Shown here: piece by piece, positions 1-64,000 of the stretch
How the letters are laid out: each line of letters starts with the position of its first letter
How positions within the stretch are numbered: position 1 is the stretch's first letter
Assembly: GCA_016788565.1 (NCBI GenBank)
Contig: JAEUSP010000063.1
Span: 1 to 64,000, forward strand
DNA from: Chlorobiota bacterium
GTDB lineage: Bacteria; Bacteroidota; Ignavibacteria; OLB7
Reading direction: 5' to 3'
DNA length: 64,000 nucleotides
The notes under the pieces: model-generated
What the model was told of the DNA's origin: nothing
Databases searched by the model: none
Seen by the model: the letters and a program-made list of their open reading frames with translations, nothing else
Made by a program: the position numbers and the translations under genes

Positions 1-2
1 CT

Positions 3-341
3 GAGATTACTCGCAAAACCAAAAACTTGGGCGTTGAAATTACCTATGACTTTTTCAACGGGGATAAGACGCAACCACACTTCAGCAATAGGCCGGAATT
101 TGTGGGAACCGTGAAGCAAGTCAGTGAGTACATGGACAAAGAGATCAGGAATAACCAGGCGGCATTTTCCGCCACACAATTCTTTGTTGGGGGGAAGAGG
201 ATTATGGATACAGATTCAGCCAGTTGGGAGTATCTACGGAAAGGGCAAATTTTTACTTCTATCTGGGAAGAGTTACACTCCCCTATCGGGGAAGCAAAAG
301 ATAGCATCACGGTAACGGTGGAAGAGGTGAGCAATGACTAA
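3..341 (+). CDS. Hypothetical protein, 5' end outside window
   Basis: The frame is open to the left edge, so this is the C-terminal part (at least 112 residues) of a longer protein; the TTG at 27 is only an internal possibility. The visible part is mixed alpha/beta and ends in a strand-like segment (SITVTVEEV). No family is recognised. The last codons overlap the ATG of the next gene (334) by 8 bases, so it belongs to an overlapping operon with the genes at 334 and 905. If that neighbour is a Cse2-type subunit, this gene could be another part of the same system, but it does not look like the helical C-terminus of Cse1/Cas8e. Function unknown. Confidence 0.6.
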   Translation, partial: EITRKTKNLGVEITYDFFNGDKTQPHFSNRPEFVGTVKQVSEYMDKEIRNNQAAFSATQFFVGGKRIMDTDSASWEYLRKGQIFTSIWEELHSPIGEAKDSITVTVEEVSND

Positions 342-924
342 TCATGATGACTATATAACACCGATTGTCGCGCTGTATAAGTCTGGCAGCAGTAGCGGCC
401 AAACTAAGATCAAGATGCTGAAGCGTCTTAGAGAAACTCCATTGCAGGCTTGGTTGCCATTGTCCGCTTGGTTTGGTGGGGAACCGGACGAGGCGGCGTG
501 CATCACCGCCGTGTTGTATGCTTGCTATCCACACGTGTTCATCGAAGAACGGTTTCACAACGTGAATTTTGGGGATACCATGCGATACTTGCACAAGCAG
601 CAGTATAATAGTCAAACGGCAATCTCTGTTCAGCGAGCCTTTTTGCGATTGCTAAGGAGTAGCGTCATGGGAGTTGAAGGGGTGTACGCCGAAATACATC
701 GGTGTATTCGTATGCTGCAACAACCTAACACCCCGTATAGCATTGGCCGGCCTATCTATTGGGAGCCATACCTACTCACTCAAGACTTGAGGGCATTACT
801 GCTATACGGATCGGACGAACAATCAGAAGTGACGCGGCGTTGGGGAACGTCGTTCTTCCGGTCACAAACACCGACCAAGATTTACGCTGGAGGGGGCGAG
901 GAAGATGCCGCTACTACAAATTGA
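334..924 (+). CDS. Putative Cse2/Cas11e-like small effector subunit
   Basis: 196 residues, mostly helical. By eye it follows the layout of Cse2 (CasB), the small subunit of type I-E Cascade. There is an N-terminal 'LPLSAWFGGE' plus a helix ending in 'YACYPH' (residues 41-66), an 'NFGDTMRYL' segment (78-86), a helix 'VQRAFLRLLRSS' (99-110), and a C-terminal 'YWEPYLLTQDLRALL' followed by 'RRWGTSFFR' (142-176) that matches the Cse2 pattern W-x2-L-x2-DL ... RWA-x2-F. Length fits the family (about 150-200 aa). Its neighbours do not look like Cse1, Cas7, Cas5 or Cas6e, and no CRISPR array lies in the window. The call therefore rests on pattern resemblance only; it could be an unrelated helical protein. 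Confidence 0.4.
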   Translation: MTNHDDYITPIVALYKSGSSSGQTKIKMLKRLRETPLQAWLPLSAWFGGEPDEAACITAVLYACYPHVFIEERFHNVNFGDTMRYLHKQQYNSQTAISVQRAFLRLLRSSVMGVEGVYAEIHRCIRMLQQPNTPYSIGRPIYWEPYLLTQDLRALLLYGSDEQSEVTRRWGTSFFRSQTPTKIYAGGGEEDAATTN

Positions 925-1348
925 GATTGACACCGATACCCTCGCGCTACTTCAAAGCGCGGGGGAACGGAGTATCAGCCGATACCTCAACGCCATTATA
1001 CAAGATCGGCACGATGAATCTGCGTCCGCGTTAAGCCACCTTAACTTTTCCGGCTGGGACGGGGCAGCAGTGGTTGCAGCTTGTGATGCCTTGTGCCAAT
1101 TAGGCGCAATGGCCACGATGCCGCTGATGCGCCCACTAACGATAAGCGTGCCGCAATCGTTGCGGAATCACGCACAATCGGCCATAGAGCGGCATGGGAT
1201 AGCCCCCTATGCTTGGGAAGCAATGGAGGATCAATGCAGTGACGAACCTTCAATAGCATTGGCCGCGTGGATAGCAGCGAGGGAGTATTGGAGCGGAAAC
1301 ATGTCGTTCCGGAGTATCGTTCTTGCTTCAAAAGCAACTCGGCATTGA
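905..1348 (+). CDS. Hypothetical protein in overlapping operon
   Basis: 147 residues. The start overlaps the end of the previous gene by 20 bases and is preceded by a purine-rich GGAGGGGG/GAGG stretch at about 889-901, a good ribosome binding site. The sequence is helical and rich in Ala and Ser, with several Trp residues and no membrane segment or metal-binding motif. The opening 'LLQIEIDTDTLALLQSAG' followed by a short helix could be a small DNA-binding fold, but nothing diagnostic is visible. Function unknown; it probably works with the two genes before it. No Cas7 features are seen, although cas7 usually follows cse2. Confidence 0.6.
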   Translation: MPLLQIEIDTDTLALLQSAGERSISRYLNAIIQDRHDESASALSHLNFSGWDGAAVVAACDALCQLGAMATMPLMRPLTISVPQSLRNHAQSAIERHGIAPYAWEAMEDQCSDEPSIALAAWIAAREYWSGNMSFRSIVLASKATRH

Positions 1349-1363
1349 AATAAGGCCGACACA

Positions 1364-1403
1364 ACAAAAAAGCCGCCACAGGCTAACAAGCCATGTGGCG
1401 GCT
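1364..1403 (-). terminator. Intrinsic terminator read on the minus strand
   Basis: Perfect 10-bp inverted repeat AGCCGCCACA (1371-1380) / TGTGGCGGCT (1394-1403) with a 13-nt loop. On the minus strand the stem is followed by a run of T (complement of the A-run at 1366-1370). It can end transcripts of the repressor gene at 1701-2141, whose 3' side faces it, and may also act weakly on the plus-strand operon ending at 1348. Confidence 0.75.
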
Positions 1404-1471
1404 ACTCCACTAACAAGGAATTGCTTAGGTGAAGCGAGGGCAAGATACTAACATGTTTAGGACAAAAACAA

Positions 1472-1696
1472 GTGGCTGCAAAGAATGCAAGCTGGGGCAT
1501 GAAGAAGCATCGAACGATAAAACGAACAGGCACGCAGCATATTCAGGCTGAAACAGACTTGGGATACAGCATGACGCTGATCTTGGTAGTGCTTGGCACA
1601 ACCATAACGACTTGTGCGATTCTCTATGTTGCGGCACTATTGTTAGGCTGGCAGATCATTCTAAGCATCGAACGGCTTAGGAACTTACTATTCTGA
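1472..1696 (+). CDS. Small single-span membrane protein, hypothetical
   Basis: 74 residues from GTG 1472, or 65 from ATG 1499, which has GGGG just before it. A basic N-terminus (KKHRTIKR) is followed by a long hydrophobic stretch (about residues 34-66) that forms one membrane helix. No known family. It lies between a minus-strand terminator and the convergent repressor gene, ending 4 bases before that gene's stop. It may be a small accessory-element membrane protein or a chance reading frame. Confidence 0.4.
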   Translation: MAAKNASWGMKKHRTIKRTGTQHIQAETDLGYSMTLILVVLGTTITTCAILYVAALLLGWQIILSIERLRNLLF

Positions 1697-1700
1697 CCTG

Positions 1701-2141
1701 TCATTTTTTATCGCCCGATACGATGTGCAGCACCCCTTCCAACTCCTGCATTGCGGCACTGACCGCCAACAGAGATGCCGAATCAGCATTCTTGACGTAA
1801 TGAAGCAATGCTTCATCCATCTTCAATTTAGCGGCATTGCAGCGTTCGGCAACCAATGGTAGCTTGCTATCAAGCTCAAACACCCTCCCGATACTTATGC
1901 CGTATTCGTTGGCAAGGTGAACCATATCATCCGCGCCAAAAGCACTTTTTCCTGCGATAATGTGGTTCACCCAACCGCGAGAACGGTTCAGCATCTTCTC
2001 AAATTCCATCAGGGATAGCCCCATTGCTTCCACCATTAGCCGCACCCGCTGACCTTGCCACTTGCGTGTGTCTATTGTCGGCTCGGCTGGTACTGATTGT
2101 GCTTTCTGCTTCCCTTCCCGATTATCCTGTGCGTTCCTCAT
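1701..2141 (-). CDS. XRE-type helix-turn-helix transcriptional regulator
   Basis: 146 residues from the ATG at 2141; a longer in-frame reading to 2282 would run across the probable operator and is less likely. Residues about 30-90 form a Cro/C1-type HTH: 'GLSLMEFEKMLNRSRGWVNHIIAGKSAFGADDMVHLANEYGI' is split here as helix 2 'SLMEFEKML', recognition helix 'RGWVNHIIAG' and then a helix that positions the domain. The C-terminal 50 residues are helical and may dimerise. The position at the border of an accessory patch, divergent from nothing nearby but facing a palindrome at 2221-2282, suggests a mobile-element or defence-type repressor that controls itself. Confidence 0.65.
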   Translation of the reverse strand: MRNAQDNREGKQKAQSVPAEPTIDTRKWQGQRVRLMVEAMGLSLMEFEKMLNRSRGWVNHIIAGKSAFGADDMVHLANEYGISIGRVFELDSKLPLVAERCNAAKLKMDEALLHYVKNADSASLLAVSAAMQELEGVLHIVSGDKK

Positions 2142-2220
2142 AATAGCCGCAAAATACGTTGTTTGAAAGAAATGCCTACATTCCGCCCGTGTTGCCAACA
2201 GCATCCGAAGTGACCATTGA

Positions 2221-2282
2221 GTGACAGTATGCCGATTGTCAGAAAAACGCGGTGTTTTTATGCAAAAAACGCCGCCTGTCAC
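2221..2282. promoter_or_regulatory. Palindromic candidate operator upstream of the HTH gene
   Basis: Nested inverted repeats: GTGACAG (2221-2227) with CTGTCAC (2276-2282) outside, and GCGGTGTTTTT (2249-2259) with AAAAACGCCGC (2265-2275) inside, separated by a 5-nt loop and with one G-T wobble. It lies 80-140 bases upstream of the start of the minus-strand repressor gene and is the only strong dyad in the region. A transcript hairpin is the alternative to a protein-binding site. Confidence 0.4.
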
Positions 2283-2304
2283 GTCCCTACGGTTGCACCC
2301 AACA

Positions 2305-2338
2305 AGGCTTCACAGAGTGACTGTGAGGCCTTTTTTTT
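2305..2338 (+). terminator. Intrinsic terminator, plus strand, without obvious upstream gene
   Basis: GGCTTCACAG (2306-2315) pairs with CTGTGAGGCC (2321-2330) with one wobble, loop AGTGA, followed by eight T. It is a textbook rho-independent terminator. No plus-strand coding gene ends before it, so it could end an unannotated small RNA or insulate the operon starting at 2412. Confidence 0.8.
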
Positions 2339-2411
2339 GTTCGGTGATGTTCCTTCCCGGGATAATCGTTGGCTACCTGGCCATATCCATCATCCCCCTG
2401 AAATTTGCACC

Positions 2412-3587
2412 ATGAAACTTGCATTTGTCTCGCAAACCTGGCCCGAGAACGCAACGGTGGAGTTCGCGGGGTCCAGCGTGCAGGTCTATTATTTGGTTCA
2501 GGAGTTTGCCCGCCGCGGCCACGAAGTCTTGTTGATCCTGACTCACCAGATAGACCCCATCCAGCCGCCATATCCTACTCTCTCCATCCGCACTGCTCCA
2601 ATCGTTTCTGGGCTGCGCCACCATTTGCGAAAATCTTGGCAGCGGTTCATCACTGATGCCCTATCCGGTTTCCAGCCAGACATCGTCTATCAGCGGGGGA
2701 AGCTGCCGGAATCGGTGGCGTGCAGCAATTTCTGCACAAAAAATAACGCCCTGTTTGTGTGGCTAAGCAACAGCGACGAAACCGGGAAGCCGAACAAGTT
2801 TTTAACGAAGCGGCGGCAACATCCCAAATCGAACCCAATCCTTCAGGCAGCAAGAATTGCCGAGGCAATGGTGGCCGATAAAAAAATTGAGCAAGCAATC
2901 CGCACTGCCGGAATGGTGATTGCCCAGAACACTTACCAAGCCGATCTGCTCCGGAGAAATTTTGGGATGAATCCGATCATTGCAGGCTCGGGCCACTTCA
3001 TTCCTCCGTTGATTGAGCGCGCACCAACCGATGAAATTTCAGTCCTCTGGCTGGCCAACGTCACCCCGGTAAAGCAGCCGCTGATGTTTATCGAGCTAGC
3101 CGAAAAATTATCCGGAACTCCATTGCGGTTCACAATGGCCGGGGCAATGCAGAACAAGGAGTTGCGGGAGGAAATTGAGCGGCGAACTGGGCTGTTACCG
3201 GGGTTCCATCTGGTTGGCCATGTTCCGTTTCATCAATCCAACGGGTTGTTCCAAGCTGCCGATATTTTTACTCACACCTCATCCAGCGAAGGGCTGCCGA
3301 ACACCTTGCTGCAAGCCTGCATCCACGGCGTGCCGATTGTGAGCCTGAAAAACGATCCCGATAACCTCATCACTAAGCATGGCTTCGGGATTGTGGCAAC
3401 TTCCATGGAGGAGTTTGCCCAGGCCGTACGCGGCCTTGCCGAAGACCACCAAGCCCGAAAAGAAATGGGGAGAAAAGGGAGGAAGTTTGCCGAGGAACAG
3501 TATGATATTCGGCTGCTGGTGGACAAATTGACGGCGTTGTTCCAGCAAGAACTTGCCCGCCGCAACGGCGTGGAAAGTGTGGTCTGA
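2412..3587 (+). CDS. Glycosyltransferase family 4-type
   Basis: 391 residues. Start chosen at ATG 2412, where the typical GT-B opening 'MKLAFVSQTWPENATVEF' begins; reading further upstream would cross the terminator. N-terminal Rossmann half (1-190) is the acceptor side. The C-terminal half carries 'VLWLANVTPVKQP' and 'SSSEGLPNTLLQACIHGVPIVS', the GT4 nucleotide-sugar motif in which the usual second Glu is a Gln (E-x7-Q). It should transfer a sugar from an NDP donor to a glycan or lipid on the cytoplasmic side of the membrane. First gene of a four-gene operon with the next stop/start overlapping as ATGA. Confidence 0.85.
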   Translation: MKLAFVSQTWPENATVEFAGSSVQVYYLVQEFARRGHEVLLILTHQIDPIQPPYPTLSIRTAPIVSGLRHHLRKSWQRFITDALSGFQPDIVYQRGKLPESVACSNFCTKNNALFVWLSNSDETGKPNKFLTKRRQHPKSNPILQAARIAEAMVADKKIEQAIRTAGMVIAQNTYQADLLRRNFGMNPIIAGSGHFIPPLIERAPTDEISVLWLANVTPVKQPLMFIELAEKLSGTPLRFTMAGAMQNKELREEIERRTGLLPGFHLVGHVPFHQSNGLFQAADIFTHTSSSEGLPNTLLQACIHGVPIVSLKNDPDNLITKHGFGIVATSMEEFAQAVRGLAEDHQARKEMGRKGRKFAEEQYDIRLLVDKLTALFQQELARRNGVESVV

Positions 3588-4672
3588 TGATTTCTCACGA
3601 ATGCAGCATGTCCGATTCCACTTCCTTTCCCGATTCCCTTTTTCGCAGGCTTGCCGCCGGGATGGCAATCCCCGCGCACCCGCTTGCGCTGGCCAACGAA
3701 CGCCAGCTTGACGAACGCCGCCAGCGCGCACTTACCCGCTACTACCTTTCGGCGGGGGCGGGGGGGATTGCTGTTGGCGTGCACACCACCCAATTCGCAA
3801 TCCGCCAACCGCAGTTTGGATTGTTCCGGCCCGTCCTGGAGCTTGCTGCGGAAACCGCTGCCGAGTTCCACCACCAAAACCCGTTGCTGGTTGCCGGCAT
3901 CTGCGGCCAAACCAAGCAAGCCGTTGCCGAAGCCGCCACCGCCGCCAGCCTGGGCTATCACGTTGGGTTGGTGTCGCTGGCGGCTTATGCTGGGGCCGGC
4001 GAGCGGGAAGCGTTGGAACATTGCCGGGCCGTTGCGCAGGTTATTCCGCTGTTCGGGTTCTACCTTCAGCCGGCGGTTGGCGGGCGGATTCTTTCGGCAG
4101 AATTTTGGCGGCAGTTTGCCGAGATACCGAACGTGGTGGGGATCAAAATTTCTCCGTTCAATCGCTACCACACCATTGATGTTGTCCGTGGCGTGATCGA
4201 GTCGGGAAGGGGGGAGCAGATTGCGCTGCTGACCGGAAACGACGATGCCATTGTGAGCGACCTGCTGACGGAGTTCCAAATCCCGCACGGCGGCGCAACC
4301 CACCGCAAACGAATTGTGGGCGGCTTGCTTGGCCACTGGGCGTTTTGGACCAAGCGTGCTGTTGAGCTTTTGGGCAGATGCCACGCTGAGTATGCGAGCG
4401 GCGCGATTACTCCAAACCTTCTGACGATTGGCGCGCAAACCACCGAAGCGAACGCCGCATTCTTCGATGCTGCCAACAATTTTGCCGGCTGCATCCCCGG
4501 CATTCACGAGGCGTTGCGGCGGTCGGGATTGCTGGCAAACCGCTTCTGTTTGGACCCGCACGAGGAGCTTTCGGCGGGGCAGATGCGGGAGATTGACCGC
4601 ATCTATCAACTCTACCCTCACCTGACCGACGACGACTTTGTGCGCCAGCATCTTGACGGCTGGATGCGGTGA
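3587..4672 (+). CDS. DapA/NanA-superfamily aldolase or lyase
   Basis: 361 residues, longer than DapA itself (about 290). A TIM-barrel of the dihydrodipicolinate synthase/N-acetylneuraminate lyase superfamily. The Schiff-base lysine is in 'VVGIKISPFNR' and the catalytic tyrosine in 'FGFYLQPAVGG'. The region that reads GTTGE in DapA is replaced by 'GVHTTQF', so the keto acid handled is probably not the DapA one. Start overlaps the previous stop (ATGA at 3587); ATG 3608 is possible. Its operon with a glycosyltransferase and a Gfo/Idh oxidoreductase suggests a role in an unusual sugar or sugar acid. Confidence 0.85.
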   Translation: MISHECSMSDSTSFPDSLFRRLAAGMAIPAHPLALANERQLDERRQRALTRYYLSAGAGGIAVGVHTTQFAIRQPQFGLFRPVLELAAETAAEFHHQNPLLVAGICGQTKQAVAEAATAASLGYHVGLVSLAAYAGAGEREALEHCRAVAQVIPLFGFYLQPAVGGRILSAEFWRQFAEIPNVVGIKISPFNRYHTIDVVRGVIESGRGEQIALLTGNDDAIVSDLLTEFQIPHGGATHRKRIVGGLLGHWAFWTKRAVELLGRCHAEYASGAITPNLLTIGAQTTEANAAFFDAANNFAGCIPGIHEALRRSGLLANRFCLDPHEELSAGQMREIDRIYQLYPHLTDDDFVRQHLDGWMR

Positions 4673-4710
4673 AAAAATCCCACCAACAACCAACCCAACT
4701 GCTGCAAACA

Positions 4711-5709
4711 ATGGCCACGCAACAACCCCCCTTCAACATCGGCATCATCGGCTGCGGCGCGATTGCACGCGAACATCTGGCGGCTATCCAAACCATTCCC
4801 GGGTTGAAGCCCTACGCCTACTGTGACCTTCACGGCGAACGCGCCGAATCGTTCTTGCGCGACTACGGCGGAAGCTATGCCGCCACCAGCCCAGGCCGGT
4901 TGCTGGATGACCCTGCAATCAACGCCCTCTACATCTGCACTCACCATGATACTCACACCCCGCTTGCGGTAGCTGCGTGCGAAGCCGGAAAAAATGTGAT
5001 GATGGAAAAACCGCTGGCTTTAACCGTTGATGAGTGCACCGAAATCGGCCAAGCAGCCGAGCGAACGGAGGTGATATTTATGACCGGGTTCAAGCTCCGC
5101 TACAACCCTGTTGTGCTGAAGTCGCGGGAATTTTTGCCGAACCCAACGTTCGTGATGGCGCAGATAATGGACACCCGCTGGCCCGATGATTTCTGGGCGC
5201 AGGACCCGGTGAAAGGTGGCGGAAACGTGCTGTCGCAAGGGTGCCACGCAATGGATATGGCGTGCTTCCTGAACGGCACGGACCCGGTGGAAATTTTTGC
5301 CGAATGCGGAACCCGTTCCCACACCAACACCCAGGTGATAGATTCCTTAGTGGCCACCATCCGCTTTGCCAACGGAAACCTTGCCAGCGTGGCGATTGGC
5401 GACAGCGGAACGGTTCCACATCTCTCCAAATTCGCCTTCCAAGCCGTTGGCGGCGGGCGTTCGGTGCTGCTGCACGACCGGTTGAAACGGGGTGAGTATT
5501 TCGATGGTGAGTCCTCCGAATCGGTGGTGCAGCCGTGCGAGTTGGGGATGGAGTTGGAGAATCGTGAGTTCCTTTCCGCGATTGCTGAAGGCCGCCGGCC
5601 CGCAACCGGGTGGCGCGACGGTTTGCGGGCAACCGCCATGATCCGCGCCGCGTTCCGCGCCGCCGAAACCCGCACCGCGCAATCGCTTCACCTTCCCGCA
5701 CACCGATGA
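4711..5709 (+). CDS. Gfo/Idh/MocA family NAD(P)-dependent oxidoreductase
   Basis: 332 residues from ATG 4711; a GTG at 4669 that overlaps the previous stop would add 14 residues. N-terminal Rossmann fold with 'IGIIGCGAIAREH', then the family signature 'EKPLALT' (catalytic-site Lys), a central 'GFKLRYNPV' segment and a C-terminal alpha/beta sugar-binding domain with 'GGGNVLSQGCHAMDM' carrying the expected His. Such enzymes oxidise or reduce sugars or inositols. Coupled with its neighbours by overlapping stop/start codons. Confidence 0.85.
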   Translation: MATQQPPFNIGIIGCGAIAREHLAAIQTIPGLKPYAYCDLHGERAESFLRDYGGSYAATSPGRLLDDPAINALYICTHHDTHTPLAVAACEAGKNVMMEKPLALTVDECTEIGQAAERTEVIFMTGFKLRYNPVVLKSREFLPNPTFVMAQIMDTRWPDDFWAQDPVKGGGNVLSQGCHAMDMACFLNGTDPVEIFAECGTRSHTNTQVIDSLVATIRFANGNLASVAIGDSGTVPHLSKFAFQAVGGGRSVLLHDRLKRGEYFDGESSESVVQPCELGMELENREFLSAIAEGRRPATGWRDGLRATAMIRAAFRAAETRTAQSLHLPAHR

Positions 5710-8498
5710 CCACCAACGCCACCACCAACGCCACCAGGCCAGGGGATTGGCCAGGCTTCCGGCACGATTCCCAACTAAGCGGCCACCAGCCGCTTGCCGG
5801 GAATATCCACCACCCCCGTGTGATTGCCCGCTACCCGATTTCCGGCCCAGTCTTCCACGCCCAGCCGATTACTCTGGATGGCGAGCCGCTGCTGTTGATG
5901 CTGTGGGGCGGGGCGCTGCATTGCCTCCGGTTGGATGGAACCCTCCGGTGGAAGTCAATCCCGATGGGCTTCGAGGGGGTTGTGGCGGTGGACGATCTGG
6001 ACAACGATGACCGGATCGAAATCGTGCTGACCAACGGGCGAACGATTGCGGTGATTGCTGCCGATGATGGAGCGGTGCTGTGGCAAGAATATCTGGGGCC
6101 ACCCTACTCCGCCGGGTTCATGCCCACTGGCGCGCTGGTTCACCATTTCCCGCAGATCGGTTCCGGCAAACAGTTGGCGGTTGGATTGCTCAGTTCCAAG
6201 GAGGTGATCCTGTACGACTTCACCCCCGGCGCAAGCAATCCGCGCAGGCTTCACACACTTTGGATGGATGATTTCTTTCACCCAACAATCCTTGCTTGCG
6301 ACGTGGACGGCGACGGAGCCGACGAGCTAATCGTCACGAAATATGCGGCCATCTACACCTTCAATCCGCTCACCGGCCAGCTGAAATCGGCCTGCCATTG
6401 GTCCAGCGGCGGCACCCCAAAACGGAACTACGGCCTGTTTCTGGCGCGTGACCTGTGCGGGGCCGGCGCGGTTGATTTTGCGGTGCTTTCCAACCGCGTT
6501 TCCAAGCATCTTGCGGTGGTGGCCAACAACGGGCGGGGCCAGCTTTCCATTGCTTGGGATCGCTTCATCGAGCATATCTACCCAACCGACAGCCGCGAGC
6601 TTCGCTACACCTTCAACTCCTGCGCGGACCTTGATGGCGACCAACGGATGGAGATTGCAATCAGCACATTCAACGAGGTTGAGGATTCGGCCTGGCATCT
6701 GGAAATTTTGGATGCACGGTCGGGCCAGCTTCGGCTGGATTGCAAGGGGCTGATGTTGCACGGCGTTCAGCAAGATTCGGGCGGAGGGTGGATGATTCTG
6801 GCAAGCCGCCAAACCGAGCGGCAGCCGAGGGAGCTTGCAACAATCGGAGCCTACCGCTACGACGGAGCCGAACTTCAAACAATCTGGGAGCTGCGGGAAT
6901 CGGCGTTTGCCGGGCGGTTCTGCGGCCATGATGCTGCCACATCGGTGTTCCGCTCGGAGCTTCCGCCGGAAGATGAAGTGTGGGCCGTGTGGGCCGATGG
7001 ACTTCTGACCATTCCAATTTTTCAAGATGGAGGTCGGCTGCGGTTGTTCCAGCAGCAGCCGGATGGGGCTTGGAGTTGGCATCCAACATTTGCCGCCGAC
7101 AACGTGGCCGCGCTGCTACTCTGCAGCGACCTGAATCGGGACAAGCGGACGGAGTTTCTGGTAAGCTGCTGGGATGGAGTCTGCCGGATACTCCGTGCCG
7201 ATGGAACCACCGTCAGCAGTTGGCGCGCTGGGCTGCGGGCGCGCCCGGGGACTGGCCCTTATTACCTTTCCCGCCCGATGCAAACGCCAACGGTGGTGGC
7301 GGCCAACCAGCAACAGTTCTGCGCGGTTCCCGATGGTGGGAACCAGGTTCATCTGCTGAAGTGGTCGCCTGAAAGTGGCGGGCTAATCGCCGATGAAATT
7401 TTGGTTGGGCGCGGGCGTGTTGGGCCGGAAGAGACGTTCCACTCTGCCGATTTTTTTTGCATCGGGGATCGCTGGACGCTTCCGCTCAGCGTGGTGGGGG
7501 AAGGAACCAGCGCGTTGGTGCTTCGCGAGATTTGCGGCGGCAAGCCAGTTGTCGGGATTATCCCGTGCGAGAAATTTCCGGCCTCGCCAGCGCAGCCTTC
7601 CGGCAGAATTGGGCTGAGTGAGTTCGCCTATCTGGAAACGGAAAACGGGCCGCGTTGGGTTCTTGCCGGCTACGCCTCGGCCTCGATGAACAGCGAGCGG
7701 ACAGTGGGAATCGGGGAGCGGGAGAGAGCAGAGATGTGGCAGCAGAGGTTGATTGGCGGCGGCGAGGATGGGCGCGGATTCGGGCCCTGGAATGCGTGGT
7801 CAGTTCTGGAGCAACCGGGCGGGAAAACCAGCTTGCTGTTTCTTGCAAAGGACACCGTTTGCCAAGTTGATGCGGCAACGGGGGCGTTCCTTCATCCACC
7901 CTGGCAGCTTCGCCAGTTCAACACTGCCGACATGCGCCGGCGCGGGCTTACGATGGATGATTTTGCAGCCTACGGCGCGCTGATTCCCTGCGACGTTGAC
8001 GGGGATGGAGCAACGGAATATCTGGTTGCCGGGGCCTACGGCGGGGTGGGGGTTATCAACCCGGATCACACCATGAGGTGGTGGCAAACGGCCCCACTCT
8101 CATCGCTCTGCGGAAGCCTTCCGGGGATTGCCGATGTTGATGGAGATAGCTTCCCGGAGCTTGGCCTAAGCTATGCCAACGGCGATTTTGTTTGCCTGCG
8201 GGCCAGCGATGGGCTGGAACAATGGCGGATTCATCTTGGAAGCCAAGCCACCGGCGTTATCGCCTGCGACATTGACGGCAACGGTAAACCGGAATTTATT
8301 CTCTCCACACAGGGGGGCGAGTTGGTGGCGGTTGGCCTTGCCAGCAACGGCGTTGGTGTGGTGAAGTGGCGGATGAAATTCGGCTACACGCTTGGCCAGC
8401 CAATCGCCGCCGACATCAACGGCGACGGAAAAAGTGAGGTGATTCTGGTGAGCGGGGAAGGGGAGGTTGTTGTGGTGGCCGATAGGACTTTCACGTAA
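5706..8498 (+). CDS. Large FG-GAP/PQQ-like beta-propeller protein
   Basis: 930 residues; ATG 5706 overlaps the previous stop. Eight Ca-binding-like loops of the form D-x-[DN]-x-[DN]-x2-[ST/P]-E are seen: DLDNDDRIE, DVDGDGADE, DLDGDQRME, DLNRDKRTE, DVDGDGATE, DVDGDSFPE, DIDGNGKPE and DINGDGKSE. These lie in repeats that also resemble PQQ-type blades (WRIHLGSQATGV). Two or more propellers are likely. No signal peptide and no membrane helix are visible, which is odd for this usually extracellular class. Role unknown; the operon suggests glycan binding or sensing. Its stop codon lies inside the 8-bp direct repeat that borders the following mobile block. Confidence 0.75.
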   Translation: MTTNATTNATRPGDWPGFRHDSQLSGHQPLAGNIHHPRVIARYPISGPVFHAQPITLDGEPLLLMLWGGALHCLRLDGTLRWKSIPMGFEGVVAVDDLDNDDRIEIVLTNGRTIAVIAADDGAVLWQEYLGPPYSAGFMPTGALVHHFPQIGSGKQLAVGLLSSKEVILYDFTPGASNPRRLHTLWMDDFFHPTILACDVDGDGADELIVTKYAAIYTFNPLTGQLKSACHWSSGGTPKRNYGLFLARDLCGAGAVDFAVLSNRVSKHLAVVANNGRGQLSIAWDRFIEHIYPTDSRELRYTFNSCADLDGDQRMEIAISTFNEVEDSAWHLEILDARSGQLRLDCKGLMLHGVQQDSGGGWMILASRQTERQPRELATIGAYRYDGAELQTIWELRESAFAGRFCGHDAATSVFRSELPPEDEVWAVWADGLLTIPIFQDGGRLRLFQQQPDGAWSWHPTFAADNVAALLLCSDLNRDKRTEFLVSCWDGVCRILRADGTTVSSWRAGLRARPGTGPYYLSRPMQTPTVVAANQQQFCAVPDGGNQVHLLKWSPESGGLIADEILVGRGRVGPEETFHSADFFCIGDRWTLPLSVVGEGTSALVLREICGGKPVVGIIPCEKFPASPAQPSGRIGLSEFAYLETENGPRWVLAGYASASMNSERTVGIGERERAEMWQQRLIGGGEDGRGFGPWNAWSVLEQPGGKTSLLFLAKDTVCQVDAATGAFLHPPWQLRQFNTADMRRRGLTMDDFAAYGALIPCDVDGDGATEYLVAGAYGGVGVINPDHTMRWWQTAPLSSLCGSLPGIADVDGDSFPELGLSYANGDFVCLRASDGLEQWRIHLGSQATGVIACDIDGNGKPEFILSTQGGELVAVGLASNGVGVVKWRMKFGYTLGQPIAADINGDGKSEVILVSGEGEVVVVADRTFT

Positions 8499-8556
8499 CG
8501 GGTGCATTTCAATTTGGGGTAGTGGCTCACATAGGGGAGGATAAATAGTAAGACGC

Positions 8557-8877
8557 TCAACTGAGAAACTGAAGATTGTAGCGATGCAGAAACAGCAGCA
8601 AAGCGTACTCGTGCATTTTCACGCATTTTGAAAATGAAAGCGTCTTGCGGACAAACCGCCCGATCCGTTGTCGCAGCGTGTTGTTCCATCGCTCCACATG
8701 CGCCGTCTGCCCACTCTCCTTACCAACGGTAGTATCCCTGATTATCGTTTGGCCAGTACCTAAATAGTTACCCGAAGCCACGCTAAACCTAAGCGAATTC
8801 CCCGCCGGAACATATTTCTGCCGATTGGGTGAGGAAACACGAGTTGTTGTGGTGGTGCGGTAAGCAGTGTTTGCCAC
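8557..8877 (-). pseudogene. IS1-family transposase, C-terminal fragment
   Basis: 106-residue frame whose last 55 residues match the InsB C-terminus of cyanobacterial-type IS1 elements: '[20 protein letters not shown]' followed by '[24 protein letters not shown]'. The zinc-finger N-terminus and the first catalytic Asp of the DDE transposase are absent; the gene at 8884 begins where they should be. The first ~25 residues of the frame look like non-homologous sequence. It reads towards the terminal repeat at 8500, as expected for the 3' end of an IS1 copy. Probably inactive. Confidence 0.8.
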
Positions 8878-8883
8878 GCACCA

Positions 8884-10914
8884 CTACTGCTCCACCCGCA
8901 AACCAATGCTCTTGGAGAAAAGCCACTCTTCTGTGAGTTGCTTGTTCCCTTCCGATGGTGCTTGCCCGGCTTGGAGTGATTTCCCGACCGCTGTTGTGAT
9001 TGCTTTTGCTACTTGGTTGCCGACTGCAATTTCGCGTTGGTCCACAACAACCCGATTTCCGGGAAGTACATCGCCAAGAACGTAGCGGAGCGTTTGCTCG
9101 TTCCCGGCGGCCAGCAACGGGAAGTAGCTGGCTGGAAACATCGTTCCGGTGGTGATGACCCTTGTTATTTGGTTGGTGTCTTGCTCGGCCAGCACCTCCA
9201 CCCGAAGCGTGTCGGCGGCAATCGCTTCCACGCCCAGCGAATCTATCACCCGCAGCGTGGCCACCAACGGCGCGGTTGCTTCCCGTTCCCGCAGGTTTTG
9301 CAGCGTGAGCAGCTTGCTGGCTGATGCGGAATTGGCCGAAGCAGAGAGTGAGTCGGCACCCAGGCTGCGGTACAGCAACTGGCGATCCTGTTGCTGGATG
9401 GTGATGCTCCAATCTTGCACCCCAGCATCTGCCTGGATTGTGTGCTCAATCCCGATCCCCGGCGCGGCCATTCGGCGAACAATCCATTCCCAAAAAATTG
9501 GGGCCGCCAGCGCGCTATCCTCCGTTTCCACCATCACCCCGCTGAACTCAGGCATCGGCTGGCGTTGCGGATCACGCTCGGCCACCACTACTCTGCGCCG
9601 CGCAACACCCCAGACGGAGGTGAGGTAGTGCTGCACCTGTTTTGCGCGTTCGTCGGCCAGCTCGGCAGGTTCGCCGGAAGCCGTGTGGCCAATCAGCCGA
9701 AGGGTGCTGCTTTTCTGCTGCCGCATCCGCTGGCCGATGATGTTTAGCAGGTGATGATAGACCTGCACCGAATCCAAACCAGCAAGCGTGGCGTTGCTGA
9801 AGGCTGCGGTTTCGGCGGGTGAAATCTGGTGGTAGCGGGTTGGCAGCCGCACATCGCCATGCCCGAAAAAAATCACCGGAAGCAGCGTCAGCACGTTGCG
9901 GTAATGGACCCGATATGGAATGATCTGTGCCACCTGTTGCTGGCCTCCAGTGGTGGTGTACAGATCAATGCTGGCCTTGATTGGTGCTGGCGCGGCGGGC
10001 GGCGGAATAGTTGGAGTTGGCGGCAGACGTAGCTGCGGCGGGTCCGGGACAACCGCCACCGAAACGCCAACCAAACTGCTGAACGCACGCAGCCCCAACC
10101 CGTCGGCAATGGAGGTTACGTTGCAGCGCACACCGAATCGGGGAGAGGCCAGCAGGCCAAATCCAACTGGCACGCCGAACTCGATGGCGGCATCAATCCC
10201 GGCGTGGAGCGGTGGGGCGATGGCATCCGGAAGCAACGGGATGGCGCGGGTCCGCTGGCCGCCGGGAAAGGTGATGGAGTCGGGGGAGAGAAGCTCCTCG
10301 GCAATGGCCACATCTTCAGCAAACCGCCACGTTCCCCACAGCCCCAGCGATAGCCAACCACGGCCACCAATAGGAACGCTGGCGTTAGTGGAAATCTGCG
10401 CCAACGCCGAAGTCCCATGGACGGTGAATTGGCGTGCAGTTGGGATTACGCTGGCAGTGGATGAATCAACAATGGTGACGGTGAAGGGGTTGGAGGTGAA
10501 GCTGGCAACCGACGGGGCGACGGCTCCGCCAACGGACCAACGCCACCCCTTGCCAAGAAGTGAGTCGTGGTGAAGCTGCGCGCCAATCCAGATGGTGTGT
10601 GATTGGGAAGTTCCATCGCCATTCACCCCCAGCTGGTTCACCTTCCCCGAATCGCGGCGCAGCAGCAGCGGCGTGCCGAACTCATACCCCACCGACGGAG
10701 CAATCGTAATCGCCGATTGTGCCGATGCCGTCACCGTCAAGATCACCGTCAGAATCACAGATAACACCAGCCAAACCACCACCAAAACCGGAAGCCAAAA
10801 AATGGACACGGGCCTGTGCCACAGCACAGACCCGAAGTCGTTTGGGCGATATGGGGGATACGGGTTCAGCGAAATTTCATCGCTCCCAAAAACCTTTGTA
10901 GGCTTGGTAGGCAA
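8884..10914 (-). CDS. Outer-membrane protein with OmpA-like domain
   Basis: 676 residues. A cytoplasmic 30-residue lead is followed by a very hydrophobic segment ending '...TVTASAQSA', a signal peptide or anchor (residues about 35-67). Then comes a beta-rich region (70-290), a Pro-rich linker (292-312), and an OmpA-like peptidoglycan-binding domain: 'FFGHGDVRLP', then 'STLRLIGHTASGEPAELADERAKQVQHYL' in two parts, about residues 345-450. The C-terminal 200 residues are another beta-rich module. Its start overlaps the end of the upstream lipoprotein gene by 38 bases, so the two are translationally coupled. It stops a few bases from the IS1 remnant, so the C-terminus might be altered. Confidence 0.7.
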   Translation of the reverse strand: MPTKPTKVFGSDEISLNPYPPYRPNDFGSVLWHRPVSIFWLPVLVVVWLVLSVILTVILTVTASAQSAITIAPSVGYEFGTPLLLRRDSGKVNQLGVNGDGTSQSHTIWIGAQLHHDSLLGKGWRWSVGGAVAPSVASFTSNPFTVTIVDSSTASVIPTARQFTVHGTSALAQISTNASVPIGGRGWLSLGLWGTWRFAEDVAIAEELLSPDSITFPGGQRTRAIPLLPDAIAPPLHAGIDAAIEFGVPVGFGLLASPRFGVRCNVTSIADGLGLRAFSSLVGVSVAVVPDPPQLRLPPTPTIPPPAAPAPIKASIDLYTTTGGQQQVAQIIPYRVHYRNVLTLLPVIFFGHGDVRLPTRYHQISPAETAAFSNATLAGLDSVQVYHHLLNIIGQRMRQQKSSTLRLIGHTASGEPAELADERAKQVQHYLTSVWGVARRRVVVAERDPQRQPMPEFSGVMVETEDSALAAPIFWEWIVRRMAAPGIGIEHTIQADAGVQDWSITIQQQDRQLLYRSLGADSLSASANSASASKLLTLQNLREREATAPLVATLRVIDSLGVEAIAADTLRVEVLAEQDTNQITRVITTGTMFPASYFPLLAAGNEQTLRYVLGDVLPGNRVVVDQREIAVGNQVAKAITTAVGKSLQAGQAPSEGNKQLTEEWLFSKSIGLRVEQ

Positions 10915-12415
10915 TCACCGATGGAGTTCGCGTGGCAACATCCACCACCTCCAACGTTCCCCCTTGTTGGAACTCTGGTAATTGCGTGAAGGAGGTGTAC
11001 ATCACCTCTTTTCCATCCGGGGACCATTGCGGGAACAGGTCGTGCAGCACCACTGCGATAAGGCGGTCGGGGCTGAGTTTCTGTTTTGCGGACCACGTTC
11101 CGGTTGCTGGGTTACTCTGGGTCATTGCTACCTGGTAAATCCCGGCCACAAACGTGCTGCTGAAAGCAAGGCTTGTTCCGTCGGGGGACCAGACTGGCCA
11201 GAAGTCATCGGCTGCATCGTTCGTCACGTTCACCGGAGCCGAGCCGCCGTTGGCCGCAACAATGAAAATATCTTGGTCGCTCCCGCTTCCCCGACCAACG
11301 TATGTGATGGAACGGCCATCGGGAGACCAATCAAGCCCGCCCCGCCCGTAGGTAGTTTTTGTTGGCGTTCCCGACTTCGATGAATAGGCGTTGGTGGCCA
11401 CCGGGTTGGATGTTCCACTGCCGATAACTGCGACCTCGACAGTGTTGTTGAACCCGTAAAATGCAATGCTGTTGCCGTCGGGAGAAAAAGTTGGGGTCGC
11501 GCCCAATTCTTGGATTCCGAACAGGTCCACCAGACCTCCATCAACATCAAAAATTAGCAGTTCGTAGCGGGCAAACGGGGGGACGGCAATTTTGCTCATG
11601 GTAGCAATCGCCACCCGTTTTCCGTTTGGCGAAATTGCTACCGAGGCAACGTCAAGGTCATGGATGCTATCGGTCAGGTGCACCCGGCGGTCGCTGCCGT
11701 CAGTCTTGATCGTCACCAGCGAAAGCGTTGGCCCAGTTAGGTCGTTGGCCAGATATGCAATCCGCCCCGCGCGTGGTGCCGAACTCAGCAGCACGTTGTT
11801 ATCCAACTTGTTCAAGGTTAGCCCGCGGTCGTTTGTTCCCATCAAGTGGTAGATCGGTTCCAACGACCCACTGGTAGCCGGAGCGGTAGCCGGCAGGTAG
11901 TTGAAAAATATCCCTCCATTTTTTTTCGTTGGCGTTGGCGTGGGGATCAGAACGCTATCAAGGGTATAATTCAGGACAGCCACAGTGTCGTTGGCGGCAT
12001 AGAGGTGGAGCGTTGTGGCCGTGACTTTGTACGAAGTCACCTTTTCCAGCGCGTTCAAGTACATTGGTTCGATGGAGTTCTCGCTACACCACCGCTCGGT
12101 AGCGAAGATATTCCGCAGGGTCATTGCACTTGTGGCTGTGTCGGCAGTGTATTCGCCGCCGAACTGGTTGCAGCCGGTGTAGCCCCCCATGCCGTTGGGG
12201 CTGGTGAAGGTGATAGTTGCATGGTGGCTGGCAACGTTCACCACTGCCCCGGTGTTGGTTTGGTAGGAAGCCAGGCTCCAGATGATATTCCGCAACGGTG
12301 ATGTTGCGGGATTGCCGGTGGGGGCGGGGGGGAAATCATCGCGGCATCCGGCAAGCAATGCCAGGGTCAATGCAATAATGCTGATGCTGCGCCAACGATT
12401 CATTCTGCTGTTCAT
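10877..12415 (-). CDS. Lipoprotein with META-type and TolB-like propeller domains
   Basis: 512 residues from ATG 12415. The lipobox 'LALLAGC' (Cys about 19) makes it an envelope lipoprotein. Residues about 40-145 carry 'GCNQFGGEYTAD' and 'MTLRNIFATERWC', typical of the META/HslJ domain. The rest has WD40-like PD40 repeats: 'SPNGKRVAIAT', 'SPDGNSIAFYG', 'SPDGRSITYVGRG', 'SPDGTSLAFSST' and 'SPDGKEVMYTS', a TolB-like propeller. It is divergent from the ECF sigma gene at 12644 and followed by the OmpA-like gene, so the pair is a good candidate target of that sigma factor. Confidence 0.75.
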   Translation of the reverse strand: MNSRMNRWRSISIIALTLALLAGCRDDFPPAPTGNPATSPLRNIIWSLASYQTNTGAVVNVASHHATITFTSPNGMGGYTGCNQFGGEYTADTATSAMTLRNIFATERWCSENSIEPMYLNALEKVTSYKVTATTLHLYAANDTVAVLNYTLDSVLIPTPTPTKKNGGIFFNYLPATAPATSGSLEPIYHLMGTNDRGLTLNKLDNNVLLSSAPRAGRIAYLANDLTGPTLSLVTIKTDGSDRRVHLTDSIHDLDVASVAISPNGKRVAIATMSKIAVPPFARYELLIFDVDGGLVDLFGIQELGATPTFSPDGNSIAFYGFNNTVEVAVIGSGTSNPVATNAYSSKSGTPTKTTYGRGGLDWSPDGRSITYVGRGSGSDQDIFIVAANGGSAPVNVTNDAADDFWPVWSPDGTSLAFSSTFVAGIYQVAMTQSNPATGTWSAKQKLSPDRLIAVVLHDLFPQWSPDGKEVMYTSFTQLPEFQQGGTLEVVDVATRTPSVIAYQAYKGFWER

Positions 12416-12533
12416 GGTTGTTCTCCGGGAAGTTACGTGATTAAGGGTGCAGTTTCTCCTGCCGAAAAAAGTTGCCACAAGCTACAAAGCGACCACTTTC
12501 TTCACACCTAAACGACGCACCAGTTGCGCTTGG

Positions 12534-12600
12534 CCTGACAGTGGGAGGTGAGTTCAGGAAGATTTTTTTTCAGAACGGCCTTCTGTCAGGTTTGGCGGGG
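12534..12600. promoter_or_regulatory. Divergent control region with CCTGACAG/CTGTCAGG dyad
   Basis: Between the divergent lipoprotein (start 12415) and sigma factor (start 12644) genes, CCTGACAG (12534-12541) recurs inverted as CTGTCAGG (12593-12600), with a T-run between. The arms could bind one regulator from both sides or form part of two back-to-back promoters. No clear TAnnTTTG box is seen, which fits ECF-dependent promoters. Confidence 0.3.
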
Positions 12601-12643
12601 GTGCTGCGTCATTGAGTTGTATCCGTAGGAATGTAGAGTATCA

Positions 12644-13324
12644 ATGGCTATTGCTTCAACAGTACTGAACGCGCCAATCCAGGTCGGCCCCGACACTGGT
12701 GAAACTGGCGCAGTGTGGTCCCGCGACGCGCTCCTGCTGCAACGATTTCAGCAAGGGGACGATGCCGCATTTCTGGAACTGTTCCAGCGGCACAACCCCG
12801 GGCTGTTTCGCTACTGTGTAAAGGTGTTGGGGAATCAAAGTGAGGCGGAAGATATCACCCAGGACACGTGGGAAAAGATCATCCAGCTACGGAAGGGAAC
12901 GCAGGTCGTCAGCAATCCTTCGGGGCTGATTTTTCGCATGGCGCGGAACGCCTGCATCAGCCAACTGCGCCGCCGCGGAAGATGGATCACCGTGGAGGAG
13001 TTTGATGAAAACGCCCTACCGCTTCATGCTGCCGAATCAGCTTCGGAATTAGAAGAAGTTGCCCTTGCCGCATTGGAGGAGCTTCCGTTTGAGTATCGCG
13101 AAGTCTTGGTGCTGCATCTGTACTGTGGTTATCGGTATGATGAAATTGCTGTGATGATGGAGCGAACCCCCGAGGCAATCTGGGCGCGTGCTTCGCGGGC
13201 AAGGGGGCAACTGCGGAAAATGGTAGCGGCGGCACTTGCAGGGGGGCGTGGAATCAACAACACTCAATCATCTCAATCAACGGCTGCGAAAGCATCACAC
13301 GTTGGAGAACAAACAAATGAATGA
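12644..13324 (+). CDS. ECF-type RNA polymerase sigma factor
   Basis: 226 residues. Sigma region 2 at about 30-100 ('LLQRFQQGDDAAFLELFQRH', 'SEAEDITQDTWEKI', 'RMARNACISQLRRR') and region 4 at about 140-195 ('LPFEYREVLVLHLYCGYRYDEIA', 'RTPEAIWARASRARGQLRKM'). The 27-residue N-terminal extension and Ser/Thr-rich tail are unusual but not diagnostic. The stop overlaps the ATG of the next gene by 8 bases, the usual sigma/anti-sigma coupling. It likely directs transcription of its own operon and the divergent envelope genes. Confidence 0.9.
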   Translation: MAIASTVLNAPIQVGPDTGETGAVWSRDALLLQRFQQGDDAAFLELFQRHNPGLFRYCVKVLGNQSEAEDITQDTWEKIIQLRKGTQVVSNPSGLIFRMARNACISQLRRRGRWITVEEFDENALPLHAAESASELEEVALAALEELPFEYREVLVLHLYCGYRYDEIAVMMERTPEAIWARASRARGQLRKMVAAALAGGRGINNTQSSQSTAAKASHVGEQTNE

Positions 13325-13967
13325 ACAAGAACGGAGCCGCTTGATTGAGCGGATTGTGGAGAATCACCTCAATGAATCGGAGCGTGCCGAACTGCTTCCA
13401 CAGCTTGGCGAAGGCACCAACGTCCGGCAGGAGTTGTTGGCCGAGCAAGCCATCTCCCGCGCAATTGCCCGCGACCGTCAGCAGCTGCCGGTTGCTTCCA
13501 CAACTCCATCCCCGCGACTGTTAGATGCGCTCTCCAACGCTCCAGTGCTTCCCTCGGCAGCGGCTTCCTTTTGGGGTAGCGGTGGGCTTTTGGTTGGGTT
13601 TTCGTTAGTGATAGTTGTTGGAGTTGGCCTTATGCTGTTTCCGGGGTTGTTTGGTATATCGGGCGATGCTGCTCCTACCAGCCGTGAGGTTCCCCCAGCT
13701 GCCGTCGCTGACACCTCATCGTCTATTCCCGTCGTCATTCCCTCCACCTCTTCCGAGCCGAACGAGGGGAAGAAGTGGAGGAGGGAAGCATCACCGTCGG
13801 CTTCGGCAACAACAAAGGGAGCTGCCAAGACAGAAAAGGAGCTGGGCAATCCATCCACACCCGTGCTTGATGGGAAGCCAGCACCACCAACAGAACACCA
13901 GGGTCAACAGCCACAACTTCCGGTCTTTCACGATAACAGCGGGGCGATGCCGATTTCCCCCAAATAA
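13317..13967 (+). CDS. Putative anti-sigma factor, single membrane span
   Basis: 216 residues from ATG 13317; translation overlaps the sigma gene. The N-terminal 75 residues are charged and helical ('EQERSRLIERIVENHLNESE'), as in cytoplasmic anti-sigma domains. One membrane helix lies at about 82-105 ('LLVGFSLVIVVGVGLMLFPGLFG'), and the periplasmic part is a low-complexity Pro/Ser/Thr-rich tail. No zinc-binding HxxxCxxC motif is seen. The anti-sigma role is inferred from position and topology, not from a recognised domain. Confidence 0.6.
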   Translation: MNEQERSRLIERIVENHLNESERAELLPQLGEGTNVRQELLAEQAISRAIARDRQQLPVASTTPSPRLLDALSNAPVLPSAAASFWGSGGLLVGFSLVIVVGVGLMLFPGLFGISGDAAPTSREVPPAAVADTSSSIPVVIPSTSSEPNEGKKWRREASPSASATTKGAAKTEKELGNPSTPVLDGKPAPPTEHQGQQPQLPVFHDNSGAMPISPK

Positions 13968-14095
13968 TTGAGGGGATGGGAGTTTGGGACAAGAAGAATG
14001 AATAGAGAATGGGGATGGAGGGTGAGGAAAAAAGTAGAGTGAAGTCACGGTTCGTGGCCTCTTCAGGATTCGTCCGTAAAAACTTGTGGCACAGG

Positions 14096-14126
14096 TTGTT
14101 GTGAGTAGGGTTCGGGGCTATCTTTG
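14096..14126 (+). promoter_or_regulatory. Bacteroidota-type promoter of tRNA-Glu
   Basis: The -7 box TATCTTTG (14119-14126) fits TAnnTTTG exactly. TTGTTG at 14096-14101 lies 17-20 bases upstream, where the -33 TTTG element belongs. Transcription would start near 14131, about 40 bases before the mature tRNA. Confidence 0.6.
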
Positions 14127-14171
14127 CGGCCCGATCAACACAACGCAGGCCGTTGTGAGGGATCAGCGGCT

Positions 14172-14243
14172 GCTCCCATCGACTAGTGGTTAGGTCGCCA
14201 CCCTTTCAAGGTGGTAGCACGGGTTCGAATCCCGTTGGGAGTA
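14172..14243 (+). tRNA. tRNA-Glu (anticodon UUC)
   Basis: Complete cloverleaf. Acceptor arm GCTCCCA (14172-14178) with TGGGAGT (14236-14242, first pair a G-U), D-arm with TGGTTAGG, anticodon stem CCACC/GGTGG around loop CTTTCAA with anticodon TTC at 14205-14207, T-arm ACGGG-TTCGAAT-CCCGT, discriminator A at 14243. CCA is not encoded. It is followed at once by a strong terminator and, on the other strand, by a recombinase fragment, the usual layout of an island attached at a tRNA. Confidence 0.95.
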
Positions 14244-14246
14244 CTG

Positions 14247-14280
14247 AAGGGAACACTAAAAACGGTGTTCCCTTTCTATT
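14247..14280 (+). terminator. Terminator of tRNA-Glu
   Basis: Ten-bp perfect stem AAGGGAACAC (14247-14256) / GTGTTCCCTT (14265-14274) with an 8-nt A-rich loop, followed by TCTATTTTC. It begins 4 bases after the tRNA. Confidence 0.9.
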
Positions 14281-14382
14281 TTCGGCGATTCTGTTGAAAA
14301 ATGAACGTTTTCCCCTTGTTACGCTCTTGGTGTTTTTAGGTATTCGTTTGCCTTCTTTGGGAATTTATTCTTAACACATTCT

Positions 14383-14934
14383 TCACGTATTCTTCACACG
14401 CTCCATCTCGATTCGCTTTGATAGATCCGCCGCTTGCTGTTGTTGCTCTCGGTAGTGTTTTTGGCGCACCGCTCCACGGTGTCCGGCTAAGTCTTCAATC
14501 AACCTATCGCTGAACCCAAGTGCTTCCCACCGTTTTTCTGCACTGCCACGCAAGGTGTGTAGCGTCCGGTGATACCGCTGGCCGTCATCACCCACACGCT
14601 GCATCCAAATGCCACACGCTACACACGCCTTTCTAAACTCTTCCTGCAAAACAGAGGGATAGGCCCATGGCCAAACATAGCCTTGCCGGTGAAGGAATCG
14701 CTGTGATTGAACTTCCTCCAATATCTCTCCAATCTCAGGAAATAGCGGCTCGTTCTCCGCATTCCGCAACGGGAAGAATCGGATACGCTTCCGTTGGCCT
14801 TTTGTCCCTTTTCCCAAAACAGTGAACTGGTGCGGCTCCACATGCTCACGCTTCATCAATGATAGCTCACCGGGCCGCAATGCCGTTAGATACAGGAACC
14901 ACACCGCTAACCCGTGCACACGCTTCCCCACCGA
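14383..14934 (-). pseudogene. Tyrosine recombinase (integrase), N-terminally truncated
   Basis: About 182 residues remain, the catalytic domain of a phage-type integrase. The catalytic set is visible: Arg in 'TALRPGELSLM', His-x-x-Arg in 'HTLRGSAEKRW', His in 'LAGHRGAV' and the nucleophile Tyr in 'KHYRE'. The frame begins at a GTG (14931) right after an in-frame stop, and the arm-binding and core-binding N-terminal domains (usually 150-200 residues) are missing. An IS630-like remnant starts about 55 bases further upstream, so a transposon event probably removed them. Its 3' end points at the tRNA-Glu gene 140 bases away, suggesting an old tRNA-targeted island. Confidence 0.8.
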
Positions 14935-14987
14935 AAACAGATAAGTACTTCAGTAGAATTAGTCGAGATTAAGTAATAGCTTAGGAT

Positions 14988-15122
14988 ATGAGCCGAGTCA
15001 ATACGCCGAAATTAAGCGAAGAAGGGCGAAAATCTTTAGAAGAAGGTCATCGCAGTGGAAGAACACACGTTTACCGAGTTCGCTGTAGCGATGGGCGAAC
15101 ACCGGAGCGCAGCATGTTCTGA
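14988..15122 (+). pseudogene. IS630-like transposase, N-terminal remnant
   Basis: A 44-residue frame, 'KLSEEGRKSLEEGHRSGRTH' then 'VYRVRC', resembles the start of IS630-type transposases ('...LEKGHR-x-GKSHVYRVRCQMILLKSEGR'). After RVRC the frame diverges and stops at 15122; a second frame stays open to 15209. No catalytic DDE part exists. The right terminal repeat of the large block follows at 15203. The assignment rests on a short stretch. Confidence 0.5.
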
Positions 15123-15256
15123 ATCTCCGAGTTGCTTCGATGAGCGATCGTTGGGGGCTGGTCGTCGAGAAAATCAAACACCCGACCCATGCGTCCACAC
15201 TTCCAAATTGAAATGCACCCCACGTAACGAACCTCCAATATCTTTTTATCTCACTC

Positions 15257-15514
15257 ATGGCTGTTGACCGCTGCATCTGCAAGAACGTCCCTTTTGCCGA
15301 AGCCCTACGGCTGGCACGGCAACGGGGCTGCACAACCGTTGCCCAACTTCAGGCGTTCACTCCGTTGGGAACAAACTGCGGGCGTTGCATCCCCTACATG
15401 CAGCTTGCGCTGATGACTGGCCAAGATGACCTGCCAGTGTTGGATGAGGCAAGCCAAGATCAGCTTCGCGCTGTTGCTGGGGTTGCCGATGCGGGGAAGC
15501 GCAATCAGGGGTGA
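15257..15514 (+). CDS. BFD-like [2Fe-2S]-binding protein
   Basis: 85 residues. Cysteine pattern CIC (residues 6-8) and CGRC (about 41-44) is that of bacterioferritin-associated ferredoxin and of the [2Fe-2S] domains of NirB-type reductases. Bfd itself is about 64 aa; here a 30-residue Asp/Gln-rich tail is added. It may pass electrons to release iron from ferritin or serve in Fe-S handling. It starts 29 bases after the direct repeat that closes the mobile block, so before the insertion it would have followed the propeller gene directly. Its last codons overlap argD tail to tail. Confidence 0.75.
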   Translation: MAVDRCICKNVPFAEALRLARQRGCTTVAQLQAFTPLGTNCGRCIPYMQLALMTGQDDLPVLDEASQDQLRAVAGVADAGKRNQG

Positions 15515-16698
15515 TGTTCTTGAAACACCGTCCGCAAACCTTCAACCACTTGATCCACATGCTCCGGCTGGAAGATGTACGGGGGAAGCAACCGGATCAC
15601 GGTTTCGCTGGTGGCGTTGGCGATGATCTTCCGCTGGAGCAATGCCTGCACAAACGGCTCGGCAGGAACATGCAACCCAATGCCCATCATCGCCCCTGCG
15701 CCGCGCACGTCGCGGATGATCGCCGGAAATTCCTCCTTCAACCGTTCCAACTGCTGCCGCAGATATTCCCCTGTGGTGCGGACGCTCTCCATCAATCCGT
15801 TCTCAAGCTCTTCCAACACCACTAACCCCGCCGCGCAGGCAACCGCGTTGCCGCCAAAGGTTGTGCCATGCTGCCCTGGCCCCCAGATATTGGCCAGCGA
15901 CTCAGTGGTCAAAATTGCGCCCAGCGGAAGCCCGCCGCCAATCGCTTTTGCCACGGTGACAACATCGGGGCGGACGTTGAAGCGATCGAATCCAAAGAAC
16001 GTTCCGGTGCGGCCGGCCCCGGCTTGCACTTCGTCGGCAATCACCAGGAAGCCATGTTGTTGGCGCAACGCAAACAGTTCGCGAACAAACTCCTCCGTTG
16101 CCCACTCGATTCCCCCTTCCCCTTGCAGGTGTTCGATAAACACGCTGCAGACAGTTCCATCGGCTTCTGCAATCGCGCCGCGCAATGCTTCAATGTCGTT
16201 GAACGGGAGGGTGATGCAATCGGGGAGGAAGGGGCCCATGCCATCCTTGTAGCGTGGTTTATCCATGATGGAAAGCGCGCCGTAGGTCCTTCCGTGGAAC
16301 CCGCCGGTAAATCCGATCACTCTGGTTTTCCCCTGTGAGCCCCCCCATGCTCGCGCAAATTTGATTGCTCCATCGGCAGCCTCGGTCCCGCTGTTGCTCA
16401 GAAATGCGCGGTCGTAGCCGCTTAGTTGGCAGAGTTTCTCCACAAACGTGATCTGCGCATCCTGGTAGAAGTAGTTGGAAAGGTGCATGTACCGGCGCAG
16501 CTGCCGCTCGATTGCAGCAATCACCCCTGGGTGGCTGTGGCCCAATGCGTTCACGGCAATCCCCCCCAGAAAATCAAGGTAGCGGTCGCCGTTCAGGGTC
16601 TGGACGTACATTCCTTCGGCATGGTCAACCTCCAACGCCAGCCGTTTGTAGGTTGGCAGAAAGTGTTCGTGTTCGCGTTCGGTTAGTGTTGCGGTCAT
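15505..16698 (-). CDS. argD: Acetylornithine/ornithine-type class III aminotransferase
   Basis: 397 residues, the family's normal length. PLP enzyme of fold type I. Visible are 'YLDFLGGIAVNALGH' (N-terminus), 'SNSGTEAADGAIKFAR' (PLP phosphate site), 'GGFHGRTYGALS', 'VIADEVQAGAGRTG' (Asp that holds the pyridine N) and 'VVTVAKAIGGGLPLGA' with the Schiff-base Lys. This pattern is that of ArgD/RocD, so it would interconvert N-acetylornithine and N-acetylglutamate semialdehyde in arginine synthesis. No other arg gene lies nearby, so a related omega-aminotransferase substrate cannot be excluded. Single transcription unit. Confidence 0.85.
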   Translation of the reverse strand: MTATLTEREHEHFLPTYKRLALEVDHAEGMYVQTLNGDRYLDFLGGIAVNALGHSHPGVIAAIERQLRRYMHLSNYFYQDAQITFVEKLCQLSGYDRAFLSNSGTEAADGAIKFARAWGGSQGKTRVIGFTGGFHGRTYGALSIMDKPRYKDGMGPFLPDCITLPFNDIEALRGAIAEADGTVCSVFIEHLQGEGGIEWATEEFVRELFALRQQHGFLVIADEVQAGAGRTGTFFGFDRFNVRPDVVTVAKAIGGGLPLGAILTTESLANIWGPGQHGTTFGGNAVACAAGLVVLEELENGLMESVRTTGEYLRQQLERLKEEFPAIIRDVRGAGAMMGIGLHVPAEPFVQALLQRKIIANATSETVIRLLPPYIFQPEHVDQVVEGLRTVFQEHHP

Positions 16699-16888
16699 GG
16701 CGTGTGTTGTGGTTGCTTCAGGGTTCTAACTGGAAGATGGGACTGGCAAATGGGAAACGAACGCAGCCCCTGTTTCACCAAGTTGGTTGGAACAGAGGCT
16801 GCAAGTGTGTTGCGTCGTAAGATTCTGTGCGTTGCTGATTCCGGCGGCCAATGATGGAACCCCATTTGGGGCCTACCGCCGGAGGCCA

Positions 16889-16984
16889 CTAACGGTTCTT
16901 CTTCTTGTGGCGATTCTTGCGCAGTCTCTTTTTCCGCTTGTGGGTGGCCATTTTATGGCGCTTCCGCTTTTTTCCGCAGGGCAT
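16889..16984 (-). CDS. 31-aa basic ribosome-associated protein (AURKAIP1/COX24-like)
   Basis: The minus-strand frame from ATG 16984 to TAG 16889 encodes MPCGKKRKRHKMATHKRKKR followed by LRKNRHKKKNR. More than half the residues are Lys, Arg or His. This is the conserved tiny Bacteroidota protein related to the AURKAIP1/COX24 domain of mitochondrial small-subunit proteins and believed to bind the ribosome. It has its own promoter box (17052-17059). Overlooked by usual length cut-offs. Confidence 0.8.
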   Translation of the reverse strand: MPCGKKRKRHKMATHKRKKRLRKNRHKKKNR

Positions 16985-17051
16985 GGTTGTCGCTCCGAAA
17001 AACGTTGAATGTATGTGTTGTTTGTTCTGACTGATTCCAAAAAAGGGACTG

Positions 17052-17059
17052 CAAATATA
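17052..17059 (-). promoter_or_regulatory. TAnnTTTG promoter box for the 31-aa gene
   Basis: On the minus strand TATATTTG fits the Bacteroidota -7 consensus. It lies 67 bases upstream of ATG 16984, giving a leader of about 60 nt. The -33 element is not clear. Confidence 0.5.
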
Positions 17060-17118
17060 GGTTGCTCAAGCCAAAATGCCGCCCCTTCTCGTGAATTTCT
17101 TTCTGCCGCTACAAACTG

Positions 17119-17928
17119 CTACTTGGTGGCCCCTTGCTGTTGCCCGGCGGGGGGGTGTCCGGTTTTCAACATCTCGATCACCTGCTTGGCGCGTTCGGCT
17201 TGGGGGGTGTTGGGGGCCTTGTCAATCACCTCCTGCAACCACAACCGTGTGCTGTCGCGATCCCGCTTGCTGATGTAAAACATGGCCAGGTTGTACGAAG
17301 CATTCACATGGTCATCGAACTCCTTCGCCACCTGTTGCAGTATGGCGATTGCCTCATCCACCAATCCCGATTCAAACATCGCCGTTGCCATGTCGGTGCG
17401 GACATCGGGATTTTTGGGGTCGGTTTTCAGATAGGTGCGGTAGTTCGGCACCGCATCGGTGAAGAGCTTGGCATCGTACTGGGCGTTGGCAAGCATCAAC
17501 CTTGCTTTGGGGTCGTTCGGGTTCTGCTTGGTGACGGTCATCAGGGAGTCAATCAGCTTCAGCAGCTGTGGCGAGGCGGCTTGCTCCGTTGGTGGGTGCC
17601 CTGCCGGAAGCTCGTCGCTGCTGGCTGCGTTCCCCGCCTGGGGTGGTGCTGCTGGCGCGCCGGGCGCAGGTTTTTCAACCGGTGCAGCAATGACGTACAG
17701 AACGAACGTCAGCCCAATCGCAAGGATTCCCATGGCCATGTAGCTTCTTCCCATCGAACGTTGTTTTGGGGAAGGGGGGAGCCCTGGTTGTGAGGTTTGC
17801 TGCGTGGCGGATACTCTGGTGGAATCATCAACCAACGGCGACAATGGTTCGCCACAGGTTGAGCACTCCGTTTCGGTTGCTTTGTTGATTGCCCCGCACG
17901 CTGCGCAGGCGCGTTTGTTATTCTCCAT
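17119..17928 (-). CDS. Zinc-ribbon, membrane-anchored TPR protein
   Basis: 269 residues. The N-terminal zinc ribbon has two CxxC pairs ('CAACGAINK', 'CSTCGEPL', residues 8-27). One membrane helix at about 61-82 ('SYMAMGILAIGLTFVLYVIAA') is followed by a Pro/Ala linker and then TPR-like helices (about 120-255: 'PKARLMLANAQYDAKLFTDAVPNYRTYL', split here as two repeats, and 'VNASYNLAMFYISKRD'). The zinc ribbon should be cytoplasmic and the TPRs outside. The start overlaps the end of the HU gene by 11 bases, so they form one operon. Probably a scaffold; partner unknown. Confidence 0.75.
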   Translation of the reverse strand: MENNKRACAACGAINKATETECSTCGEPLSPLVDDSTRVSATQQTSQPGLPPSPKQRSMGRSYMAMGILAIGLTFVLYVIAAPVEKPAPGAPAAPPQAGNAASSDELPAGHPPTEQAASPQLLKLIDSLMTVTKQNPNDPKARLMLANAQYDAKLFTDAVPNYRTYLKTDPKNPDVRTDMATAMFESGLVDEAIAILQQVAKEFDDHVNASYNLAMFYISKRDRDSTRLWLQEVIDKAPNTPQAERAKQVIEMLKTGHPPAGQQQGATK

Positions 17929-18244
17929 TATCTCCCTCGTTTTTGATCTCTTCCTTCCCCCGTTTCACCTCCCGATCCACAAACTGGCGTAGCTCGCGGG
18001 AGACTTTGAAGTGAGGGACGTACTGGGTGTCTAACTCCACAACCTCGCCGGTGCGGGGGTTGCGTCCGATGCGTGGTGCGCGTTCTTTCACGCGGAAGAC
18101 GCCGAAGTTCCGCAGTTCAATTGTTTCGCCACGGCACAGGCCATCGGCCACGGTTTTCAGGAAGCCATCCACCACGGCTTCGGTCTCCATTTTGGTTAGC
18201 CCAGTCCCCTGGGCAATCGCATCAACAATGTCCGCTTTTGTCAT
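17918..18244 (-). CDS. HU/IHF family DNA-binding protein
   Basis: 108 residues from ATG 18244; the longer in-frame start would add Tyr/Phe-rich residues with no family match. The classical HU fold is seen: 'MTKADIVDAIAQGTGLTKMET' (split at residue 20 in the family helix), 'LRNFGVFRVKERAPRIGRNPRTGE' with the DNA-bending arm around Arg-Asn-Pro, and C-terminal helix. A charged tail 'KRGKEEIKNEGDNGE' of about 17 residues is added to the usual 90. It bends and compacts DNA. First gene of an operon with the TPR gene. Confidence 0.9.
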   Translation of the reverse strand: MTKADIVDAIAQGTGLTKMETEAVVDGFLKTVADGLCRGETIELRNFGVFRVKERAPRIGRNPRTGEVVELDTQYVPHFKVSRELRQFVDREVKRGKEEIKNEGDNGE

Positions 18245-18416
18245 TTGTGAAGTAGCTGTGAAGTAGCGTGTGAAATGCCATGTGAAGTAACAAGGAAGCG
18301 TTGTCGGCCCGCTCTGCCGAAGCAAGGAATCGTAGCCGACCGGTCTGCTTTGCTTTCCGAAAGTTATATTCCTGCCGTAGCTGAACTATCTAACCAAACC
18401 AATTCTCACAACTGCC

Positions 18417-19304
18417 ATGAGGACCTTCAAACCCTTTCTGCTTTTTGGAGCCACCCTTTGCCTGCTTGCCGCCTGCAAAGATACCGTCCCCGAAGATGAA
18501 AACGCCGCCAACACAGACTCCACCAAGCCAAAGGTTGTCGCAATCGTGAAAGGGGAGCATGGTCGCGGCCCAGACAGTGCCACGCTGGTGGTGAAAACGC
18601 CAGCAAAAGATGAAGTTGTTGGGAAGGACAGCGTGAAAGTTATCGTTGATCTGCAAGGCTACATGTTGGGCTTGCCAACCGAAGGGGAGCAATCGCAGGG
18701 GATCAATTACTCCAAGGATGGGCAGCATATCCACGTCATCATTGACGACAAGCCCTACATGGCGATGTACGACCCAGAAGGATTTATGACCCCGCCGCTG
18801 CCGGAAGGCCCCCACACGCTGCGCGCATTCCCAAGCCGTTCTTGGCACGAAAGCCTGAAGATGCCAGGGGCGTTCGTTGCTCACACCTTCTACGTGGGCA
18901 AAAAAGAAGGGGAGCCAGCATTGAAGGAGGGCGCGCCGCTGCTAACCTACAGCCGCCCAAAAGGTGATTACAAGGAGAAGGACGCGCAAAAAGTGCTGCT
19001 CGATTTCTACATCAGCAACTGCGAGCTGGGGAAGGATAAATACAAAGTGATCGCTTCGATTGATGGCCAAGTAAAGGACACGCTCACCGAGTGGGTTCCA
19101 TATTTCATCGAGGGCTTGAGCGATGGTGAGCACACCGTGAAGCTGCAACTAATTGGCCCCGACGGCCAGCCAATCCCCGGCGCATTTAACTCACCCGAAG
19201 AAAAAATCCGCATCAACCCAACAACGCCAGCCGCCGCGCCAGCCGCAACGCACCAGCATGATAGCGGGATGAAGCATGATTCGGGGAAAGGAGAGGTGAA
19301 GTGA
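18417..19304 (+). CDS. Hypothetical lipoprotein
   Basis: 295 residues with a signal peptide and lipobox 'LCLLAAC' (Cys about 20). The body is beta-rich with two similar segments, each with a 'D-x-K-V-x-V/L-D' strand followed by 'L-x-E/D-G-x-HT-x-R/K' ('LPEGPHTLRAFPSRS' and 'LSDGEHTVKLQLIGPDG'), suggesting two immunoglobulin-like modules. The His-rich tail (HQHDSGMKHDSGKGE) could bind metal. No catalytic motif. Outer-membrane or periplasmic protein of unknown role; stands alone. Confidence 0.7.
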   Translation: MRTFKPFLLFGATLCLLAACKDTVPEDENAANTDSTKPKVVAIVKGEHGRGPDSATLVVKTPAKDEVVGKDSVKVIVDLQGYMLGLPTEGEQSQGINYSKDGQHIHVIIDDKPYMAMYDPEGFMTPPLPEGPHTLRAFPSRSWHESLKMPGAFVAHTFYVGKKEGEPALKEGAPLLTYSRPKGDYKEKDAQKVLLDFYISNCELGKDKYKVIASIDGQVKDTLTEWVPYFIEGLSDGEHTVKLQLIGPDGQPIPGAFNSPEEKIRINPTTPAAAPAATHQHDSGMKHDSGKGEVK

Positions 19305-19560
19305 GAGGTGACCGAGGCGGCCCCATTATCGAAGCCGTGTTTTCTGTTGTGTGGAGGGGTGACGCAGGAAGCAGGAAGTAGGAAGCAGGAAGCAGGAAGT
19401 AGGAAGCAAGAGCGGATGCCTGCGAATGTAGCCCTCCGCTCATGCTGAGCTCCGTCGAAGTATGAGTGGAGCAACCGAACCGAGATTTTTCCTATCGTCT
19501 TTTGCAATTTCTGCTCGTTATTGCAATGTCAGAACATCTCTTCAACACAGATCAGCAACA
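19305..19560. repeat. Intergenic repeats: GCAGGAA/GTAGGAA array and palindromic element
   Basis: A short array of 7-8 base units GCAGGAA and GTAGGAA runs from about 19367 to 19410. A palindrome follows, GCTCATGCTGAG...CTTCGAGTATGAG-like, at 19438-19469; the same palindrome recurs near 24762-24793 and in part near 21345-21365. No gene is seen here besides the start of the next one at 19561. Confidence 0.7.
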
Positions 19561-20217
19561 ATGCACCAACTGCAACTCCAATCAACCACAACCCCTGTTG
19601 GTAAAATGCTTTGCTTGGGGAAGAATTATGAGAAGCACGCAAAGGAGATGGGAGGGGAGGTTCCCCCAAACCCGGTGGTGTTTCTGAAGCCTTCCACCGC
19701 GTTGCTTGGCGATGGAGGAACCGTGCTAATCCCCGCAATCAGCAACGACCTTCACCATGAGGTGGAGCTGGTGGTGGTGATCGGAAAACATGGGCGCGAT
19801 ATTGCGCCAGAACATGCGATGGAGTACATCCTGGGCTATGCCGTCGGGTTGGACATGACCTTGCGTGACGTGCAATCGGCAGCAAAAAAACGGGGGGAAC
19901 CCTGGGCTGTGGCAAAGGGGTTCGATACCTCGGCACCAATCGGCAATGTTGTGCCGAAGGAGCAGGTCCCCGACCCGCACAGCCTGATGCTGAACCTGAC
20001 CGTCAACGGCCAGGTTCGCCAGCATGGTTCCACTGCCGAGATGATCCTGAATATCCCGCAGATCATCAGCTACCTCTCCAGCATCTACACGCTTGAGCCA
20101 GGGGATTGCATCTTCACCGGAACCCCCGAAGGAGTAAGCCAAGTTCAGCCGGGTGATCTTCTTGTTGCTGAAATTGAAGGGGTGAGCAGCCTGCGTGTGG
20201 GGGTTGGCAGAAGGTGA
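19561..20217 (+). CDS. Fumarylacetoacetate hydrolase family protein
   Basis: 218 residues from ATG 19561. The FAH-type fold begins 'KMLCLGKNYEKHAKEMG', with metal ligands in 'HHEVELVVVIGK' (Glu pair) and 'YAVGLDMTLRDVQ' (Asp), and the end motif 'DCIFTGTPEGVSQVQPGD'. This short, single-domain form covers acylpyruvate hydrolases and oxaloacetate decarboxylases (FAHD1-like, YcgM-like). It would split or decarboxylate a 2-keto acid in a Mg2+-dependent reaction. Alone between lipoprotein and phosphoesterase genes. Confidence 0.88.
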   Translation: MHQLQLQSTTTPVGKMLCLGKNYEKHAKEMGGEVPPNPVVFLKPSTALLGDGGTVLIPAISNDLHHEVELVVVIGKHGRDIAPEHAMEYILGYAVGLDMTLRDVQSAAKKRGEPWAVAKGFDTSAPIGNVVPKEQVPDPHSLMLNLTVNGQVRQHGSTAEMILNIPQIISYLSSIYTLEPGDCIFTGTPEGVSQVQPGDLLVAEIEGVSSLRVGVGRR

Positions 20218-20285
20218 TTTGTTGATGTGGAGTTCACCCTCTGCTCACTCACTTCACCTCACTCACACACTTCACCTCACCCCCC

Positions 20286-21263
20286 TCACCCCAATCGGTG
20301 AGCATACCGGATCACTCCATCGGCATCGTGGAAATGGAGGTGGATGCCATCGCTGTTGATCGCCATCCAGACGTAGCCCATGTTGGTTGCCCCGTAGATC
20401 GTGTTCGCTTTCCACGACGTGTCGCGGTGGCCGCCGCCGCCGCCGGAAACCACGTAGCTTACTCCATCAACGGGTTGTAGCAGCTGGATGTCGTGGTCGT
20501 GGCCGCACAGATAGATGGGAACCTTGTGTTTCACCAGCACCTTCTCGAACGCATCGCGCATCCGCTTCAGGTTCCCGTAAATCCCGTTGGAGTACAGCAT
20601 GTGGTGGCCAAACACAATCTTCCACCGCGCATCCGATTTCCCTAACTCGCTATCCAACCACGCGCTCTGCTCGGCGGCGGCTCCTTCGGCAGCGGTTTGC
20701 ACCAGTTGGGTATCCAGCGAAAACAGTTGGGCTGTTGTGCCATCGGGTGCGGTAAGTTTTTGGGTGTAGTAGCGTGCGGGCATCCGCCATTGCGGATTTT
20801 TTTTGGAGTAGGCAACTTGGGCCTCCGGCACAAATCCGTAATCGTGATTTCCAATGGTGGGGAAGAATGGCTGGGTAAGCCCGCGATCATGGTACATCTT
20901 CACGAACTTCCGTTCCCACTGCGGGTCGTCGGCCGATTGCACCCCTTTGGGGTAGATATTATCCCCGGTTGAAATCACGTAATCGCACCCGTACTCGGTT
21001 GCTGTTTGCAGCATGGAGTTGGCCACGCGAGCTTGGCCGCTGGCTCCGGTTCCCCAATCGCCAATCACCAAAAAACGCATCCCCTGCTGGCGCGGAAGAT
21101 TGAACGGAGTGAAGGGGGGAATCGCTTTTGCACCTTTCACCTCCGAGCTTCCGCCAAGCGCGGACCACAGGGCAAAAAGTTTTTCGTGGAAGGCAACGGA
21201 GGTTGCCGCAAAAAGCCCAGCGGTGGCAAGGGCGGTATGTTTCAGGAAGGAACGGCGTTGCAT
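20286..21263 (-). CDS. Tat-exported acid-phosphatase-like metallophosphoesterase
   Basis: 325 residues. The N-terminus 'MQRRSFLKHTALATAGLFAA' is a twin-arginine signal. The calcineurin-like motifs of the purple acid phosphatase/TRAP type follow in order: 'GDWGTG' (about 67), 'STGDNIYPKG', 'GNHDYGF', 'FGHHMLYSNG' and 'CGHDHDIQ'. These bind two metal ions and hydrolyse phosphomonoesters in the periplasm or at the surface. Length and motifs match tartrate-resistant acid phosphatase. Monocistronic; the upstream gap is filled with repeats. Confidence 0.88.
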   Translation of the reverse strand: MQRRSFLKHTALATAGLFAATSVAFHEKLFALWSALGGSSEVKGAKAIPPFTPFNLPRQQGMRFLVIGDWGTGASGQARVANSMLQTATEYGCDYVISTGDNIYPKGVQSADDPQWERKFVKMYHDRGLTQPFFPTIGNHDYGFVPEAQVAYSKKNPQWRMPARYYTQKLTAPDGTTAQLFSLDTQLVQTAAEGAAAEQSAWLDSELGKSDARWKIVFGHHMLYSNGIYGNLKRMRDAFEKVLVKHKVPIYLCGHDHDIQLLQPVDGVSYVVSGGGGGHRDTSWKANTIYGATNMGYVWMAINSDGIHLHFHDADGVIRYAHRLG

Positions 21264-21633
21264 GGGAGATGCCTTGTTGATGAATGAAGCGGGAGGAAGT
21301 TAGGAATTTTAGGGTGGAGATTCGCAGGCTCGGGGTGGCTCCGCTTCATACTTCGACAGGGCTTGGCATGGGCGGAGGGGGGGCATCCGGTGGAAACTCC
21401 AACACTCTCTTCTATTCGGCATTCGGCATTTCTCTCACTGATGGATTGCTGTCAGTTGTCAGTTGTCAGTAGTCAGTTGCAAGAACCAATTCGGCATTCG
21501 GCATTTCTCTCACTGATGGATTGTTGTCAGTTGTCAGTTGTCAGTTGTCAGTGGTCAGTTGCAAGAACCAATTCGGCATTCGGCTGCAAACTCCATTCCC
21601 CTCTTCAATTCGGCATTCGGCATTCGGCATTTC
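21264..21633. repeat. Repeat-filled gap with TCAGTTG arrays and duplicated segment
   Basis: From 21413 on, a unit made of 'ATTCGGCATTCGGCATTTCT', 'CTCACTGATGGATTG', several TCAGTTG/TCAGTAG heptamers and 'CAGTTGCAAGAACC' occurs twice in direct order (21413-21490 and 21489-21580) and then in part (21580-21634). The same heptamers and GCAAGAA-CCAATT tail reappear at 63431-63540. No gene is seen. It sits 3' of polA (minus strand) and upstream of the phosphoesterase. Confidence 0.75.
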
Positions 21634-24519
21634 TTAGTGTGCCTGGTACCAATTCTGGCCGATTCCTGTTTCCACCACCATCGGCACGGGGTCAAGGGGG
21701 AAGCAGGTTTCCATTTTTTCTTTCACGAACGCGGCCACGGCTTCGGCTTGGTGTGCGGGGGCTTCAAACACCAATTCGTCGTGCACCTGCAGAAGCATTG
21801 CTGCATCGGGGAAGGCTGCCGGAAGTTGGCGGTGGATGTCAATCATTGCCAGCTTGATGATGTCGCTGGCGCACCCCTGAATCGGCATGTTGATGGCCGC
21901 ACGCTCCTCGGCCCCACGGGTTGTTGGGTTGCTGCTGTTGATGTTCGCGTAGTGCCGCCGCCGCCCGCTTAACGTCTCAACATATCCCAACGTCCGCGCC
22001 TTTTCCAGCGTGCTGCTGATGTAGTTCTGCACCCCCGGATATTTCTCAAAATAGGTGCGGATTAACTCAGCCGAATCGGTCTTGCTGATCTTCAGCCGCC
22101 GCGCCAACCCGAACGGCCCAATGCCGTACATGATCCCAAAATTCACCTCCTTCGCGCGTCGCCTCATATTTGGCGTGACCTCTTCCGGCGCAACGTTGAA
22201 GACGTTGCTGGCCGTTGCGGTGTGGATGTCGAAATTCTCCTGGAAGGCCCGCACCAACGCTTCATCGCCGCAGATATGGGCCATGATCCGCAGCTCAATC
22301 TGGGAGTAGTCGGCGGAGATAATCACTCCATCTGGTATCCCCGCAATAAACGCCTTCCTGATCTCCTGCCCCATCTCCGAACGGATCGGAATGTTCTGCA
22401 CGTTCGGGTTGTTCGAGCTTAACCTCCCGGTGCTGGTGACGGCTTGGTGGTAGTTGGTGTGAATCCTTCCGGTGCGCCGGTTGATAAGGCTTGGCAGCGC
22501 ATCAACGTAGGTCCCTTTCAGCTTGGCGGCTTGGCGGTACTCCAGCACTTTTTCCGGCAGGGGATGCAGCGCGGCAAGTTCCTCCATCACAAACTGGTCG
22601 GTGCTGTATCCGGTTTTGGTTTTCTTTTTGGTTGGCAACTTCAGCTCAACAAACAGAATATCGGCCAACTGCTTGGGTGAGTTGATGGTGAACGGGTGGC
22701 CGGCTAACTCAAAAATTTCCCCTTGCAGCCGTTCCAGGATTTGGTCCAGGCTGGCGGAGATTTCTTTCAGTGCCGGAACGTCAATAAACACGCCGCGCGT
22801 CTCCATTGCGGTCAGCACTTCCACCAGCGGGAAATCAAATTTTGTGGCGACCTCTTCCAAGCGTTGCGCACGCAGTTCGGTGGTGAGCCGGTTGCAGAGT
22901 TGCAAGGTGATGTCGGCATCTTCGGCGGCGTATTCGGCCACGGCTTCCATCGGGACTTCGCGCAGAGTGGTTTGGTCACGGCCAATCCCAATCAGGTCGG
23001 TGATGGGGACGGGGCGATAGCGAAGAAATCGTTCGGCAAGGGCATCCATTCCGTGGGCTTGGGTGCTGTCCAGAACGTAGCTGGCAATCATCGAATCCAC
23101 CGCAAGGTTGGCCACCACAACCCCGTGCCGTTGCAGCATCGCCATGTCGAACTTTGCGTTCTGGCCACACTTCGGGAGCGAAGCGTTTTCCAAAAATGGC
23201 CCCAACACCGCAAGCGCATCTTCCAGCGGGATTCCTTCGGTTGCCGAGCCACGTTTTTCATCCAGATCAAACAGGTTTTTCCCCTCGGCCGGGCGGGTGA
23301 TTGCGCCTTGCGCTATCGGCACGTAGTAGGCTTCCTGCGGCGTTGCCGAGAAGGAAAGTCCAAGGATGCTGGCGGTTCCCCAATCAAGGCTGTCGGTCTC
23401 CAAATCGAACGAAACCATTGGGCCGGAAGCAAGAGCCGCAACCATCGCCCGAAGCTCCTCCAGCGTCCGAACAATGTGGTAGCGGTGCGGAACGGTGGCA
23501 ATGGTGCGTAGCTCCTGGTTGCCTGCGTTGGAGGATGAAATTTCTGCCGACTCACCCTGGCTCACCTCGGTGGTTTCTGCTGCGGCCACAGATTTTGGGG
23601 TAGTTGGAGCAGAATCTGGCGACTCACTTTCTGCGGCCTCCTGTTGCTCCTGAAACCGTTTGGCCAGCGACTTAAAACCTAAGTCATTGAACAGCGCGAT
23701 CAATGCTGGAGTGTTGGGTGGATCAAGATGAAGGTCTTGGTAACTGACCTCCACCGGCACAGATGTGTGGATGGTGACAAGCTCCTTCGAGAGGAAAGCG
23801 TTGTCCCGATTTTCCAGCAATTTCTTTTTTGTGCCGGCTTTCTCAACGGTCTCAATCGCTTCGTACAGAGCCTCGACGGTTCCGTACTGCTGGATAAGCG
23901 GGATGGCAGTTTTTTCGCCGATCCCTTTCACCCCTGGGACGTTGTCGCTGGCGTCGCCAACCAGAGCCAGCACATCAATCACCCGTTCGGGTGGCACGCC
24001 GAATTTGGCGATTACTCCATCAATCCCCACCACCTCCTGGTCGCCGCCGGGGCGTGTTGGCTTATAGACGAACACGCGGTCGCTCACCAGCTGAAGGTAG
24101 TCCTTATCGGGGGTGACGCAGAAGACTTCGTAGCCATCGGCCTCGGCGCGGCGGGCAAGCGTCCCGATGATGTCGTCGGCCTCGAAGCCGGGCATCTCAA
24201 GGCTTGGAATATGGAACAGCTTGACGATCTCCTTCACGCGGGCAAGCTGCGGGACCATCTCCGGCGGGAACTCGGGGCGGTGGGCCTTGTAGTCGGTGAA
24301 CTGGATATGGCGGAAGGTTGGCTCGGCGGTGTCCCAGGCCACGGCAATCAGGTCCGGCTCTTCCTGCTCCAGCAGGCTGATCAGCGCGGTGACGAAGGCA
24401 AAGGTCCCGCCGGTTGGCTCGCCATTGCGTGCACTCAGGTGGGCGTTAATCAAAGCAAAGTATCCCCGAAACAGGATAGCCATGCCATCAAGCAAGAACA
24501 AGCGTTTGGGTTGGGACAT
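21634..24519 (-). CDS. polA: DNA polymerase I
   Basis: 961 residues from ATG 24519; the in-frame extension to 24723 is only translated repeat DNA. All three domains are present. The 5'-nuclease is at about 1-300 ('LFLLDGMAILFRGYFAL', 'GDASDNVPGVKGIGEKTA'). The 3'-5' exonuclease retains its Asp-x-Glu ('VSFDLETDSLDWG', about 365), so proofreading is probably active, unlike in several other phyla. The polymerase domain has 'ISADYSQIELRIMAHI', 'RRRAKEVNFGIMYG' and 'LQVHDELVFEA'. An acidic linker lies at about 305-340. Fills gaps in lagging-strand synthesis and repair. Confidence 0.97.
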   Translation of the reverse strand: MSQPKRLFLLDGMAILFRGYFALINAHLSARNGEPTGGTFAFVTALISLLEQEEPDLIAVAWDTAEPTFRHIQFTDYKAHRPEFPPEMVPQLARVKEIVKLFHIPSLEMPGFEADDIIGTLARRAEADGYEVFCVTPDKDYLQLVSDRVFVYKPTRPGGDQEVVGIDGVIAKFGVPPERVIDVLALVGDASDNVPGVKGIGEKTAIPLIQQYGTVEALYEAIETVEKAGTKKKLLENRDNAFLSKELVTIHTSVPVEVSYQDLHLDPPNTPALIALFNDLGFKSLAKRFQEQQEAAESESPDSAPTTPKSVAAAETTEVSQGESAEISSSNAGNQELRTIATVPHRYHIVRTLEELRAMVAALASGPMVSFDLETDSLDWGTASILGLSFSATPQEAYYVPIAQGAITRPAEGKNLFDLDEKRGSATEGIPLEDALAVLGPFLENASLPKCGQNAKFDMAMLQRHGVVVANLAVDSMIASYVLDSTQAHGMDALAERFLRYRPVPITDLIGIGRDQTTLREVPMEAVAEYAAEDADITLQLCNRLTTELRAQRLEEVATKFDFPLVEVLTAMETRGVFIDVPALKEISASLDQILERLQGEIFELAGHPFTINSPKQLADILFVELKLPTKKKTKTGYSTDQFVMEELAALHPLPEKVLEYRQAAKLKGTYVDALPSLINRRTGRIHTNYHQAVTSTGRLSSNNPNVQNIPIRSEMGQEIRKAFIAGIPDGVIISADYSQIELRIMAHICGDEALVRAFQENFDIHTATASNVFNVAPEEVTPNMRRRAKEVNFGIMYGIGPFGLARRLKISKTDSAELIRTYFEKYPGVQNYISSTLEKARTLGYVETLSGRRRHYANINSSNPTTRGAEERAAINMPIQGCASDIIKLAMIDIHRQLPAAFPDAAMLLQVHDELVFEAPAHQAEAVAAFVKEKMETCFPLDPVPMVVETGIGQNWYQAH

Positions 24520-25050
24520 GAGACGTGTGTACGAATGGTCGTGAGAATGCGGCGCAAGATACGCGAAGGGAGAAAATGGCGAGTGGTGAAGGTCGAATGT
24601 CGAGTGCCAAATATCGAATCTTGGAGTTATACTCCGAACAGAGTGGTTTGCGAAAAACTCAATCACTGTCATTCCCGCGAAAGCGGGAATCCATAGCACA
24701 CATAGCTGAGTAGAGTTTCGCAAACCAATTTGCGCTGAGTATATCTGCGAACCTCACCCCTGCTCATGCTGAGCCCCGTCGAAGTATGAGCGAGGCCACC
24801 GAACGGCGGATTTTCCCAAGCCCCGTATGGGGCGGCAGTACTTAGCCCAATGGCGTAAGCCTTGGGGAATGGTGCAGACGGCTCGGGATTGGTGAGTTCC
24901 CTAGTGGGCGGAAGAATGGCTGGTGGGAGTGAAGCCTGTTGTCCCATCCGGGGCTTGAAGTTGTTGTGGTGGCTGCTGTTCCCAGGGCTAACGCCGCTGG
25001 GCTGTGTGAGTATCGCCCCATCCCGGGCTAAGAGTGGGAAGGTGAAAGCA
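24520..25050. repeat. Long intergenic region with dispersed repeats
   Basis: Next to polA lies a possible promoter box TATCTTGC on the minus strand (24554-24561). From 24626 to 24743 lies copy A of a MITE-like element (separate entry). The palindrome GCTCATGCTGAG...AGTATGAGCG follows at 24762-24793. The stretch 24800-25050 holds several inverted GGGGATGGG/CCCATCCGGGG-like segments and frames of no convincing coding value. Confidence 0.6.
24626..24743. repeat. MITE-like dispersed repeat, copy A
   Basis: About 117 bp with ends TTATACTC and GAGTATA, subterminal inverted GTGGTTTGCGA/TCGCAAACCA, and a central perfect palindrome ATTCCCGCGAAAGCGGGAAT. Nearly identical to copy B (33842-33958). It encodes nothing and can fold almost completely, as expected of a short non-autonomous transposon. 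Confidence 0.75.
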
Positions 25051-25095
25051 TAAAAAACTTGGACAGATTTGCAATTCAACTGCAAATCTGTCCAA
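25051..25095 (-). terminator. Terminator of the amidase gene
   Basis: Fifteen-bp perfect stem TTGGACAGATTTGCA (25059-25073) with TGCAAATCTGTCCAA (25081-25095), loop of 7. On the minus strand it is followed by GTTTTTTAT. It lies 28 bases beyond the stop codon of the minus-strand gene at 25123. Confidence 0.9.
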
Positions 25096-25122
25096 AAAAT
25101 GTTCTCAGCAAGAGACCAACCC

Positions 25123-26373
25123 TCACTCCTCTCGGATGATCGCCTCATATTCCTGGGCATACCGTTTTATCCCTTTGGCAACCGACCGCGCCAGCGTCCG
25201 CTGCCCGGTTTTGCTCCCCAGAAGTTCGGCATCGTGTTCGTTGCTCAAGTAGCCAAGCTCCACCAACACCGATGGCATCGAAGCCCCCACCAGCACCAAA
25301 AAACCAGCTTGATGCACGCCACGATCGGGAAGAATATCTGCGGTGCGAACCGATTCGCGAATCCGTTGTGCAAGCGTTTCGCTGAATCTGGCAAACGCGC
25401 TTTGGGCCATTGCTGCCATGATGGTTGTTTCGGTGGTCATCCCGGCGTATTTCTCTTGGTCATATTCTAACTGGATCACGCTGTTCTCCCGCAGGGCAAC
25501 CCGCGTTGCGTCGGTGCTTCTTCCCGGGCGGATGATGTAGCACTCGAACCCGCTTGCCGGGTGTGGTTTCTCCGGCATGGAGTTGCAGTGGATGGAGACG
25601 AACAATTTTCCGCCAGCCTTGTTGGCAATCTTTCCGCGCTGGTACAGCTCCACAAACGTGTCGTCCTCGCGGGTGAGCAGCACCTTCACCCCTGGCATCA
25701 GCTTCTTCAGTTCCTCCCTGATTTTTTTGCTGGTGGCTAACGTCACATCTTTCTCCTGGATGTCGCCAATCCCCAACGCTCCTGGGTCTTTCCCGCCGTG
25801 GCCGGGGTCAATGATGATGGTGTTCAGTGCCCAACGTTTGCGGGGGGAAGTGGCATCGGCGGTGGCATCGGCACTGTTGCCAGCCTTGGGCGAGGTGGTG
25901 CGTGGTTCGGCTGGTTCTTTCTTTGGTGTGGTTCCTTTTTTTGTTGGCTTGGCGGGCGATGTGGCCGCCGCCGAAACAGGGGAATCGGGGGAAAGTTTTA
26001 CCACCACCACCACCGAAACGGAGTCCCGTTGTGCCACCGTCATGCTGGCCACGTTTTGGGTGAACGTCACGTTTGTCACCAGCACATCGGTCCGTTCGAT
26101 GTGGGCGCGGACCGAGCGGACGCCGGGTTTGGCTAAGGGTGAGTTCAACGCCTTGCTATCGGCTTTCACCGATTTCATCCGAACCTGCGCCACGCCGTTC
26201 GCCTTTGGCTCCACCACCACGGTTTTCACCCGTCCGGTGAACAAAAAAGTGATGGTGGTCTTTGCTCCGGAAGGGGCAACGGTGATGTCGCGAAGCTGCG
26301 GCACCGCCGATTGTGCAGCTGCCGCCGCAGTGGAAAGTATCAACAGAAAAAGGGTGAGCCACAATGTTGGCAT
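25123..26373 (-). CDS. N-acetylmuramoyl-L-alanine amidase (Amidase_3)
   Basis: 416 residues with signal peptide (about 1-20, cleavage after AAAAAQ). A beta-rich N-terminal domain (25-135) resembles the septum-targeting AMIN domain of AmiC. A Pro/Thr/Lys linker leads to the catalytic zinc domain (about 185-405): 'IIIDPGHGGKDPGALG' (His), 'KDVTL' Glu, 'LFVSIHCNSM' (His) and 'SVLVELGYLSN' (catalytic Glu). It cleaves the stem peptide from MurNAc and helps split daughter cells. The extra insert 'YDQEKYAGMTTETT' is as in Bacteroidota AmiC-like enzymes. Confidence 0.9.
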   Translation of the reverse strand: MPTLWLTLFLLILSTAAAAAQSAVPQLRDITVAPSGAKTTITFLFTGRVKTVVVEPKANGVAQVRMKSVKADSKALNSPLAKPGVRSVRAHIERTDVLVTNVTFTQNVASMTVAQRDSVSVVVVVKLSPDSPVSAAATSPAKPTKKGTTPKKEPAEPRTTSPKAGNSADATADATSPRKRWALNTIIIDPGHGGKDPGALGIGDIQEKDVTLATSKKIREELKKLMPGVKVLLTREDDTFVELYQRGKIANKAGGKLFVSIHCNSMPEKPHPASGFECYIIRPGRSTDATRVALRENSVIQLEYDQEKYAGMTTETTIMAAMAQSAFARFSETLAQRIRESVRTADILPDRGVHQAGFLVLVGASMPSVLVELGYLSNEHDAELLGSKTGQRTLARSVAKGIKRYAQEYEAIIREE

Positions 26374-26389
26374 TGCGCGTGCGGTTGGC

Positions 26390-26887
26390 TTACCGGTAGT
26401 TCACAAACTGGAGGGGGATTGGCAGCTCGGCTTCGCGCAAGGCTTGGATCACCGTCTGCAGGTCATCCTTCGATTTGCTGGTGACGCGCACTTGCTCATC
26501 TTGGATTTGTGCCTGCGCTTTTGCTCCGCTCTCCTTTATCAGCTTTGTCACCTGTTTTGCGTTCTCCTTATCAATGCCGGAAATCAGTGAGATTTTTTGC
26601 CGTGCCGCCCCGCGCGACCCTTGCTCAATCTCGCCATATTTCAACGCTTTCAGGGCGATTCCCCGCTTCACTAACTTCGATTCCACAATATCCACCAACT
26701 GCTTCAGCTGGAACTCGGCCGCGGCTTCCATCTGGATGGTTTTTTCCTTGCGGTCAAGCTCGACCGTAGCGTTTGCCCCTTTGAAGTCGTAGCGTTGCGC
26801 CACCTCTTTTTGGGCTTGGTTGATAGCGTTGTCGGTCTCCTGAAGATCAACTTCCGAGACGATGTCGAACGAGAAGGTAGATGCCAT
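26390..26887 (-). CDS. yajQ: YajQ family nucleotide-binding protein
   Basis: 165 residues, standard length. Typical N-terminus 'FSFDIVSEVDLQETDNAINQ' and 'YDFKG', 'KSLVKRGI'-like 'ESKLVKRGIALKAL', 'GKxVRVTSKSKDDLQ'-like C-terminus ending 'PLQFVNYR'. Two ferredoxin-like folds; family members bind c-di-GMP or RNA in vitro. It sits just upstream of the amidase gene (16 bases), so both probably share a transcript. Confidence 0.93.
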   Translation of the reverse strand: MASTFSFDIVSEVDLQETDNAINQAQKEVAQRYDFKGANATVELDRKEKTIQMEAAAEFQLKQLVDIVESKLVKRGIALKALKYGEIEQGSRGAARQKISLISGIDKENAKQVTKLIKESGAKAQAQIQDEQVRVTSKSKDDLQTVIQALREAELPIPLQFVNYR

Positions 26888-27147
26888 GGATGGAAAAACG
26901 GTTGTTGAAGTTGCCGATGTTGAAAAATTTTAGCCTGAAAATAACCAAACATTGCCGATGACCCATTGCTCACGTCACGGAGATTCTTCAGATTGCGCCC
27001 CAGTTCCTTCCACCTACCGATTCACTGCTGTGAAGGCTTCGGAGCGCAGCATTTTCAGAAGCGCGCGCCAAGCCTTCGCGATAGCACTCAACCGTTACTC
27101 AACCGTCGTCCAACCGTATCGTTCAACATAATCAGGAAGCAATCATC

Positions 27148-28155
27148 ATGGAAACAATCGCTGTACTTTTTGGCATGGAACAGACGTTCCCGCCAGCATT
27201 AGTGGAAGCCATCAACCGCCGTGGGGCCGATGTTCGGGCCGAATTTGTGCAGGTTGGCGGGGTGACGTTGGAGGAGATCAGCCAATACACGGTGATTATT
27301 GACCGCATCTCGCAGGACATCCCCTTCTACCGTTCCATGCTGAAAAACGCTGTGCTGAACGGAACCCGCGTTATCAACAACCCCTTCTGGTGGACCGCCG
27401 ACGACAAGTTCTTCAACTACGCGCTGGCAAAAAAATTGGGCGTTGCTGTGCCAAAAACGGTGTTGCTTCCCCACAAACAGCATCCACCAAACACCACCGG
27501 CCAATCCATGCGGAACCTGATCTACCCGCTGAACTGGGAGGAAATTTTCAACTACGTTGGCTTCCCTTCGTGGCTGAAACCGTTCGATGGCGGCGGCTGG
27601 CGGCACGTCTATAAAGTCAACTCCATTGATGAGTTCTTCAACGCCTACAACCAAACCGGGCAACTCTGCATGACGTTGCAGGAAGGGATTGACTTTGAGG
27701 AATACTACCGCTGCTACTGCGTTGGGCGGCAATACGTTCACATTATGCCGTACGAGCCACGCAACCCGCATCATCTGCGCTACGTTGCGCCGTTCGCGCC
27801 ATCGCCGGAAATGCACGCCCGGATCACTGGCGACTGCATCAAGCTGTGCGACGCGCTGGGCTACGACATCAATACCGTCGAGTTCGCCGTCCGCGACGGA
27901 ATCCCCTACGCCATTGATTTTATGAACCCCGCTCCCGATGCCGAAGCAACGTCGGTGGGGGATGAGAACTTCCAGTGGTTTGTGGAAACCGTGGCAACCT
28001 ACGCCATCAACGAAGCACTGAAAGGACGCGCCACGCCGGAGGAATACCGCTGGAGCCGATTCCTGTTTGGGCAAACCGAGACGGTGGCCGCGCCAGCCGC
28101 AGCCGCTGCCCCAGCAAAGAAGCCGGCAAAAGCAGCCAAGAAAAACACCAAGTAA
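27148..28155 (+). CDS. ATP-grasp ligase-like protein
   Basis: 335 residues. An N-terminal pre-ATP-grasp domain (1-90) is followed by an ATP-grasp fold: 'ADDKFFNYALAKKLGVAVPKT' region, 'PSWLKPFDGGGWRHVYKV' (glycine-rich loop with the ATP-binding Lys), 'QEGIDFEEYYRCYCVG', and 'TVEFAVRDGIPYAIDFMNPAPDA', where 'EFAVRDG...IDFMNP' supplies the Glu and Asn for Mg2+. A tail rich in Ala, Lys and Pro ends it. It should join a carboxylate to an amine with ATP. The next gene is a GCS2-type ligase 33 bases away; together they may build a small peptide. Confidence 0.8.
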   Translation: METIAVLFGMEQTFPPALVEAINRRGADVRAEFVQVGGVTLEEISQYTVIIDRISQDIPFYRSMLKNAVLNGTRVINNPFWWTADDKFFNYALAKKLGVAVPKTVLLPHKQHPPNTTGQSMRNLIYPLNWEEIFNYVGFPSWLKPFDGGGWRHVYKVNSIDEFFNAYNQTGQLCMTLQEGIDFEEYYRCYCVGRQYVHIMPYEPRNPHHLRYVAPFAPSPEMHARITGDCIKLCDALGYDINTVEFAVRDGIPYAIDFMNPAPDAEATSVGDENFQWFVETVATYAINEALKGRATPEEYRWSRFLFGQTETVAAPAAAAAPAKKPAKAAKKNTK

Positions 28156-28188
28156 CCAACACCAGAACATTCACACGGACGACATCGC

Positions 28189-29442
28189 ATGGAAGGCTAC
28201 GTCCAAGACACCTACACCGAGGCTGACCCCTACGCCAAACCGAGCTTTACGCTGGGCGTGGAAGAGGAGTACATGGTGATCCATCCCGAAACACGGGAAC
28301 TGCAATCGCACCTCCAGTTCGAGCTTCTCTCCAAAGGGAAGGCCGTGCTGGAGGAGCAAGTGAAACCGGAGATGCACGGGTCCATGTTGGAGATTGGGAC
28401 AACCGTCTGCAAGAACTCGCAGGAGTTGTTCACCCAACTGCAAAGCATCCGCTCCATTGTTCGCAACTTAACCGCAGCAAACGGGCTGAAGATTGGCGCG
28501 GCAAGCACCCACCCAACCTCACACTGGGCGCAACAGGAAATCTACCCCGACGACCGCTACCGGCTGTTGGTGGAAGATATGCAGGTGCTGGCGCGCTCGC
28601 TGTTGATTTTTGGGATGCACATCCATATCGGCATCGAGAACCGCGAGACGCAGATAAAAATCATGAACGAGATGCGGTATTTCCTGCCGCATCTCCTTGC
28701 CTTAACCACCAACTCACCCTTCTGGACCGGAATCGAAACCGGGCTGAAAAGCTACCGCTCGAAAGTGTTCGAGCGGTTCCCACGCACCGGGATTCCCGAC
28801 CCGTTCCAGAGTTGGGGTGAGTATGATTCGTTCTGCAAACTGCTGGTGAAAACCGGGTGCATTGATAATCCAAAACGGATTTGGTGGGATATCCGCCCGC
28901 ACCCCAGTTTCCCAACGTTGGAAGTCCGCATCTGCGACCTTCCGATGACGATTCGGGAAACCACCGCAATCGCCGCGCTGATCCAGGCCATTGCTGCCAA
29001 ACTGTTCGCGCTCTACCGGAAAAATCTTTCCTTCCGGGTGTATAGCCGCGCACTGCTGATGGAAAACAAGTGGCGCGCCGTCCGCTACGGGATTGATGGC
29101 AAGCTGATTGACTTCGGAAAGCAGAAGGAAAAATGGACCCGCGACCTGATCCGCGAGCTTCTGAATTTCGTTGACGACGTTGTGGATGATCTTGGCTCGC
29201 GCGAGCAGATTGAGTATATCCACGACATCCTGGACAACGGAACCGGGGCCACACGCCAGCTGAAAGTCTGGAACGAAAACAACCAAGACCACCGCGCCGT
29301 GGTGGATTACATCATCCAGCAAACCGAGCTTGACCTGCTTCCGCCGGATGACCCGTCGCTTCCGGCTCTGACCAAGCCAAGCGCAAGCACCATCGCCGAA
29401 CGGGAAAGCAGCCATTTCAAGGCCGAAGATGCAATGCCTTGA
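28189..29442 (+). CDS. Carboxylate-amine ligase, GCS2/YbdK family
   Basis: 417 residues. Family 2 glutamate-cysteine ligase fold: 'FTLGVEEEYMVIHPETREL' (Mg2+-binding Glu pair), 'PEMHGSMLEIGTTVC', 'SLLIFGMHIHIGI' and 'WDIRPHPSFPTLEVRICD'. YbdK-type members make gamma-glutamylcysteine or other glutamyl amides. No glutathione synthetase with canonical features lies next door, but the ATP-grasp gene before it may take the second step. Well conserved active-site segments suggest activity. Downstream is the floA pair with a 60-base gap. Confidence 0.85.
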   Translation: MEGYVQDTYTEADPYAKPSFTLGVEEEYMVIHPETRELQSHLQFELLSKGKAVLEEQVKPEMHGSMLEIGTTVCKNSQELFTQLQSIRSIVRNLTAANGLKIGAASTHPTSHWAQQEIYPDDRYRLLVEDMQVLARSLLIFGMHIHIGIENRETQIKIMNEMRYFLPHLLALTTNSPFWTGIETGLKSYRSKVFERFPRTGIPDPFQSWGEYDSFCKLLVKTGCIDNPKRIWWDIRPHPSFPTLEVRICDLPMTIRETTAIAALIQAIAAKLFALYRKNLSFRVYSRALLMENKWRAVRYGIDGKLIDFGKQKEKWTRDLIRELLNFVDDVVDDLGSREQIEYIHDILDNGTGATRQLKVWNENNQDHRAVVDYIIQQTELDLLPPDDPSLPALTKPSASTIAERESSHFKAEDAMP

Positions 29443-29468
29443 TTGGCGCGTGGCGGGGGGGAAGTATC

Positions 29469-29515
29469 AACAACTCAATCACACTAATCACAACACACAA
29501 CTATGGATGGCATGG
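29469..29515 (+). repeat. Duplicated floA leader and start region, copy 1
   Basis: Forty-seven bases from AACAACTCAATCACACTAAT to the first codons ATGGATGGCATGG are identical at 29469-29515 and 29913-29959. The repeat spans the untranslated leader, the start codon and four codons of two floA-like genes. Confidence 0.9.
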
Positions 29516-29871
29516 GAGTAGTGGTTCCGGTTCTTGTTGTGGTTGGCCTTGTCAGCATCGTTTCGATGTTCCTGTATTTTGTTCCCATTAAGTGGTTGAT
29601 AACCGCTCGATCTGCCGGGGTTTCAGTGGAATTGCTTCAATTAATGGAAATGCGTATTACCAAAATTCCGCCTTCAGTGATTGTCAATACAATGATTACT
29701 GCACACAAGGCAGGAATTGCGGTGACAACGGACAATTTGATGGAACACTTCCTTGCTGGTGGTAATGTCCAGAATGTGGTTGATGCTCTTATCCGTGTCA
29801 ATAAATCAGGTATTCATTTAAGCTGGGAAAAGGCCGCAGAAATGGATCTTGCCAAACTTCTGGAAACCTAA
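29503..29871 (+). CDS. Truncated FloA-like protein (membrane hairpin plus N-terminal part)
   Basis: 122 residues. More than half of residues 1-116 are identical by eye to the next gene, floA: hydrophobic hairpin (about 5-30), 'MRITKIPPSVIVNTMITAHKAG', '[16 protein letters not shown]' and 'GIHLSWEKA'. It ends at LLET just where FloA continues with '[14 protein letters not shown]', and lacks the coiled-coil and C-terminus. Membrane insertion should still be possible, so it could mix into floA assemblies. It may also be a decaying duplicate, but the frame is intact and changes are mostly conservative. Confidence 0.75.
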   Translation: MDGMGVVVPVLVVVGLVSIVSMFLYFVPIKWLITARSAGVSVELLQLMEMRITKIPPSVIVNTMITAHKAGIAVTTDNLMEHFLAGGNVQNVVDALIRVNKSGIHLSWEKAAEMDLAKLLET

Positions 29872-29946
29872 TAAACATGATCAGCGAAGAACGTCTTCGC
29901 AGTGACAGCCGTAACAACTCAATCACACTAATCACAACACACAACT

Positions 29947-30951
29947 ATGGATGGCATGGCCGCACTGATTCCGATTATCGTCGTCGTTGGGAGCATCATT
30001 CTGATAATGATGTTCCTCTATTTCATTCCAGTAGGGCTGTTTATGACCGCCCTGTTTGCTGGGGTGCGTGTTGGATTATTCCAATTATTTGGAATGCGCG
30101 TTCGCAAGGTCCCGCCAGCGGTGATTGTGAACTCGTTGATTACCGCCCACAAGGCCGGAATCCAGACAACCACCGATAAATTGGAATCGCATTTTCTTGC
30201 TGGCGGAAACGTGCAAAAAGTAATTGCCGCCCTTATCAGTGCCGACAAAGCTGGCATCCATTTAAGCTGGGAAAAAGCCACCGCGATTGACCTTGCCGGG
30301 CGCGACGTGCTGGAGGCGGTGAAAATCTCCGTAAATCCAAAAGTGATTGAAACCCCGCCGGTTGCCGCAATGGCCCGCAACGGCATTCAAGTTCGCGCAG
30401 TTGCCAAAGTGACCGTGCGTGCAAACCTTGACCGCTTTGTTGGTGGTGCCGGCGAAGCCACCGTGATTGCCCGCGTTGGCGAAGGGATTGTCACCACAAT
30501 CGGCTCAAGCGACACCCACAGCCTTGTGCTGGAAAACCCCGACCGAATCAGCAGAACAGTGCTGGAAAAAGGGCTGGATGCCGGAACCGCCTTCGAAATT
30601 CTTTCCATTGATATTGCCGACGTTGACGTTGGCGAAAATATCGGCGCAAAACTTGCCAGCGACCAAGCACAAGCCGATTTGAACGTTGCCCGCGCAAAAG
30701 CCGAAGAACGCCGCGCCGCAGCGGTTGCCGTGGAGCAAGAAATGAAAGCCCGCGTTCACGAAATGCGCGCAAAAGTGGTGGAAGCCGAAGCACAAGTCCC
30801 ATTAGCAATGGCCGAAGCCTTGCGCGAAGGGAATATCGGCGCGTTGGATTACTACAACCTAAAAAACGTCCAAGCCGACACCGCCATGCGCGAAACAATC
30901 GCCGGAACCAACAGCAAATCGGAGCAGTCGAGCAAGGATTCGCTGGCGTAA
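29947..30951 (+). CDS. floA: Flotillin-like protein FloA
   Basis: 334 residues, full family length. N-terminal membrane hairpin (about 6-45: '[23 protein letters not shown]'-like segment, then '[10 protein letters not shown]'), SPFH-type domain with '[22 protein letters not shown]' and '[21 protein letters not shown]', and a long Ala/Glu/Lys coiled coil (about 235-290, '[38 protein letters not shown]' in parts). It ends in a polar tail. Forms oligomers that organise membrane microdomains. Preceded by a truncated copy with an identical leader. Confidence 0.93.
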
Positions 30952-31068
30952 ATAGGAACGCGGAAATGAGATTTTTCTGCGGGGATGGGATTAGAGATGT
31001 TTTTTATTGGAGTTTGCAGAGTGGAGGACGAGGATAACATCAACAACAAACTTGTAAAGGTTAGACCG

Positions 31069-32403
31069 ATGAAACAACACTACTTCCTACTACTGCTACT
31101 GCTGACCGTAAGCACAGCCCACGCCCAAATAGACCTTGGTGAGAATAATGTGCGGTATTTAGCAGTGCCGGGGGGAATGGGAGGAGGAGCATACGATTCT
31201 AAGTTTTCTCCTGATGGAAAATACGTTGCTTTATACGGTCGTGATGGTTTCATCCATACGTTTGAAATAGCCAGTGGAGCATACCTATGGAAGAGCGATT
31301 CAACGATGGTAGCTTTTGATTGGAGTCCCGATGGGATGACTATCGTGACAGCAAAATCACGTGTGGATAGCTATGACTCATTAACAGGAAAAACAACAAC
31401 AGCACATTTCTTGCAGTTTTGTAACGCATCGAATGGAAAGTTTGTGCGGGAGGTAAAAGTAAAAAATGAAATTTATGATCTGTCGTATTCAAAGCAGGGA
31501 GATATGATTATCGTTTTACCAAATTCATCAACTGACTCATTCTATATAGAATTCATTAATCCGATGAATGGAGAAATTGTTCGACAATCAAGCATTAAGC
31601 GTAAATGGTATCGCAATCTACATTTAGATAAAATACAATCGCGGATAGTCATTTTTGAGAGAAGGTATAAGCCTTCAGGTCTTACATTTGGTTTAGTAGT
31701 GCTTAATGCTGAAACTGGAGATTCTCTAAGTTCTATTAACCTTCCTCCTGTTGTCTATTCTATTAATTTTGCATTTATTCCGAACACAGATTTAGGGATT
31801 ATCACGCAAGCACAAGGGTTTAATCCAAGAGATTCATTGTTTTATTTGATTAATATATTTGATGGAAGCATTGTTCGAGAGTATCCTGGAATGAAAGCGA
31901 GCATTGTAGGTATTGACGTTACGAACGATGGGAATCATCTTATAACCGGTGATACTCGAACGGAAGTCTTCATTTGGGATGTACACTCTGGTCAAGTAAA
32001 ATATGTTTGGCATAAGCAAATGGGAAAAGCTATAGCAACAGCACTAAGTCCAGATGAACGATACATTGTTGGAAGTAGAAATATGGATAGCATTGCTCTA
32101 TGGCCGATGCCGCAAATCAGCGATGCGCCAGTAACTGGAGACAGAGCAATAGCAACTGAAATTAGTTGCCGTCCAAACCCAGCGAATGAGGAAGTGAAGA
32201 TTCGATGGCAGCATAGTACGAAAGATAGAGGTCGGATCAGCATCCTGAATATGTTAGGAGAAGAGGTAGGAGTGGTGTATGAAGGTACTGAAGCGATGGG
32301 AGAGCGGAGGGTAGATATTGCAGGACTAAGCAATGGCCAATATCTGATAGTGTTACGCGATGGTGAAAAGAGTTGGGTAGAGCCGTTGGTGATTGCCCGA
32401 TAG
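31069..32403 (+). CDS. Secreted WD40-like propeller protein with T9SS sorting domain
   Basis: 444 residues from ATG 31069. Signal peptide 'FLLLLLLTVSTAHAQ' (to about residue 19), WD40/PD40-type repeats ('SKFSPDGKYVALYGRDG', 'DWSPDGMTIVTA', 'VTNDGNHLITGDTRTEVFIWDVHSG', 'ATALSPDERYIVGSRNMDSIALWP') forming one propeller. The C-terminal ~75 residues are a type A T9SS sorting domain: 'RPNPANEEVKIRW', 'ISILNMLGEEV' and 'GLSNGQYLIVL'. It would be exported and cleaved at the cell surface. AT-richer than its neighbours, as is the other T9SS gene here. Confidence 0.85.
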   Translation: MKQHYFLLLLLLTVSTAHAQIDLGENNVRYLAVPGGMGGGAYDSKFSPDGKYVALYGRDGFIHTFEIASGAYLWKSDSTMVAFDWSPDGMTIVTAKSRVDSYDSLTGKTTTAHFLQFCNASNGKFVREVKVKNEIYDLSYSKQGDMIIVLPNSSTDSFYIEFINPMNGEIVRQSSIKRKWYRNLHLDKIQSRIVIFERRYKPSGLTFGLVVLNAETGDSLSSINLPPVVYSINFAFIPNTDLGIITQAQGFNPRDSLFYLINIFDGSIVREYPGMKASIVGIDVTNDGNHLITGDTRTEVFIWDVHSGQVKYVWHKQMGKAIATALSPDERYIVGSRNMDSIALWPMPQISDAPVTGDRAIATEISCRPNPANEEVKIRWQHSTKDRGRISILNMLGEEVGVVYEGTEAMGERRVDIAGLSNGQYLIVLRDGEKSWVEPLVIAR

Positions 32404-32427
32404 TGGGTAAGAGAAGTGAACATTACG

Positions 32428-32457
32428 GTAAACTCTAACGAAAGTGGTTTGCGAATA
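32428..32457. repeat. MITE-like repeat, left half only (copy C)
   Basis: The stretch from AAACTC to AAAGTGGTTTGCGA matches the left end of copies A and B. The rest is replaced by the larger palindromic element that follows. Confidence 0.5.
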
Positions 32458-32492
32458 CCAGAAGCTGTTCACTGAAACGATGCCGCTCCTTC

Positions 32493-32667
32493 GTCATCGC
32501 CCCGACGGGTCGGGGTCTTCGACAAGGAGCGATAGCGACGTGGCACCGCGAAGCAGCAGCGAAGCCCATCTCGCGTGTGGCAGAGTGTCCGATGCTCTCT
32601 CAGAAACCCGCGAGATCACTTCGTCGAAGACTCCTTGTTAAGGACCCCGACTCGTCGGGGCGATGAC
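32493..32667. repeat. Hairpin-rich element with 25-bp inverted ends
   Basis: Ends GTCATCGCCCCGAC...GGTCGGGGTC (32493-32517) and its inverse (32643-32667) differ at one base. Inside are further inverted pairs: CTTCGACAAGGAG near 32517 against CTCCTTGTTAAG near 32631, and ATCTCGCG near 32568 against CGCGAGAT near 32610. Together with 30-35 flanking bases this fills the 350-base gap; no gene is seen in it. Confidence 0.7.
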
Positions 32668-32755
32668 AGTGCGTGAGTTTGGCAGAGCCATTCACCACAT
32701 CTGCAACTCACAGATTTTTCCCCCAGCTTCCCAACACCCAAACAACAACTCCAGC

Positions 32756-33826
32756 ATGAAAGCATTACTAACCGCTGGTGGCCGCGGCACACGGCTGCGC
32801 CCAATTACCCACACACAAAACAAGCACCTTATCCCAATCGCCAACAAGCCAATTTTGCAATACGCGATTGATGCCGTAAAGCAAGCCGGAATAACCGAAA
32901 TTGGAATTGTGGTTGGCGTTGATAATGGCCACGAAGTGGAGCGCGCATTTGGCGACGGAAGCCAGCAGGGGGTGGCAATCACCTACATCTGGCAGGAAGC
33001 TCCGCTGGGGCTGGCACACGTTGTGAAAATCTCGCAAGAATTTATCGGCGATGATTCGTTCGTCTTTTATTTGGGCGACAACATTGTTGTTGGCGGAATT
33101 GAGCGGTTTGTGGAGCAATTCAACAACGGTGCAAGCGATTGCCTGCTAACGCTTGCACGGGTCCGCGACCCCGAACGGTTTGGTGTTCCAGAATTTAATG
33201 ATGAAGGGGCGATTGTTGGGGTGATAGAAAAACCAACATCACCAAAAAGCCCGTTTGCTGTCAGCGGAATTTATTTCTACAATTCCTCCATTTTTACTGC
33301 GGTGAACGCTATTCAGCCAAGCAGCCGTGGTGAGTTGGAGATCAGCGATGCACACGATTATTTGTTGAAAAATGGCTACCGCGTTGGCCACAGCGAAATT
33401 ACCGGGTGGTGGAAAGACACCGGAATGCCCAGCGATTTGCTGGAAGCGAACCGCCTTGTGCTGAGTAAAATAGAAGAAAAAATTGATGGGCGCATAGATC
33501 AATTCAGCGATATTGCCGGCGCGGTGGTGATTGAAGAAGGGGCGGAAGTAATCAGTAGCCGCGTGCGTGGGCCGGCAATTATTGGGCGCGGCACAAAAAT
33601 TATCGATAGCTACGTTGGCCCGTACAGTGCCATCGGAAATAATTGCCAGCTTGATGGCTGCGAAGTTGAATACTCCATTTTAATGGAGCGCGTCAGGCTG
33701 AACAACGTGGGCGTGCGGGTGGAAGGGAGCATCCTTGCCAACGATGTTGAAATCGTCCGCGCTGCCGGGAAACCGCGCGTGCAACGGTTTATGCTGGGTG
33801 AGCAAAGCCGGATTGAGCTGGTGTAA
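32756..33826 (+). CDS. Sugar-1-phosphate nucleotidyltransferase (RmlA-like, long form)
   Basis: 356 residues from ATG 32756. N-terminal nucleotidyltransferase domain with 'KALLTAGGRGTRLRPITHTQNK' (G-x-G-T-R-x9-K, split by the limit here), 'FYLGDNIV' (Mg2+ Asp) and 'WWKDTGMPSDLLEAN'. A left-handed beta-helix follows from about residue 250 ('VVIEEGAEVISS', 'AIIGRGTKIIDSYVG', 'AIGNNCQLDGCEVE'). This is the long RmlA/StrD type (about 355 aa) that makes dTDP-glucose or a similar donor. It can feed the epimerase at 48311 and the glycosyltransferases. A palindromic element lies just upstream. Confidence 0.85.
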   Translation: MKALLTAGGRGTRLRPITHTQNKHLIPIANKPILQYAIDAVKQAGITEIGIVVGVDNGHEVERAFGDGSQQGVAITYIWQEAPLGLAHVVKISQEFIGDDSFVFYLGDNIVVGGIERFVEQFNNGASDCLLTLARVRDPERFGVPEFNDEGAIVGVIEKPTSPKSPFAVSGIYFYNSSIFTAVNAIQPSSRGELEISDAHDYLLKNGYRVGHSEITGWWKDTGMPSDLLEANRLVLSKIEEKIDGRIDQFSDIAGAVVIEEGAEVISSRVRGPAIIGRGTKIIDSYVGPYSAIGNNCQLDGCEVEYSILMERVRLNNVGVRVEGSILANDVEIVRAAGKPRVQRFMLGEQSRIELV

Positions 33827-33841
33827 AATTAGCCGTGAGAA

Positions 33842-33958
33842 ATTATACTCCCACGAAAGTGGTTTGCGACAAAACCCGCGCTGTCATTCCCGCGAAAGCG
33901 GGAATCCATACCACACCTAGCTGAGTAGAGTTTCGCAAACCAATTTGCGCTGAGTATA
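33842..33958. repeat. MITE-like dispersed repeat, copy B
   Basis: Same plan as copy A at 24626-24743: TATACTC end, GTGGTTTGCGA, central ATTCCCGCGAAAGCGGGAAT, the stretch CTAGCTGAGTAGAGTTTCGC, and GAGTATA end. The element reaches to 33 bases before the start of the next gene and may carry or disturb its promoter. Confidence 0.75.
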
Positions 33959-33991
33959 GCAGACAACTTCAATAAAATCTGGTGTGCAGCA

Positions 33992-34789
33992 ATGCTTGTT
34001 ATTCCAGCCATTGAACTTCAGGAAGGACGCTGCCTTCGGATGATAGCGTCCGATGACCCTTATGCCGAACAAGTATATTCTGCCGACCCCGTCCAGATTG
34101 CCTTGCTGTGGCGCAAGGAAAATGCCCGCTCGATTCACATCACCGACTATGACGCAATTCTTGGAAAACCATTCGATAACGAAGCGGTTGTTCGCCAAAT
34201 TGCTGAGTCGGTCGAAATTCCAATTCAGCTTATTTCCCGATTTCACTCCATTGAACAATGCCGAACGTTGCTTGATGCCGGGATTTATCGGCTGATTTTG
34301 CACGAGCAAATTTTATTCAAACCGGATGATGTGGCGGAGCTTCTGGAACAGTACGGCCCATCGCGAATTTGCGCTAGCGTAGTTTCCCAAAACGGTAATC
34401 TGTTTATGATTCAGCGGGATGGTGCGCCGGTTCCAATTCTGGAGTTTGCTACGTTAGCCGAGAATCTTGGAATCCGCCGATTGCTTTTTTCCGACCGTGA
34501 ATATGATGGCCGGTTGTTGGGGCCTAATTTTTCCGCGCTTCGCAGCCTGGCCGAATCAACATCGCTGCAAATCACGGCGGCTGGTGGGGTTGCTTCGGTG
34601 CAGGACCTTTGGCGATTGCAGGAAATGCGCCCGCTTGGGGTGGATTCGGTGGTGATTGGCCGCGCTTTTTACGAAAACCGTTTTCCCTGCCAAGAATTAT
34701 GGCGTGATATTGAAATTGAACGCCGCAAACAGGGGGGGGAAAGCTGGATAGAAGAAGTCTCGACCAGCCGATTGCGTCCGCCGCAATAA
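33992..34789 (+). CDS. HisA-like TIM-barrel protein with altered catalytic residues
   Basis: 265 residues. Overall HisA/HisF fold: 'MLVIPAIELQEGRCLRM', 'SIHITDYDAILGKPFDN', 'SRFHSIEQCRTLLDAGIYRLIL' region, 'ITAAGGVASVQDLWRL' and 'GVDSVVIGRAFYENRF'. HisA uses Asp8 as base and an Asp in 'SLDARDG' as acid. Here position 8 is Glu and the second motif reads 'SVVSQNGN', without an Asp. The phosphate-binding GG and GR segments remain. So it may have a different isomerase activity or none. No other his gene is nearby. Confidence 0.7.
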   Translation: MLVIPAIELQEGRCLRMIASDDPYAEQVYSADPVQIALLWRKENARSIHITDYDAILGKPFDNEAVVRQIAESVEIPIQLISRFHSIEQCRTLLDAGIYRLILHEQILFKPDDVAELLEQYGPSRICASVVSQNGNLFMIQRDGAPVPILEFATLAENLGIRRLLFSDREYDGRLLGPNFSALRSLAESTSLQITAAGGVASVQDLWRLQEMRPLGVDSVVIGRAFYENRFPCQELWRDIEIERRKQGGESWIEEVSTSRLRPPQ

Positions 34790-34836
34790 TTGGCTGCTGC
34801 CAAGCCGAATCGGAACATCAAGCCCACCGTTCATCT

Positions 34837-36114
34837 ATGCCAAAGCAACATCATCTGCAACCGCTTGCTGTGCGGATGCGCCCCGCCACATTGGATCAGG
34901 TTGTGGGCCAGGATCACTTGCTGGGAATCGGCCGCCCGTTGCGGCGGATGGTGGAACGCCGCGCCCTGCGCTCCATGATTTTTTGGGGGCCGCCCGGCGT
35001 TGGCAAAACCACGGTTGCCCAACTGCTGGCGGCGGCTGTTGGCGCGGCGTTTACTCAGCTTTCGGCGGTATCGGCGGGGGTGAAGGATGTTCGTGCGGTG
35101 CTGGAACAAGGCAAAGTTATGCAGCGCGAAGGCCAGCAGTTAGTGCTGTTTCTGGATGAAATTCACCGATTCAACAAAGCCCAGCAGGACGCGCTGTTGC
35201 AGGGGGTGGAGGAAGGCTGGGTGACGCTGATTGGGGCCACCACCGAAAACCCATCGTTCGAGGTGATCGCTCCGCTACTTTCCCGCAGTGCGGTGTTCAA
35301 ACTTCACCCGCTGAGTTCCGACGCGCTTGACCAACTGATTAACCGCGCCTTCACCGAAGACGAACGGCTTCACGGCATCACCCTTCCAGAGCGCGACCTT
35401 CTGAAGATTCTTTCCGGCGGCGATGGCCGCAAACTGCTTACCGGCCTTGAGCTTTCCCGCGATTTGCTTCCCGCAAACACCACAACCATCACCGATGATA
35501 TCATCCGCTCGGCGTTCAGCAGCCGCCAGTTTTACGACAAAGCTGGCGAGATGCACTACGACACCATCAGCGCGTTCATCAAAAGCATTCGGGGCAGCGA
35601 CCCCGACGCCGCGCTTTTCTATTTGGCGCGGATGATTGAATCGGGCGAGGACCCGCTGTTCATTGCTCGACGGCTGATAATCCTTGCCAGCGAGGACATC
35701 GGCAACGCCGACCCCTACGGCATCACCCTTGCAACAAACGTGATGTTGGCGGTTGAGCGGGTGGGGATGCCGGAAGGGAGAATCATCCTTGCGCAAGGGG
35801 TGACGTGGCTTGCTTCGGCGCAGAAAAGCAATGCAAGCTACATGGGGATTGAAGCCGCGTTGAAGGATGCCCGCAACTACCCGCATCTGGCTCCGCCGCT
35901 CCATATCCGCAACGCGCCAACGGGGCTGATGAAATCGCTGGGTTACGGCAAAGGATACCGCTACCCGCACGACGCTGCTGGTGGCTTTGTGGAACAGGAG
36001 TATTTTCCCGAAGAGCTTCGCGGAAGGGTCTATTACCGCCCAACCGAACATGGAGGGGAGAAAAAAATCTACGACCGATTGCTGGCGTTGCGGCCAACCA
36101 GATACCGTAAATAG
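34837..36114 (+). CDS. rarA: Replication-associated recombination protein A (AAA ATPase)
   Basis: 425 residues, normal length. Clamp-loader-like AAA module with 'RPATLDQVVGQDHLLG', Walker A 'FWGPPGVGKTTVAQLL', Walker B 'LFLDEIHRFNKAQQDALL', sensor 1 'LIGATTENPSFEV' and the C-terminal MgsA domain ('KSIRGSDPDAALFYLARMIESGEDP', 'RRLIILASEDIGNADP'). Acts at stalled forks. The final TAG overlaps a possible GTG for nadB. Confidence 0.95.
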   Translation: MPKQHHLQPLAVRMRPATLDQVVGQDHLLGIGRPLRRMVERRALRSMIFWGPPGVGKTTVAQLLAAAVGAAFTQLSAVSAGVKDVRAVLEQGKVMQREGQQLVLFLDEIHRFNKAQQDALLQGVEEGWVTLIGATTENPSFEVIAPLLSRSAVFKLHPLSSDALDQLINRAFTEDERLHGITLPERDLLKILSGGDGRKLLTGLELSRDLLPANTTTITDDIIRSAFSSRQFYDKAGEMHYDTISAFIKSIRGSDPDAALFYLARMIESGEDPLFIARRLIILASEDIGNADPYGITLATNVMLAVERVGMPEGRIILAQGVTWLASAQKSNASYMGIEAALKDARNYPHLAPPLHIRNAPTGLMKSLGYGKGYRYPHDAAGGFVEQEYFPEELRGRVYYRPTEHGGEKKIYDRLLALRPTRYRK

Positions 36115-36134
36115 TGAGTTATCCAAGCAACCAG

Positions 36135-37757
36135 ATGAGCAAACATCACACCTCCGATTTTCTTGTTCTTGGTTCCGGCATTGCTGGGCTGACGTTCGCA
36201 CTGAAAGCGGCTACGCTGGGAAGCGTCACCATCATCACAAAAAAAGAGCGGGCCGAATCGAACACCAACTACGCCCAGGGGGGAATCGCTGCGGTGATGG
36301 AGGAGACCGACACCACCGAAGGGCACCTGCACGACACGCTGATTGCCGGCGCAGGATTGTGCAACCGCAACGTGGTGGAGGTACTGGTGAACGAAGGGCC
36401 GGAGCGGATACATGAGCTGATTGCAATGGGAACTGAGTTCACCCGCAAGGCCGATGGATCACTTGATCTGGGCCGCGAAGGGGGCCATTCGCGCAACCGC
36501 ATTGTTCACGCCGCTGATTTAACCGGGCGCGAGGTTGAGCGGGCGTTGCTTCAGGCAGTGGCCAATAATCCACGGATCACTCTGCTGGAGCATTTCACGG
36601 CGGTTGAGCTTATCACCGAGCATCACATCCCCGGCGCACGAACCATGGGCGTTCGCCACCGGAACTGCTACGGCGTGTATGCCTTGAATAACCGTTCTGG
36701 CAACATCGAGATGTTCCTTGCCCGGCGGATTTTGCTGGCAACTGGCGGATGCGGCCAGGTGTATTTGCACACCACCAACCCTGCCATTGCCACCGCCGAT
36801 GGATACGCAATGGCCTACCGTGCCGGGGCGGTGTTGGCCAATATGGAGTTTGTGCAGTTTCATCCAACAAGCCTGTACGCGCCGGAGCGGAAAGGGGGGA
36901 CGTTCCTGATTACCGAGGCGGTGCGCGGCCACGGGGGAATCCTCCGCACCCGTTCCGGGGAGCGATTTATGCCACGCTACGATCACCGCGCCGAGCTTGC
37001 CCCGCGCGACATTGTTGCCCGCGCCATTGATGCCGAGCTGAAACGGAGCGGCGACCCCAGCGTGCTTCTTGACGTTACTCACATCCCCTTCGACGATTTC
37101 CAGCAGCACTTCCCCAACATTGAGGCCGAGTGCGCCAGGCTTGGCATTGATGTCCGCACCATGCCGATTCCTGTTGTTCCCGCAGCCCACTACCAGTGCG
37201 GCGGTGTGCGGACAGATTTGTGGGGGCGAACCTCCATCAACCGATTGTACGCTTGTGGTGAGGTTTCCTGCACCGGCGTTCATGGGGCAAACCGTTTGGC
37301 CAGCAACTCACTGCTGGAAGCGTTGGTGTTTTCGCATCGGGCGTTCAACAAAATCCAGGAAGAGTGGTGCGGTGGCGAAATGGCCTACCCAGAAATTGCG
37401 CGCTGGAACGACCGGGGGATGTTCAACATTGAAGAATGGATTGTGGTGGAGCACGACCGCCGCGAAATTCAGCAGATTATGTGGGACCTTGTGGGGATTG
37501 TCCGCTCTAACGCACGGTTGGTTAGGGCTGCGCGGCGTGCACGGTTAATTCGGGATGAAATTGAGGAGTATTTCCGCCGAACAAAAATCACCGTTGAGTT
37601 GATTGAACTTCGGAACATTGCCGAAACCGCCTTGTTGATTGTGGAAGCTGCGCTCACCCGGAAGGAGAGCCGCGGACTCCATTTCACCACCGACTACCCC
37701 GAAACCGACGACCCACTGTGGCTGCGCGACACTCTGATTGAAAAAGCGGTGCTGTGA
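36135..37757 (+). CDS. nadB: L-aspartate oxidase
   Basis: 540 residues from ATG 36135 (GTG 36114, which overlaps the rarA stop, would add 7). FAD-binding N-terminus 'SDFLVLGSGIAGLTFALKA', then 'SNTNYAQGGIAAV', the substrate-site 'DLGREGGHSRNRIVHAADLTG', 'EFVQFHPTSLY', 'ACGEVSCTGVHGANRLASNSLLEALVF' in two parts, and the C-terminal helical bundle with 'KESRGLHFTTDYPE'. Oxidises L-aspartate to iminoaspartate, the first step of NAD synthesis. nadA and nadC are not in the window. Confidence 0.96.
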   Translation: MSKHHTSDFLVLGSGIAGLTFALKAATLGSVTIITKKERAESNTNYAQGGIAAVMEETDTTEGHLHDTLIAGAGLCNRNVVEVLVNEGPERIHELIAMGTEFTRKADGSLDLGREGGHSRNRIVHAADLTGREVERALLQAVANNPRITLLEHFTAVELITEHHIPGARTMGVRHRNCYGVYALNNRSGNIEMFLARRILLATGGCGQVYLHTTNPAIATADGYAMAYRAGAVLANMEFVQFHPTSLYAPERKGGTFLITEAVRGHGGILRTRSGERFMPRYDHRAELAPRDIVARAIDAELKRSGDPSVLLDVTHIPFDDFQQHFPNIEAECARLGIDVRTMPIPVVPAAHYQCGGVRTDLWGRTSINRLYACGEVSCTGVHGANRLASNSLLEALVFSHRAFNKIQEEWCGGEMAYPEIARWNDRGMFNIEEWIVVEHDRREIQQIMWDLVGIVRSNARLVRAARRARLIRDEIEEYFRRTKITVELIELRNIAETALLIVEAALTRKESRGLHFTTDYPETDDPLWLRDTLIEKAVL

Positions 37758-37849
37758 TGAACGCAGGCCATAAAACAGAGGCCGCCAAACAGTACGCCAA
37801 CAGCATTTCCCTGTAAGCCTTTATCCTCAAACCAGAAAGACACAACACC

Positions 37850-38191
37850 ATGTACATCACTGTCACTTCGATTCGACTCCGGAAGCTGAGCGGATTTTTC
37901 AAACTCACGTGGTTGGGGATGAATATCACGCGCCAAGCAATGCAACAGCCCGGATTTGTGAAATTCAAGAACGCCGGCTTCGGCTACCTCCATTTCACCC
38001 TGACCGCATGGGAAAGCCAGGAAGCCTTAAAAAACTTTGCTCACTCCGGAAAACACAAGGAGGCAATGAAGCACAGCAAAAGCCTTTCAACCGAAATCAA
38101 AACCTACACCTACCAAAGCGACCAATTCCCAAGCTGGAGTGCAGCAAAAGCATTGCTGGAGAAAGAGGGGAAAGTGATGGAGTTTCGGTAA
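37850..38191 (+). CDS. Small dimeric alpha/beta-barrel protein (monooxygenase-like)
   Basis: 113 residues. The opening 'MYITVTSIRLRKLSGFFKLTW', followed by 'PGFVKFKNAGFGYLHFTLTAWES' and 'FAHSGKHKEAMKHSKSLSTEIKTYTYQSD', resembles the ABM/spheroidene-monooxygenase-like fold of small Bacteroidota proteins (DUF3291-type). Conserved His and Trp could line a haem or substrate pocket. No partner gene. Function unknown. Confidence 0.6.
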   Translation: MYITVTSIRLRKLSGFFKLTWLGMNITRQAMQQPGFVKFKNAGFGYLHFTLTAWESQEALKNFAHSGKHKEAMKHSKSLSTEIKTYTYQSDQFPSWSAAKALLEKEGKVMEFR

Positions 38192-38229
38192 TAATTCACA
38201 CAGTGAACACAAGCCTCTTTCAAGAAGAC

Positions 38230-38787
38230 TCACCCTCTTTTTTTGTAGCACAGCTTAATCGTTCCCGAGGTAAAAACTTCGGTGTCGGTAAGCTCAAGAT
38301 GGTGGTGTTTATCAAGCTCAACTGTCTCAAAAAAACGCTTGCCACTTCCTGCCAATATCGGTTGAACCAAAAAATAGTATTCGTCAATAAGCTCAAGCCT
38401 GGTTAGTTGAGAAATAAGGCTTGGGCTACTAACCACCATGTCTTTCCCTGGTTGTTTTTTAAGCCGTACAATCTCTTCTTCAAGTCCTCCCGTAGCCAAC
38501 CTTGCGTTTTGCCATTCAACACTTTTCATTGTTCTTGAAAAAACGATTTTCTCAATGTTGTCAAGCAATACGGCAAATTCATCTACAGATTGGATGCCCG
38601 TTGGATTTTGTGCGACTGATGGCCAGTAGCTTTCCATCAGCTGGTATGTCACCCGTCCGAACACACCGGTGTCTGCGTTTCTGAAAAGCTGATTTGCGCT
38701 TGCATGTAATTCCTCGTCGGCAAGTACTGCTGTGTGGTCGCAAAAACCGTCCGGCGTGATGTTGATGTAGGAAATTAATTTTCTCAT
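38230..38787 (-). CDS. Dihydrofolate reductase / RibD C-terminal domain family protein
   Basis: 185 residues. 'MRKLISYINITPDGFCDH', 'FGRVTYQLMESYWP', 'KIVFSRTMKSVEW', 'GKDMVVSSPSLISQLTRLELIDEYYFLVQPILAGSGKRFF' in two parts place it in the YyaP/YwjB branch of the RibD-C/DHFR superfamily. An NADPH-dependent reductase is likely; substrate unknown. AT-richer than the flanking genes and set apart by a strong hairpin, so it might have been acquired. Confidence 0.85.
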   Translation of the reverse strand: MRKLISYINITPDGFCDHTAVLADEELHASANQLFRNADTGVFGRVTYQLMESYWPSVAQNPTGIQSVDEFAVLLDNIEKIVFSRTMKSVEWQNARLATGGLEEEIVRLKKQPGKDMVVSSPSLISQLTRLELIDEYYFLVQPILAGSGKRFFETVELDKHHHLELTDTEVFTSGTIKLCYKKRG

Positions 38788-38803
38788 GGTTTGCTCCCAT
38801 ACG

Positions 38804-38840
38804 AAGAACGGTGAGATGTTTTCAGCATCTCACCGTTCTT
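38804..38840 (-). terminator. Fifteen-bp hairpin between mltD-like and reductase genes
   Basis: AAGAACGGTGAGATG (38804-38818) pairs perfectly with CATCTCACCGTTCTT (38826-38840), loop TTTTCAG. It follows the stop of the minus-strand LysM gene by 16 bases. The minus strand lacks a long T-run after it, so termination may be partial; the plus strand is richer in T. Confidence 0.55.
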
Positions 38841-38856
38841 GTGTTGTTCAGTTCGT

Positions 38857-41613
38857 TTATTTCTTCACCTTCACTTTCGCCCCAATCTGCATCTGTGTCT
38901 CTTTCAGTTTTGGGTTCAGCTTTTTAATCTCCGAAACGGACATCCCGTGACGCTTGGCAATCGCTTCCAACGTTTCCCCTTTTTTGACGGAGTGTGCGGT
39001 TGGCTTGTTGCGGCCACGGCTGCTGCGGGAGTTCCGACTGCTTTTCTTGGCATCCCCCTTCGATGGCGATTCGCTGTAAATTTTCAGCTTGGTTCCCGAA
39101 AGAAGGGTGTTGCCGTGAATGGTGTTTTCGTTCCAGGCCTTCAAATCGTTCATGGAAACTCCATACTGGTCGGCCACCGCCGATAACGATTCCCCGGGCT
39201 TCACTTTGTGGATTTCAAAGGTGGTGCTGGTGGTCGTTACTGGTTTCTTCGCTTTGGTTGCTTTTGCCGGCTCAGTTTTTGCCGGCTCAGCTTTTGCCAC
39301 TGCTTCCGGTTTTTTTGCTGCGATTGCTGGCGCAGTGCTGGCTGGCTGGCTTTTTACTTTTTCCGGTTTTGCAGTTGTTCCAGCGGTTTGCTTGTTCGAT
39401 GATGCTACCGGAGCCGCCACCGTTTCCGGTGCCGACTCGATGGTGGCGGCTTCGGCAAGCTCGGCGGCTTCATCGGCTTTGGTGGCTGTGGCTGCCGGGA
39501 TGGTTGTTTTGTTTTTCAAGGCAACCGAGGCCGATTGAGATTTCTGCTGACTATCGGCTCCCATTGCGGCTCCGCCTCCGTTGTTCTTGGGCGTTTCAGC
39601 CTTCACCGCAACCCACTCCTGGACCTTCGCTGTTTTCTTAATCGTTAAGGTTTGCCCTGCCTTCAAGCTCCCTTTTTTCCCAAGCCCGTTCCATGCAATC
39701 AGGTCGCTGGATTTCACGCCGTACCGCTTGGCAATCCCTGCAATGTTTTCGTTGCGGGCAACTTTGTGGCGGCTGGTTTTCGTGACGGTCTTCGTCACCA
39801 GTTTCTTTGCTGGCGGAAGCTCGGCTGTGGGCTGCTTGGCTGCCGGTGATTTGGTGGCTGCAAGGGTAGGGGATGTGGTTGTTGCCTGCTTGCTTTTTTC
39901 GGTTGTTCCATTCCCGGATACCGCTTCGTTCCCTTGCTGGGCCACTGCCGCCGAACGTGTCCGGCGCGGGGCCGATGCCACCGCCATTGGCTCGGATGGT
40001 TGCTGGGACTGAGTAGGAGCCGCCGCCACTGCTGGCTCGGTTTTGGCTGTGGCCGGTGTGCTTGTTGCTGTTGTTTCGGTTGCTTTGGAATCGGGATTCT
40101 TTGCCGCAAGCAATGGGGTGTTGTCGGCGTTATCAGCGTCATCCTTCGCTTTGGATTGCACCGGAATTTTCAGCAGCGCGCCACGGCGCAGTTTGGATTT
40201 TGGGGTCATCCGGTTGGCCGCGTAGATGTCGTCGGTGCTAACGCCGTAGCGTTTGCTGATCCCCTTGATTGATTCGCCGCGTGCCACCTTGTGGCTGACA
40301 AAGGTCACTTTCGGTTGCTCCGGTTCCGGCATTGCTTCCAGTGCGGCAACAAGCATTTCGCGGGCTGCTTGCGGAATTTTTAGCAGGTAGAGTGAGTCGC
40401 GCGAGGGGAGCTGGTCGCGAAGCAATTCTGGGTTCATCTCACGCAAATCCGCCACCGAAACCCCTGCGGCTTTTGCAACATCGTTTAGGCCAAAAACAGT
40501 TTTTACCGTGAGAGTGTCGTACTCGTCGGGAGCCATGTAGCGGATGTTGGTGAATCCGTAGGCTTCTGGGTTCATGGTGATTTTGGTGGCCGCGATAAAC
40601 AGCGGAACGTACTGCCGTGTTTCGCGGGGAAGGTACTCGCTGATGGTCCAGTAGTCGCGGCTGTTGGCTTTTGCAATGGCCGATTTCACCCGGCCAGGGC
40701 CGCAGTTGTAGCTGGCCAGCGCAAGGTGCCAGTCGCCCAAATCTTGGTACAGGTCGCGCAGATAGCGTGCGGCGGCGTGGGTTGCTTTTTCGGGATCGCG
40801 ACGTTCGTCCACGTGCCAGTTGATGGTCATTCCGTACATCTGCCCGGTGCTGGGGATGAACTGCCACAACCCCGCCGCTTTTGCCCAGGATACTGCCGTT
40901 GGCTTCAGCCCCGACTCGATCATCGAAAGGTGCTTGATCTCATCGGGAACACCTTCCTCCTCCATCACCCGCTCGTACATCGGGAAGTAGCGTCCGGTGC
41001 GCTCTAACCAGGTCCCAAAAATTTTCCGCCCTTTTTCGGTGGCGGTGAAGAAAGCGATGCACTGCTCAACTTTGTCGTTTTCGGAAAGCGCTACTTGCAG
41101 CGGGCTTGGTTCTTCGGCTACTTCAACATGTCCGGTCTTGGGATCTACTTTTGGATATTGCTTCCGCTCAACGGGTATCGCTTCAATTTCCTGGAACATC
41201 TTGTCCCGCAACACAAGGAAGTTGCTGTTGGGGTCAAGGCTGTCCAGCGATGATATTTGCTCCTCGTAATCGCGGATGATGCTTTGGGCAAGTTTATCAA
41301 CTTCCGGGTAGCTGTCAATGTTGGGGTAGGTGGAAAGGTCGTTCAGCTTGGCAAGCGCGGCCTCGAAGTGGTGCGCAGCCACCGATTCCCGATTTTGCTG
41401 CGAAGCCCGAAGCGCCATCACATATTGCTGGCGTGCTTCTTCAAGCTGCTTGTTCAGCACTTGGTCGGTGATCGGTTTGCTGGGCTTGCTGTCGTCCAGC
41501 ACTGCGTACTCATCAACGGTGGTGGGCTCTTGCTTGGTGGTTCGTACTGCCTGCGTGCTTTGGCAGCCAGCAATCACCAATGCGGAAATCAGCAGTAGTA
41601 GAAAAGCTCGCAT
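38857..41613 (-). CDS. MltD-type lytic transglycosylase with multiple LysM domains
   Basis: 918 residues from ATG 41613. Lipobox 'LVIAGC' (Cys 17) makes it an outer-membrane lipoprotein. SLT domain at about 205-345, catalytic Glu in 'HLSMIESGLKPTAVSWAKAA' (about 233), then 'GLWQFIPSTGQMYG' and 'LASYNCGPGRV'. Four clear LysM modules follow ('HKVARGESIKGISKRYGV', 'HKVARNENIAGIAKRYGV', 'HKVKPGESLSAVADQYGV', 'HSVKKGETLEAIAKRHGM') plus a weaker one after the SLT domain. Long Ala/Lys/Pro/Thr linkers separate them. Cleaves peptidoglycan to 1,6-anhydro products. E. coli MltD has two LysM and 450 aa, so this one is extended. Confidence 0.9.
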   Translation of the reverse strand: MRAFLLLLISALVIAGCQSTQAVRTTKQEPTTVDEYAVLDDSKPSKPITDQVLNKQLEEARQQYVMALRASQQNRESVAAHHFEAALAKLNDLSTYPNIDSYPEVDKLAQSIIRDYEEQISSLDSLDPNSNFLVLRDKMFQEIEAIPVERKQYPKVDPKTGHVEVAEEPSPLQVALSENDKVEQCIAFFTATEKGRKIFGTWLERTGRYFPMYERVMEEEGVPDEIKHLSMIESGLKPTAVSWAKAAGLWQFIPSTGQMYGMTINWHVDERRDPEKATHAAARYLRDLYQDLGDWHLALASYNCGPGRVKSAIAKANSRDYWTISEYLPRETRQYVPLFIAATKITMNPEAYGFTNIRYMAPDEYDTLTVKTVFGLNDVAKAAGVSVADLREMNPELLRDQLPSRDSLYLLKIPQAAREMLVAALEAMPEPEQPKVTFVSHKVARGESIKGISKRYGVSTDDIYAANRMTPKSKLRRGALLKIPVQSKAKDDADNADNTPLLAAKNPDSKATETTATSTPATAKTEPAVAAAPTQSQQPSEPMAVASAPRRTRSAAVAQQGNEAVSGNGTTEKSKQATTTSPTLAATKSPAAKQPTAELPPAKKLVTKTVTKTSRHKVARNENIAGIAKRYGVKSSDLIAWNGLGKKGSLKAGQTLTIKKTAKVQEWVAVKAETPKNNGGGAAMGADSQQKSQSASVALKNKTTIPAATATKADEAAELAEAATIESAPETVAAPVASSNKQTAGTTAKPEKVKSQPASTAPAIAAKKPEAVAKAEPAKTEPAKATKAKKPVTTTSTTFEIHKVKPGESLSAVADQYGVSMNDLKAWNENTIHGNTLLSGTKLKIYSESPSKGDAKKSSRNSRSSRGRNKPTAHSVKKGETLEAIAKRHGMSVSEIKKLNPKLKETQMQIGAKVKVKK

Positions 41614-42290
41614 CTGCGTTCCCTTGACGTTGGTTGTATATGGCATCCGGCGTTGTGTCTGTTGTTTAGGCGATTGAAAGATCACGTTGAATGAGCAATC
41701 GGTGGATTGTGGCAGCGCACCGATGTCAATCAAAACTGATGTCAATCAAATCGAACGTTGTTGGAGGATGCACAAGGTGTGGTGTGCATCGCTAGTCTCT
41801 GCAGATAGATCGGCAGTGTGTGTGTGAGGTTCCGTTTGGTGAGCCTTGCGATTGGTACAGCGGAAACTCGCAATCAATCTGTGCTCCCTTTTTTTGCACG
41901 TGACCCCTGTTGTGATGCGGCCAAAAATACGTTCGGCGAAGGTGTTTTGTCCACCAAAAATGGCTTTCTGACAAAACTGTAATTACCAGTTGTTGATTCC
42001 GGCGCGAAATGGGGGAAACGGGCTTGTAAAATAGGCTCTCAAATTGCCACAACCAAGCTCCAACACTCTATTTTCGCAGAGATATTTTCTTAATTTTTTT
42101 TAATGATGGAGTACTTGAACAATGCTTGAAGGCAACCCGAAGCCCGAAGCGGCGTAGGGTCCGGCCACCTAACCGAAAGCATGGCAGGAACATCACCGTG
42201 CGGACTTCAATCGCTGCTTCAGGATGAGGTCACCTTTTGGCTAACAGATCACTTTAGCTGCACCAAATCAACACACAGGAGAAATCAGGA
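41614..42290. other. Long intergenic region between divergent mltD-like and Yip1 genes
   Basis: Contains a 13-base direct repeat GATGTCAATCAAA (41722-41734 and 41738-41750, spacing one helical turn and a half), a possible minus-strand box TATTTTTG (41922-41929), an AT-rich patch (42060-42115) and a GC-rich stretch (42125-42260). In that stretch GTCCGGCCAC (42159-42168) can pair with GTGCGGAC (42198-42205), a hint of a structured leader of the Yip1 gene. No coding gene is seen. Confidence 0.45.
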
Positions 42291-43103
42291 ATGCAAGAAC
42301 AGAACGACCAACTGCAAACAGAGTACAATGATGAACAACAGGAGGGCTTCGAGGAAGAAGAAGAGCTATCGCCGTTTGACCGATTCGTGAAGGTTGTGAC
42401 CAATCCATCGCTGGCGTTCGGCGGGCTGCTGGGGGGGAAAGGCAACATGAAAGTTGTGTGGTGGGGAATACTGGTAACGCTGGTGGTCTCCATCGCCTCG
42501 GTGGTGATGGTAAGCTCACGCCCGGAAGCCATTGCCCAAATCAAAGAGCAGCAGATGAAGCAATTGGACAACGCGGTTGAAGAAGGGAAGATGACCCAAG
42601 ACCAGCGCGACAAAGCTGCCGAGCAGATTGATGCCGGAATGACACCAACGGTCTTCCTGATTTTTGGGGTTGCGGGATCGGTGGTGATGCTGTTTGTGCT
42701 GAGCATCATGTGCGCCTTGATTTGGCTTGTCATCGCCAAGTACCTTGAACCCACCGCCCACGAAGGGCTGACCTTCCAAGCCGTGTGGGCAACGGTGATG
42801 GTGTCGGTGATGATCCTGAATATCGGGACCATTGTTGGCATTGTGCTGCTTCAGTTTACCGGCGCGCTGCAAACCTTAAGCCTTGCCGAGTTGATGAAAC
42901 CCAAAAGTGCTATGCTGCAAAGCGCGCTGTCGGTGGTTTCGCCGTTCAATATCTGGTGGCTGTTTGTCTCGGCTGTCGGGATAGGCTCGCTGGCACGGGC
43001 ATCGCGATTGAAGGCTGGGCTGATCTGGGGGATTGTGCTGGTGATGGGGGCGGTGCTGATGGGAATGGTCGCCAACATCTTCACCGGAATGGGCGCGGGG
43101 TAA
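42291..43103 (+). CDS. Yip1-domain membrane protein
   Basis: 270 residues. An acidic, Gln-rich N-terminus (1-35) is followed by five hydrophobic helices ('VVWWGILVTLVVSIASVVMV', 'VFLIFGVAGSVVMLFVLSIMCALIWLV', 'VSVMILNIGTIVGIVLL', 'PFNIWWLFVSAVGIGSLAR', 'GLIWGIVLVMGAVLMGMVA' in the membrane). A conserved 'SPFDRFVKVVTNPSLAF' precedes the first helix, as in Yip1-domain proteins of Bacteroidota. Role not known; it stands alone with a strong terminator behind it. Confidence 0.8.
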   Translation: MQEQNDQLQTEYNDEQQEGFEEEEELSPFDRFVKVVTNPSLAFGGLLGGKGNMKVVWWGILVTLVVSIASVVMVSSRPEAIAQIKEQQMKQLDNAVEEGKMTQDQRDKAAEQIDAGMTPTVFLIFGVAGSVVMLFVLSIMCALIWLVIAKYLEPTAHEGLTFQAVWATVMVSVMILNIGTIVGIVLLQFTGALQTLSLAELMKPKSAMLQSALSVVSPFNIWWLFVSAVGIGSLARASRLKAGLIWGIVLVMGAVLMGMVANIFTGMGAG

Positions 43104-43167
43104 GCTGATGGAGTAAACTGATGGAGTACGTTGCCAGCAAAGCAAGCAGGCGAATTGCAAAACAGCA

Positions 43168-43205
43168 GGGGCGGACAACCGTTTGGTTGCCCGCCCCTTG
43201 TTGTT
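43168..43205. terminator. Bidirectional terminator between yip1 and nuoF
   Basis: GGGGCGG-A-CAACC (43169-43181) pairs with GGTTG-C-CCGCCCC (43186-43198), loop GTTT. The plus strand continues TTGTTGTTG, and the minus strand continues TGCTGTTTTG. It serves the two convergent genes. Confidence 0.85.
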
Positions 43206-43264
43206 GCTCGGTCATCGTCAAGTGATCTTACTCAATCGTTTCTTGGCGTGACTCTATTTCTTTC

Positions 43265-44614
43265 TCAGCTTTCCACAACCACCGCTGGGCGGTAGCTTGA
43301 TTCCCGCAAGGCATGAACCACGTTGGCAACTGGCAGCGCGGTTTCCGGTTTCACCTTTGCTTCAAATTCCTCGCGAAGCCGGGTGATGGTGAATCGGGTT
43401 GGCCAGGCAGCGGCTTCACCCAACGCGCAGATGGTGTTCCCCTCGATGTTGTTGGCAATATCCACCAGCAGATCAAGGTCTCCGCTGGATGCCTCCCCTT
43501 CGTCCACGCGGGTCAGGACTTTTTCTAACCAGCCGCAGCCTTCGCGGCAGGGGGTGCATTGGCCGCACGATTCGTGGTGGTAGAAGTGGATCAGCCGGCG
43601 GAGCATGTGGGGGATGTCGGTCTCTTCATCCATCACCATAATTCCCCCGGTTCCGATTGCCGAGCCGGCCGCTTTCAATCCTTCGGCATCCATCATCACC
43701 CCTTCCAGTTGGTCGCCGCGCAAAATCGGCATCGAGCTTCCGCCCGGGATCACGGCTTTGATTTTCTTTCCACCCGGAACACCGCCGGCAAGGTCGTTGA
43801 TGATATCCAACAACGGCAACCCCGACGGAACCTCATACACCCCCGGCTTGTTCACATGGCCAGATATTCCCAGCAGCAACGTCCCCGGGTGTTTCTCGGC
43901 TCCAATTTTGGAGTAGGCTTCCCCGCCCATGCGCATAATCACCGGAACGTTGGCTATCGTCTCCACATTGTTGATGGTGGTGGGCATTCCCCACAAACCG
44001 ACTTGCGCCGGGAATGGAGGCTTCACGCGGGGGTAGGGGCGGTCACCTTCCAGCGAGTTCATCAGCGATGACTCCTCGCCGCAGATGTAGGCCCCGGCAC
44101 CTTTGTGAACCACGATGTCCATCGTGTAATTCCCGCCAAAGGTTTCCTGCATCCGTGGGCCGATTAGCCCCGCATCGTAGGCGGCTTTCACCGCTTCCTC
44201 GGTTAGCCGCACCCATTTGTGGTACTCGCCACGGATGTAGATGAAGGCGGTGGTGATCCCCATTGCGTAGCCAGCAATCAAGATGCCTTCGATCAGCAAG
44301 TGTGGGTTGAACTCAAAAATTGCCCGATCCTTGAACGACCCCGGCTCCGACTCGTCGCCGTTGATCGCCAGATATTTCGGCTTGTCGGTCCCTTTCGGCA
44401 TGAAGCTCCATTTCAGCCCGGTGGGGAAGCACGCGCCCCCGCGCCCGCGCAACCCCGAACGCTTCATCTCTTCGATGATGTCGTTCGGCTGCATCGTCAG
44501 TGCCTTGCGGTACATCTGGTAGCCGCCGTTGGCAAGATAGACCTCCAGCTTGTGAAGGTTGGGGATGTCGGGAAGGATCAGCTTCGGGAAATTCTGTTCG
44601 GAGAGGTTCGGCAT
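43265..44614 (-). CDS. nuoF: NADH-quinone oxidoreductase subunit F
   Basis: 449 residues, normal length. 'SGLRGRGGACFPTGLKWSFM' (NADH/FMN site), 'GDESEPGSFKDR', 'YICGEESSLMNSLEG', and the 4Fe-4S ligands in 'HESCGQCTPCREGC' with a fourth Cys in 'GNTICALGEAAAWP'. It holds FMN and the N3 cluster and takes electrons from NADH in complex I. No other nuo gene is within the window, and the gene stands as its own unit. It could serve a separate complex, or the nuo genes are dispersed. Confidence 0.93.
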   Translation of the reverse strand: MPNLSEQNFPKLILPDIPNLHKLEVYLANGGYQMYRKALTMQPNDIIEEMKRSGLRGRGGACFPTGLKWSFMPKGTDKPKYLAINGDESEPGSFKDRAIFEFNPHLLIEGILIAGYAMGITTAFIYIRGEYHKWVRLTEEAVKAAYDAGLIGPRMQETFGGNYTMDIVVHKGAGAYICGEESSLMNSLEGDRPYPRVKPPFPAQVGLWGMPTTINNVETIANVPVIMRMGGEAYSKIGAEKHPGTLLLGISGHVNKPGVYEVPSGLPLLDIINDLAGGVPGGKKIKAVIPGGSSMPILRGDQLEGVMMDAEGLKAAGSAIGTGGIMVMDEETDIPHMLRRLIHFYHHESCGQCTPCREGCGWLEKVLTRVDEGEASSGDLDLLVDIANNIEGNTICALGEAAAWPTRFTITRLREEFEAKVKPETALPVANVVHALRESSYRPAVVVES

Positions 44615-44809
44615 GATCGTTTGAATGATCTGGGATCGTTCGGGAAGGTTTGCGCTTGGCGCGCAACGTCACTCTGTTTGCTTGTGCCGAACTTAGCCAA
44701 TTTCACCCGATTGAGAAAAGCCCCGGCAGTGTATCACTTTGCGGCATTTGAATCCCCCTTCCTGCTTGTATTTTGGCAACCCAATTTTTAGCAACTCATT
44801 CAACATATC

Positions 44810-45322
44810 ATGGAACGGATGTGGTCGCCGTGGCGATCCCAGTTTATCAACGCGCCAAAGGATGACACGGCTTCCGACAGCCCGTTCACGATTGCATTCA
44901 ACCAGCCGGAACGCGACCGCGAAACCTACCTGCTGCACCGGGGACGGTTGGGCTTCATTATCCTGAACCTCTATCCGTACAACGCCGGCCACTTGCTGGT
45001 CCTTCCGGTCCGGCAGGTTGCCGATTTACTGGAGCTTACGCCGGAAGAGGGGAGCGAGCTGTTCGCGCTGACGCAATTTGGCGTGAGGATTGTGCAGCGC
45101 GCAATGAACCCACACGGCTTCAACATCGGGATGAATTTGGGGCGGCCCGCCGGGGCCGGAATCGTGAACCACGTTCATCTGCACATTGTCCCGCGTTGGA
45201 ATGGCGACACCAATTTTATGCCGGTGATGGATGAAACCCGCGTCATCAGCGAGCAGATGGAGACGGCGTTTGCCGCGCTGTGGGAAGCAAAGGAGCAATT
45301 ACTGAAGGAGGAGGAAGGATGA
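44810..45322 (+). CDS. HIT family nucleotide hydrolase
   Basis: 170 residues. 'MERMWSPWRSQFI' and the HIT triad 'HVHLHIVPRWNGDTNFMPV' (about residues 122-128), as in the Ap4A phosphorylase/hydrolase-like family of Actinobacteria, Chlorobi and Bacteroidota. Cleaves dinucleoside polyphosphates or related nucleotides. Its stop overlaps the ATG of the next gene (ATGA at 45319). Confidence 0.9.
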   Translation: MERMWSPWRSQFINAPKDDTASDSPFTIAFNQPERDRETYLLHRGRLGFIILNLYPYNAGHLLVLPVRQVADLLELTPEEGSELFALTQFGVRIVQRAMNPHGFNIGMNLGRPAGAGIVNHVHLHIVPRWNGDTNFMPVMDETRVISEQMETAFAALWEAKEQLLKEEEG

Positions 45323-46728
45323 ACAACATTGCTGGAATATCCCGCTGGTTGGCGGTGGCGGCGGTTGCCCTGATTGCCGTTGGCTGTGCAGATTCCGATA
45401 AACCGGGCCAGGCCGAGCAAGGGAAGGGCAACCCTTTTTTGCACGCCGCCGAAACCGTGGCCGCGCAAATCACCGACACCGTTGCCCGCCAAACGGCACT
45501 CTCCGCCATTGCCGTGAACTACGCCGAGTTGGGGGCGTTCAGCGATGCCGAGCGGGTGAGCAATGGGCTGAAAACTGCTGAGGTTCAAACCTATCTGCTT
45601 GCCAAAATTGCCACCGAGCAAAGCCGCAAAGGGCATGATTCGTTGGCCAGAGTGATCCTTGCCAGCGCAGCGTCGTTGGACCTTTCCCCGCTGACACCCA
45701 GCACCCGCGCAATTCGTGCGGGTGAGCTTGCCAAAGCCGCATTGCAGCTTCGCGATGCAGCCGCAGCCAAGCGGTTTCTGGATGATGGCCGTGTTTCGGC
45801 GGTCTCCATCACCGACCCATTTTTCCGCACCCGCGCTGTTTCCGAGCTTGCGGCAATCTATGCCGAAGCCGGTTTCCGCGACGAAGCAACGGCAATGCTG
45901 AACGACGCAACCAAAGGGATTGACGGGAAGGAAATGCCCGGAAGCCTTGCGCTTGGCTACATCAGCCGTGCGTTTGGGAAGATTGGAAAACCGGCCGCCG
46001 CGCTGGCAACCGCTGCGGCAAGCCCCGAACGCCGCGTGCAGTTCGATGGGCTGCTGAACGCGGCGGCCAGCTACGCCAAACTTGGCAACACCGATTCAGC
46101 ATTGATCCTTCTGAACAACGCAACCACGCTTGCCAGCAACGAATCGGAATGGCACTCGCGCGCGCCGGGCTGGGTGGCGGTGGCAAAGGGGTTGGCGGCA
46201 ATCAAACAGTGGAAGCCGGCAATGGAGATTCTGAAAAAACTTCAAACTGAGTCGGACAGCTTGGCCCCTGCCGCGCGGTTCGATGCCGCCGTTGGCATTG
46301 CCGAATGTCTGGTTGCCTTGCGGATGAACAGCCAGTCCGACAGTGCAGCAACGCAGGTGATCCATTTTTCTGGCGCGGTTCGCGATCCCGAAATTCTTGC
46401 CCCGTTTGCCGCCACGCTAACGGCCACTGCCGAAGCCTACATTGACTCCAGCATGATCCCCCCGGGCATCCAGCTGTTGAACCAGGCTGCCACATTGGCC
46501 GCAACCAGCCCCGCCGGCCCCGAACGGGAATCGCTGATTGCACAGATCAGCTACGACCAAGCGCGCGCCGGAAATTTCACCGGGGCCATTGCCGCCTACC
46601 AGCAGCTGACCCAACCACGCGAGCGTGCACTTGCGCTGGCAGCAATCGGGGCCGAGTACGCGAAGGCCGGACGCAATCCATCAGCCGAAGAGCTGAAGGT
46701 GTTGGAAGCGATTAACAAACAACCATAA
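45319..46728 (+). CDS. Lipoprotein with TPR-like helical repeats
   Basis: 469 residues from ATG 45319. Signal and lipobox 'ALIAVGC' (Cys about 22). The whole mature part is Ala-rich helix pairs of about 35 residues, such as 'ALSAIAVNYAELGAFSDAERV', 'AELAAIYAEAGFRDEATAML', 'NAAASYAKLGNTDSALILL' and 'ALAAIGAEYAKAGRNPSAEEL', typical of TPR superhelices. It is placed between HIT and der in one operon, with der 6 bases behind. Probably an envelope scaffold; partner unknown. Confidence 0.75.
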   Translation: MNNIAGISRWLAVAAVALIAVGCADSDKPGQAEQGKGNPFLHAAETVAAQITDTVARQTALSAIAVNYAELGAFSDAERVSNGLKTAEVQTYLLAKIATEQSRKGHDSLARVILASAASLDLSPLTPSTRAIRAGELAKAALQLRDAAAAKRFLDDGRVSAVSITDPFFRTRAVSELAAIYAEAGFRDEATAMLNDATKGIDGKEMPGSLALGYISRAFGKIGKPAAALATAAASPERRVQFDGLLNAAASYAKLGNTDSALILLNNATTLASNESEWHSRAPGWVAVAKGLAAIKQWKPAMEILKKLQTESDSLAPAARFDAAVGIAECLVALRMNSQSDSAATQVIHFSGAVRDPEILAPFAATLTATAEAYIDSSMIPPGIQLLNQAATLAATSPAGPERESLIAQISYDQARAGNFTGAIAAYQQLTQPRERALALAAIGAEYAKAGRNPSAEELKVLEAINKQP

Positions 46729-46734
46729 AAACCA

Positions 46735-48084
46735 ATGAAGCGAGTAGTCGCAATCGTCGGAAGGCCGAACGTCGGGAAATCAACGCTCTTCAACCGCATC
46801 CTGCAACGCCGCGATGCCATTGTGGAGAACGAGCCAGGGGTCACGCGCGACCGCCATTACGGCGAGGCGGAGTGGGCGGGGAAAAAATTCTCGCTGGTGG
46901 ATACCGGCGGCTTCGTCCCGGAAAGCTCCGACGTGTTCGAGCTTGCCATCCGCGAGCAGGCCGAAATCGCCATCGAGGAATCGGACTCACTGATCTTCGT
47001 GGTGGATGCCCGCGACGGCATGACCTCCATGGATCAAGAAATCGCCGTGATGCTTCGCCGCGCCGGCAAGAACGTTGTGCTGGTGGTGAACAAAGCCGAC
47101 AACGAGAAATACGACCAAGAAGCGGTGGATTTCTACAACATGGGGCTTGGCGAGCCATACCCCATCTCGGCAATGAACGGGCGGCACATCGGCGATATGC
47201 TGGACATCGTCACCGAGGGATTCCCGCAAAGTGACATGAGTGAGGAAGAGGAGGGAGGGCCGCTGAAAATCGCACTGATCGGAAGGCCGAACGTTGGGAA
47301 AAGCTCTATCACCAACGCCATGTTGGGCCAGGAGCGCGCCATCGTCACGCCGATTGCCGGAACCACCCGCGACTCCATTGACAGCACCCTTCGCTACCAC
47401 GGCGAGGAGATCACCCTGATTGACACCGCGGGCTTGCGGAAACGGAAGCGGGTGAAAGAATCGGTGGAGCTGTTTTCGGTGATCCGAACCACACGCGCAA
47501 TCGAGCGGTGCGACGTTGCGATTGTGGTGGTGGATGCCGTGGAAGGCCTGGAACGCCAGGATGCAAAGGTGATTGTGGAGGCTGCCGAAAAACGGAAAGG
47601 GCTGATTATTGCCGTCAACAAATGGGACCTTGTGGAGAAGGACACCATGACCTCCAAGCGATTCGAGGATGCGATTTACGAGAGCTTGCCGACGTTCGAT
47701 TACATCCCCATCACCTTCGTCTCGGCAGTCACCCGCCAGCGGTTAGTGAAGCTGATTGAGCTTGCCCAGCAGGTCCACGCCGAACGCCACAAACGGATCA
47801 GCACCAGCCAGCTGAACGACGTGATTCTGGAGGCAATCAAAAACCACCCGCCCCCCGCAGTGAAAGGGCACGACCTTCGGATCAACTTCATCCAGCAGCC
47901 GCAAGCCGCGCCGCCGGTGTTCCTGTGCTACACTAACTATCCCGAGCTTGTGCCGGAAAACTACACGCGATTTTTGGAAGGGGTAATCCGCAAGCACTAC
48001 GGCTTTGTTGGCGCACCGATCACCATTGTCTATAAACAGAAAAACCGTTTGCGGACATCGGGATACTCAACCAAAACAATGTGA
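46735..48084 (+). CDS. der: Ribosome biogenesis GTPase Der
   Basis: 449 residues. Two tandem GTPase domains, each with '[13 protein letters not shown]'/'[13 protein letters not shown]' (G1, residues about 7 and 181), 'DTGG' and 'DTAGL' (G3) and 'NKAD' and 'NKWD' (G4), followed by the C-terminal KH-like domain ('[18 protein letters not shown]', '[17 protein letters not shown]'). Needed for 50S subunit assembly. Third gene of the HIT-TPR-der operon. Confidence 0.97.
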
Positions 48085-48231
48085 TGCTGGGCGCAGGCTA
48101 AAGACGTGTCATTGATCCCGACTCAGTCGGGGGATGCCTACCGGAATGGAGTAGATGGAGTACCGTGCTAGGGGAGACAATAGAACAAACCGATGACACG
48201 TCAGCAAAGCTGTGCATCGGTGTTCCAGAAA

Positions 48232-48277
48232 GCCTTGCAGGGTGAAGCCGGAAACCTTCCTTTCCCCCCTGCAAGGC
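48232..48277 (+). promoter_or_regulatory. Long-stem hairpin upstream of the epimerase gene
   Basis: GCCTTGCAGGG (48232-48242) pairs perfectly with CCCTGCAAGGC (48267-48277) around a 24-base loop that contains GAAGCCGGAAACCTTCC, itself partly self-complementary. It ends 33 bases before ATG 48311. No T-run follows, so a leader structure or duplicated palindrome is more likely than a terminator. A second small palindrome GATCCCGACT/AGTCGGGG lies near 48116-48134. Confidence 0.4.
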
Positions 48278-48310
48278 AACTACTCAACAATCAGTGAGAA
48301 GCCCCCCTGC

Positions 48311-49213
48311 ATGAAGTTGCTGATAACGGGTAGTTCAGGATTTGTCGGCTGGAATGCGGCCAGGTATTTCGCGAATCAAGGTGACAGCGTCGTTGGGACG
48401 TTCCATACGTTTCCTCACTACTTGCACAACAACGGCGTGGTTGCTGTCAGGCTAGATCTTGCCGACAGAACCGAGATTCACGAGCTTATCGGCCGCTTCC
48501 AGCCGACGTTTATTTTCCACTTTGCCGCGCTTGCCCGGCCGCAGCTTGGCAACACCCCGCAGCAACTCCATTCCATCAACGTCCAGGGGAGCAGTGATGT
48601 GGCAACGGCGGCGGCCAGCCACGGTATTCCGCTGCTCTATCTTTCCACCGATCTTGTTCTTCCATCCGGCCCAAACCCCATTGATGAATCCGCCGTCCCC
48701 GCCCCGCCCACTCACTCACCCTATGCCCAATCGAAGCTGGAAGGTGAGCAGGCTGTGCAATCGGCTGGCGGGCGTTGGGCAATCATCCGCCCGTCGGTGA
48801 TGTTCGGCGACGGCACCCCCCGCACCAACTCCTTCACGCAATTCATTGACCGCTGCTGGGAACGGGGCGAACCCGCGCCGCTCTTCAGCGATCAACTCCG
48901 CTCCTTCCTGTTTGTGGAAGATTTGTTCACTGCCCTCGAAGCGATTATCCGCACAAATTCTTGGGGGGAAATTTTTCATGCTGGAGGCCAGCAATGCCGT
49001 AGCCGCGCCCAGTTCGGGCTGGCGTGGGCCGATGCCTGTGGCGTGCCGCACACCCTCTGCAACGTGATGCAAGCCAGTCAAAAATCTGGCTACATTGGTG
49101 GCGAAAGTCATATCAATCTGGACTGCTGCAAGCTACGCGCACTTGGCTGGGAAGCCCGCTCAATTACAGATGGATTCCAGCAAATGCTTCGTTGGCGTGG
49201 CGGTGGTCGGTAG
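48311..49213 (+). CDS. NAD-dependent epimerase/RmlD-like sugar reductase
   Basis: 300 residues from ATG 48311. Extended SDR: 'MKLLITGSSGFVGWNAARYF' (NAD(P)-binding), 'FIFHFAALARPQ', 'LLYLSTDLVL' and the catalytic 'YAQSKLEGE' (Tyr-x3-Lys), then 'WAIIRPSVMFGDG' and 'FLFVEDL'. Best resembles dTDP-4-dehydrorhamnose reductase (RmlD) or a sugar-nucleotide epimerase. With the RmlA-like enzyme at 32756 it could supply a deoxysugar donor, although the two are far apart. Confidence 0.85.
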   Translation: MKLLITGSSGFVGWNAARYFANQGDSVVGTFHTFPHYLHNNGVVAVRLDLADRTEIHELIGRFQPTFIFHFAALARPQLGNTPQQLHSINVQGSSDVATAAASHGIPLLYLSTDLVLPSGPNPIDESAVPAPPTHSPYAQSKLEGEQAVQSAGGRWAIIRPSVMFGDGTPRTNSFTQFIDRCWERGEPAPLFSDQLRSFLFVEDLFTALEAIIRTNSWGEIFHAGGQQCRSRAQFGLAWADACGVPHTLCNVMQASQKSGYIGGESHINLDCCKLRALGWEARSITDGFQQMLRWRGGGR

Positions 49214-49262
49214 ATTGCGGGCCGTTTTTTAACACAACACTCAATCAACCAACGCAGATCGT

Positions 49263-50357
49263 ATGGGTTTTGCCTGTGGCATTGTTGGGCTTCCGAACGT
49301 CGGGAAATCAACGCTTTTCAACGCTATCACCTCGGCCGGAATCGCTGCCGAGAACTATCCTTTTTGCACCATCGAGCCAAACACCGGGATGGTCCCTGTT
49401 CCCGACCCCCGGCTGGATTGGCTTTCGTCCGTGTTCAACACCAAACGCACCGTTCCCACCACCATCGAGTTTGTAGATATTGCCGGGCTGGTTCGCGGCG
49501 CCGCCCAGGGGGAAGGGTTGGGGAACCAGTTTCTTGGCCACATCCGCACGGTGGATGCGGTGGCGCACGTTGTCCGTTGTTTCAGCGATGAAAACGTGAT
49601 CCACGTTGATGGCAGCGTGGACTCCATTCGGGACATCGAAACGATTGAAACGGAGTTGATCCTGAAGGACATCGAGACGGTAGAGAAGCGAATTGAGGGG
49701 GCGCAACGGAAGATGAAGACGCAGGATAAAACCGCAGCCGAGGAGATTGAAGTAGCCAACAAACTGCGCGAACATTTGGGGAACGGGCAGCTTGCCATCA
49801 CCTTCCAGCGCGACGACAAGGAGCGTGAGATACTCCGCGAGTTCCACCTGCTGACCGACAAGCTGGTGATGTACATTGCCAACACCGACGAAGATGGGTT
49901 AATCAACGGCAACCCACAGATTGACCGCGTCCGCCAGTTTGCCGAATCGCGCGGGTTCAAGTGTGTTCCGGTCTGCGCAAAAATTGAGTCGGAGATTGCC
50001 GAGCTTCCGGCCGAGGATCGGGCTGAGTTTCTTGCATCGCTTGGGCTAACCGAGCCGGGGTTGAACTCCATCATCCGCACCGGCTACGGCCTGTTGGGAT
50101 TGCTCACCTACTTCACCGCTGGCGAGAAAGAGTGCCGCGCATGGACCGTCCGCAAAGGCTCAACCGCACCGGAAGCTGCCGGGGTAATCCACACCGATTT
50201 CCAGAAAGGATTTATCCGCGCCGAGGTTCAAGCCTACGAAGACCTTCGCCGGTTGGGAAGCGAATCGGCAGTGAAAGAAGCCGGGCTGTACCGGGTGGAA
50301 GGGAAGGAGTATGTGGTGAAAGATGGAGACGTGATGTTCTTCCGGTTCAATGTGTAG
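49263..50357 (+). CDS. ychF: Redox-regulated ATPase YchF
   Basis: 364 residues, normal length. '[21 protein letters not shown]' region (G1), 'DIAGLVRGAAQGEGLGNQFL' (G3), the ATP-selective 'NTDE' in place of NKxD, and the C-terminal TGS domain ('AWTVRKGSTAPEAAGVIHTDFQKGFIRAEV' in parts, ending 'DGDVMFFRFNV'). Binds ribosomes. Starts 49 bases after the epimerase gene. Confidence 0.97.
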   Translation: MGFACGIVGLPNVGKSTLFNAITSAGIAAENYPFCTIEPNTGMVPVPDPRLDWLSSVFNTKRTVPTTIEFVDIAGLVRGAAQGEGLGNQFLGHIRTVDAVAHVVRCFSDENVIHVDGSVDSIRDIETIETELILKDIETVEKRIEGAQRKMKTQDKTAAEEIEVANKLREHLGNGQLAITFQRDDKEREILREFHLLTDKLVMYIANTDEDGLINGNPQIDRVRQFAESRGFKCVPVCAKIESEIAELPAEDRAEFLASLGLTEPGLNSIIRTGYGLLGLLTYFTAGEKECRAWTVRKGSTAPEAAGVIHTDFQKGFIRAEVQAYEDLRRLGSESAVKEAGLYRVEGKEYVVKDGDVMFFRFNV

Positions 50358-50457
50358 GGGAGTCGGGGGGGACAGGGAGCGGAGGGCTGGGTTCGGAGGG
50401 CTTGAACTCTTTCACTCTTCCCATCTCACTCTTCACTCTTTCTTCAACGCATCCCCC

Positions 50458-51144
50458 ATGAAACTCCTTCTTTTCGACATTGACGGCACATTGCTTCGGG
50501 TGCAGCGCGGGGTGAATCGGGCGGTGGTGCATGGGGTGGCGCGGCGGTTGCTGGAGCATCACGGTGAGCTTCCCGAGTTGGAGCTTCACGGAAAAACCGA
50601 CCCGCAGATATTTCTGGAAATTGCCGAACATCTCCGGTTAGAACGCCACGATGCCGAATCACGATTGCGCCCGCTTGAGCTTGTCATCACCGAAGAATGG
50701 GAGCAGCATCTGAGCCAAGAAACGGTTGAGATTCTTCCTGGCGTTGTTGATTTGTTGGAGCGATTGACGCAGCTTCCAAACATTCATCTTGGATTGCTAA
50801 CCGGGAACGTTGCCAGCGGAGCCAGCGCAAAACTGCGCCCGCATGGTTTGGGGAAGTATTTCACCGTTGGCGCGTACGGTTCCGATTCGGCGGTGCGCAA
50901 CCATTTGCCCCCAATCGCGATTCGCCGCGCTGCCGAACTTCACGGCTACCCATTCCAGCCCGGCCAAACGCTCATCATCGGCGATTCCCACCGTGATATT
51001 GAGTGCGCTCGCCTGAGCGGGGTGCGCTCGTTGGCGGTTGCAACCGGCGGGCTTTCGGTGGATCAGCTTCGCGCCCACAATCCCGATTACTTGGTGGAGA
51101 CTCTTCTGGACGATAGCCCCATTCACGCATTTATTTCCCAGTAA
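50458..51144 (+). CDS. HAD-superfamily phosphatase (phosphoglycolate-phosphatase-like)
   Basis: 228 residues from ATG 50458. HAD motifs in order: 'LLLFDIDGTLLRV' (nucleophile Asp), 'LGLLTGNVASGASAKL' (motif II), 'Arg/Lys' region before 'LIIGDSHRDIECA' (motif IV) and a C1 helical cap between. The cap layout and 'LTGN' fit phosphoglycolate phosphatase-like and beta-phosphoglucomutase-like enzymes. Substrate not predictable. Eleven bases before the NamZ-like gene, so same operon. Confidence 0.88.
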   Translation: MKLLLFDIDGTLLRVQRGVNRAVVHGVARRLLEHHGELPELELHGKTDPQIFLEIAEHLRLERHDAESRLRPLELVITEEWEQHLSQETVEILPGVVDLLERLTQLPNIHLGLLTGNVASGASAKLRPHGLGKYFTVGAYGSDSAVRNHLPPIAIRRAAELHGYPFQPGQTLIIGDSHRDIECARLSGVRSLAVATGGLSVDQLRAHNPDYLVETLLDDSPIHAFISQ

Positions 51145-51154
51145 CCCAGCCACA

Positions 51155-52390
51155 ATGTCCCTTCGCCAATTCTTTGTTCTGTTTGTTGCTTCTGCCCTGA
51201 TGCTGGCTCACGCTGCCGTGGCTCAAACCCTTCCTGGAATTGACGTTCTGGTGGCGCAGAATTTTTCGGCAGTGGCTGGCAAGCGTGTTGGTGTAGTCAC
51301 CAACCAAACCGGGGTTCGCCGCGATTTCCGCCAAACCACAGTGGAGGCATTTCTTGCCACGGATCATTGCCAGCTTACGGCACTTTACGCGCCGGAGCAT
51401 GGGATTGATGGCTCGGTGTTGGCCGGCGACGAGGTGGCCAACCGGACGTATCGGGGCATCCCAGTCCATTCGCTGTACGGCGCAACCAAAAAGCCAACGC
51501 CGGGGATGCTGAAGGATATTGATGTGATGGTGTATGACATCCAAGATATTGGTGTCCGAAGCTACACGTTCATCAGCACGCTGATAAAAGTGATGGAAGG
51601 ATGCGCCGAAGCAAACATTCCGCTGATTGTGCTGGACCGCCCAAACCCAATCGGCGGCGATGTTGTGGATGGTTCCGTTCTTGACACCAGCTATCGCTCG
51701 TTTGTTGGCATTGTCCCCGTCCCGTACGTCTATGGCCTAACCGTTGGCGAGCTTGCGCTGATGGCCAACGGGGAAGGGTGGCTGGCAAACGGTGTGAAGT
51801 GTGAACTTTCGGTGGTGCAAATGGCGGGCTGGAATCGCTCGATGACCTGGCGGCAAACGGGGCTGCAATGGATTCCGCCATCGCCCCACATCCCAACGCC
51901 GGAAGCCGGGTTTGCCTACGCCGTTACTGGTACGTTGGGTGAGCTTGGAGTAATCAGCATCGGCATTGGCTACACGCTGCCGTTCCAGCTTGTTGGAGCA
52001 ACGTGGATGAACGGGGAAGAATTTGCCAGCAAACTCAACAGCCTTGACGTGGAAGGAGTGTGGTTCCGCAAAACCAGCTACAAGCCATTTTATGGTTTCT
52101 CAAACGGCCAAGTCTGCAACGGCGTGCAGATTATTCGTTCAGATATTCGCACAGCCCCATTCACCGCCTGCGTCGCAATTATGACCACGCTACGTGATAG
52201 CTACCCCGAACGGAAATTATTCCCCAGCGACACCTCATCAAAGTGGGTGATGTTCAACAAAGTTTGCGGCGGGAACCAGTTGCAACGCCAGCTACTTTCC
52301 GGGGTTCCCTTCCAGGAAATCACCGACAGCTGGGGCGCAGAACTAAATCGGTTTATTGGTAGGCGGGAGGAGTATTTGTTGTATGAGTAA
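51155..52390 (+). CDS. namZ: Exo-beta-N-acetylmuramidase NamZ-like (DUF1343)
   Basis: 411 residues from ATG 51155. Signal peptide 'FFVLFVASALMLAHAAVAQ' (to about residue 23). DUF1343 signatures: 'VGVVTNQTGVRRD', 'ALYAPEHGIDGSV', 'MVYDIQDIGVRSYTFISTL', 'LDRPNPIGGDVVDG', 'PYVYGLTVGELA' and 'PSPHIPTPE'. NamZ removes terminal MurNAc from peptidoglycan fragments, so this protein and the amidase and MltD-type enzymes in the window can form a wall turnover set. Last gene of the ychF-HAD-namZ run. Confidence 0.85.
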   Translation: MSLRQFFVLFVASALMLAHAAVAQTLPGIDVLVAQNFSAVAGKRVGVVTNQTGVRRDFRQTTVEAFLATDHCQLTALYAPEHGIDGSVLAGDEVANRTYRGIPVHSLYGATKKPTPGMLKDIDVMVYDIQDIGVRSYTFISTLIKVMEGCAEANIPLIVLDRPNPIGGDVVDGSVLDTSYRSFVGIVPVPYVYGLTVGELALMANGEGWLANGVKCELSVVQMAGWNRSMTWRQTGLQWIPPSPHIPTPEAGFAYAVTGTLGELGVISIGIGYTLPFQLVGATWMNGEEFASKLNSLDVEGVWFRKTSYKPFYGFSNGQVCNGVQIIRSDIRTAPFTACVAIMTTLRDSYPERKLFPSDTSSKWVMFNKVCGGNQLQRQLLSGVPFQEITDSWGAELNRFIGRREEYLLYE

Positions 52391-52393
52391 CTA

Positions 52394-55300
52394 TTACCTC
52401 CCAACCACTAATTTTTGAACATATCGATCTTGAGATGTGATTACTACCACGTAGTACATCCCGGCTGCTAACTCATCAGTGTTAAATGAAATAGAGTTTA
52501 CTCCTTCAGTCAATTCACCAGAATACACGGCTTTAACCTGTTGCCCAAGCAAATCAGTGATGAGAATTTCTGTTTTATCAGTTGTAGTCATAGCCAGCTG
52601 AAGCATAGCTTGGTTGTATGCTGGATTCGGTGATATTCGACAGAAATTTTGCTTCTCGTCTGCAATAGGTACATCAACATAATCACGTGGGTCTAATTTT
52701 CCCTGAATTGCAATCTCCACAGGTGAGCCAATACCAGAATACTCAAATACCAATATGTCGTTAATAAAACTATGATTGGGGTTGAATTGTATATCAAACT
52801 TTGCAGTATCGCCAGGTATCATCTGCAATGGCAAGGATTTATTGAGTATTACAAAAACAGAGTCGTTATCATAATAAATTTTATTTCTCAAATAAATGTT
52901 GGTGACCGTAATGGGGAGAGTATCAATGTTCGTGACTGTCGGAATTTGTAGTGAGTCAATAGATGAGAATAATCTTCTTGTGCCAAAATCAATAATCGGA
53001 TTGATAATGGATAAGTACGGGTTGATTCCAACTCCAGATAATTTAATAGGTATAGGTGAACCAACACCGTCATATTCAATGAACAGCTCAGAATGTCTTT
53101 CGCGAACATCTAAAGGGATAAAACGAAGATCAATTTTGGCTACATCTTGAGGCTGAAGTGATAGAGGAACTATGGATTTTACGCTAAAATCCGATGAATT
53201 TGAGCCATGAATTAGTAATCTTTTAATTGCTATGGAGCTATCGCTGATATTTTTAAGAGTTATTGCTTGTAGCGTATCACGTGTCCTACCAGCAAGAATT
53301 TCACCGAATTCAATTTCCTTGATTAGTTGGTAGAAATAGGGATTGACTCCCTCACCTATCAACTGGATAGTAAGAGGTGAGTTCCTATCCTCTAGTATAA
53401 AATGGAGTTGAATATCAGTAATTCCAACATCTGTTGGTGAAAATTCAACAGTAAATTGTGCTACTTCTCTGGGTTGAAGTGTTAGAGGAAATGAAATAGC
53501 TGATATACTGAAATCGTTACCATTCAGGCTATCAATGTAAACTCCTATAATGGTTTCTGATTTTAATCCAGTATTGATAATTTGAACCCGATTCGCTAAA
53601 GATTTTTTTCTTCCAACCACTACCTGGCCAAAATTGATTGATGAATCAATAACCCCTAATGAAGAGGGCAGAACATTACCTTGAATTGTATGAAGTAGGG
53701 TGTCAGACTGAGTAATGATCCGAATCTGTGCTGATCGAAGCCCCGAAACTGATTGAAGAAATCTGAACTCAGCTGGATAGTAGCTGTTCGGCAGAATGGT
53801 AAAAGGTGGAGGCGGAGAAGTAATGGAAAAGGTTTCGGCTTGTTCCCCAATAATCTCCATGGAAACAACAGTAAGTGGGAAAGGGCTGCTATTCTTAATA
53901 AATTCTCGAATTACAGTGTCTTTTGCGTTCTGAGCTGTGATATTTCCAAAATCAATATCAGTGCTTGTTGCAGTAGGCTTTGTGATCTGGAAAGCCTTAC
54001 GTGATTGAGCACTGTGAGTTGTAATATTGTTGAATTGCCAAACAAAAACATCTTCGTAGTTAACGGCTTGAATTTTAGAGTTAATAAAATTTCCAGTCTC
54101 GTAAAACCCACCAGCAACGACGATATTGCCAGAAGGATCGAGAGTAACGCACTCTCTTTTACCAGAATTTTTATTTCCAACAATAATTGACCACTCATAA
54201 TCTCCATCTGGTTGAATTTTTGAAATCAATGTGCTGGGAGCATCTTCACTTCGATGCAATGTGTCTAAACCTAAAATCGCTTGCTCATTGATAGAACAAG
54301 ACAGAATAACGTTGCCTTGTTTATCTGAAACTATTGAGCTGTAAGCAATCTGTTCTCCATAATTGCTTCGAAATTGTTGTACCGGAGTAGGTTTAAGCCA
54401 TAAGAAATCTCCATTTGTACTATACTTCAATATCCTACTATGGAAATTAGAAATTATGGAAGCATATATGCTATTTGTTGAGTCTATGGCAATTTCATCA
54501 CAGAAATTATAAGAATGCCCTGACCCATAGCTTCTAAGCCAGATGGTGCTGCCATCTCGTGAAAATTTTCCTACAAAAAAACTAATTGGAATTGCACCAG
54601 ATACAGATTGCCCTTCAGAGCTAATCCATCCAGTAAAATGCCCAGATAAAATCACATTATCTTTTTTGTCAATATATACTCCATTGCCTTGCATAATATC
54701 TGCACCTGAAGCAGTCAAACCTTCAATCTGTTTTACCCATAAAAAATTCCCATTTTGATGATATTTAGCAATAAATATATTTTCGTATCGTTTTTCCAGC
54801 GTATCTTTTCTCGTTTCTCCTGTGCTAATTAAAATTTGATTGCCAATGATTGATTTTTTATAAAAAGAGCCAGTAATGTAAATATCCCCATATTTATCAA
54901 TAGCGATAGCATTAGCATATTCACTATTAAAAGAGCCGTCTTGAATTATTGATAGTAAATCTCCATTAGAATTAAATTTGGCAATAAAAAAATCTTGACC
55001 ACCTCGACTTGTCATTACCGTGTTATCAATTTTTATTGAATTTGAAAAATTGCCAACAATATAAACATTCCCATTATTATCCACGGCTATACCTTTACCT
55101 GATTTTGGAGGAAAACCAGAAAACCTCTTTGACCAAATTTTAGTGCCACTATTAGAGTATTTTACTAAATAGCCACCTTTGGCTTTTAATGTATCTTCTA
55201 TAAAATCTGTTATTCCACCACTCGATTCACCAACAACAAATATGTTACCGCTGTTATCCGCAACTATCCCACTCACGAATTCATACCCTGGCCCTCCAAT

Positions 55301-56779
55301 CCTCTGCGGCCATTGGCTCGGGTGTTGAACATTATCAAAGACTGATTGTTTTGCTCTGATAAAACAATGTTGTGATTCGATCACTGGAATATGCCATAAA
55401 TACTTCCCTCCAGAGGCATTCCTAACAATCGGCTTCCAAATCTTACCGCTATCCTTTGAATACTCAAGGGTAATCTTGTCATCTGGTGAAATGCCATTCC
55501 AAGCAATTTCAACTGTGCTTCCGGCGACCAGAACACTATCAAGCGGATTTGTTATTGCAAGGGTAGGCTGCTTGGTTTTAACATAAGGGAATCCACCGCT
55601 TGCAAAATATGTTCGGGTACAACGATCTGTCTGCATAGTAAATTTAGCCCATGAGTAACCGCTATCGGTAGGAGTGTAGCTAATAGTTAGATTCTGGGTG
55701 AAGTCTTTTCTTACGGTAAACTGTTTAGGGTTAATATCAAATGCTGGGTTTGAACTTGTGATTTGTGTCACGATTACATCGCCCCACTTCGCAGTAAATT
55801 TCACTGTTGTGTCATATTTTTGACCTAATGGTTTAGAGTGAAAGAATATCTTTGGTTTGTCTGGAGTAAATTCTACGGTAGAGGATACATAAGATGCAGT
55901 AGCAGATTGCCCATTCCATGTTAATGAAACTGTTCGCTGTCTGGGGAAGCACATGGTATCATTCGCCCATGATACCACGCTTGGTTTATGGCCTTGAGCA
56001 TGGTAATATATGGCTCTATATACCTGCTGGACTTGTTCTACTGATCCTATACGGTCAAACCATTTCCCACCAGTCTTTTCGCTAATCACCTTCAATGAAT
56101 CTGAAATCGCTGACCCTATTGTTGCTACATAAATTATGCAATTTTGGCGTTGAGCTTCTGAAATTATTGCGGTAGCGTTAATAGGCGCTTGAAACCCATC
56201 TGTTAATACAATAATCACTTTTTGATATCTACCATTTCTTGCTATTCTTAATGCTGATACCTCATTCCCTAACAGGGCATTTTGAATGCTCCTGCTACTT
56301 TTGGATTGTAGTTGATTAGTAGCAGTCAATAATTTTGCTGTATCAAATGTAAAATCCTGATGAAGAGAGTGAGTTCCTCTAAATCCTATGATTGCACACT
56401 GGTTTTCGTAGGGTACAAGCCTTTGTATCCATGTTCGGGCAGCTTCTTTTGCCAGTATGACATTGGAAATAAGCCCTGTATCACTGGCTGTGAAACTAGC
56501 AATATCAAATACTAAAACCGTTGAAAGTGCTTGTGTTGGCGTTGGAGGGGGTGATACGACTGAGAGTACAGTACCAGGAATACCATCTATGCTAACCGAC
56601 ACATCAGCTACTGTTGGAAATTGCTGCTGGCCAGTAGAATCGTACGCAAAAAATTTGGCTTGTGCTGTCGGTGGCGGCCAAGCCATAGCATCGAACAATG
56701 TTAAGTCTTGTGCATAAGCAGTTGATGCCAAAAAAACAGTGGCGAGAAGAATACACAACGCACGCATGATGCTCTCCAT
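52394..56779 (-). CDS. Giant T9SS-exported protein: VWA-like, beta-propeller and ASPM/HYDIN-type domains
   Basis: 1461 residues. Signal peptide to about residue 23 ('ATVFLASTAYAQ'). A von Willebrand A-like domain at about 80-270 ('STVLVFDIASFT', 'KVIIVLTDGFQAP'); the first MIDAS Asp-x-Ser-x-Ser reads DIASF. SBBP-type propeller repeats run from about 480 to 920 ('GIVADNSGNIFVVGESSGG', 'GIAVDNNGNVYIVGNF', 'AIAIDKYGDIYITGSF'). Choice-of-anchor-D type repeats follow ('INFGQVVVGRKKS', 'IEFGEILAGRTRDT', 'IDFGTRRLFSS', about 950-1370). A C-terminal T9SS sorting domain ('RISPNPAYNQAMLQL', 'ITDLLGQQV') ends it. Low GC. Tail to tail with namZ, 3 bases apart. Confidence 0.85.
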   Translation of the reverse strand: MESIMRALCILLATVFLASTAYAQDLTLFDAMAWPPPTAQAKFFAYDSTGQQQFPTVADVSVSIDGIPGTVLSVVSPPPTPTQALSTVLVFDIASFTASDTGLISNVILAKEAARTWIQRLVPYENQCAIIGFRGTHSLHQDFTFDTAKLLTATNQLQSKSSRSIQNALLGNEVSALRIARNGRYQKVIIVLTDGFQAPINATAIISEAQRQNCIIYVATIGSAISDSLKVISEKTGGKWFDRIGSVEQVQQVYRAIYYHAQGHKPSVVSWANDTMCFPRQRTVSLTWNGQSATASYVSSTVEFTPDKPKIFFHSKPLGQKYDTTVKFTAKWGDVIVTQITSSNPAFDINPKQFTVRKDFTQNLTISYTPTDSGYSWAKFTMQTDRCTRTYFASGGFPYVKTKQPTLAITNPLDSVLVAGSTVEIAWNGISPDDKITLEYSKDSGKIWKPIVRNASGGKYLWHIPVIESQHCFIRAKQSVFDNVQHPSQWPQRIGGPGYEFVSGIVADNSGNIFVVGESSGGITDFIEDTLKAKGGYLVKYSNSGTKIWSKRFSGFPPKSGKGIAVDNNGNVYIVGNFSNSIKIDNTVMTSRGGQDFFIAKFNSNGDLLSIIQDGSFNSEYANAIAIDKYGDIYITGSFYKKSIIGNQILISTGETRKDTLEKRYENIFIAKYHQNGNFLWVKQIEGLTASGADIMQGNGVYIDKKDNVILSGHFTGWISSEGQSVSGAIPISFFVGKFSRDGSTIWLRSYGSGHSYNFCDEIAIDSTNSIYASIISNFHSRILKYSTNGDFLWLKPTPVQQFRSNYGEQIAYSSIVSDKQGNVILSCSINEQAILGLDTLHRSEDAPSTLISKIQPDGDYEWSIIVGNKNSGKRECVTLDPSGNIVVAGGFYETGNFINSKIQAVNYEDVFVWQFNNITTHSAQSRKAFQITKPTATSTDIDFGNITAQNAKDTVIREFIKNSSPFPLTVVSMEIIGEQAETFSITSPPPPFTILPNSYYPAEFRFLQSVSGLRSAQIRIITQSDTLLHTIQGNVLPSSLGVIDSSINFGQVVVGRKKSLANRVQIINTGLKSETIIGVYIDSLNGNDFSISAISFPLTLQPREVAQFTVEFSPTDVGITDIQLHFILEDRNSPLTIQLIGEGVNPYFYQLIKEIEFGEILAGRTRDTLQAITLKNISDSSIAIKRLLIHGSNSSDFSVKSIVPLSLQPQDVAKIDLRFIPLDVRERHSELFIEYDGVGSPIPIKLSGVGINPYLSIINPIIDFGTRRLFSSIDSLQIPTVTNIDTLPITVTNIYLRNKIYYDNDSVFVILNKSLPLQMIPGDTAKFDIQFNPNHSFINDILVFEYSGIGSPVEIAIQGKLDPRDYVDVPIADEKQNFCRISPNPAYNQAMLQLAMTTTDKTEILITDLLGQQVKAVYSGELTEGVNSISFNTDELAAGMYYVVVITSQDRYVQKLVVGR

Positions 56780-56904
56780 TGGAGTTCTGTGGAATAAGGG
56801 TTACGCAGAAGAGAGCAGGGAATAGAGAGTTGCCTAACGGTGGCTAAGATAGCCAAAAAGGAAGGTTAAATTGCAAGTCGGTTTTTGAGAACTACAGATT
56901 TTCT

Positions 56905-57855
56905 TTAAAACCGAACCCCCACCGCCAGCATCGGCACCACCTCCATCGCTCCGTTTGGCAGCAGCATCCCTTTCATTTCAGATTTGATCTTGACGTTGTG
57001 GGCGTGGGCCGCCAGTGCCGCATCCACCATGCTCACCAAGTGGTTGATTGCCACAATCGTTATCCCCGTTTGTGCGTAGCTAAGAAGGTCGTTTGCGTCA
57101 AGCCGCATCCGGGTGTAGCTGTGGTTCTGCTGGGTTACGCGGCCCGGATTGTAGATCAGGGTGTCGCCATCGGGAATGTGGTCATCCCAACCGGCGCGGT
57201 ACTGGACGTACTTCCCAATCTGCTCGTAATACTGCTGCGCGCCGTGGTTCGGAAGCGTGTGGGTGAAGTCATCTTTCACGGCTGTTTCCAGCTTGCGTAA
57301 TTGCTCAAAATTAACTCGCTCCCAGGGGGGAATCGTGGGGTCGTTGGAGCGGTAGATGGTGGCCAATGCGGCGGCGGCGGCGGCTTTATCAATCTGCTGA
57401 TCGCTCCATTGCTGGTAGTTCGCTTCAATCCAACCGATGTAGCGGGTGACATCCCAATGCTGGTCGGCGAACTGCTCAAATTCTGCCGTTGCGTCGGTCC
57501 CTTTTGTTTGATAGATCCCGTAGATGGCCCAGCCAGCAACCTCCGCCGCGCCATACACAACTGTCCGCCACCAAGGGGCATCGGAGTATATCTGCCCAGA
57601 CCCCGGAACCAGCAGCGACAAGCCCCCCGCCAGCCACACCGATTTTTTTTCGGAAATACTCAGCTCACCCGGCGATTGTGGCTCCATTGCAGTAGCGTTC
57701 CCGATGTTAAAAAGATCGAGCCGAAGTTGGCCCGACAAATTGCCCTGCAGATTGCCTGATAGATTCCTTAACGGGGGCGATTGTTGTGAGTACAAAGGGG
57801 GAAGATGGCAGAGCATTGCCATGATTGCAGCACCAACAAGAAGATGATTCCTCAT
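56905..57855 (-). CDS. DUF5683-like membrane protein
   Basis: 316 residues from ATG 57855. Signal-like N-terminus ('LLVGAAIMAMLCHLPPLYSQ'), then 'KSVWLAGGLSLLVPGSGQIYSDAPWWRTVVYGAAEVAGWAIYGIY', a re-entrant pair of helices with the P-G-x-G-Q-I-Y signature of DUF5683 proteins (held within about residues 65-115). A further helix near the C-terminus ('LLSYAQTGITIVAINHLVSMVDA') and a last beta strand 'VPMLAVGVRF' suggest an envelope protein. Common in Bacteroidota; function not known. Confidence 0.7.
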   Translation of the reverse strand: MRNHLLVGAAIMAMLCHLPPLYSQQSPPLRNLSGNLQGNLSGQLRLDLFNIGNATAMEPQSPGELSISEKKSVWLAGGLSLLVPGSGQIYSDAPWWRTVVYGAAEVAGWAIYGIYQTKGTDATAEFEQFADQHWDVTRYIGWIEANYQQWSDQQIDKAAAAAALATIYRSNDPTIPPWERVNFEQLRKLETAVKDDFTHTLPNHGAQQYYEQIGKYVQYRAGWDDHIPDGDTLIYNPGRVTQQNHSYTRMRLDANDLLSYAQTGITIVAINHLVSMVDAALAAHAHNVKIKSEMKGMLLPNGAMEVVPMLAVGVRF

Positions 57856-57900
57856 GGTTTTCAACTTAGGGGAAGAATTGGGCCGAAGCAAGGGGTGAGT

Positions 57901-58323
57901 TTATTCTGTTCGATGCGTTGGAGCGAACAGAATCGCGCCCCACCGATAGCGCACGGCCAGCCACACCGCACCGCCAGCAAGGATTGCCCCAGCAACATCG
58001 GCAACCCAATCCATCACATCGGCATCGCGGCCGGGGACGTATGATTGATGAAGTTCATCCAACGCCCCATAAGCAGTGCAGAAGATCACTCCAAGAACAA
58101 TCCACTCAACCAGCGTTTTGCCTTCGCCAAACCACCGCGCTGCACGGATTGCAAACAACCCCATCAACCCAAACGCCCCAGCATGAATGAGCTTATCGCC
58201 CAAATCAAAGCCAAGATCGGGAGTGGGAGGGGAGGGAAGCGAGCTGATGTAGTAAATCACTGCACAATAAAAAATAAGAGGGAGGACAAGCAGAAAAAAC
58301 TCGGTTAGGCGGCGGTTGGGCAT
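57901..58323 (-). CDS. VanZ-like family protein
   Basis: 140 residues from ATG 58323. Four membrane helices: 'LTEFFLLVLPLIFYCAVIYYISSLP', 'LIHAGAFGLMGLFAIRAA', 'LVEWIVLGVIFCTAYGALDELHQ', 'WVADVAGAILAGGAVWLAV'. The VanZ signature 'GDKLIHAGAFG' and 'YGALDELHQSYVPGRDADVMDWVAD' is complete. Role unclear outside glycopeptide resistance. Its start overlaps the end of nnr by 19 bases, so they share an operon. Confidence 0.9.
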   Translation of the reverse strand: MPNRRLTEFFLLVLPLIFYCAVIYYISSLPSPPTPDLGFDLGDKLIHAGAFGLMGLFAIRAARWFGEGKTLVEWIVLGVIFCTAYGALDELHQSYVPGRDADVMDWVADVAGAILAGGAVWLAVRYRWGAILFAPTHRTE

Positions 58324-59861
58324 TGGAGGGTTGTGTAGGCTTGTGGTAGATGCTGGATGATATCTCCCGCAACAAGGCTGCGCTGGCCGGTGGTTGCTGC
58401 GGCAAGGTCGCCTGCGTGGCTGTGAAGGTAGGTTCCCAGCAGTGTGCCAGCAAGGGGATCGCCAGATTGAGCAATCACCGAGGCAAGCACTCCGGTTAGC
58501 ACGTCGCCGCTTCCGGCAGTTGCCATGCCGGGGTTGCCGGCGTGAAGAATCCATCCGTTGCCATCGGGGGAGGCAATCACCGTTGGCGCGCCTTTCAGCA
58601 CCACAATCGCGGTGGTTTCGGCGGCGGCTTGGCGGGCGATTTCCAGAGGGTTTTCCGAGACGGCTTCCCGCTCAATTCCCAACAGCCGGGCCATCTCGCC
58701 ATGATGCGGCGTAATCACCAGCGGAGCTTTGCGATTGGCCAACAACGATGACTTCCCGGCAAATGCGTTCAGCCCGTCGGCATCCAGCACGGCCGGGATT
58801 GGCGACCCCTCAATAATCTGCCGAATAAACTCCGCCACCCCTTCCGAACGTGACACCCCCGGCCCCACCGCAAGCGAAGCAAAACGGGGAAGTTCATCCA
58901 TCACCCCCGGCAGGCTCCGCGCCGCATCAAAAGCCCCGTTGGAATCGGAGGGAAGCAGCCGCGTCATCACCTCGGCAGGAATCGGGTGGGGAATGGCGGT
59001 TGCGGGCTGCTCCGGCATGGCCAACAAGCACAAACCCGCGCCGGCTCGCAAGGCCGCGGTCGCACTGAGTATCCCCGCGCCAAGCATCCCGCGCGAGCCA
59101 GCCACCACCATCACATTGCCACGCTCATACTTGTGTCGGCTTCGGGTGATTGGGGGGAGGAGGCTTGCTGCAAGCTCACGGTCAAGCAGCCGCAACTTGC
59201 TGTTGGAGTAGATAATGCCGGGCGCGCCGATGTGCGCCACCGTCACCGTGCCAGCGTGGTCGGGGCCATCGCGCAGAAGCAAACCCGGTTTCCAAGCTCC
59301 CAGCGTAACTGTGCAATCAGCTTTCACTGCTGTTGTGGCAGCCTTTCCGGTGTCGGCATCAATGCCGGTGGGGAGGTCCACCGCAACAACGGGTTGGCGT
59401 TGCTGGTTCATCCATGCCACCGCGTCGCTGATTGGCGAGCGCAATTCCCCAGCGGAGCCTGTGCCCAGCACGGCATCAACAATGATGTCAAATCCCCCAG
59501 CCTGCCACCCATGTTCTTCCCACCTCACCACATTGTCGGCAGCAAAGGAGTTCAAGATGGAAAGTTGTGAGAAGGCATCGGGGGAAAATTGTTCGGGGGA
59601 AAACAGCAGCACTGCGGTGGGGATCGCGCCGCCGATGCTGGCCAGCCGGGCAATTGCAAGCCCATCGCCGCCGTTGTTCCCTTTGCCGCATATCACCAAA
59701 ATCCGTTTGCCAGATAGTGCTCCGTGCCGCGCAATCAACGCATCTATCACTCCCCGTGCGGCGTTCTCCATCAGCACAAGGCTTGGGATACCATGCTGGC
59801 TGATTGCAGCAAGGTCGGCGGCGCGCATTTGGGCGGCGGTTAGGATCGGCTGAGTTGCCAT
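58305..59861 (-). CDS. nnr: Bifunctional NAD(P)H-hydrate epimerase/dehydratase
   Basis: 518 residues from ATG 59861. N-terminal epimerase (YjeF_N, about 1-215): 'AAQMRAADLAAISQHGIPSLVLMENAARG', split by family motifs, 'ICGKGNNGGDGLAIARL' and 'VDAVLGTGSAGELRSP'. C-terminal ADP-dependent dehydratase (carbohydrate-kinase fold, about 225-515): 'VMVVAGSRGMLGAGILSATAALRAGAG' region, 'VITPHHGEMARL' and 'NPGMATAGSGDVLTGVLASVIAQ'. Repairs damaged NADH/NADPH. Confidence 0.95.
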   Translation of the reverse strand: MATQPILTAAQMRAADLAAISQHGIPSLVLMENAARGVIDALIARHGALSGKRILVICGKGNNGGDGLAIARLASIGGAIPTAVLLFSPEQFSPDAFSQLSILNSFAADNVVRWEEHGWQAGGFDIIVDAVLGTGSAGELRSPISDAVAWMNQQRQPVVAVDLPTGIDADTGKAATTAVKADCTVTLGAWKPGLLLRDGPDHAGTVTVAHIGAPGIIYSNSKLRLLDRELAASLLPPITRSRHKYERGNVMVVAGSRGMLGAGILSATAALRAGAGLCLLAMPEQPATAIPHPIPAEVMTRLLPSDSNGAFDAARSLPGVMDELPRFASLAVGPGVSRSEGVAEFIRQIIEGSPIPAVLDADGLNAFAGKSSLLANRKAPLVITPHHGEMARLLGIEREAVSENPLEIARQAAAETTAIVVLKGAPTVIASPDGNGWILHAGNPGMATAGSGDVLTGVLASVIAQSGDPLAGTLLGTYLHSHAGDLAAATTGQRSLVAGDIIQHLPQAYTTLQCPTAA

Positions 59862-59871
59862 GGCGGTGAAA

Positions 59872-60609
59872 TCAAGGAAAAAATGGCTGAGAAATTTGCT
59901 GTTGAACGGCGTTCGGATTTTGCACAAGGTCCTTTGCCACCGCAGCGGCAACCACACGTTTGGCACCGGCAGAAAGCAGCCGGTCGGCACAGATATTCAG
60001 GGTGGCTCCGGTGGTGCAAACGTCGTCGCACAGCAGGATTGTGCGGCCAACCAGCGAGTGATCGTGTGCGGCAAATGCATTCTGCACATTTCGCTGGCGT
60101 TCTTTTGCGTTTAGCGTGGTTTGGCTGATGGTGTGGCGGCTGCGGTACAATCGGTCGGCCAGTATTTCCACCGAAAAAGCGTCTGCAACCCCTTCGGCAA
60201 TCGCTTCGGCCTGATTGTAGCCCCGCTCCCGCCGCCGCGCCCGGTGAAGTGGAACCGGAATAATTGCATCCACACCATCAAATTCCGGGAACATTTTAAT
60301 CGTTGCTCCTAATTCTTTTCCAAGCTCAATTCCAACATCGTAGCATCCATGATATTTCAGCGCGTGGATCAGATGTTGAACCGGCGAATCTTGCTCGAAT
60401 AAATAGAGTGCGCCAAGCGCAGAAATTGCAAGATGGTCATCGCTGAAATGGTGGAGTAATTCTGTGAATAAATCGCGTGGGAACGGGGCGGGGGAAAGTG
60501 AAGCGCGGCAACTACGGCAATATCCATGCTCGGTCGGCATCAGCAGCTGGTCGCAGCCGGGGCAAAGCGCGGGAGCCAAAATGTGGAGCAGATCATCCCG
60601 AAGTCGCAT
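59872..60609 (-). CDS. comF: ComF family phosphoribosyltransferase-like protein
   Basis: 245 residues from ATG 60609. N-terminal zinc finger 'CPGCDQLL ... YCRSCRAS' (two CxxC). PRTase domain with 'IIPVPLHRARRRERGYNQAEAIAEG' in parts and the PRPP motif 'ILLCDDVCTTGATLNICADRL'. Needed for DNA uptake in naturally competent bacteria; whether this one still is competence-linked cannot be told. Ten bases before nnr. Confidence 0.88.
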   Translation of the reverse strand: MRLRDDLLHILAPALCPGCDQLLMPTEHGYCRSCRASLSPAPFPRDLFTELLHHFSDDHLAISALGALYLFEQDSPVQHLIHALKYHGCYDVGIELGKELGATIKMFPEFDGVDAIIPVPLHRARRRERGYNQAEAIAEGVADAFSVEILADRLYRSRHTISQTTLNAKERQRNVQNAFAAHDHSLVGRTILLCDDVCTTGATLNICADRLLSAGAKRVVAAAVAKDLVQNPNAVQQQISQPFFP

Positions 60610-60673
60610 GGGAAAGAAAATTGGGAAAGAAAATTGGAAAAGAAAATTAGGTTGCAATTTCAGTCACCGGAAC

Positions 60674-61477
60674 TCACCCATCATTTTTCAGAATATACCC
60701 CGCCTCCAACGCAACAATATCTCGCAGCCCCGGCAACGGTTTCAGGAAATTTGCGCCGACTGGGTTCATTCCAAACTTCATTTTATACACTGGCCGGATT
60801 AAATAGAGTTTTTCGTCGGCGATGGAGTAGCCGGCAGCATCGGCAGCGCGGCGGAGTTTGTTGGTTGTCATCCGGATATCGCGCAGGCGGCGCACCTCAA
60901 CTTGGTCGGCTGGACGGCCGCTGGCAATCATTTTTTCAAAAATTGGTTTTGGCAGAAGGTGCATAAATGGAACCTTGCTGGACCAATTCACCAATGTTTG
61001 TTGGTGTCCGCCAAACGCAGAGTAGTAGGGGGGGAAGGTGACGTACAAAATACCACCTGGCTTCAGCAGCCGGCGGATGTTCCGCAGGGCAATTTCGGCA
61101 TCGTCTAAATGCTCGATAACGTCACGCAGCATCGCAATATCAAAACGCCCGATCCACTCGGGCAACGGCTGGTCGTAAATAACATCGTGTGTGCTGTACG
61201 TGATATCCACCCCTAATTTCTCGGCAATTTGTTTTGCGTGAACCAACCGTGGTTCGTTGATGTCAGTTCCCACTAATTCAGCCGCTCCACGTTCGGCCAT
61301 TGCGCAAAGATTGCCCCCTTCGGCGCATCCAATCTCAATAATTCTTGCACCACCAACCGGAACGCCTTTGGACTCCAAATAATCAATAATGTACTCCCGC
61401 GAAAGGCCATACATGTAGCCCCACAAATACTTGTCGGTGGCATCAATAAAATCAAAAGTGTTTACGGTTGATTGCAT
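60674..61477 (-). CDS. SAM-dependent methyltransferase, class I
   Basis: 267 residues from ATG 61477 (ATG 61501 possible). SAM motif I 'ARIIEIGCAEGGNLCAMAE' at about 43, acidic 'VGTDINEPRL', motif 'FDIAMLRDVIEHLDDAE' and 'LLKPGGILYVTFPPYYSAFGGHQ'. The 'FPPYYSAFGGHQQTL' loop is common in methyltransferases of surface polysaccharide clusters, which fits the GT2 gene close by. Substrate unknown. Confidence 0.85.
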   Translation of the reverse strand: MQSTVNTFDFIDATDKYLWGYMYGLSREYIIDYLESKGVPVGGARIIEIGCAEGGNLCAMAERGAAELVGTDINEPRLVHAKQIAEKLGVDITYSTHDVIYDQPLPEWIGRFDIAMLRDVIEHLDDAEIALRNIRRLLKPGGILYVTFPPYYSAFGGHQQTLVNWSSKVPFMHLLPKPIFEKMIASGRPADQVEVRRLRDIRMTTNKLRRAADAAGYSIADEKLYLIRPVYKMKFGMNPVGANFLKPLPGLRDIVALEAGYILKNDG

Positions 61478-61529
61478 GGCTGGGAGTTGGATAATTGACA
61501 ATGGATAATTAACTGAAGAGAAGGTGATT

Positions 61530-62306
61530 TTACAGTTTCCAGATGATGCTGAAATTTACTCCAATAAAGCCAATGATTGTTTCTGGATCGCGGCGTTGGT
61601 TGTCAACCACCAGCAAATTGCGTTGCGTTGCGGGGTCGGTTTCCCGCCCGCCGATATTTAGCGCGCCGTAGCCGATGCTGAAATCAAGAAGCAGTGGCTC
61701 GAAAAATTCTACTTGGGAACCAATTTCGATGTAGGCTCCAAATCGGGTTTTATGCGTGGTGTCGGGGTGGACGGTGCGCTCGACGATTACGGAGCCATTA
61801 TCGGAATAATAAATCCGCGAAAGAAGGTCGGAGCTGGTGATGAAATTTGCTTTCCCTTGCCCGCTGACGTACAAGCTGGGAAGCCCATCAACCAAATTGT
61901 AGGTTACGCCTGCGCCAACCGAATAGACTTCTGCAGAATGCCGAAAAAGCCAGCGGCGTTTCCGTTGATCCACGTCGGGGTTGGCGGCAAAGGTGGTTTT
62001 GCCAACAAGTGAGAAGGCTTCCAGAGAAATAGGGAATCGGAACGCGCTTTCGGCGGACGGTAGAAGCTCCAACTGCAATTGCAATCCCGGGTGTGTTCCG
62101 TTCATCCCACCGCCAAGCGGAAGGTCGCGGTCGCTGCCGGGACTGATTGGTTGGCGGATGGCGTTGTTGCCGTTGAACCACATGGTTTGCACACCGATTG
62201 AGGGGCGGGCGCTCCATTGTGCGGTGCTGGTTGCTGCCCCCACAATCAGAAGCAGCAGGCCAAACACCAAGTGGCGGGGGAGCGTGAGTTTTTTCATTCG
62301 ATTCAT
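61530..62306 (-). CDS. Outer-membrane beta-barrel protein
   Basis: 258 residues from ATG 62306 (or 255 from 62297). Signal peptide 'HLVFGLLLLIVGAATSTAQ'. The rest alternates polar and hydrophobic residues in strands such as 'LQLQLELLPS', 'FPISLEAFSLVG', 'AEVYSVGAGVTYNLV', 'FGAYIEIGSQVEF' and ends in 'IGFIGVNFSIIWKL', near the C-terminal aromatic signature of outer-membrane barrels. Function unknown. It begins 6 bases after the GT2 gene, so the two share a transcript. Confidence 0.75.
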   Translation of the reverse strand: MNRMKKLTLPRHLVFGLLLLIVGAATSTAQWSARPSIGVQTMWFNGNNAIRQPISPGSDRDLPLGGGMNGTHPGLQLQLELLPSAESAFRFPISLEAFSLVGKTTFAANPDVDQRKRRWLFRHSAEVYSVGAGVTYNLVDGLPSLYVSGQGKANFITSSDLLSRIYYSDNGSVIVERTVHPDTTHKTRFGAYIEIGSQVEFFEPLLLDFSIGYGALNIGGRETDPATQRNLLVVDNQRRDPETIIGFIGVNFSIIWKL

Positions 62307-62311
62307 TCTAA

Positions 62312-63313
62312 TCATTCTACTGTTTCGCGGATTGAGTAGCGGGCGTTGTTCAACGAGTTTTTTGCGATCATCTCGCCGATTAGCCCAATGGATACCAACT
62401 GCACCCCCACAATAATCATCAGCACCCCCAGCAACGCAAGCGGGCGATTGGTCAGTGAGGTCATCCCCAGGAACCATTCGATGCTTAGCCAAAGATCAAT
62501 CAAGAAGCCGACCAATGCCACAACCGTTCCGATTGTTCCAAAAACGTGAAGCGGCCGCGTGGAGTAGCGGAAGGTGAGAAGCAACGTGAGTAAATCCAAG
62601 TAGCCTTTCACGAACCGGCTGACACCGAACTTGCTGACCCCATGCTTCCGCGCATGGTGCGTTACCGGAAGCTCCGTCACGCGGAACCCCTGCCAGTGCG
62701 CTTGTGCCGGAAGGTAGCGGTGCATCTCGCCATAGACGCTGAGTTGCGGCAGCACCTCCTGACGGTACAGTTTCAGCCCGCAGTTAAAGTCGTGAATCTT
62801 CAGCTTGGTGACGGTTTGCACCACCTTGTTGAATAGCTTGCTGGGCATGGTTTTATGCCAGGGGTCGTGCCGCCGTTTTTTCCAGCCGCTTACAAGGTCG
62901 TAGCCGCTTTCTAATTTTTCCATCATTGCGGGAAGCTCGGCGGGGTCGTCCTGCAGGTCGGCATCCATGGTATATACAAACTGGCCACGGACTTTTTCGA
63001 ACCCGACCGAGAGAGCGGCTGATTTCCCGTAATTGGTGCGGAAGCGGATTGCCTGGAACCGTGGATTGTTCCGGTGAAGCTCCTGGATTACCGCAAACGA
63101 ACCATCGCGCGAGCCATCATCCACAAAGATGACCTCGTAGCGTTCGCCCGCCATTTGCTGCAAGGTGGTTTCCAGCCGCTGTCCAAGCTCACGCAGCGAT
63201 TCCTCTTCGTTGTACAGCGGGATCACAACGCTGATGATTGGCAACGGATGCTGTGGGTTGGCCTGCATGGATTGATGTTCTGAACGGGAATGTTCCCCTT
63301 TGGGTCTGCTCAT
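62312..63313 (-). CDS. GT2 glycosyltransferase, dolichol-phosphate-mannose-synthase type
   Basis: 333 residues from ATG 63313; ATG 63268 is the next choice. GT-A domain: 'ISVVIPLYNEEESLRELG', 'VIFVDDGSRDGSF', 'YTMDADLQDDPAELP' (DxD-type metal site) and 'HHARKHGVSKFG'. Two C-terminal membrane helices ('VFGTIGTVVALVGFLIDLW', 'LALLGVLMIIVGVQLVSIGLIGE') as in GtrB/ArnC-like enzymes that load sugar onto polyprenyl phosphate. A promoter-like TATCTTCG lies 6 bases before ATG 63313, so the mRNA may have almost no leader. Confidence 0.9.
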   Translation of the reverse strand: MSRPKGEHSRSEHQSMQANPQHPLPIISVVIPLYNEEESLRELGQRLETTLQQMAGERYEVIFVDDGSRDGSFAVIQELHRNNPRFQAIRFRTNYGKSAALSVGFEKVRGQFVYTMDADLQDDPAELPAMMEKLESGYDLVSGWKKRRHDPWHKTMPSKLFNKVVQTVTKLKIHDFNCGLKLYRQEVLPQLSVYGEMHRYLPAQAHWQGFRVTELPVTHHARKHGVSKFGVSRFVKGYLDLLTLLLTFRYSTRPLHVFGTIGTVVALVGFLIDLWLSIEWFLGMTSLTNRPLALLGVLMIIVGVQLVSIGLIGEMIAKNSLNNARYSIRETVE

Positions 63314-63319
63314 GGCGGG

Positions 63320-63327
63320 CGAAGATA
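63320..63327 (-). promoter_or_regulatory. Promoter-like TATCTTCG box next to the GT2 start
   Basis: On the minus strand TATCTTCG differs from TAnnTTTG at one base and ends 6 bases before ATG 63313. Transcription would begin at or very near the start codon. No clear -33 element is seen. Confidence 0.35.
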
Positions 63328-63430
63328 CGGAAGCGGGCTTGGCTGAAACAATCACCGCACGTTTCACTCGGTACCCAACGATTTTAACAAAAGAGTGTTT
63401 GAAGGTGGTGGATGTCGCAGGGTGGGATTT

Positions 63431-63565
63431 GTGGTCAGTGGTCAGTGGTCAGTGGTCAGTGGTCATTAGTCATTAGTCATTAGTCATTAGTCGTTAGTCG
63501 TTAGTCAGTTGTCCGTGGTCAGTTGCAAGAATCAATTTGACATTTGGCATTCGACATTCGACATT
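63431..63565. repeat. GTCAGTG/GTCATTA heptamer array
   Basis: Runs of GTGGTCA, then GTCATTA, then GTCGTTA, then AGTTGTC-like heptamers, followed by CAGTTGCAAGAATCAATTT and CATTTGGCATTCGACATTCG. The tail parallels the array at 21413-21634. It separates the divergent GT2 and MFS genes and fills their 305-base intergenic gap; no gene is seen. Confidence 0.75.
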
Positions 63566-63606
63566 CCCCGCACCCTTCGTTACCTGAGCGGGATTGCGGC
63601 TTCGGT

Positions 63607-63614
63607 TATGTTTG
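63607..63614 (+). promoter_or_regulatory. TATGTTTG promoter box 4 bases before the MFS start
   Basis: Exact fit to TAnnTTTG. The next ATG (63619) lies only 4 bases after the box, so the message is expected to be leaderless or to start inside the annotated frame. Confidence 0.5.
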
Positions 63615-63618
63615 CGGC

Positions 63619-64000
63619 ATGACCGAGCTGCCGAACACCACTACTCCATCTTCGCCGGCCCGGTCGGATGCCGCCGCGCCAGCCGAGCCATATCCCGATT
63701 ACCCGCATTTTACAACCAACTACCGGTTGGGGATTGCCAACGGGGTGTTGTTCAACACCGGCTTATCCTTCTTTCACTCCCGCACCATCATTCCCGATTT
63801 CTTGAACCGGCTTGGTGCGCCAAGCATTGTGATTGCTGCCACGTCGTTGTTCGAGACCATCGGCTGGCATTTGCCGCAGTTTATTGCGTCCCATTATGTG
63901 GTCCACCGTGCGTTGAAGATGCCGCTGTACAGGATGGCAGCCATTATTCGGATGCTCTGCGTCTGTGTGGCTATCGCCGCGCCGCTGCTCTACGGCCTGA
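63619..64000 (+). CDS. Major-facilitator-type transporter, N-terminal part (runs off window)
   Basis: At least 127 residues, open at the right edge. A Pro/Ser/Ala-rich cytoplasmic start (1-28) leads to helix 1 ('LGIANGVLFNTGLSFFHSRT'), helix 2 ('SIVIAATSLFETIGWHLPQFIASHYV') and helix 3 ('MAAIIRMLCVCVAIAAPLLYGL'), with a positively charged loop between 2 and 3 (HRALKMPLYR) as in MFS proteins. The substrate is unknown. Confidence 0.65.
   Translation, partial: MTELPNTTTPSSPARSDAAAPAEPYPDYPHFTTNYRLGIANGVLFNTGLSFFHSRTIIPDFLNRLGAPSIVIAATSLFETIGWHLPQFIASHYVVHRALKMPLYRMAAIIRMLCVCVAIAAPLLYGL

What the first reader, a model, noticed from the sequence alone, without database searches (positions are those of the whole stretch)
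2412..8498. Four-gene operon joining GT4, DapA-like lyase, Gfo/Idh oxidoreductase and a cytoplasmic-looking FG-GAP propeller
All junctions overlap or nearly so, which means coordinated production. The DapA-like enzyme lost the GTTGE motif, the GT4 has Gln instead of the second Glu, and the propeller has eight Ca-binding loops but no export signal. I know of no named pathway with this gene set; it may make or sense an unusual sugar.
Basis: partly seen in the sequence, partly recalled or inferred. Interest (0 to 1): 0.58.

Follow-up and report, generated by a model that had tools for sequence, protein, structure and literature searches.

The report
Half of a split sugar-uptake pathway
Four overlapping bacterial genes form a real operon that looks like half of an undescribed, split pathway for taking up and breaking down an unknown sugar compound, including an unusual cytoplasmic propeller protein whose job is not known.

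Summary
The four-gene operon is real (2412-8498): GT4, DapA-like, Gfo/Idh and a cytoplasmic FG-GAP propeller. A sister species carries the same block; similarity stops at its borders and all four genes are under purifying selection. No third genome with all four was found.

The operon joins two modules. Gfo-propeller is a fixed pair (adjacent in 9 of 9 testable genomes); in other genera it runs into a nitrilase-family gene and an ABC sugar importer. In the window's genome those genes lie on another contig, followed by an SDR. The widespread DapA-like family has that same SDR directly upstream in 25 of 33 loci. Operon plus distant locus thus carry one gene set: importer, nitrilase, two dehydrogenases, a Schiff-base lyase, the propeller. 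Catabolism of an imported sugar conjugate fits better than making or sensing a sugar. Substrate, propeller activity and GT4 role are unknown.

Seven searches of open papers found no description. Verdict: a real, undescribed variant of a carbohydrate-utilisation gene set, of moderate interest.

The parts
2412..3587 (+). GT4-type glycosyltransferase, 391 aa, EX7E motif reads E-x7-Q; close relatives seen only in this genus
   Evidence: Pfam; start and motif; relatives; dN/dS 0.16
3587..4672 (+). DapA-like class I aldolase/dehydratase family, 361 aa; Lys187 and Tyr159 kept, GTTGE replaced by HTTQF
   Evidence: Pfam; 42-sequence conservation; model pLDDT 92 and PDB fold matches; motif alignment
4669..5709 (+). 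Gfo/Idh/MocA NAD(P) oxidoreductase (conserved start probably ATG 4711); EKP and HxxD active-site motifs present
   Evidence: Pfam; motifs and starts; 42-50% identical partners of the propeller in other genera
5706..8498 (+). 930-aa FG-GAP propeller protein without export signal, eight DxDxDG loops, many invariant polar residues
   Evidence: Pfam; loops and N-termini; four-sequence alignment; 10 of 245 class genomes

Best explanation
The operon is one half of a split catabolic gene set for an imported sugar or sugar conjugate that probably contains a C-N (amide-like) bond. Shown: the gene content, the conserved Gfo-propeller pair, its linkage in other genera to the nitrilase and ABC importer, and the presence of those orthologues plus the SDR at a second locus of this genome. 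Inferred: (1) the ABC importer (locus 2) brings the compound in; (2) the Gfo/Idh enzyme oxidises a ring hydroxyl; (3) the cytoplasmic Ca-loop propeller binds and probably cleaves or rearranges the oxidised sugar; (4) the nitrilase-family amidase hydrolyses a C-N bond; (5) the SDR and the DapA-like Schiff-base enzyme oxidise and split the sugar-derived 2-oxo product. The GT4 is a genus-specific addition whose role is open (glycosyl transfer or storage of the imported unit, or a retaining transfer or phosphorolysis-like step).
For: Gfo lies next to the propeller in 9 of 9 genomes where the contig allows a test (the tenth, G049, is cut at the contig end). Order Gfo-propeller-nitrilase-SBP-Gfo2-enolase-permease-permease in G016, and the same without Gfo2 in G506. 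All 10 of 10 propeller genomes carry a nitrilase orthologue, which only 13 of 245 class genomes have; by genus 4 of 4 propeller genera lie within 6 of 129, p 1.4e-6, not corrected for phylogeny. In the window genome: nitrilase 60%, SBP 35%, permeases 62 and 57% identical to those of G016, then the SDR. SDR directly upstream on the same strand of the DapA-like gene in 25 of 33 loci. A DHDPS-family gene with an altered HT motif stands in the importer operon of 5 of the 6 propeller genomes of genus g12 (the sixth, G031, was not read there). FGGY kinase and isomerase orthologues are shared between SDR-DapA and Gfo-nitrilase clusters.
Against: The DapA-like orthologue itself does not track the propeller (1 shared genus, p 0.15). 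Of 33 genomes holding its relatives, 1 has the nitrilase and 0 the propeller (one search had no positive control in its set). The enolase of the other clusters is absent from the window genome. No substrate is indicated by any single gene. A GT4 is unusual in a catabolic set.
Confidence: 0.55

Rival explanations
1. Biosynthesis: the four genes make or attach an unusual sugar (glycolipid, polysaccharide or small glycoside), with GT4 as the transferase and Gfo/Idh and DapA-like as sugar-building enzymes.
For: GT4 leads the operon in both species; Gfo scores against UDP-GlcNAc 3-dehydrogenase too (2e-21); sialic-acid-type sugars are made or cleaved by NAL-like enzymes (recalled) and the DapA-like model matches NAL folds.
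Against: Outside this genus no relative of this GT4 stands beside the Gfo-propeller pair, which runs into a nitrilase and importer; DapA-like and SDR relatives lie among sugar-catabolic kinases, isomerases and hydrolases.
Confidence: 0.17
2. Sensing or scaffold: the propeller is a cytoplasmic ligand-binding or assembly protein, and the enzymes are its clients.
For: Propeller repeats often bind partners (recalled); nearest solved sequences are weak hits to ITFG2 and BBS2/BBS7 complex subunits.
Against: Always paired with an oxidoreductase in the 9 testable genomes; invariant polar clusters such as HxLWMDD, RNYG, WDR, SMNSE and GRGxGPW look like a ligand or active site, which does not decide between the two.
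Confidence: 0.13
3. Loose co-location: the four genes are expressed together but serve unrelated tasks; the operon is a recent lineage-specific fusion.
For: Complete set found in only two genomes of one genus; DapA-like does not track the propeller.
Against: Block kept with all four genes under purifying selection and shared borders at about 0.6-0.7 synonymous changes per site; both modules have partners at one second locus in the same genome.
Confidence: 0.15

Closest known systems
DHDPS / N-acetylneuraminate lyase superfamily (Pfam PF00701)
   Same: TIM-barrel fold over residues 14-356 (VIA Z up to 34.2 against DHDPS entries; Foldseek top hit C. glutamicum NAL), Schiff-base Lys and Tyr, two Thr of the carboxylate motif
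   Different: 14-21% identity in the structural alignments; HTTQF instead of GTTGE; extra conserved blocks FNRYxTxDV, TGNDD, GGLLGH; SDR partner gene
Gfo/Idh/MocA oxidoreductases (inositol 2-dehydrogenase, 1,5-anhydrofructose reductase and relatives)
   Same: Rossmann and C-terminal domains, EKP and HxxD motifs
   Different: Below every NCBIfam equivalog cut-off; fixed partner of a propeller
FG-GAP / integrin-type propellers, including polysaccharide-acting ones (lambda-carrageenase propeller PF25292, YesW/YesX)
   Same: FG-GAP repeats with Ca-loop consensus, weak profile similarity
   Different: No export signal, 930 aa, own invariant residues, paired with a dehydrogenase
Non-phosphorylative sugar-acid pathways (Weimberg/Dahms type, recalled) and importer-linked carbohydrate clusters
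   Same: Dehydrogenase, enolase-superfamily member (other genera) and DHDPS-family lyase near an ABC importer
   Different: Nitrilase, propeller, SDR and GT4 are not part of the described pathways as I know them; no enolase-superfamily MR_MLE_C match in the window genome

Membership tests
DHDPS/NAL superfamily | (beta/alpha)8 DHDPS fold | tested here: met
   Model pLDDT 92.1; PDB matches Z up to 34.2, rmsd 2.1 over 296 residues
DHDPS/NAL superfamily | Schiff-base Lys and catalytic Tyr | tested here: met
   Lys187 and Tyr159 invariant in 32 of 32 sequences of A2, aligned with the NAL Tyr and Lys; chemistry itself not tested
DHDPS/NAL superfamily | GxTGE/GTTGE carboxylate motif | tested here: not met
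   HTTQF at that place; both Thr kept, Gly-Glu replaced by Gln-Phe
4-hydroxy-tetrahydrodipicolinate synthase (DapA proper) | NCBIfam TIGR00674 cut-off 206 bits | tested here: not met
   14.9 bits; a strong PF00701 match (295 bits) lies elsewhere in the genome
GT4 | GT4 fold families and EX7E motif | tested here: inconclusive
   PF00534/PF13692/PF13439 over cut-off; second Glu is Gln in both species; no structure or activity tested
Gfo/Idh/MocA | Rossmann domain with EKP and HxxD | tested here: met
FG-GAP propeller | FG-GAP repeats with DxDxDG loops | tested here: met
   PF13517 8e-22, eight loops
FG-GAP propeller | number of blades / closed propeller | tested here: inconclusive
   Single-sequence model failed, mean pLDDT 36
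Non-phosphorylative sugar-acid pathway | enolase-superfamily sugar-acid dehydratase in the set | tested here: not met
   No MR_MLE_C match in the window genome; one sub-cut-off match in the sister; IlvD type not tested

The most novel reading that the evidence does not exclude
The cytoplasmic FG-GAP propeller is an enzyme of a new kind that acts on a sugar just oxidised by its fixed Gfo/Idh partner, as the core step of an undescribed pathway in which a nitrilase-family amidase and a Schiff-base lyase of altered motif finish the breakdown of an amide-bearing sugar.
Probability: 0.3. Interest if true: 0.68.

Novelty: new variant of a known kind. Interest (0 to 1): 0.44.

Why it matters
It ties four unassigned protein families (the propeller, its Gfo partner, the nitrilase, and the widespread SDR/HTTQF-lyase pair) into one testable gene set. 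The SDR-lyase pair alone occurs across many phyla, and the lyase also in the archaeon Caldivirga, so assigning its substrate would annotate many genomes. A soluble cytoplasmic FG-GAP enzyme would also be unusual.

Tried and rejected
Structure of the propeller: single-sequence AlphaFold2 gave pLDDT 36 and was not searched. PDB sequence and profile searches gave only weak FG-GAP hits. Literature: searches returned 0 papers; two searches returned 5 and 3 papers, unrelated by title and abstract start; one search returned 1,535 papers (12 listed), none on this set by title. I saw listings only and opened no paper. Idea that the 766-769 aa genes near DapA-like genes in other loci are the same as the 767 aa gene in G049: rejected, no similarity. 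Idea that DapA-like and propeller co-occur generally: not supported. G016's DapA-like copy (37%) was first counted as an orthologue and then left out because of its very long branch.

Full report
What was checked. The window is contig C86 of a 4.58 Mb, 137-contig genome. The four ORFs exist as described. GT4 and DapA-like share one base, Gfo/Idh and propeller share four. The DapA/Gfo overlap depends on a GTG start; the ATG conserved in the sister species leaves 38 bases. Pfam and NCBIfam confirm the family names, but none of the four reaches an NCBIfam cut-off.

Is it one unit? In the only other member of the genus found (G001), the same four genes stand in the same order at 82-88% protein identity. 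Nucleotide similarity (81%) covers window 2283-8493 and stops there on both sides; the next shared DNA in the window lies at 15246 and beyond. Nei-Gojobori dN/dS is 0.16 (GT4), 0.14 (DapA-like), 0.11 (Gfo) and 0.18 (propeller), so all four are maintained. The DapA-like gene was sought in 61 relatives, 395 phylum genomes and 245 class genomes; the propeller in 395 phylum and 245 class genomes; the GT4 in 61 relatives. Beyond the genus no genome was found with all four.

Module 1, Gfo-propeller. The propeller occurs in 10 of 245 class genomes, in 4 of 129 genera. A 42-50% identical Gfo/Idh gene is its neighbour in all seven testable genomes outside this genus, plus both members of the genus: 9 of 9, with G049 untestable because the contig ends. 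In G016 and G506 the pair runs straight into a carbon-nitrogen hydrolase, a family-1 ABC binding protein, an enolase-superfamily gene and two permeases, with a second Gfo/Idh gene in G016. In G040 and G031 the nitrilase follows the propeller; in G049 one further 767-aa gene stands between. In the remaining five propeller genomes (G000, G001, G013, G434, G441) the nitrilase stands at another locus, at the head of an importer operon. Overall the nitrilase is directly followed by the importer binding protein in 8 of 10 propeller genomes; in G040 the importer operon is elsewhere on the contig, and in G031 it was not located. All 10 propeller genomes have this nitrilase; only 13 of 245 class genomes do. 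By genus the overlap is 4 of 4 propeller genera within 6 of 129, p 1.4e-6 by the hypergeometric test, with phylogeny not corrected. Three genomes with nitrilase but no propeller (G042, G438, G460) still have Gfo beside it, with an FGGY kinase next to it and, in two of the three (G042, G438), a xylose-isomerase-like gene.

Module 2, SDR-DapA-like. A genome-collection scan returned 33 loci with 46-63% identical DapA-like genes, from Acidobacteriota, Planctomycetota, KSB1, Omnitrophota, Elusimicrobia, Paenibacillaceae, Bacteroidota, Verrucomicrobia and the archaeon Caldivirga, among others. In 25 of 33 an NAD-epimerase-type SDR (PF01370) lies directly upstream on the same strand. In one it is divergent; three loci are cut at a contig end; four lack it. 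The SDR exists in the window genome, but on contig C26, following nitrilase-SBP-permease-permease on the same strand, and the same in G001. So both modules of the window operon point to this one distant locus.

The DapA-like enzyme. Sixty-one columns are invariant over 32 sequences, among them Lys187, Tyr159, His66 and Thr68. An AlphaFold2 model with that alignment has pLDDT 92 and matches DHDPS, NAL and 4-hydroxy-2-oxoglutarate aldolase folds. The motif GTTGE reads HTTQF: the Thr pair is kept, Gly-Glu is not. This points to an active class I lyase or dehydratase on a 2-oxo substrate of changed shape, not to a dead enzyme; that step is inference. A tree puts the window pair on its own branch without a supported close relative. 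Genus g12 carries another DHDPS-family gene with an HT motif (WAHTGRG) in the importer operon, next to a gene with a weak, sub-cut-off dihydroorotate-dehydrogenase match.

The propeller. It is 930 aa with eight Ca-loop motifs and no hydrophobic leader in any of four homologues. Alignment of four sequences shows many invariant polar residues (HxLWMDD, RNYG, WDR, SMNSE, GRGxGPW, AKDxxC), which suggests a ligand pocket. Its fold could not be predicted from one sequence.

Reading. The most economical account is a catabolic set for an imported sugar compound, split over two loci in this genus. Neighbours of both modules elsewhere include sugar kinases, a xylose-isomerase-like enzyme, an N-acylglucosamine 2-epimerase family member, M20 peptidase-family genes, a KDPG aldolase, a galactokinase-like gene and glycoside hydrolases. 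The recurrence of C-N hydrolases (nitrilase, M20) hints at an amide bond. The order of steps and the substrate are inferred, and the GT4 is unexplained.

Limits. The DapA-like gene alone does not co-occur with the propeller beyond this genus (p 0.15), though it does with the nitrilase (3 of 5 genera, p 6e-4). Of the 33 genomes with its relatives, 1 has the nitrilase (G560, where Gfo-nitrilase-importer and SDR/DapA-like lie on two contigs) and 0 the propeller (which lacked a positive control). Seven literature searches of an open-access library found no description (listings only), and subscription papers were not covered.

Noticed in passing
L016-L048 (loci), centred on the DapA-like gene: The SDR plus HTTQF DapA-like pair is itself a widespread unnamed two-gene module; neighbours by Pfam include a serine dehydratase beta chain (L037), a Cys/Met-type PLP enzyme (L019), an M20 peptidase (L043) and a ceramidase-like N-domain (L038).
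   Followed up: partly
L088, L089, L090: A Gfo-nitrilase pair without propeller stands beside an FGGY kinase (and a xylose-isomerase-like gene in L088 and L089); L051 has orthologues of both beside SDR-DapA-like and an N-acylglucosamine 2-epimerase.
   Followed up: partly
window 14172-14931: tRNA-Glu (+) followed by a gene with a weak phage-integrase match (-), inside a stretch (8494-15245) that has no match in the fetched sister-species stretch: possibly an integrated element.
   Followed up: no
window 334-921: ORF with a weak CRISPR Cse2 (PF09485) match just below cut-off, so the start of the window may be part of a type I-E cas operon.
   Followed up: no
window 1701-2282 (-): Divergent gene with weak helix-turn-helix matches next to the operon; a possible regulator, but similarity to the sister locus stops at 2283, so it is not conserved there.
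   Followed up: partly
L082 3169-5472: 767-aa protein without any Pfam match between propeller and nitrilase in G049; unrelated to the 766-769 aa genes near DapA-like loci.
   Followed up: partly
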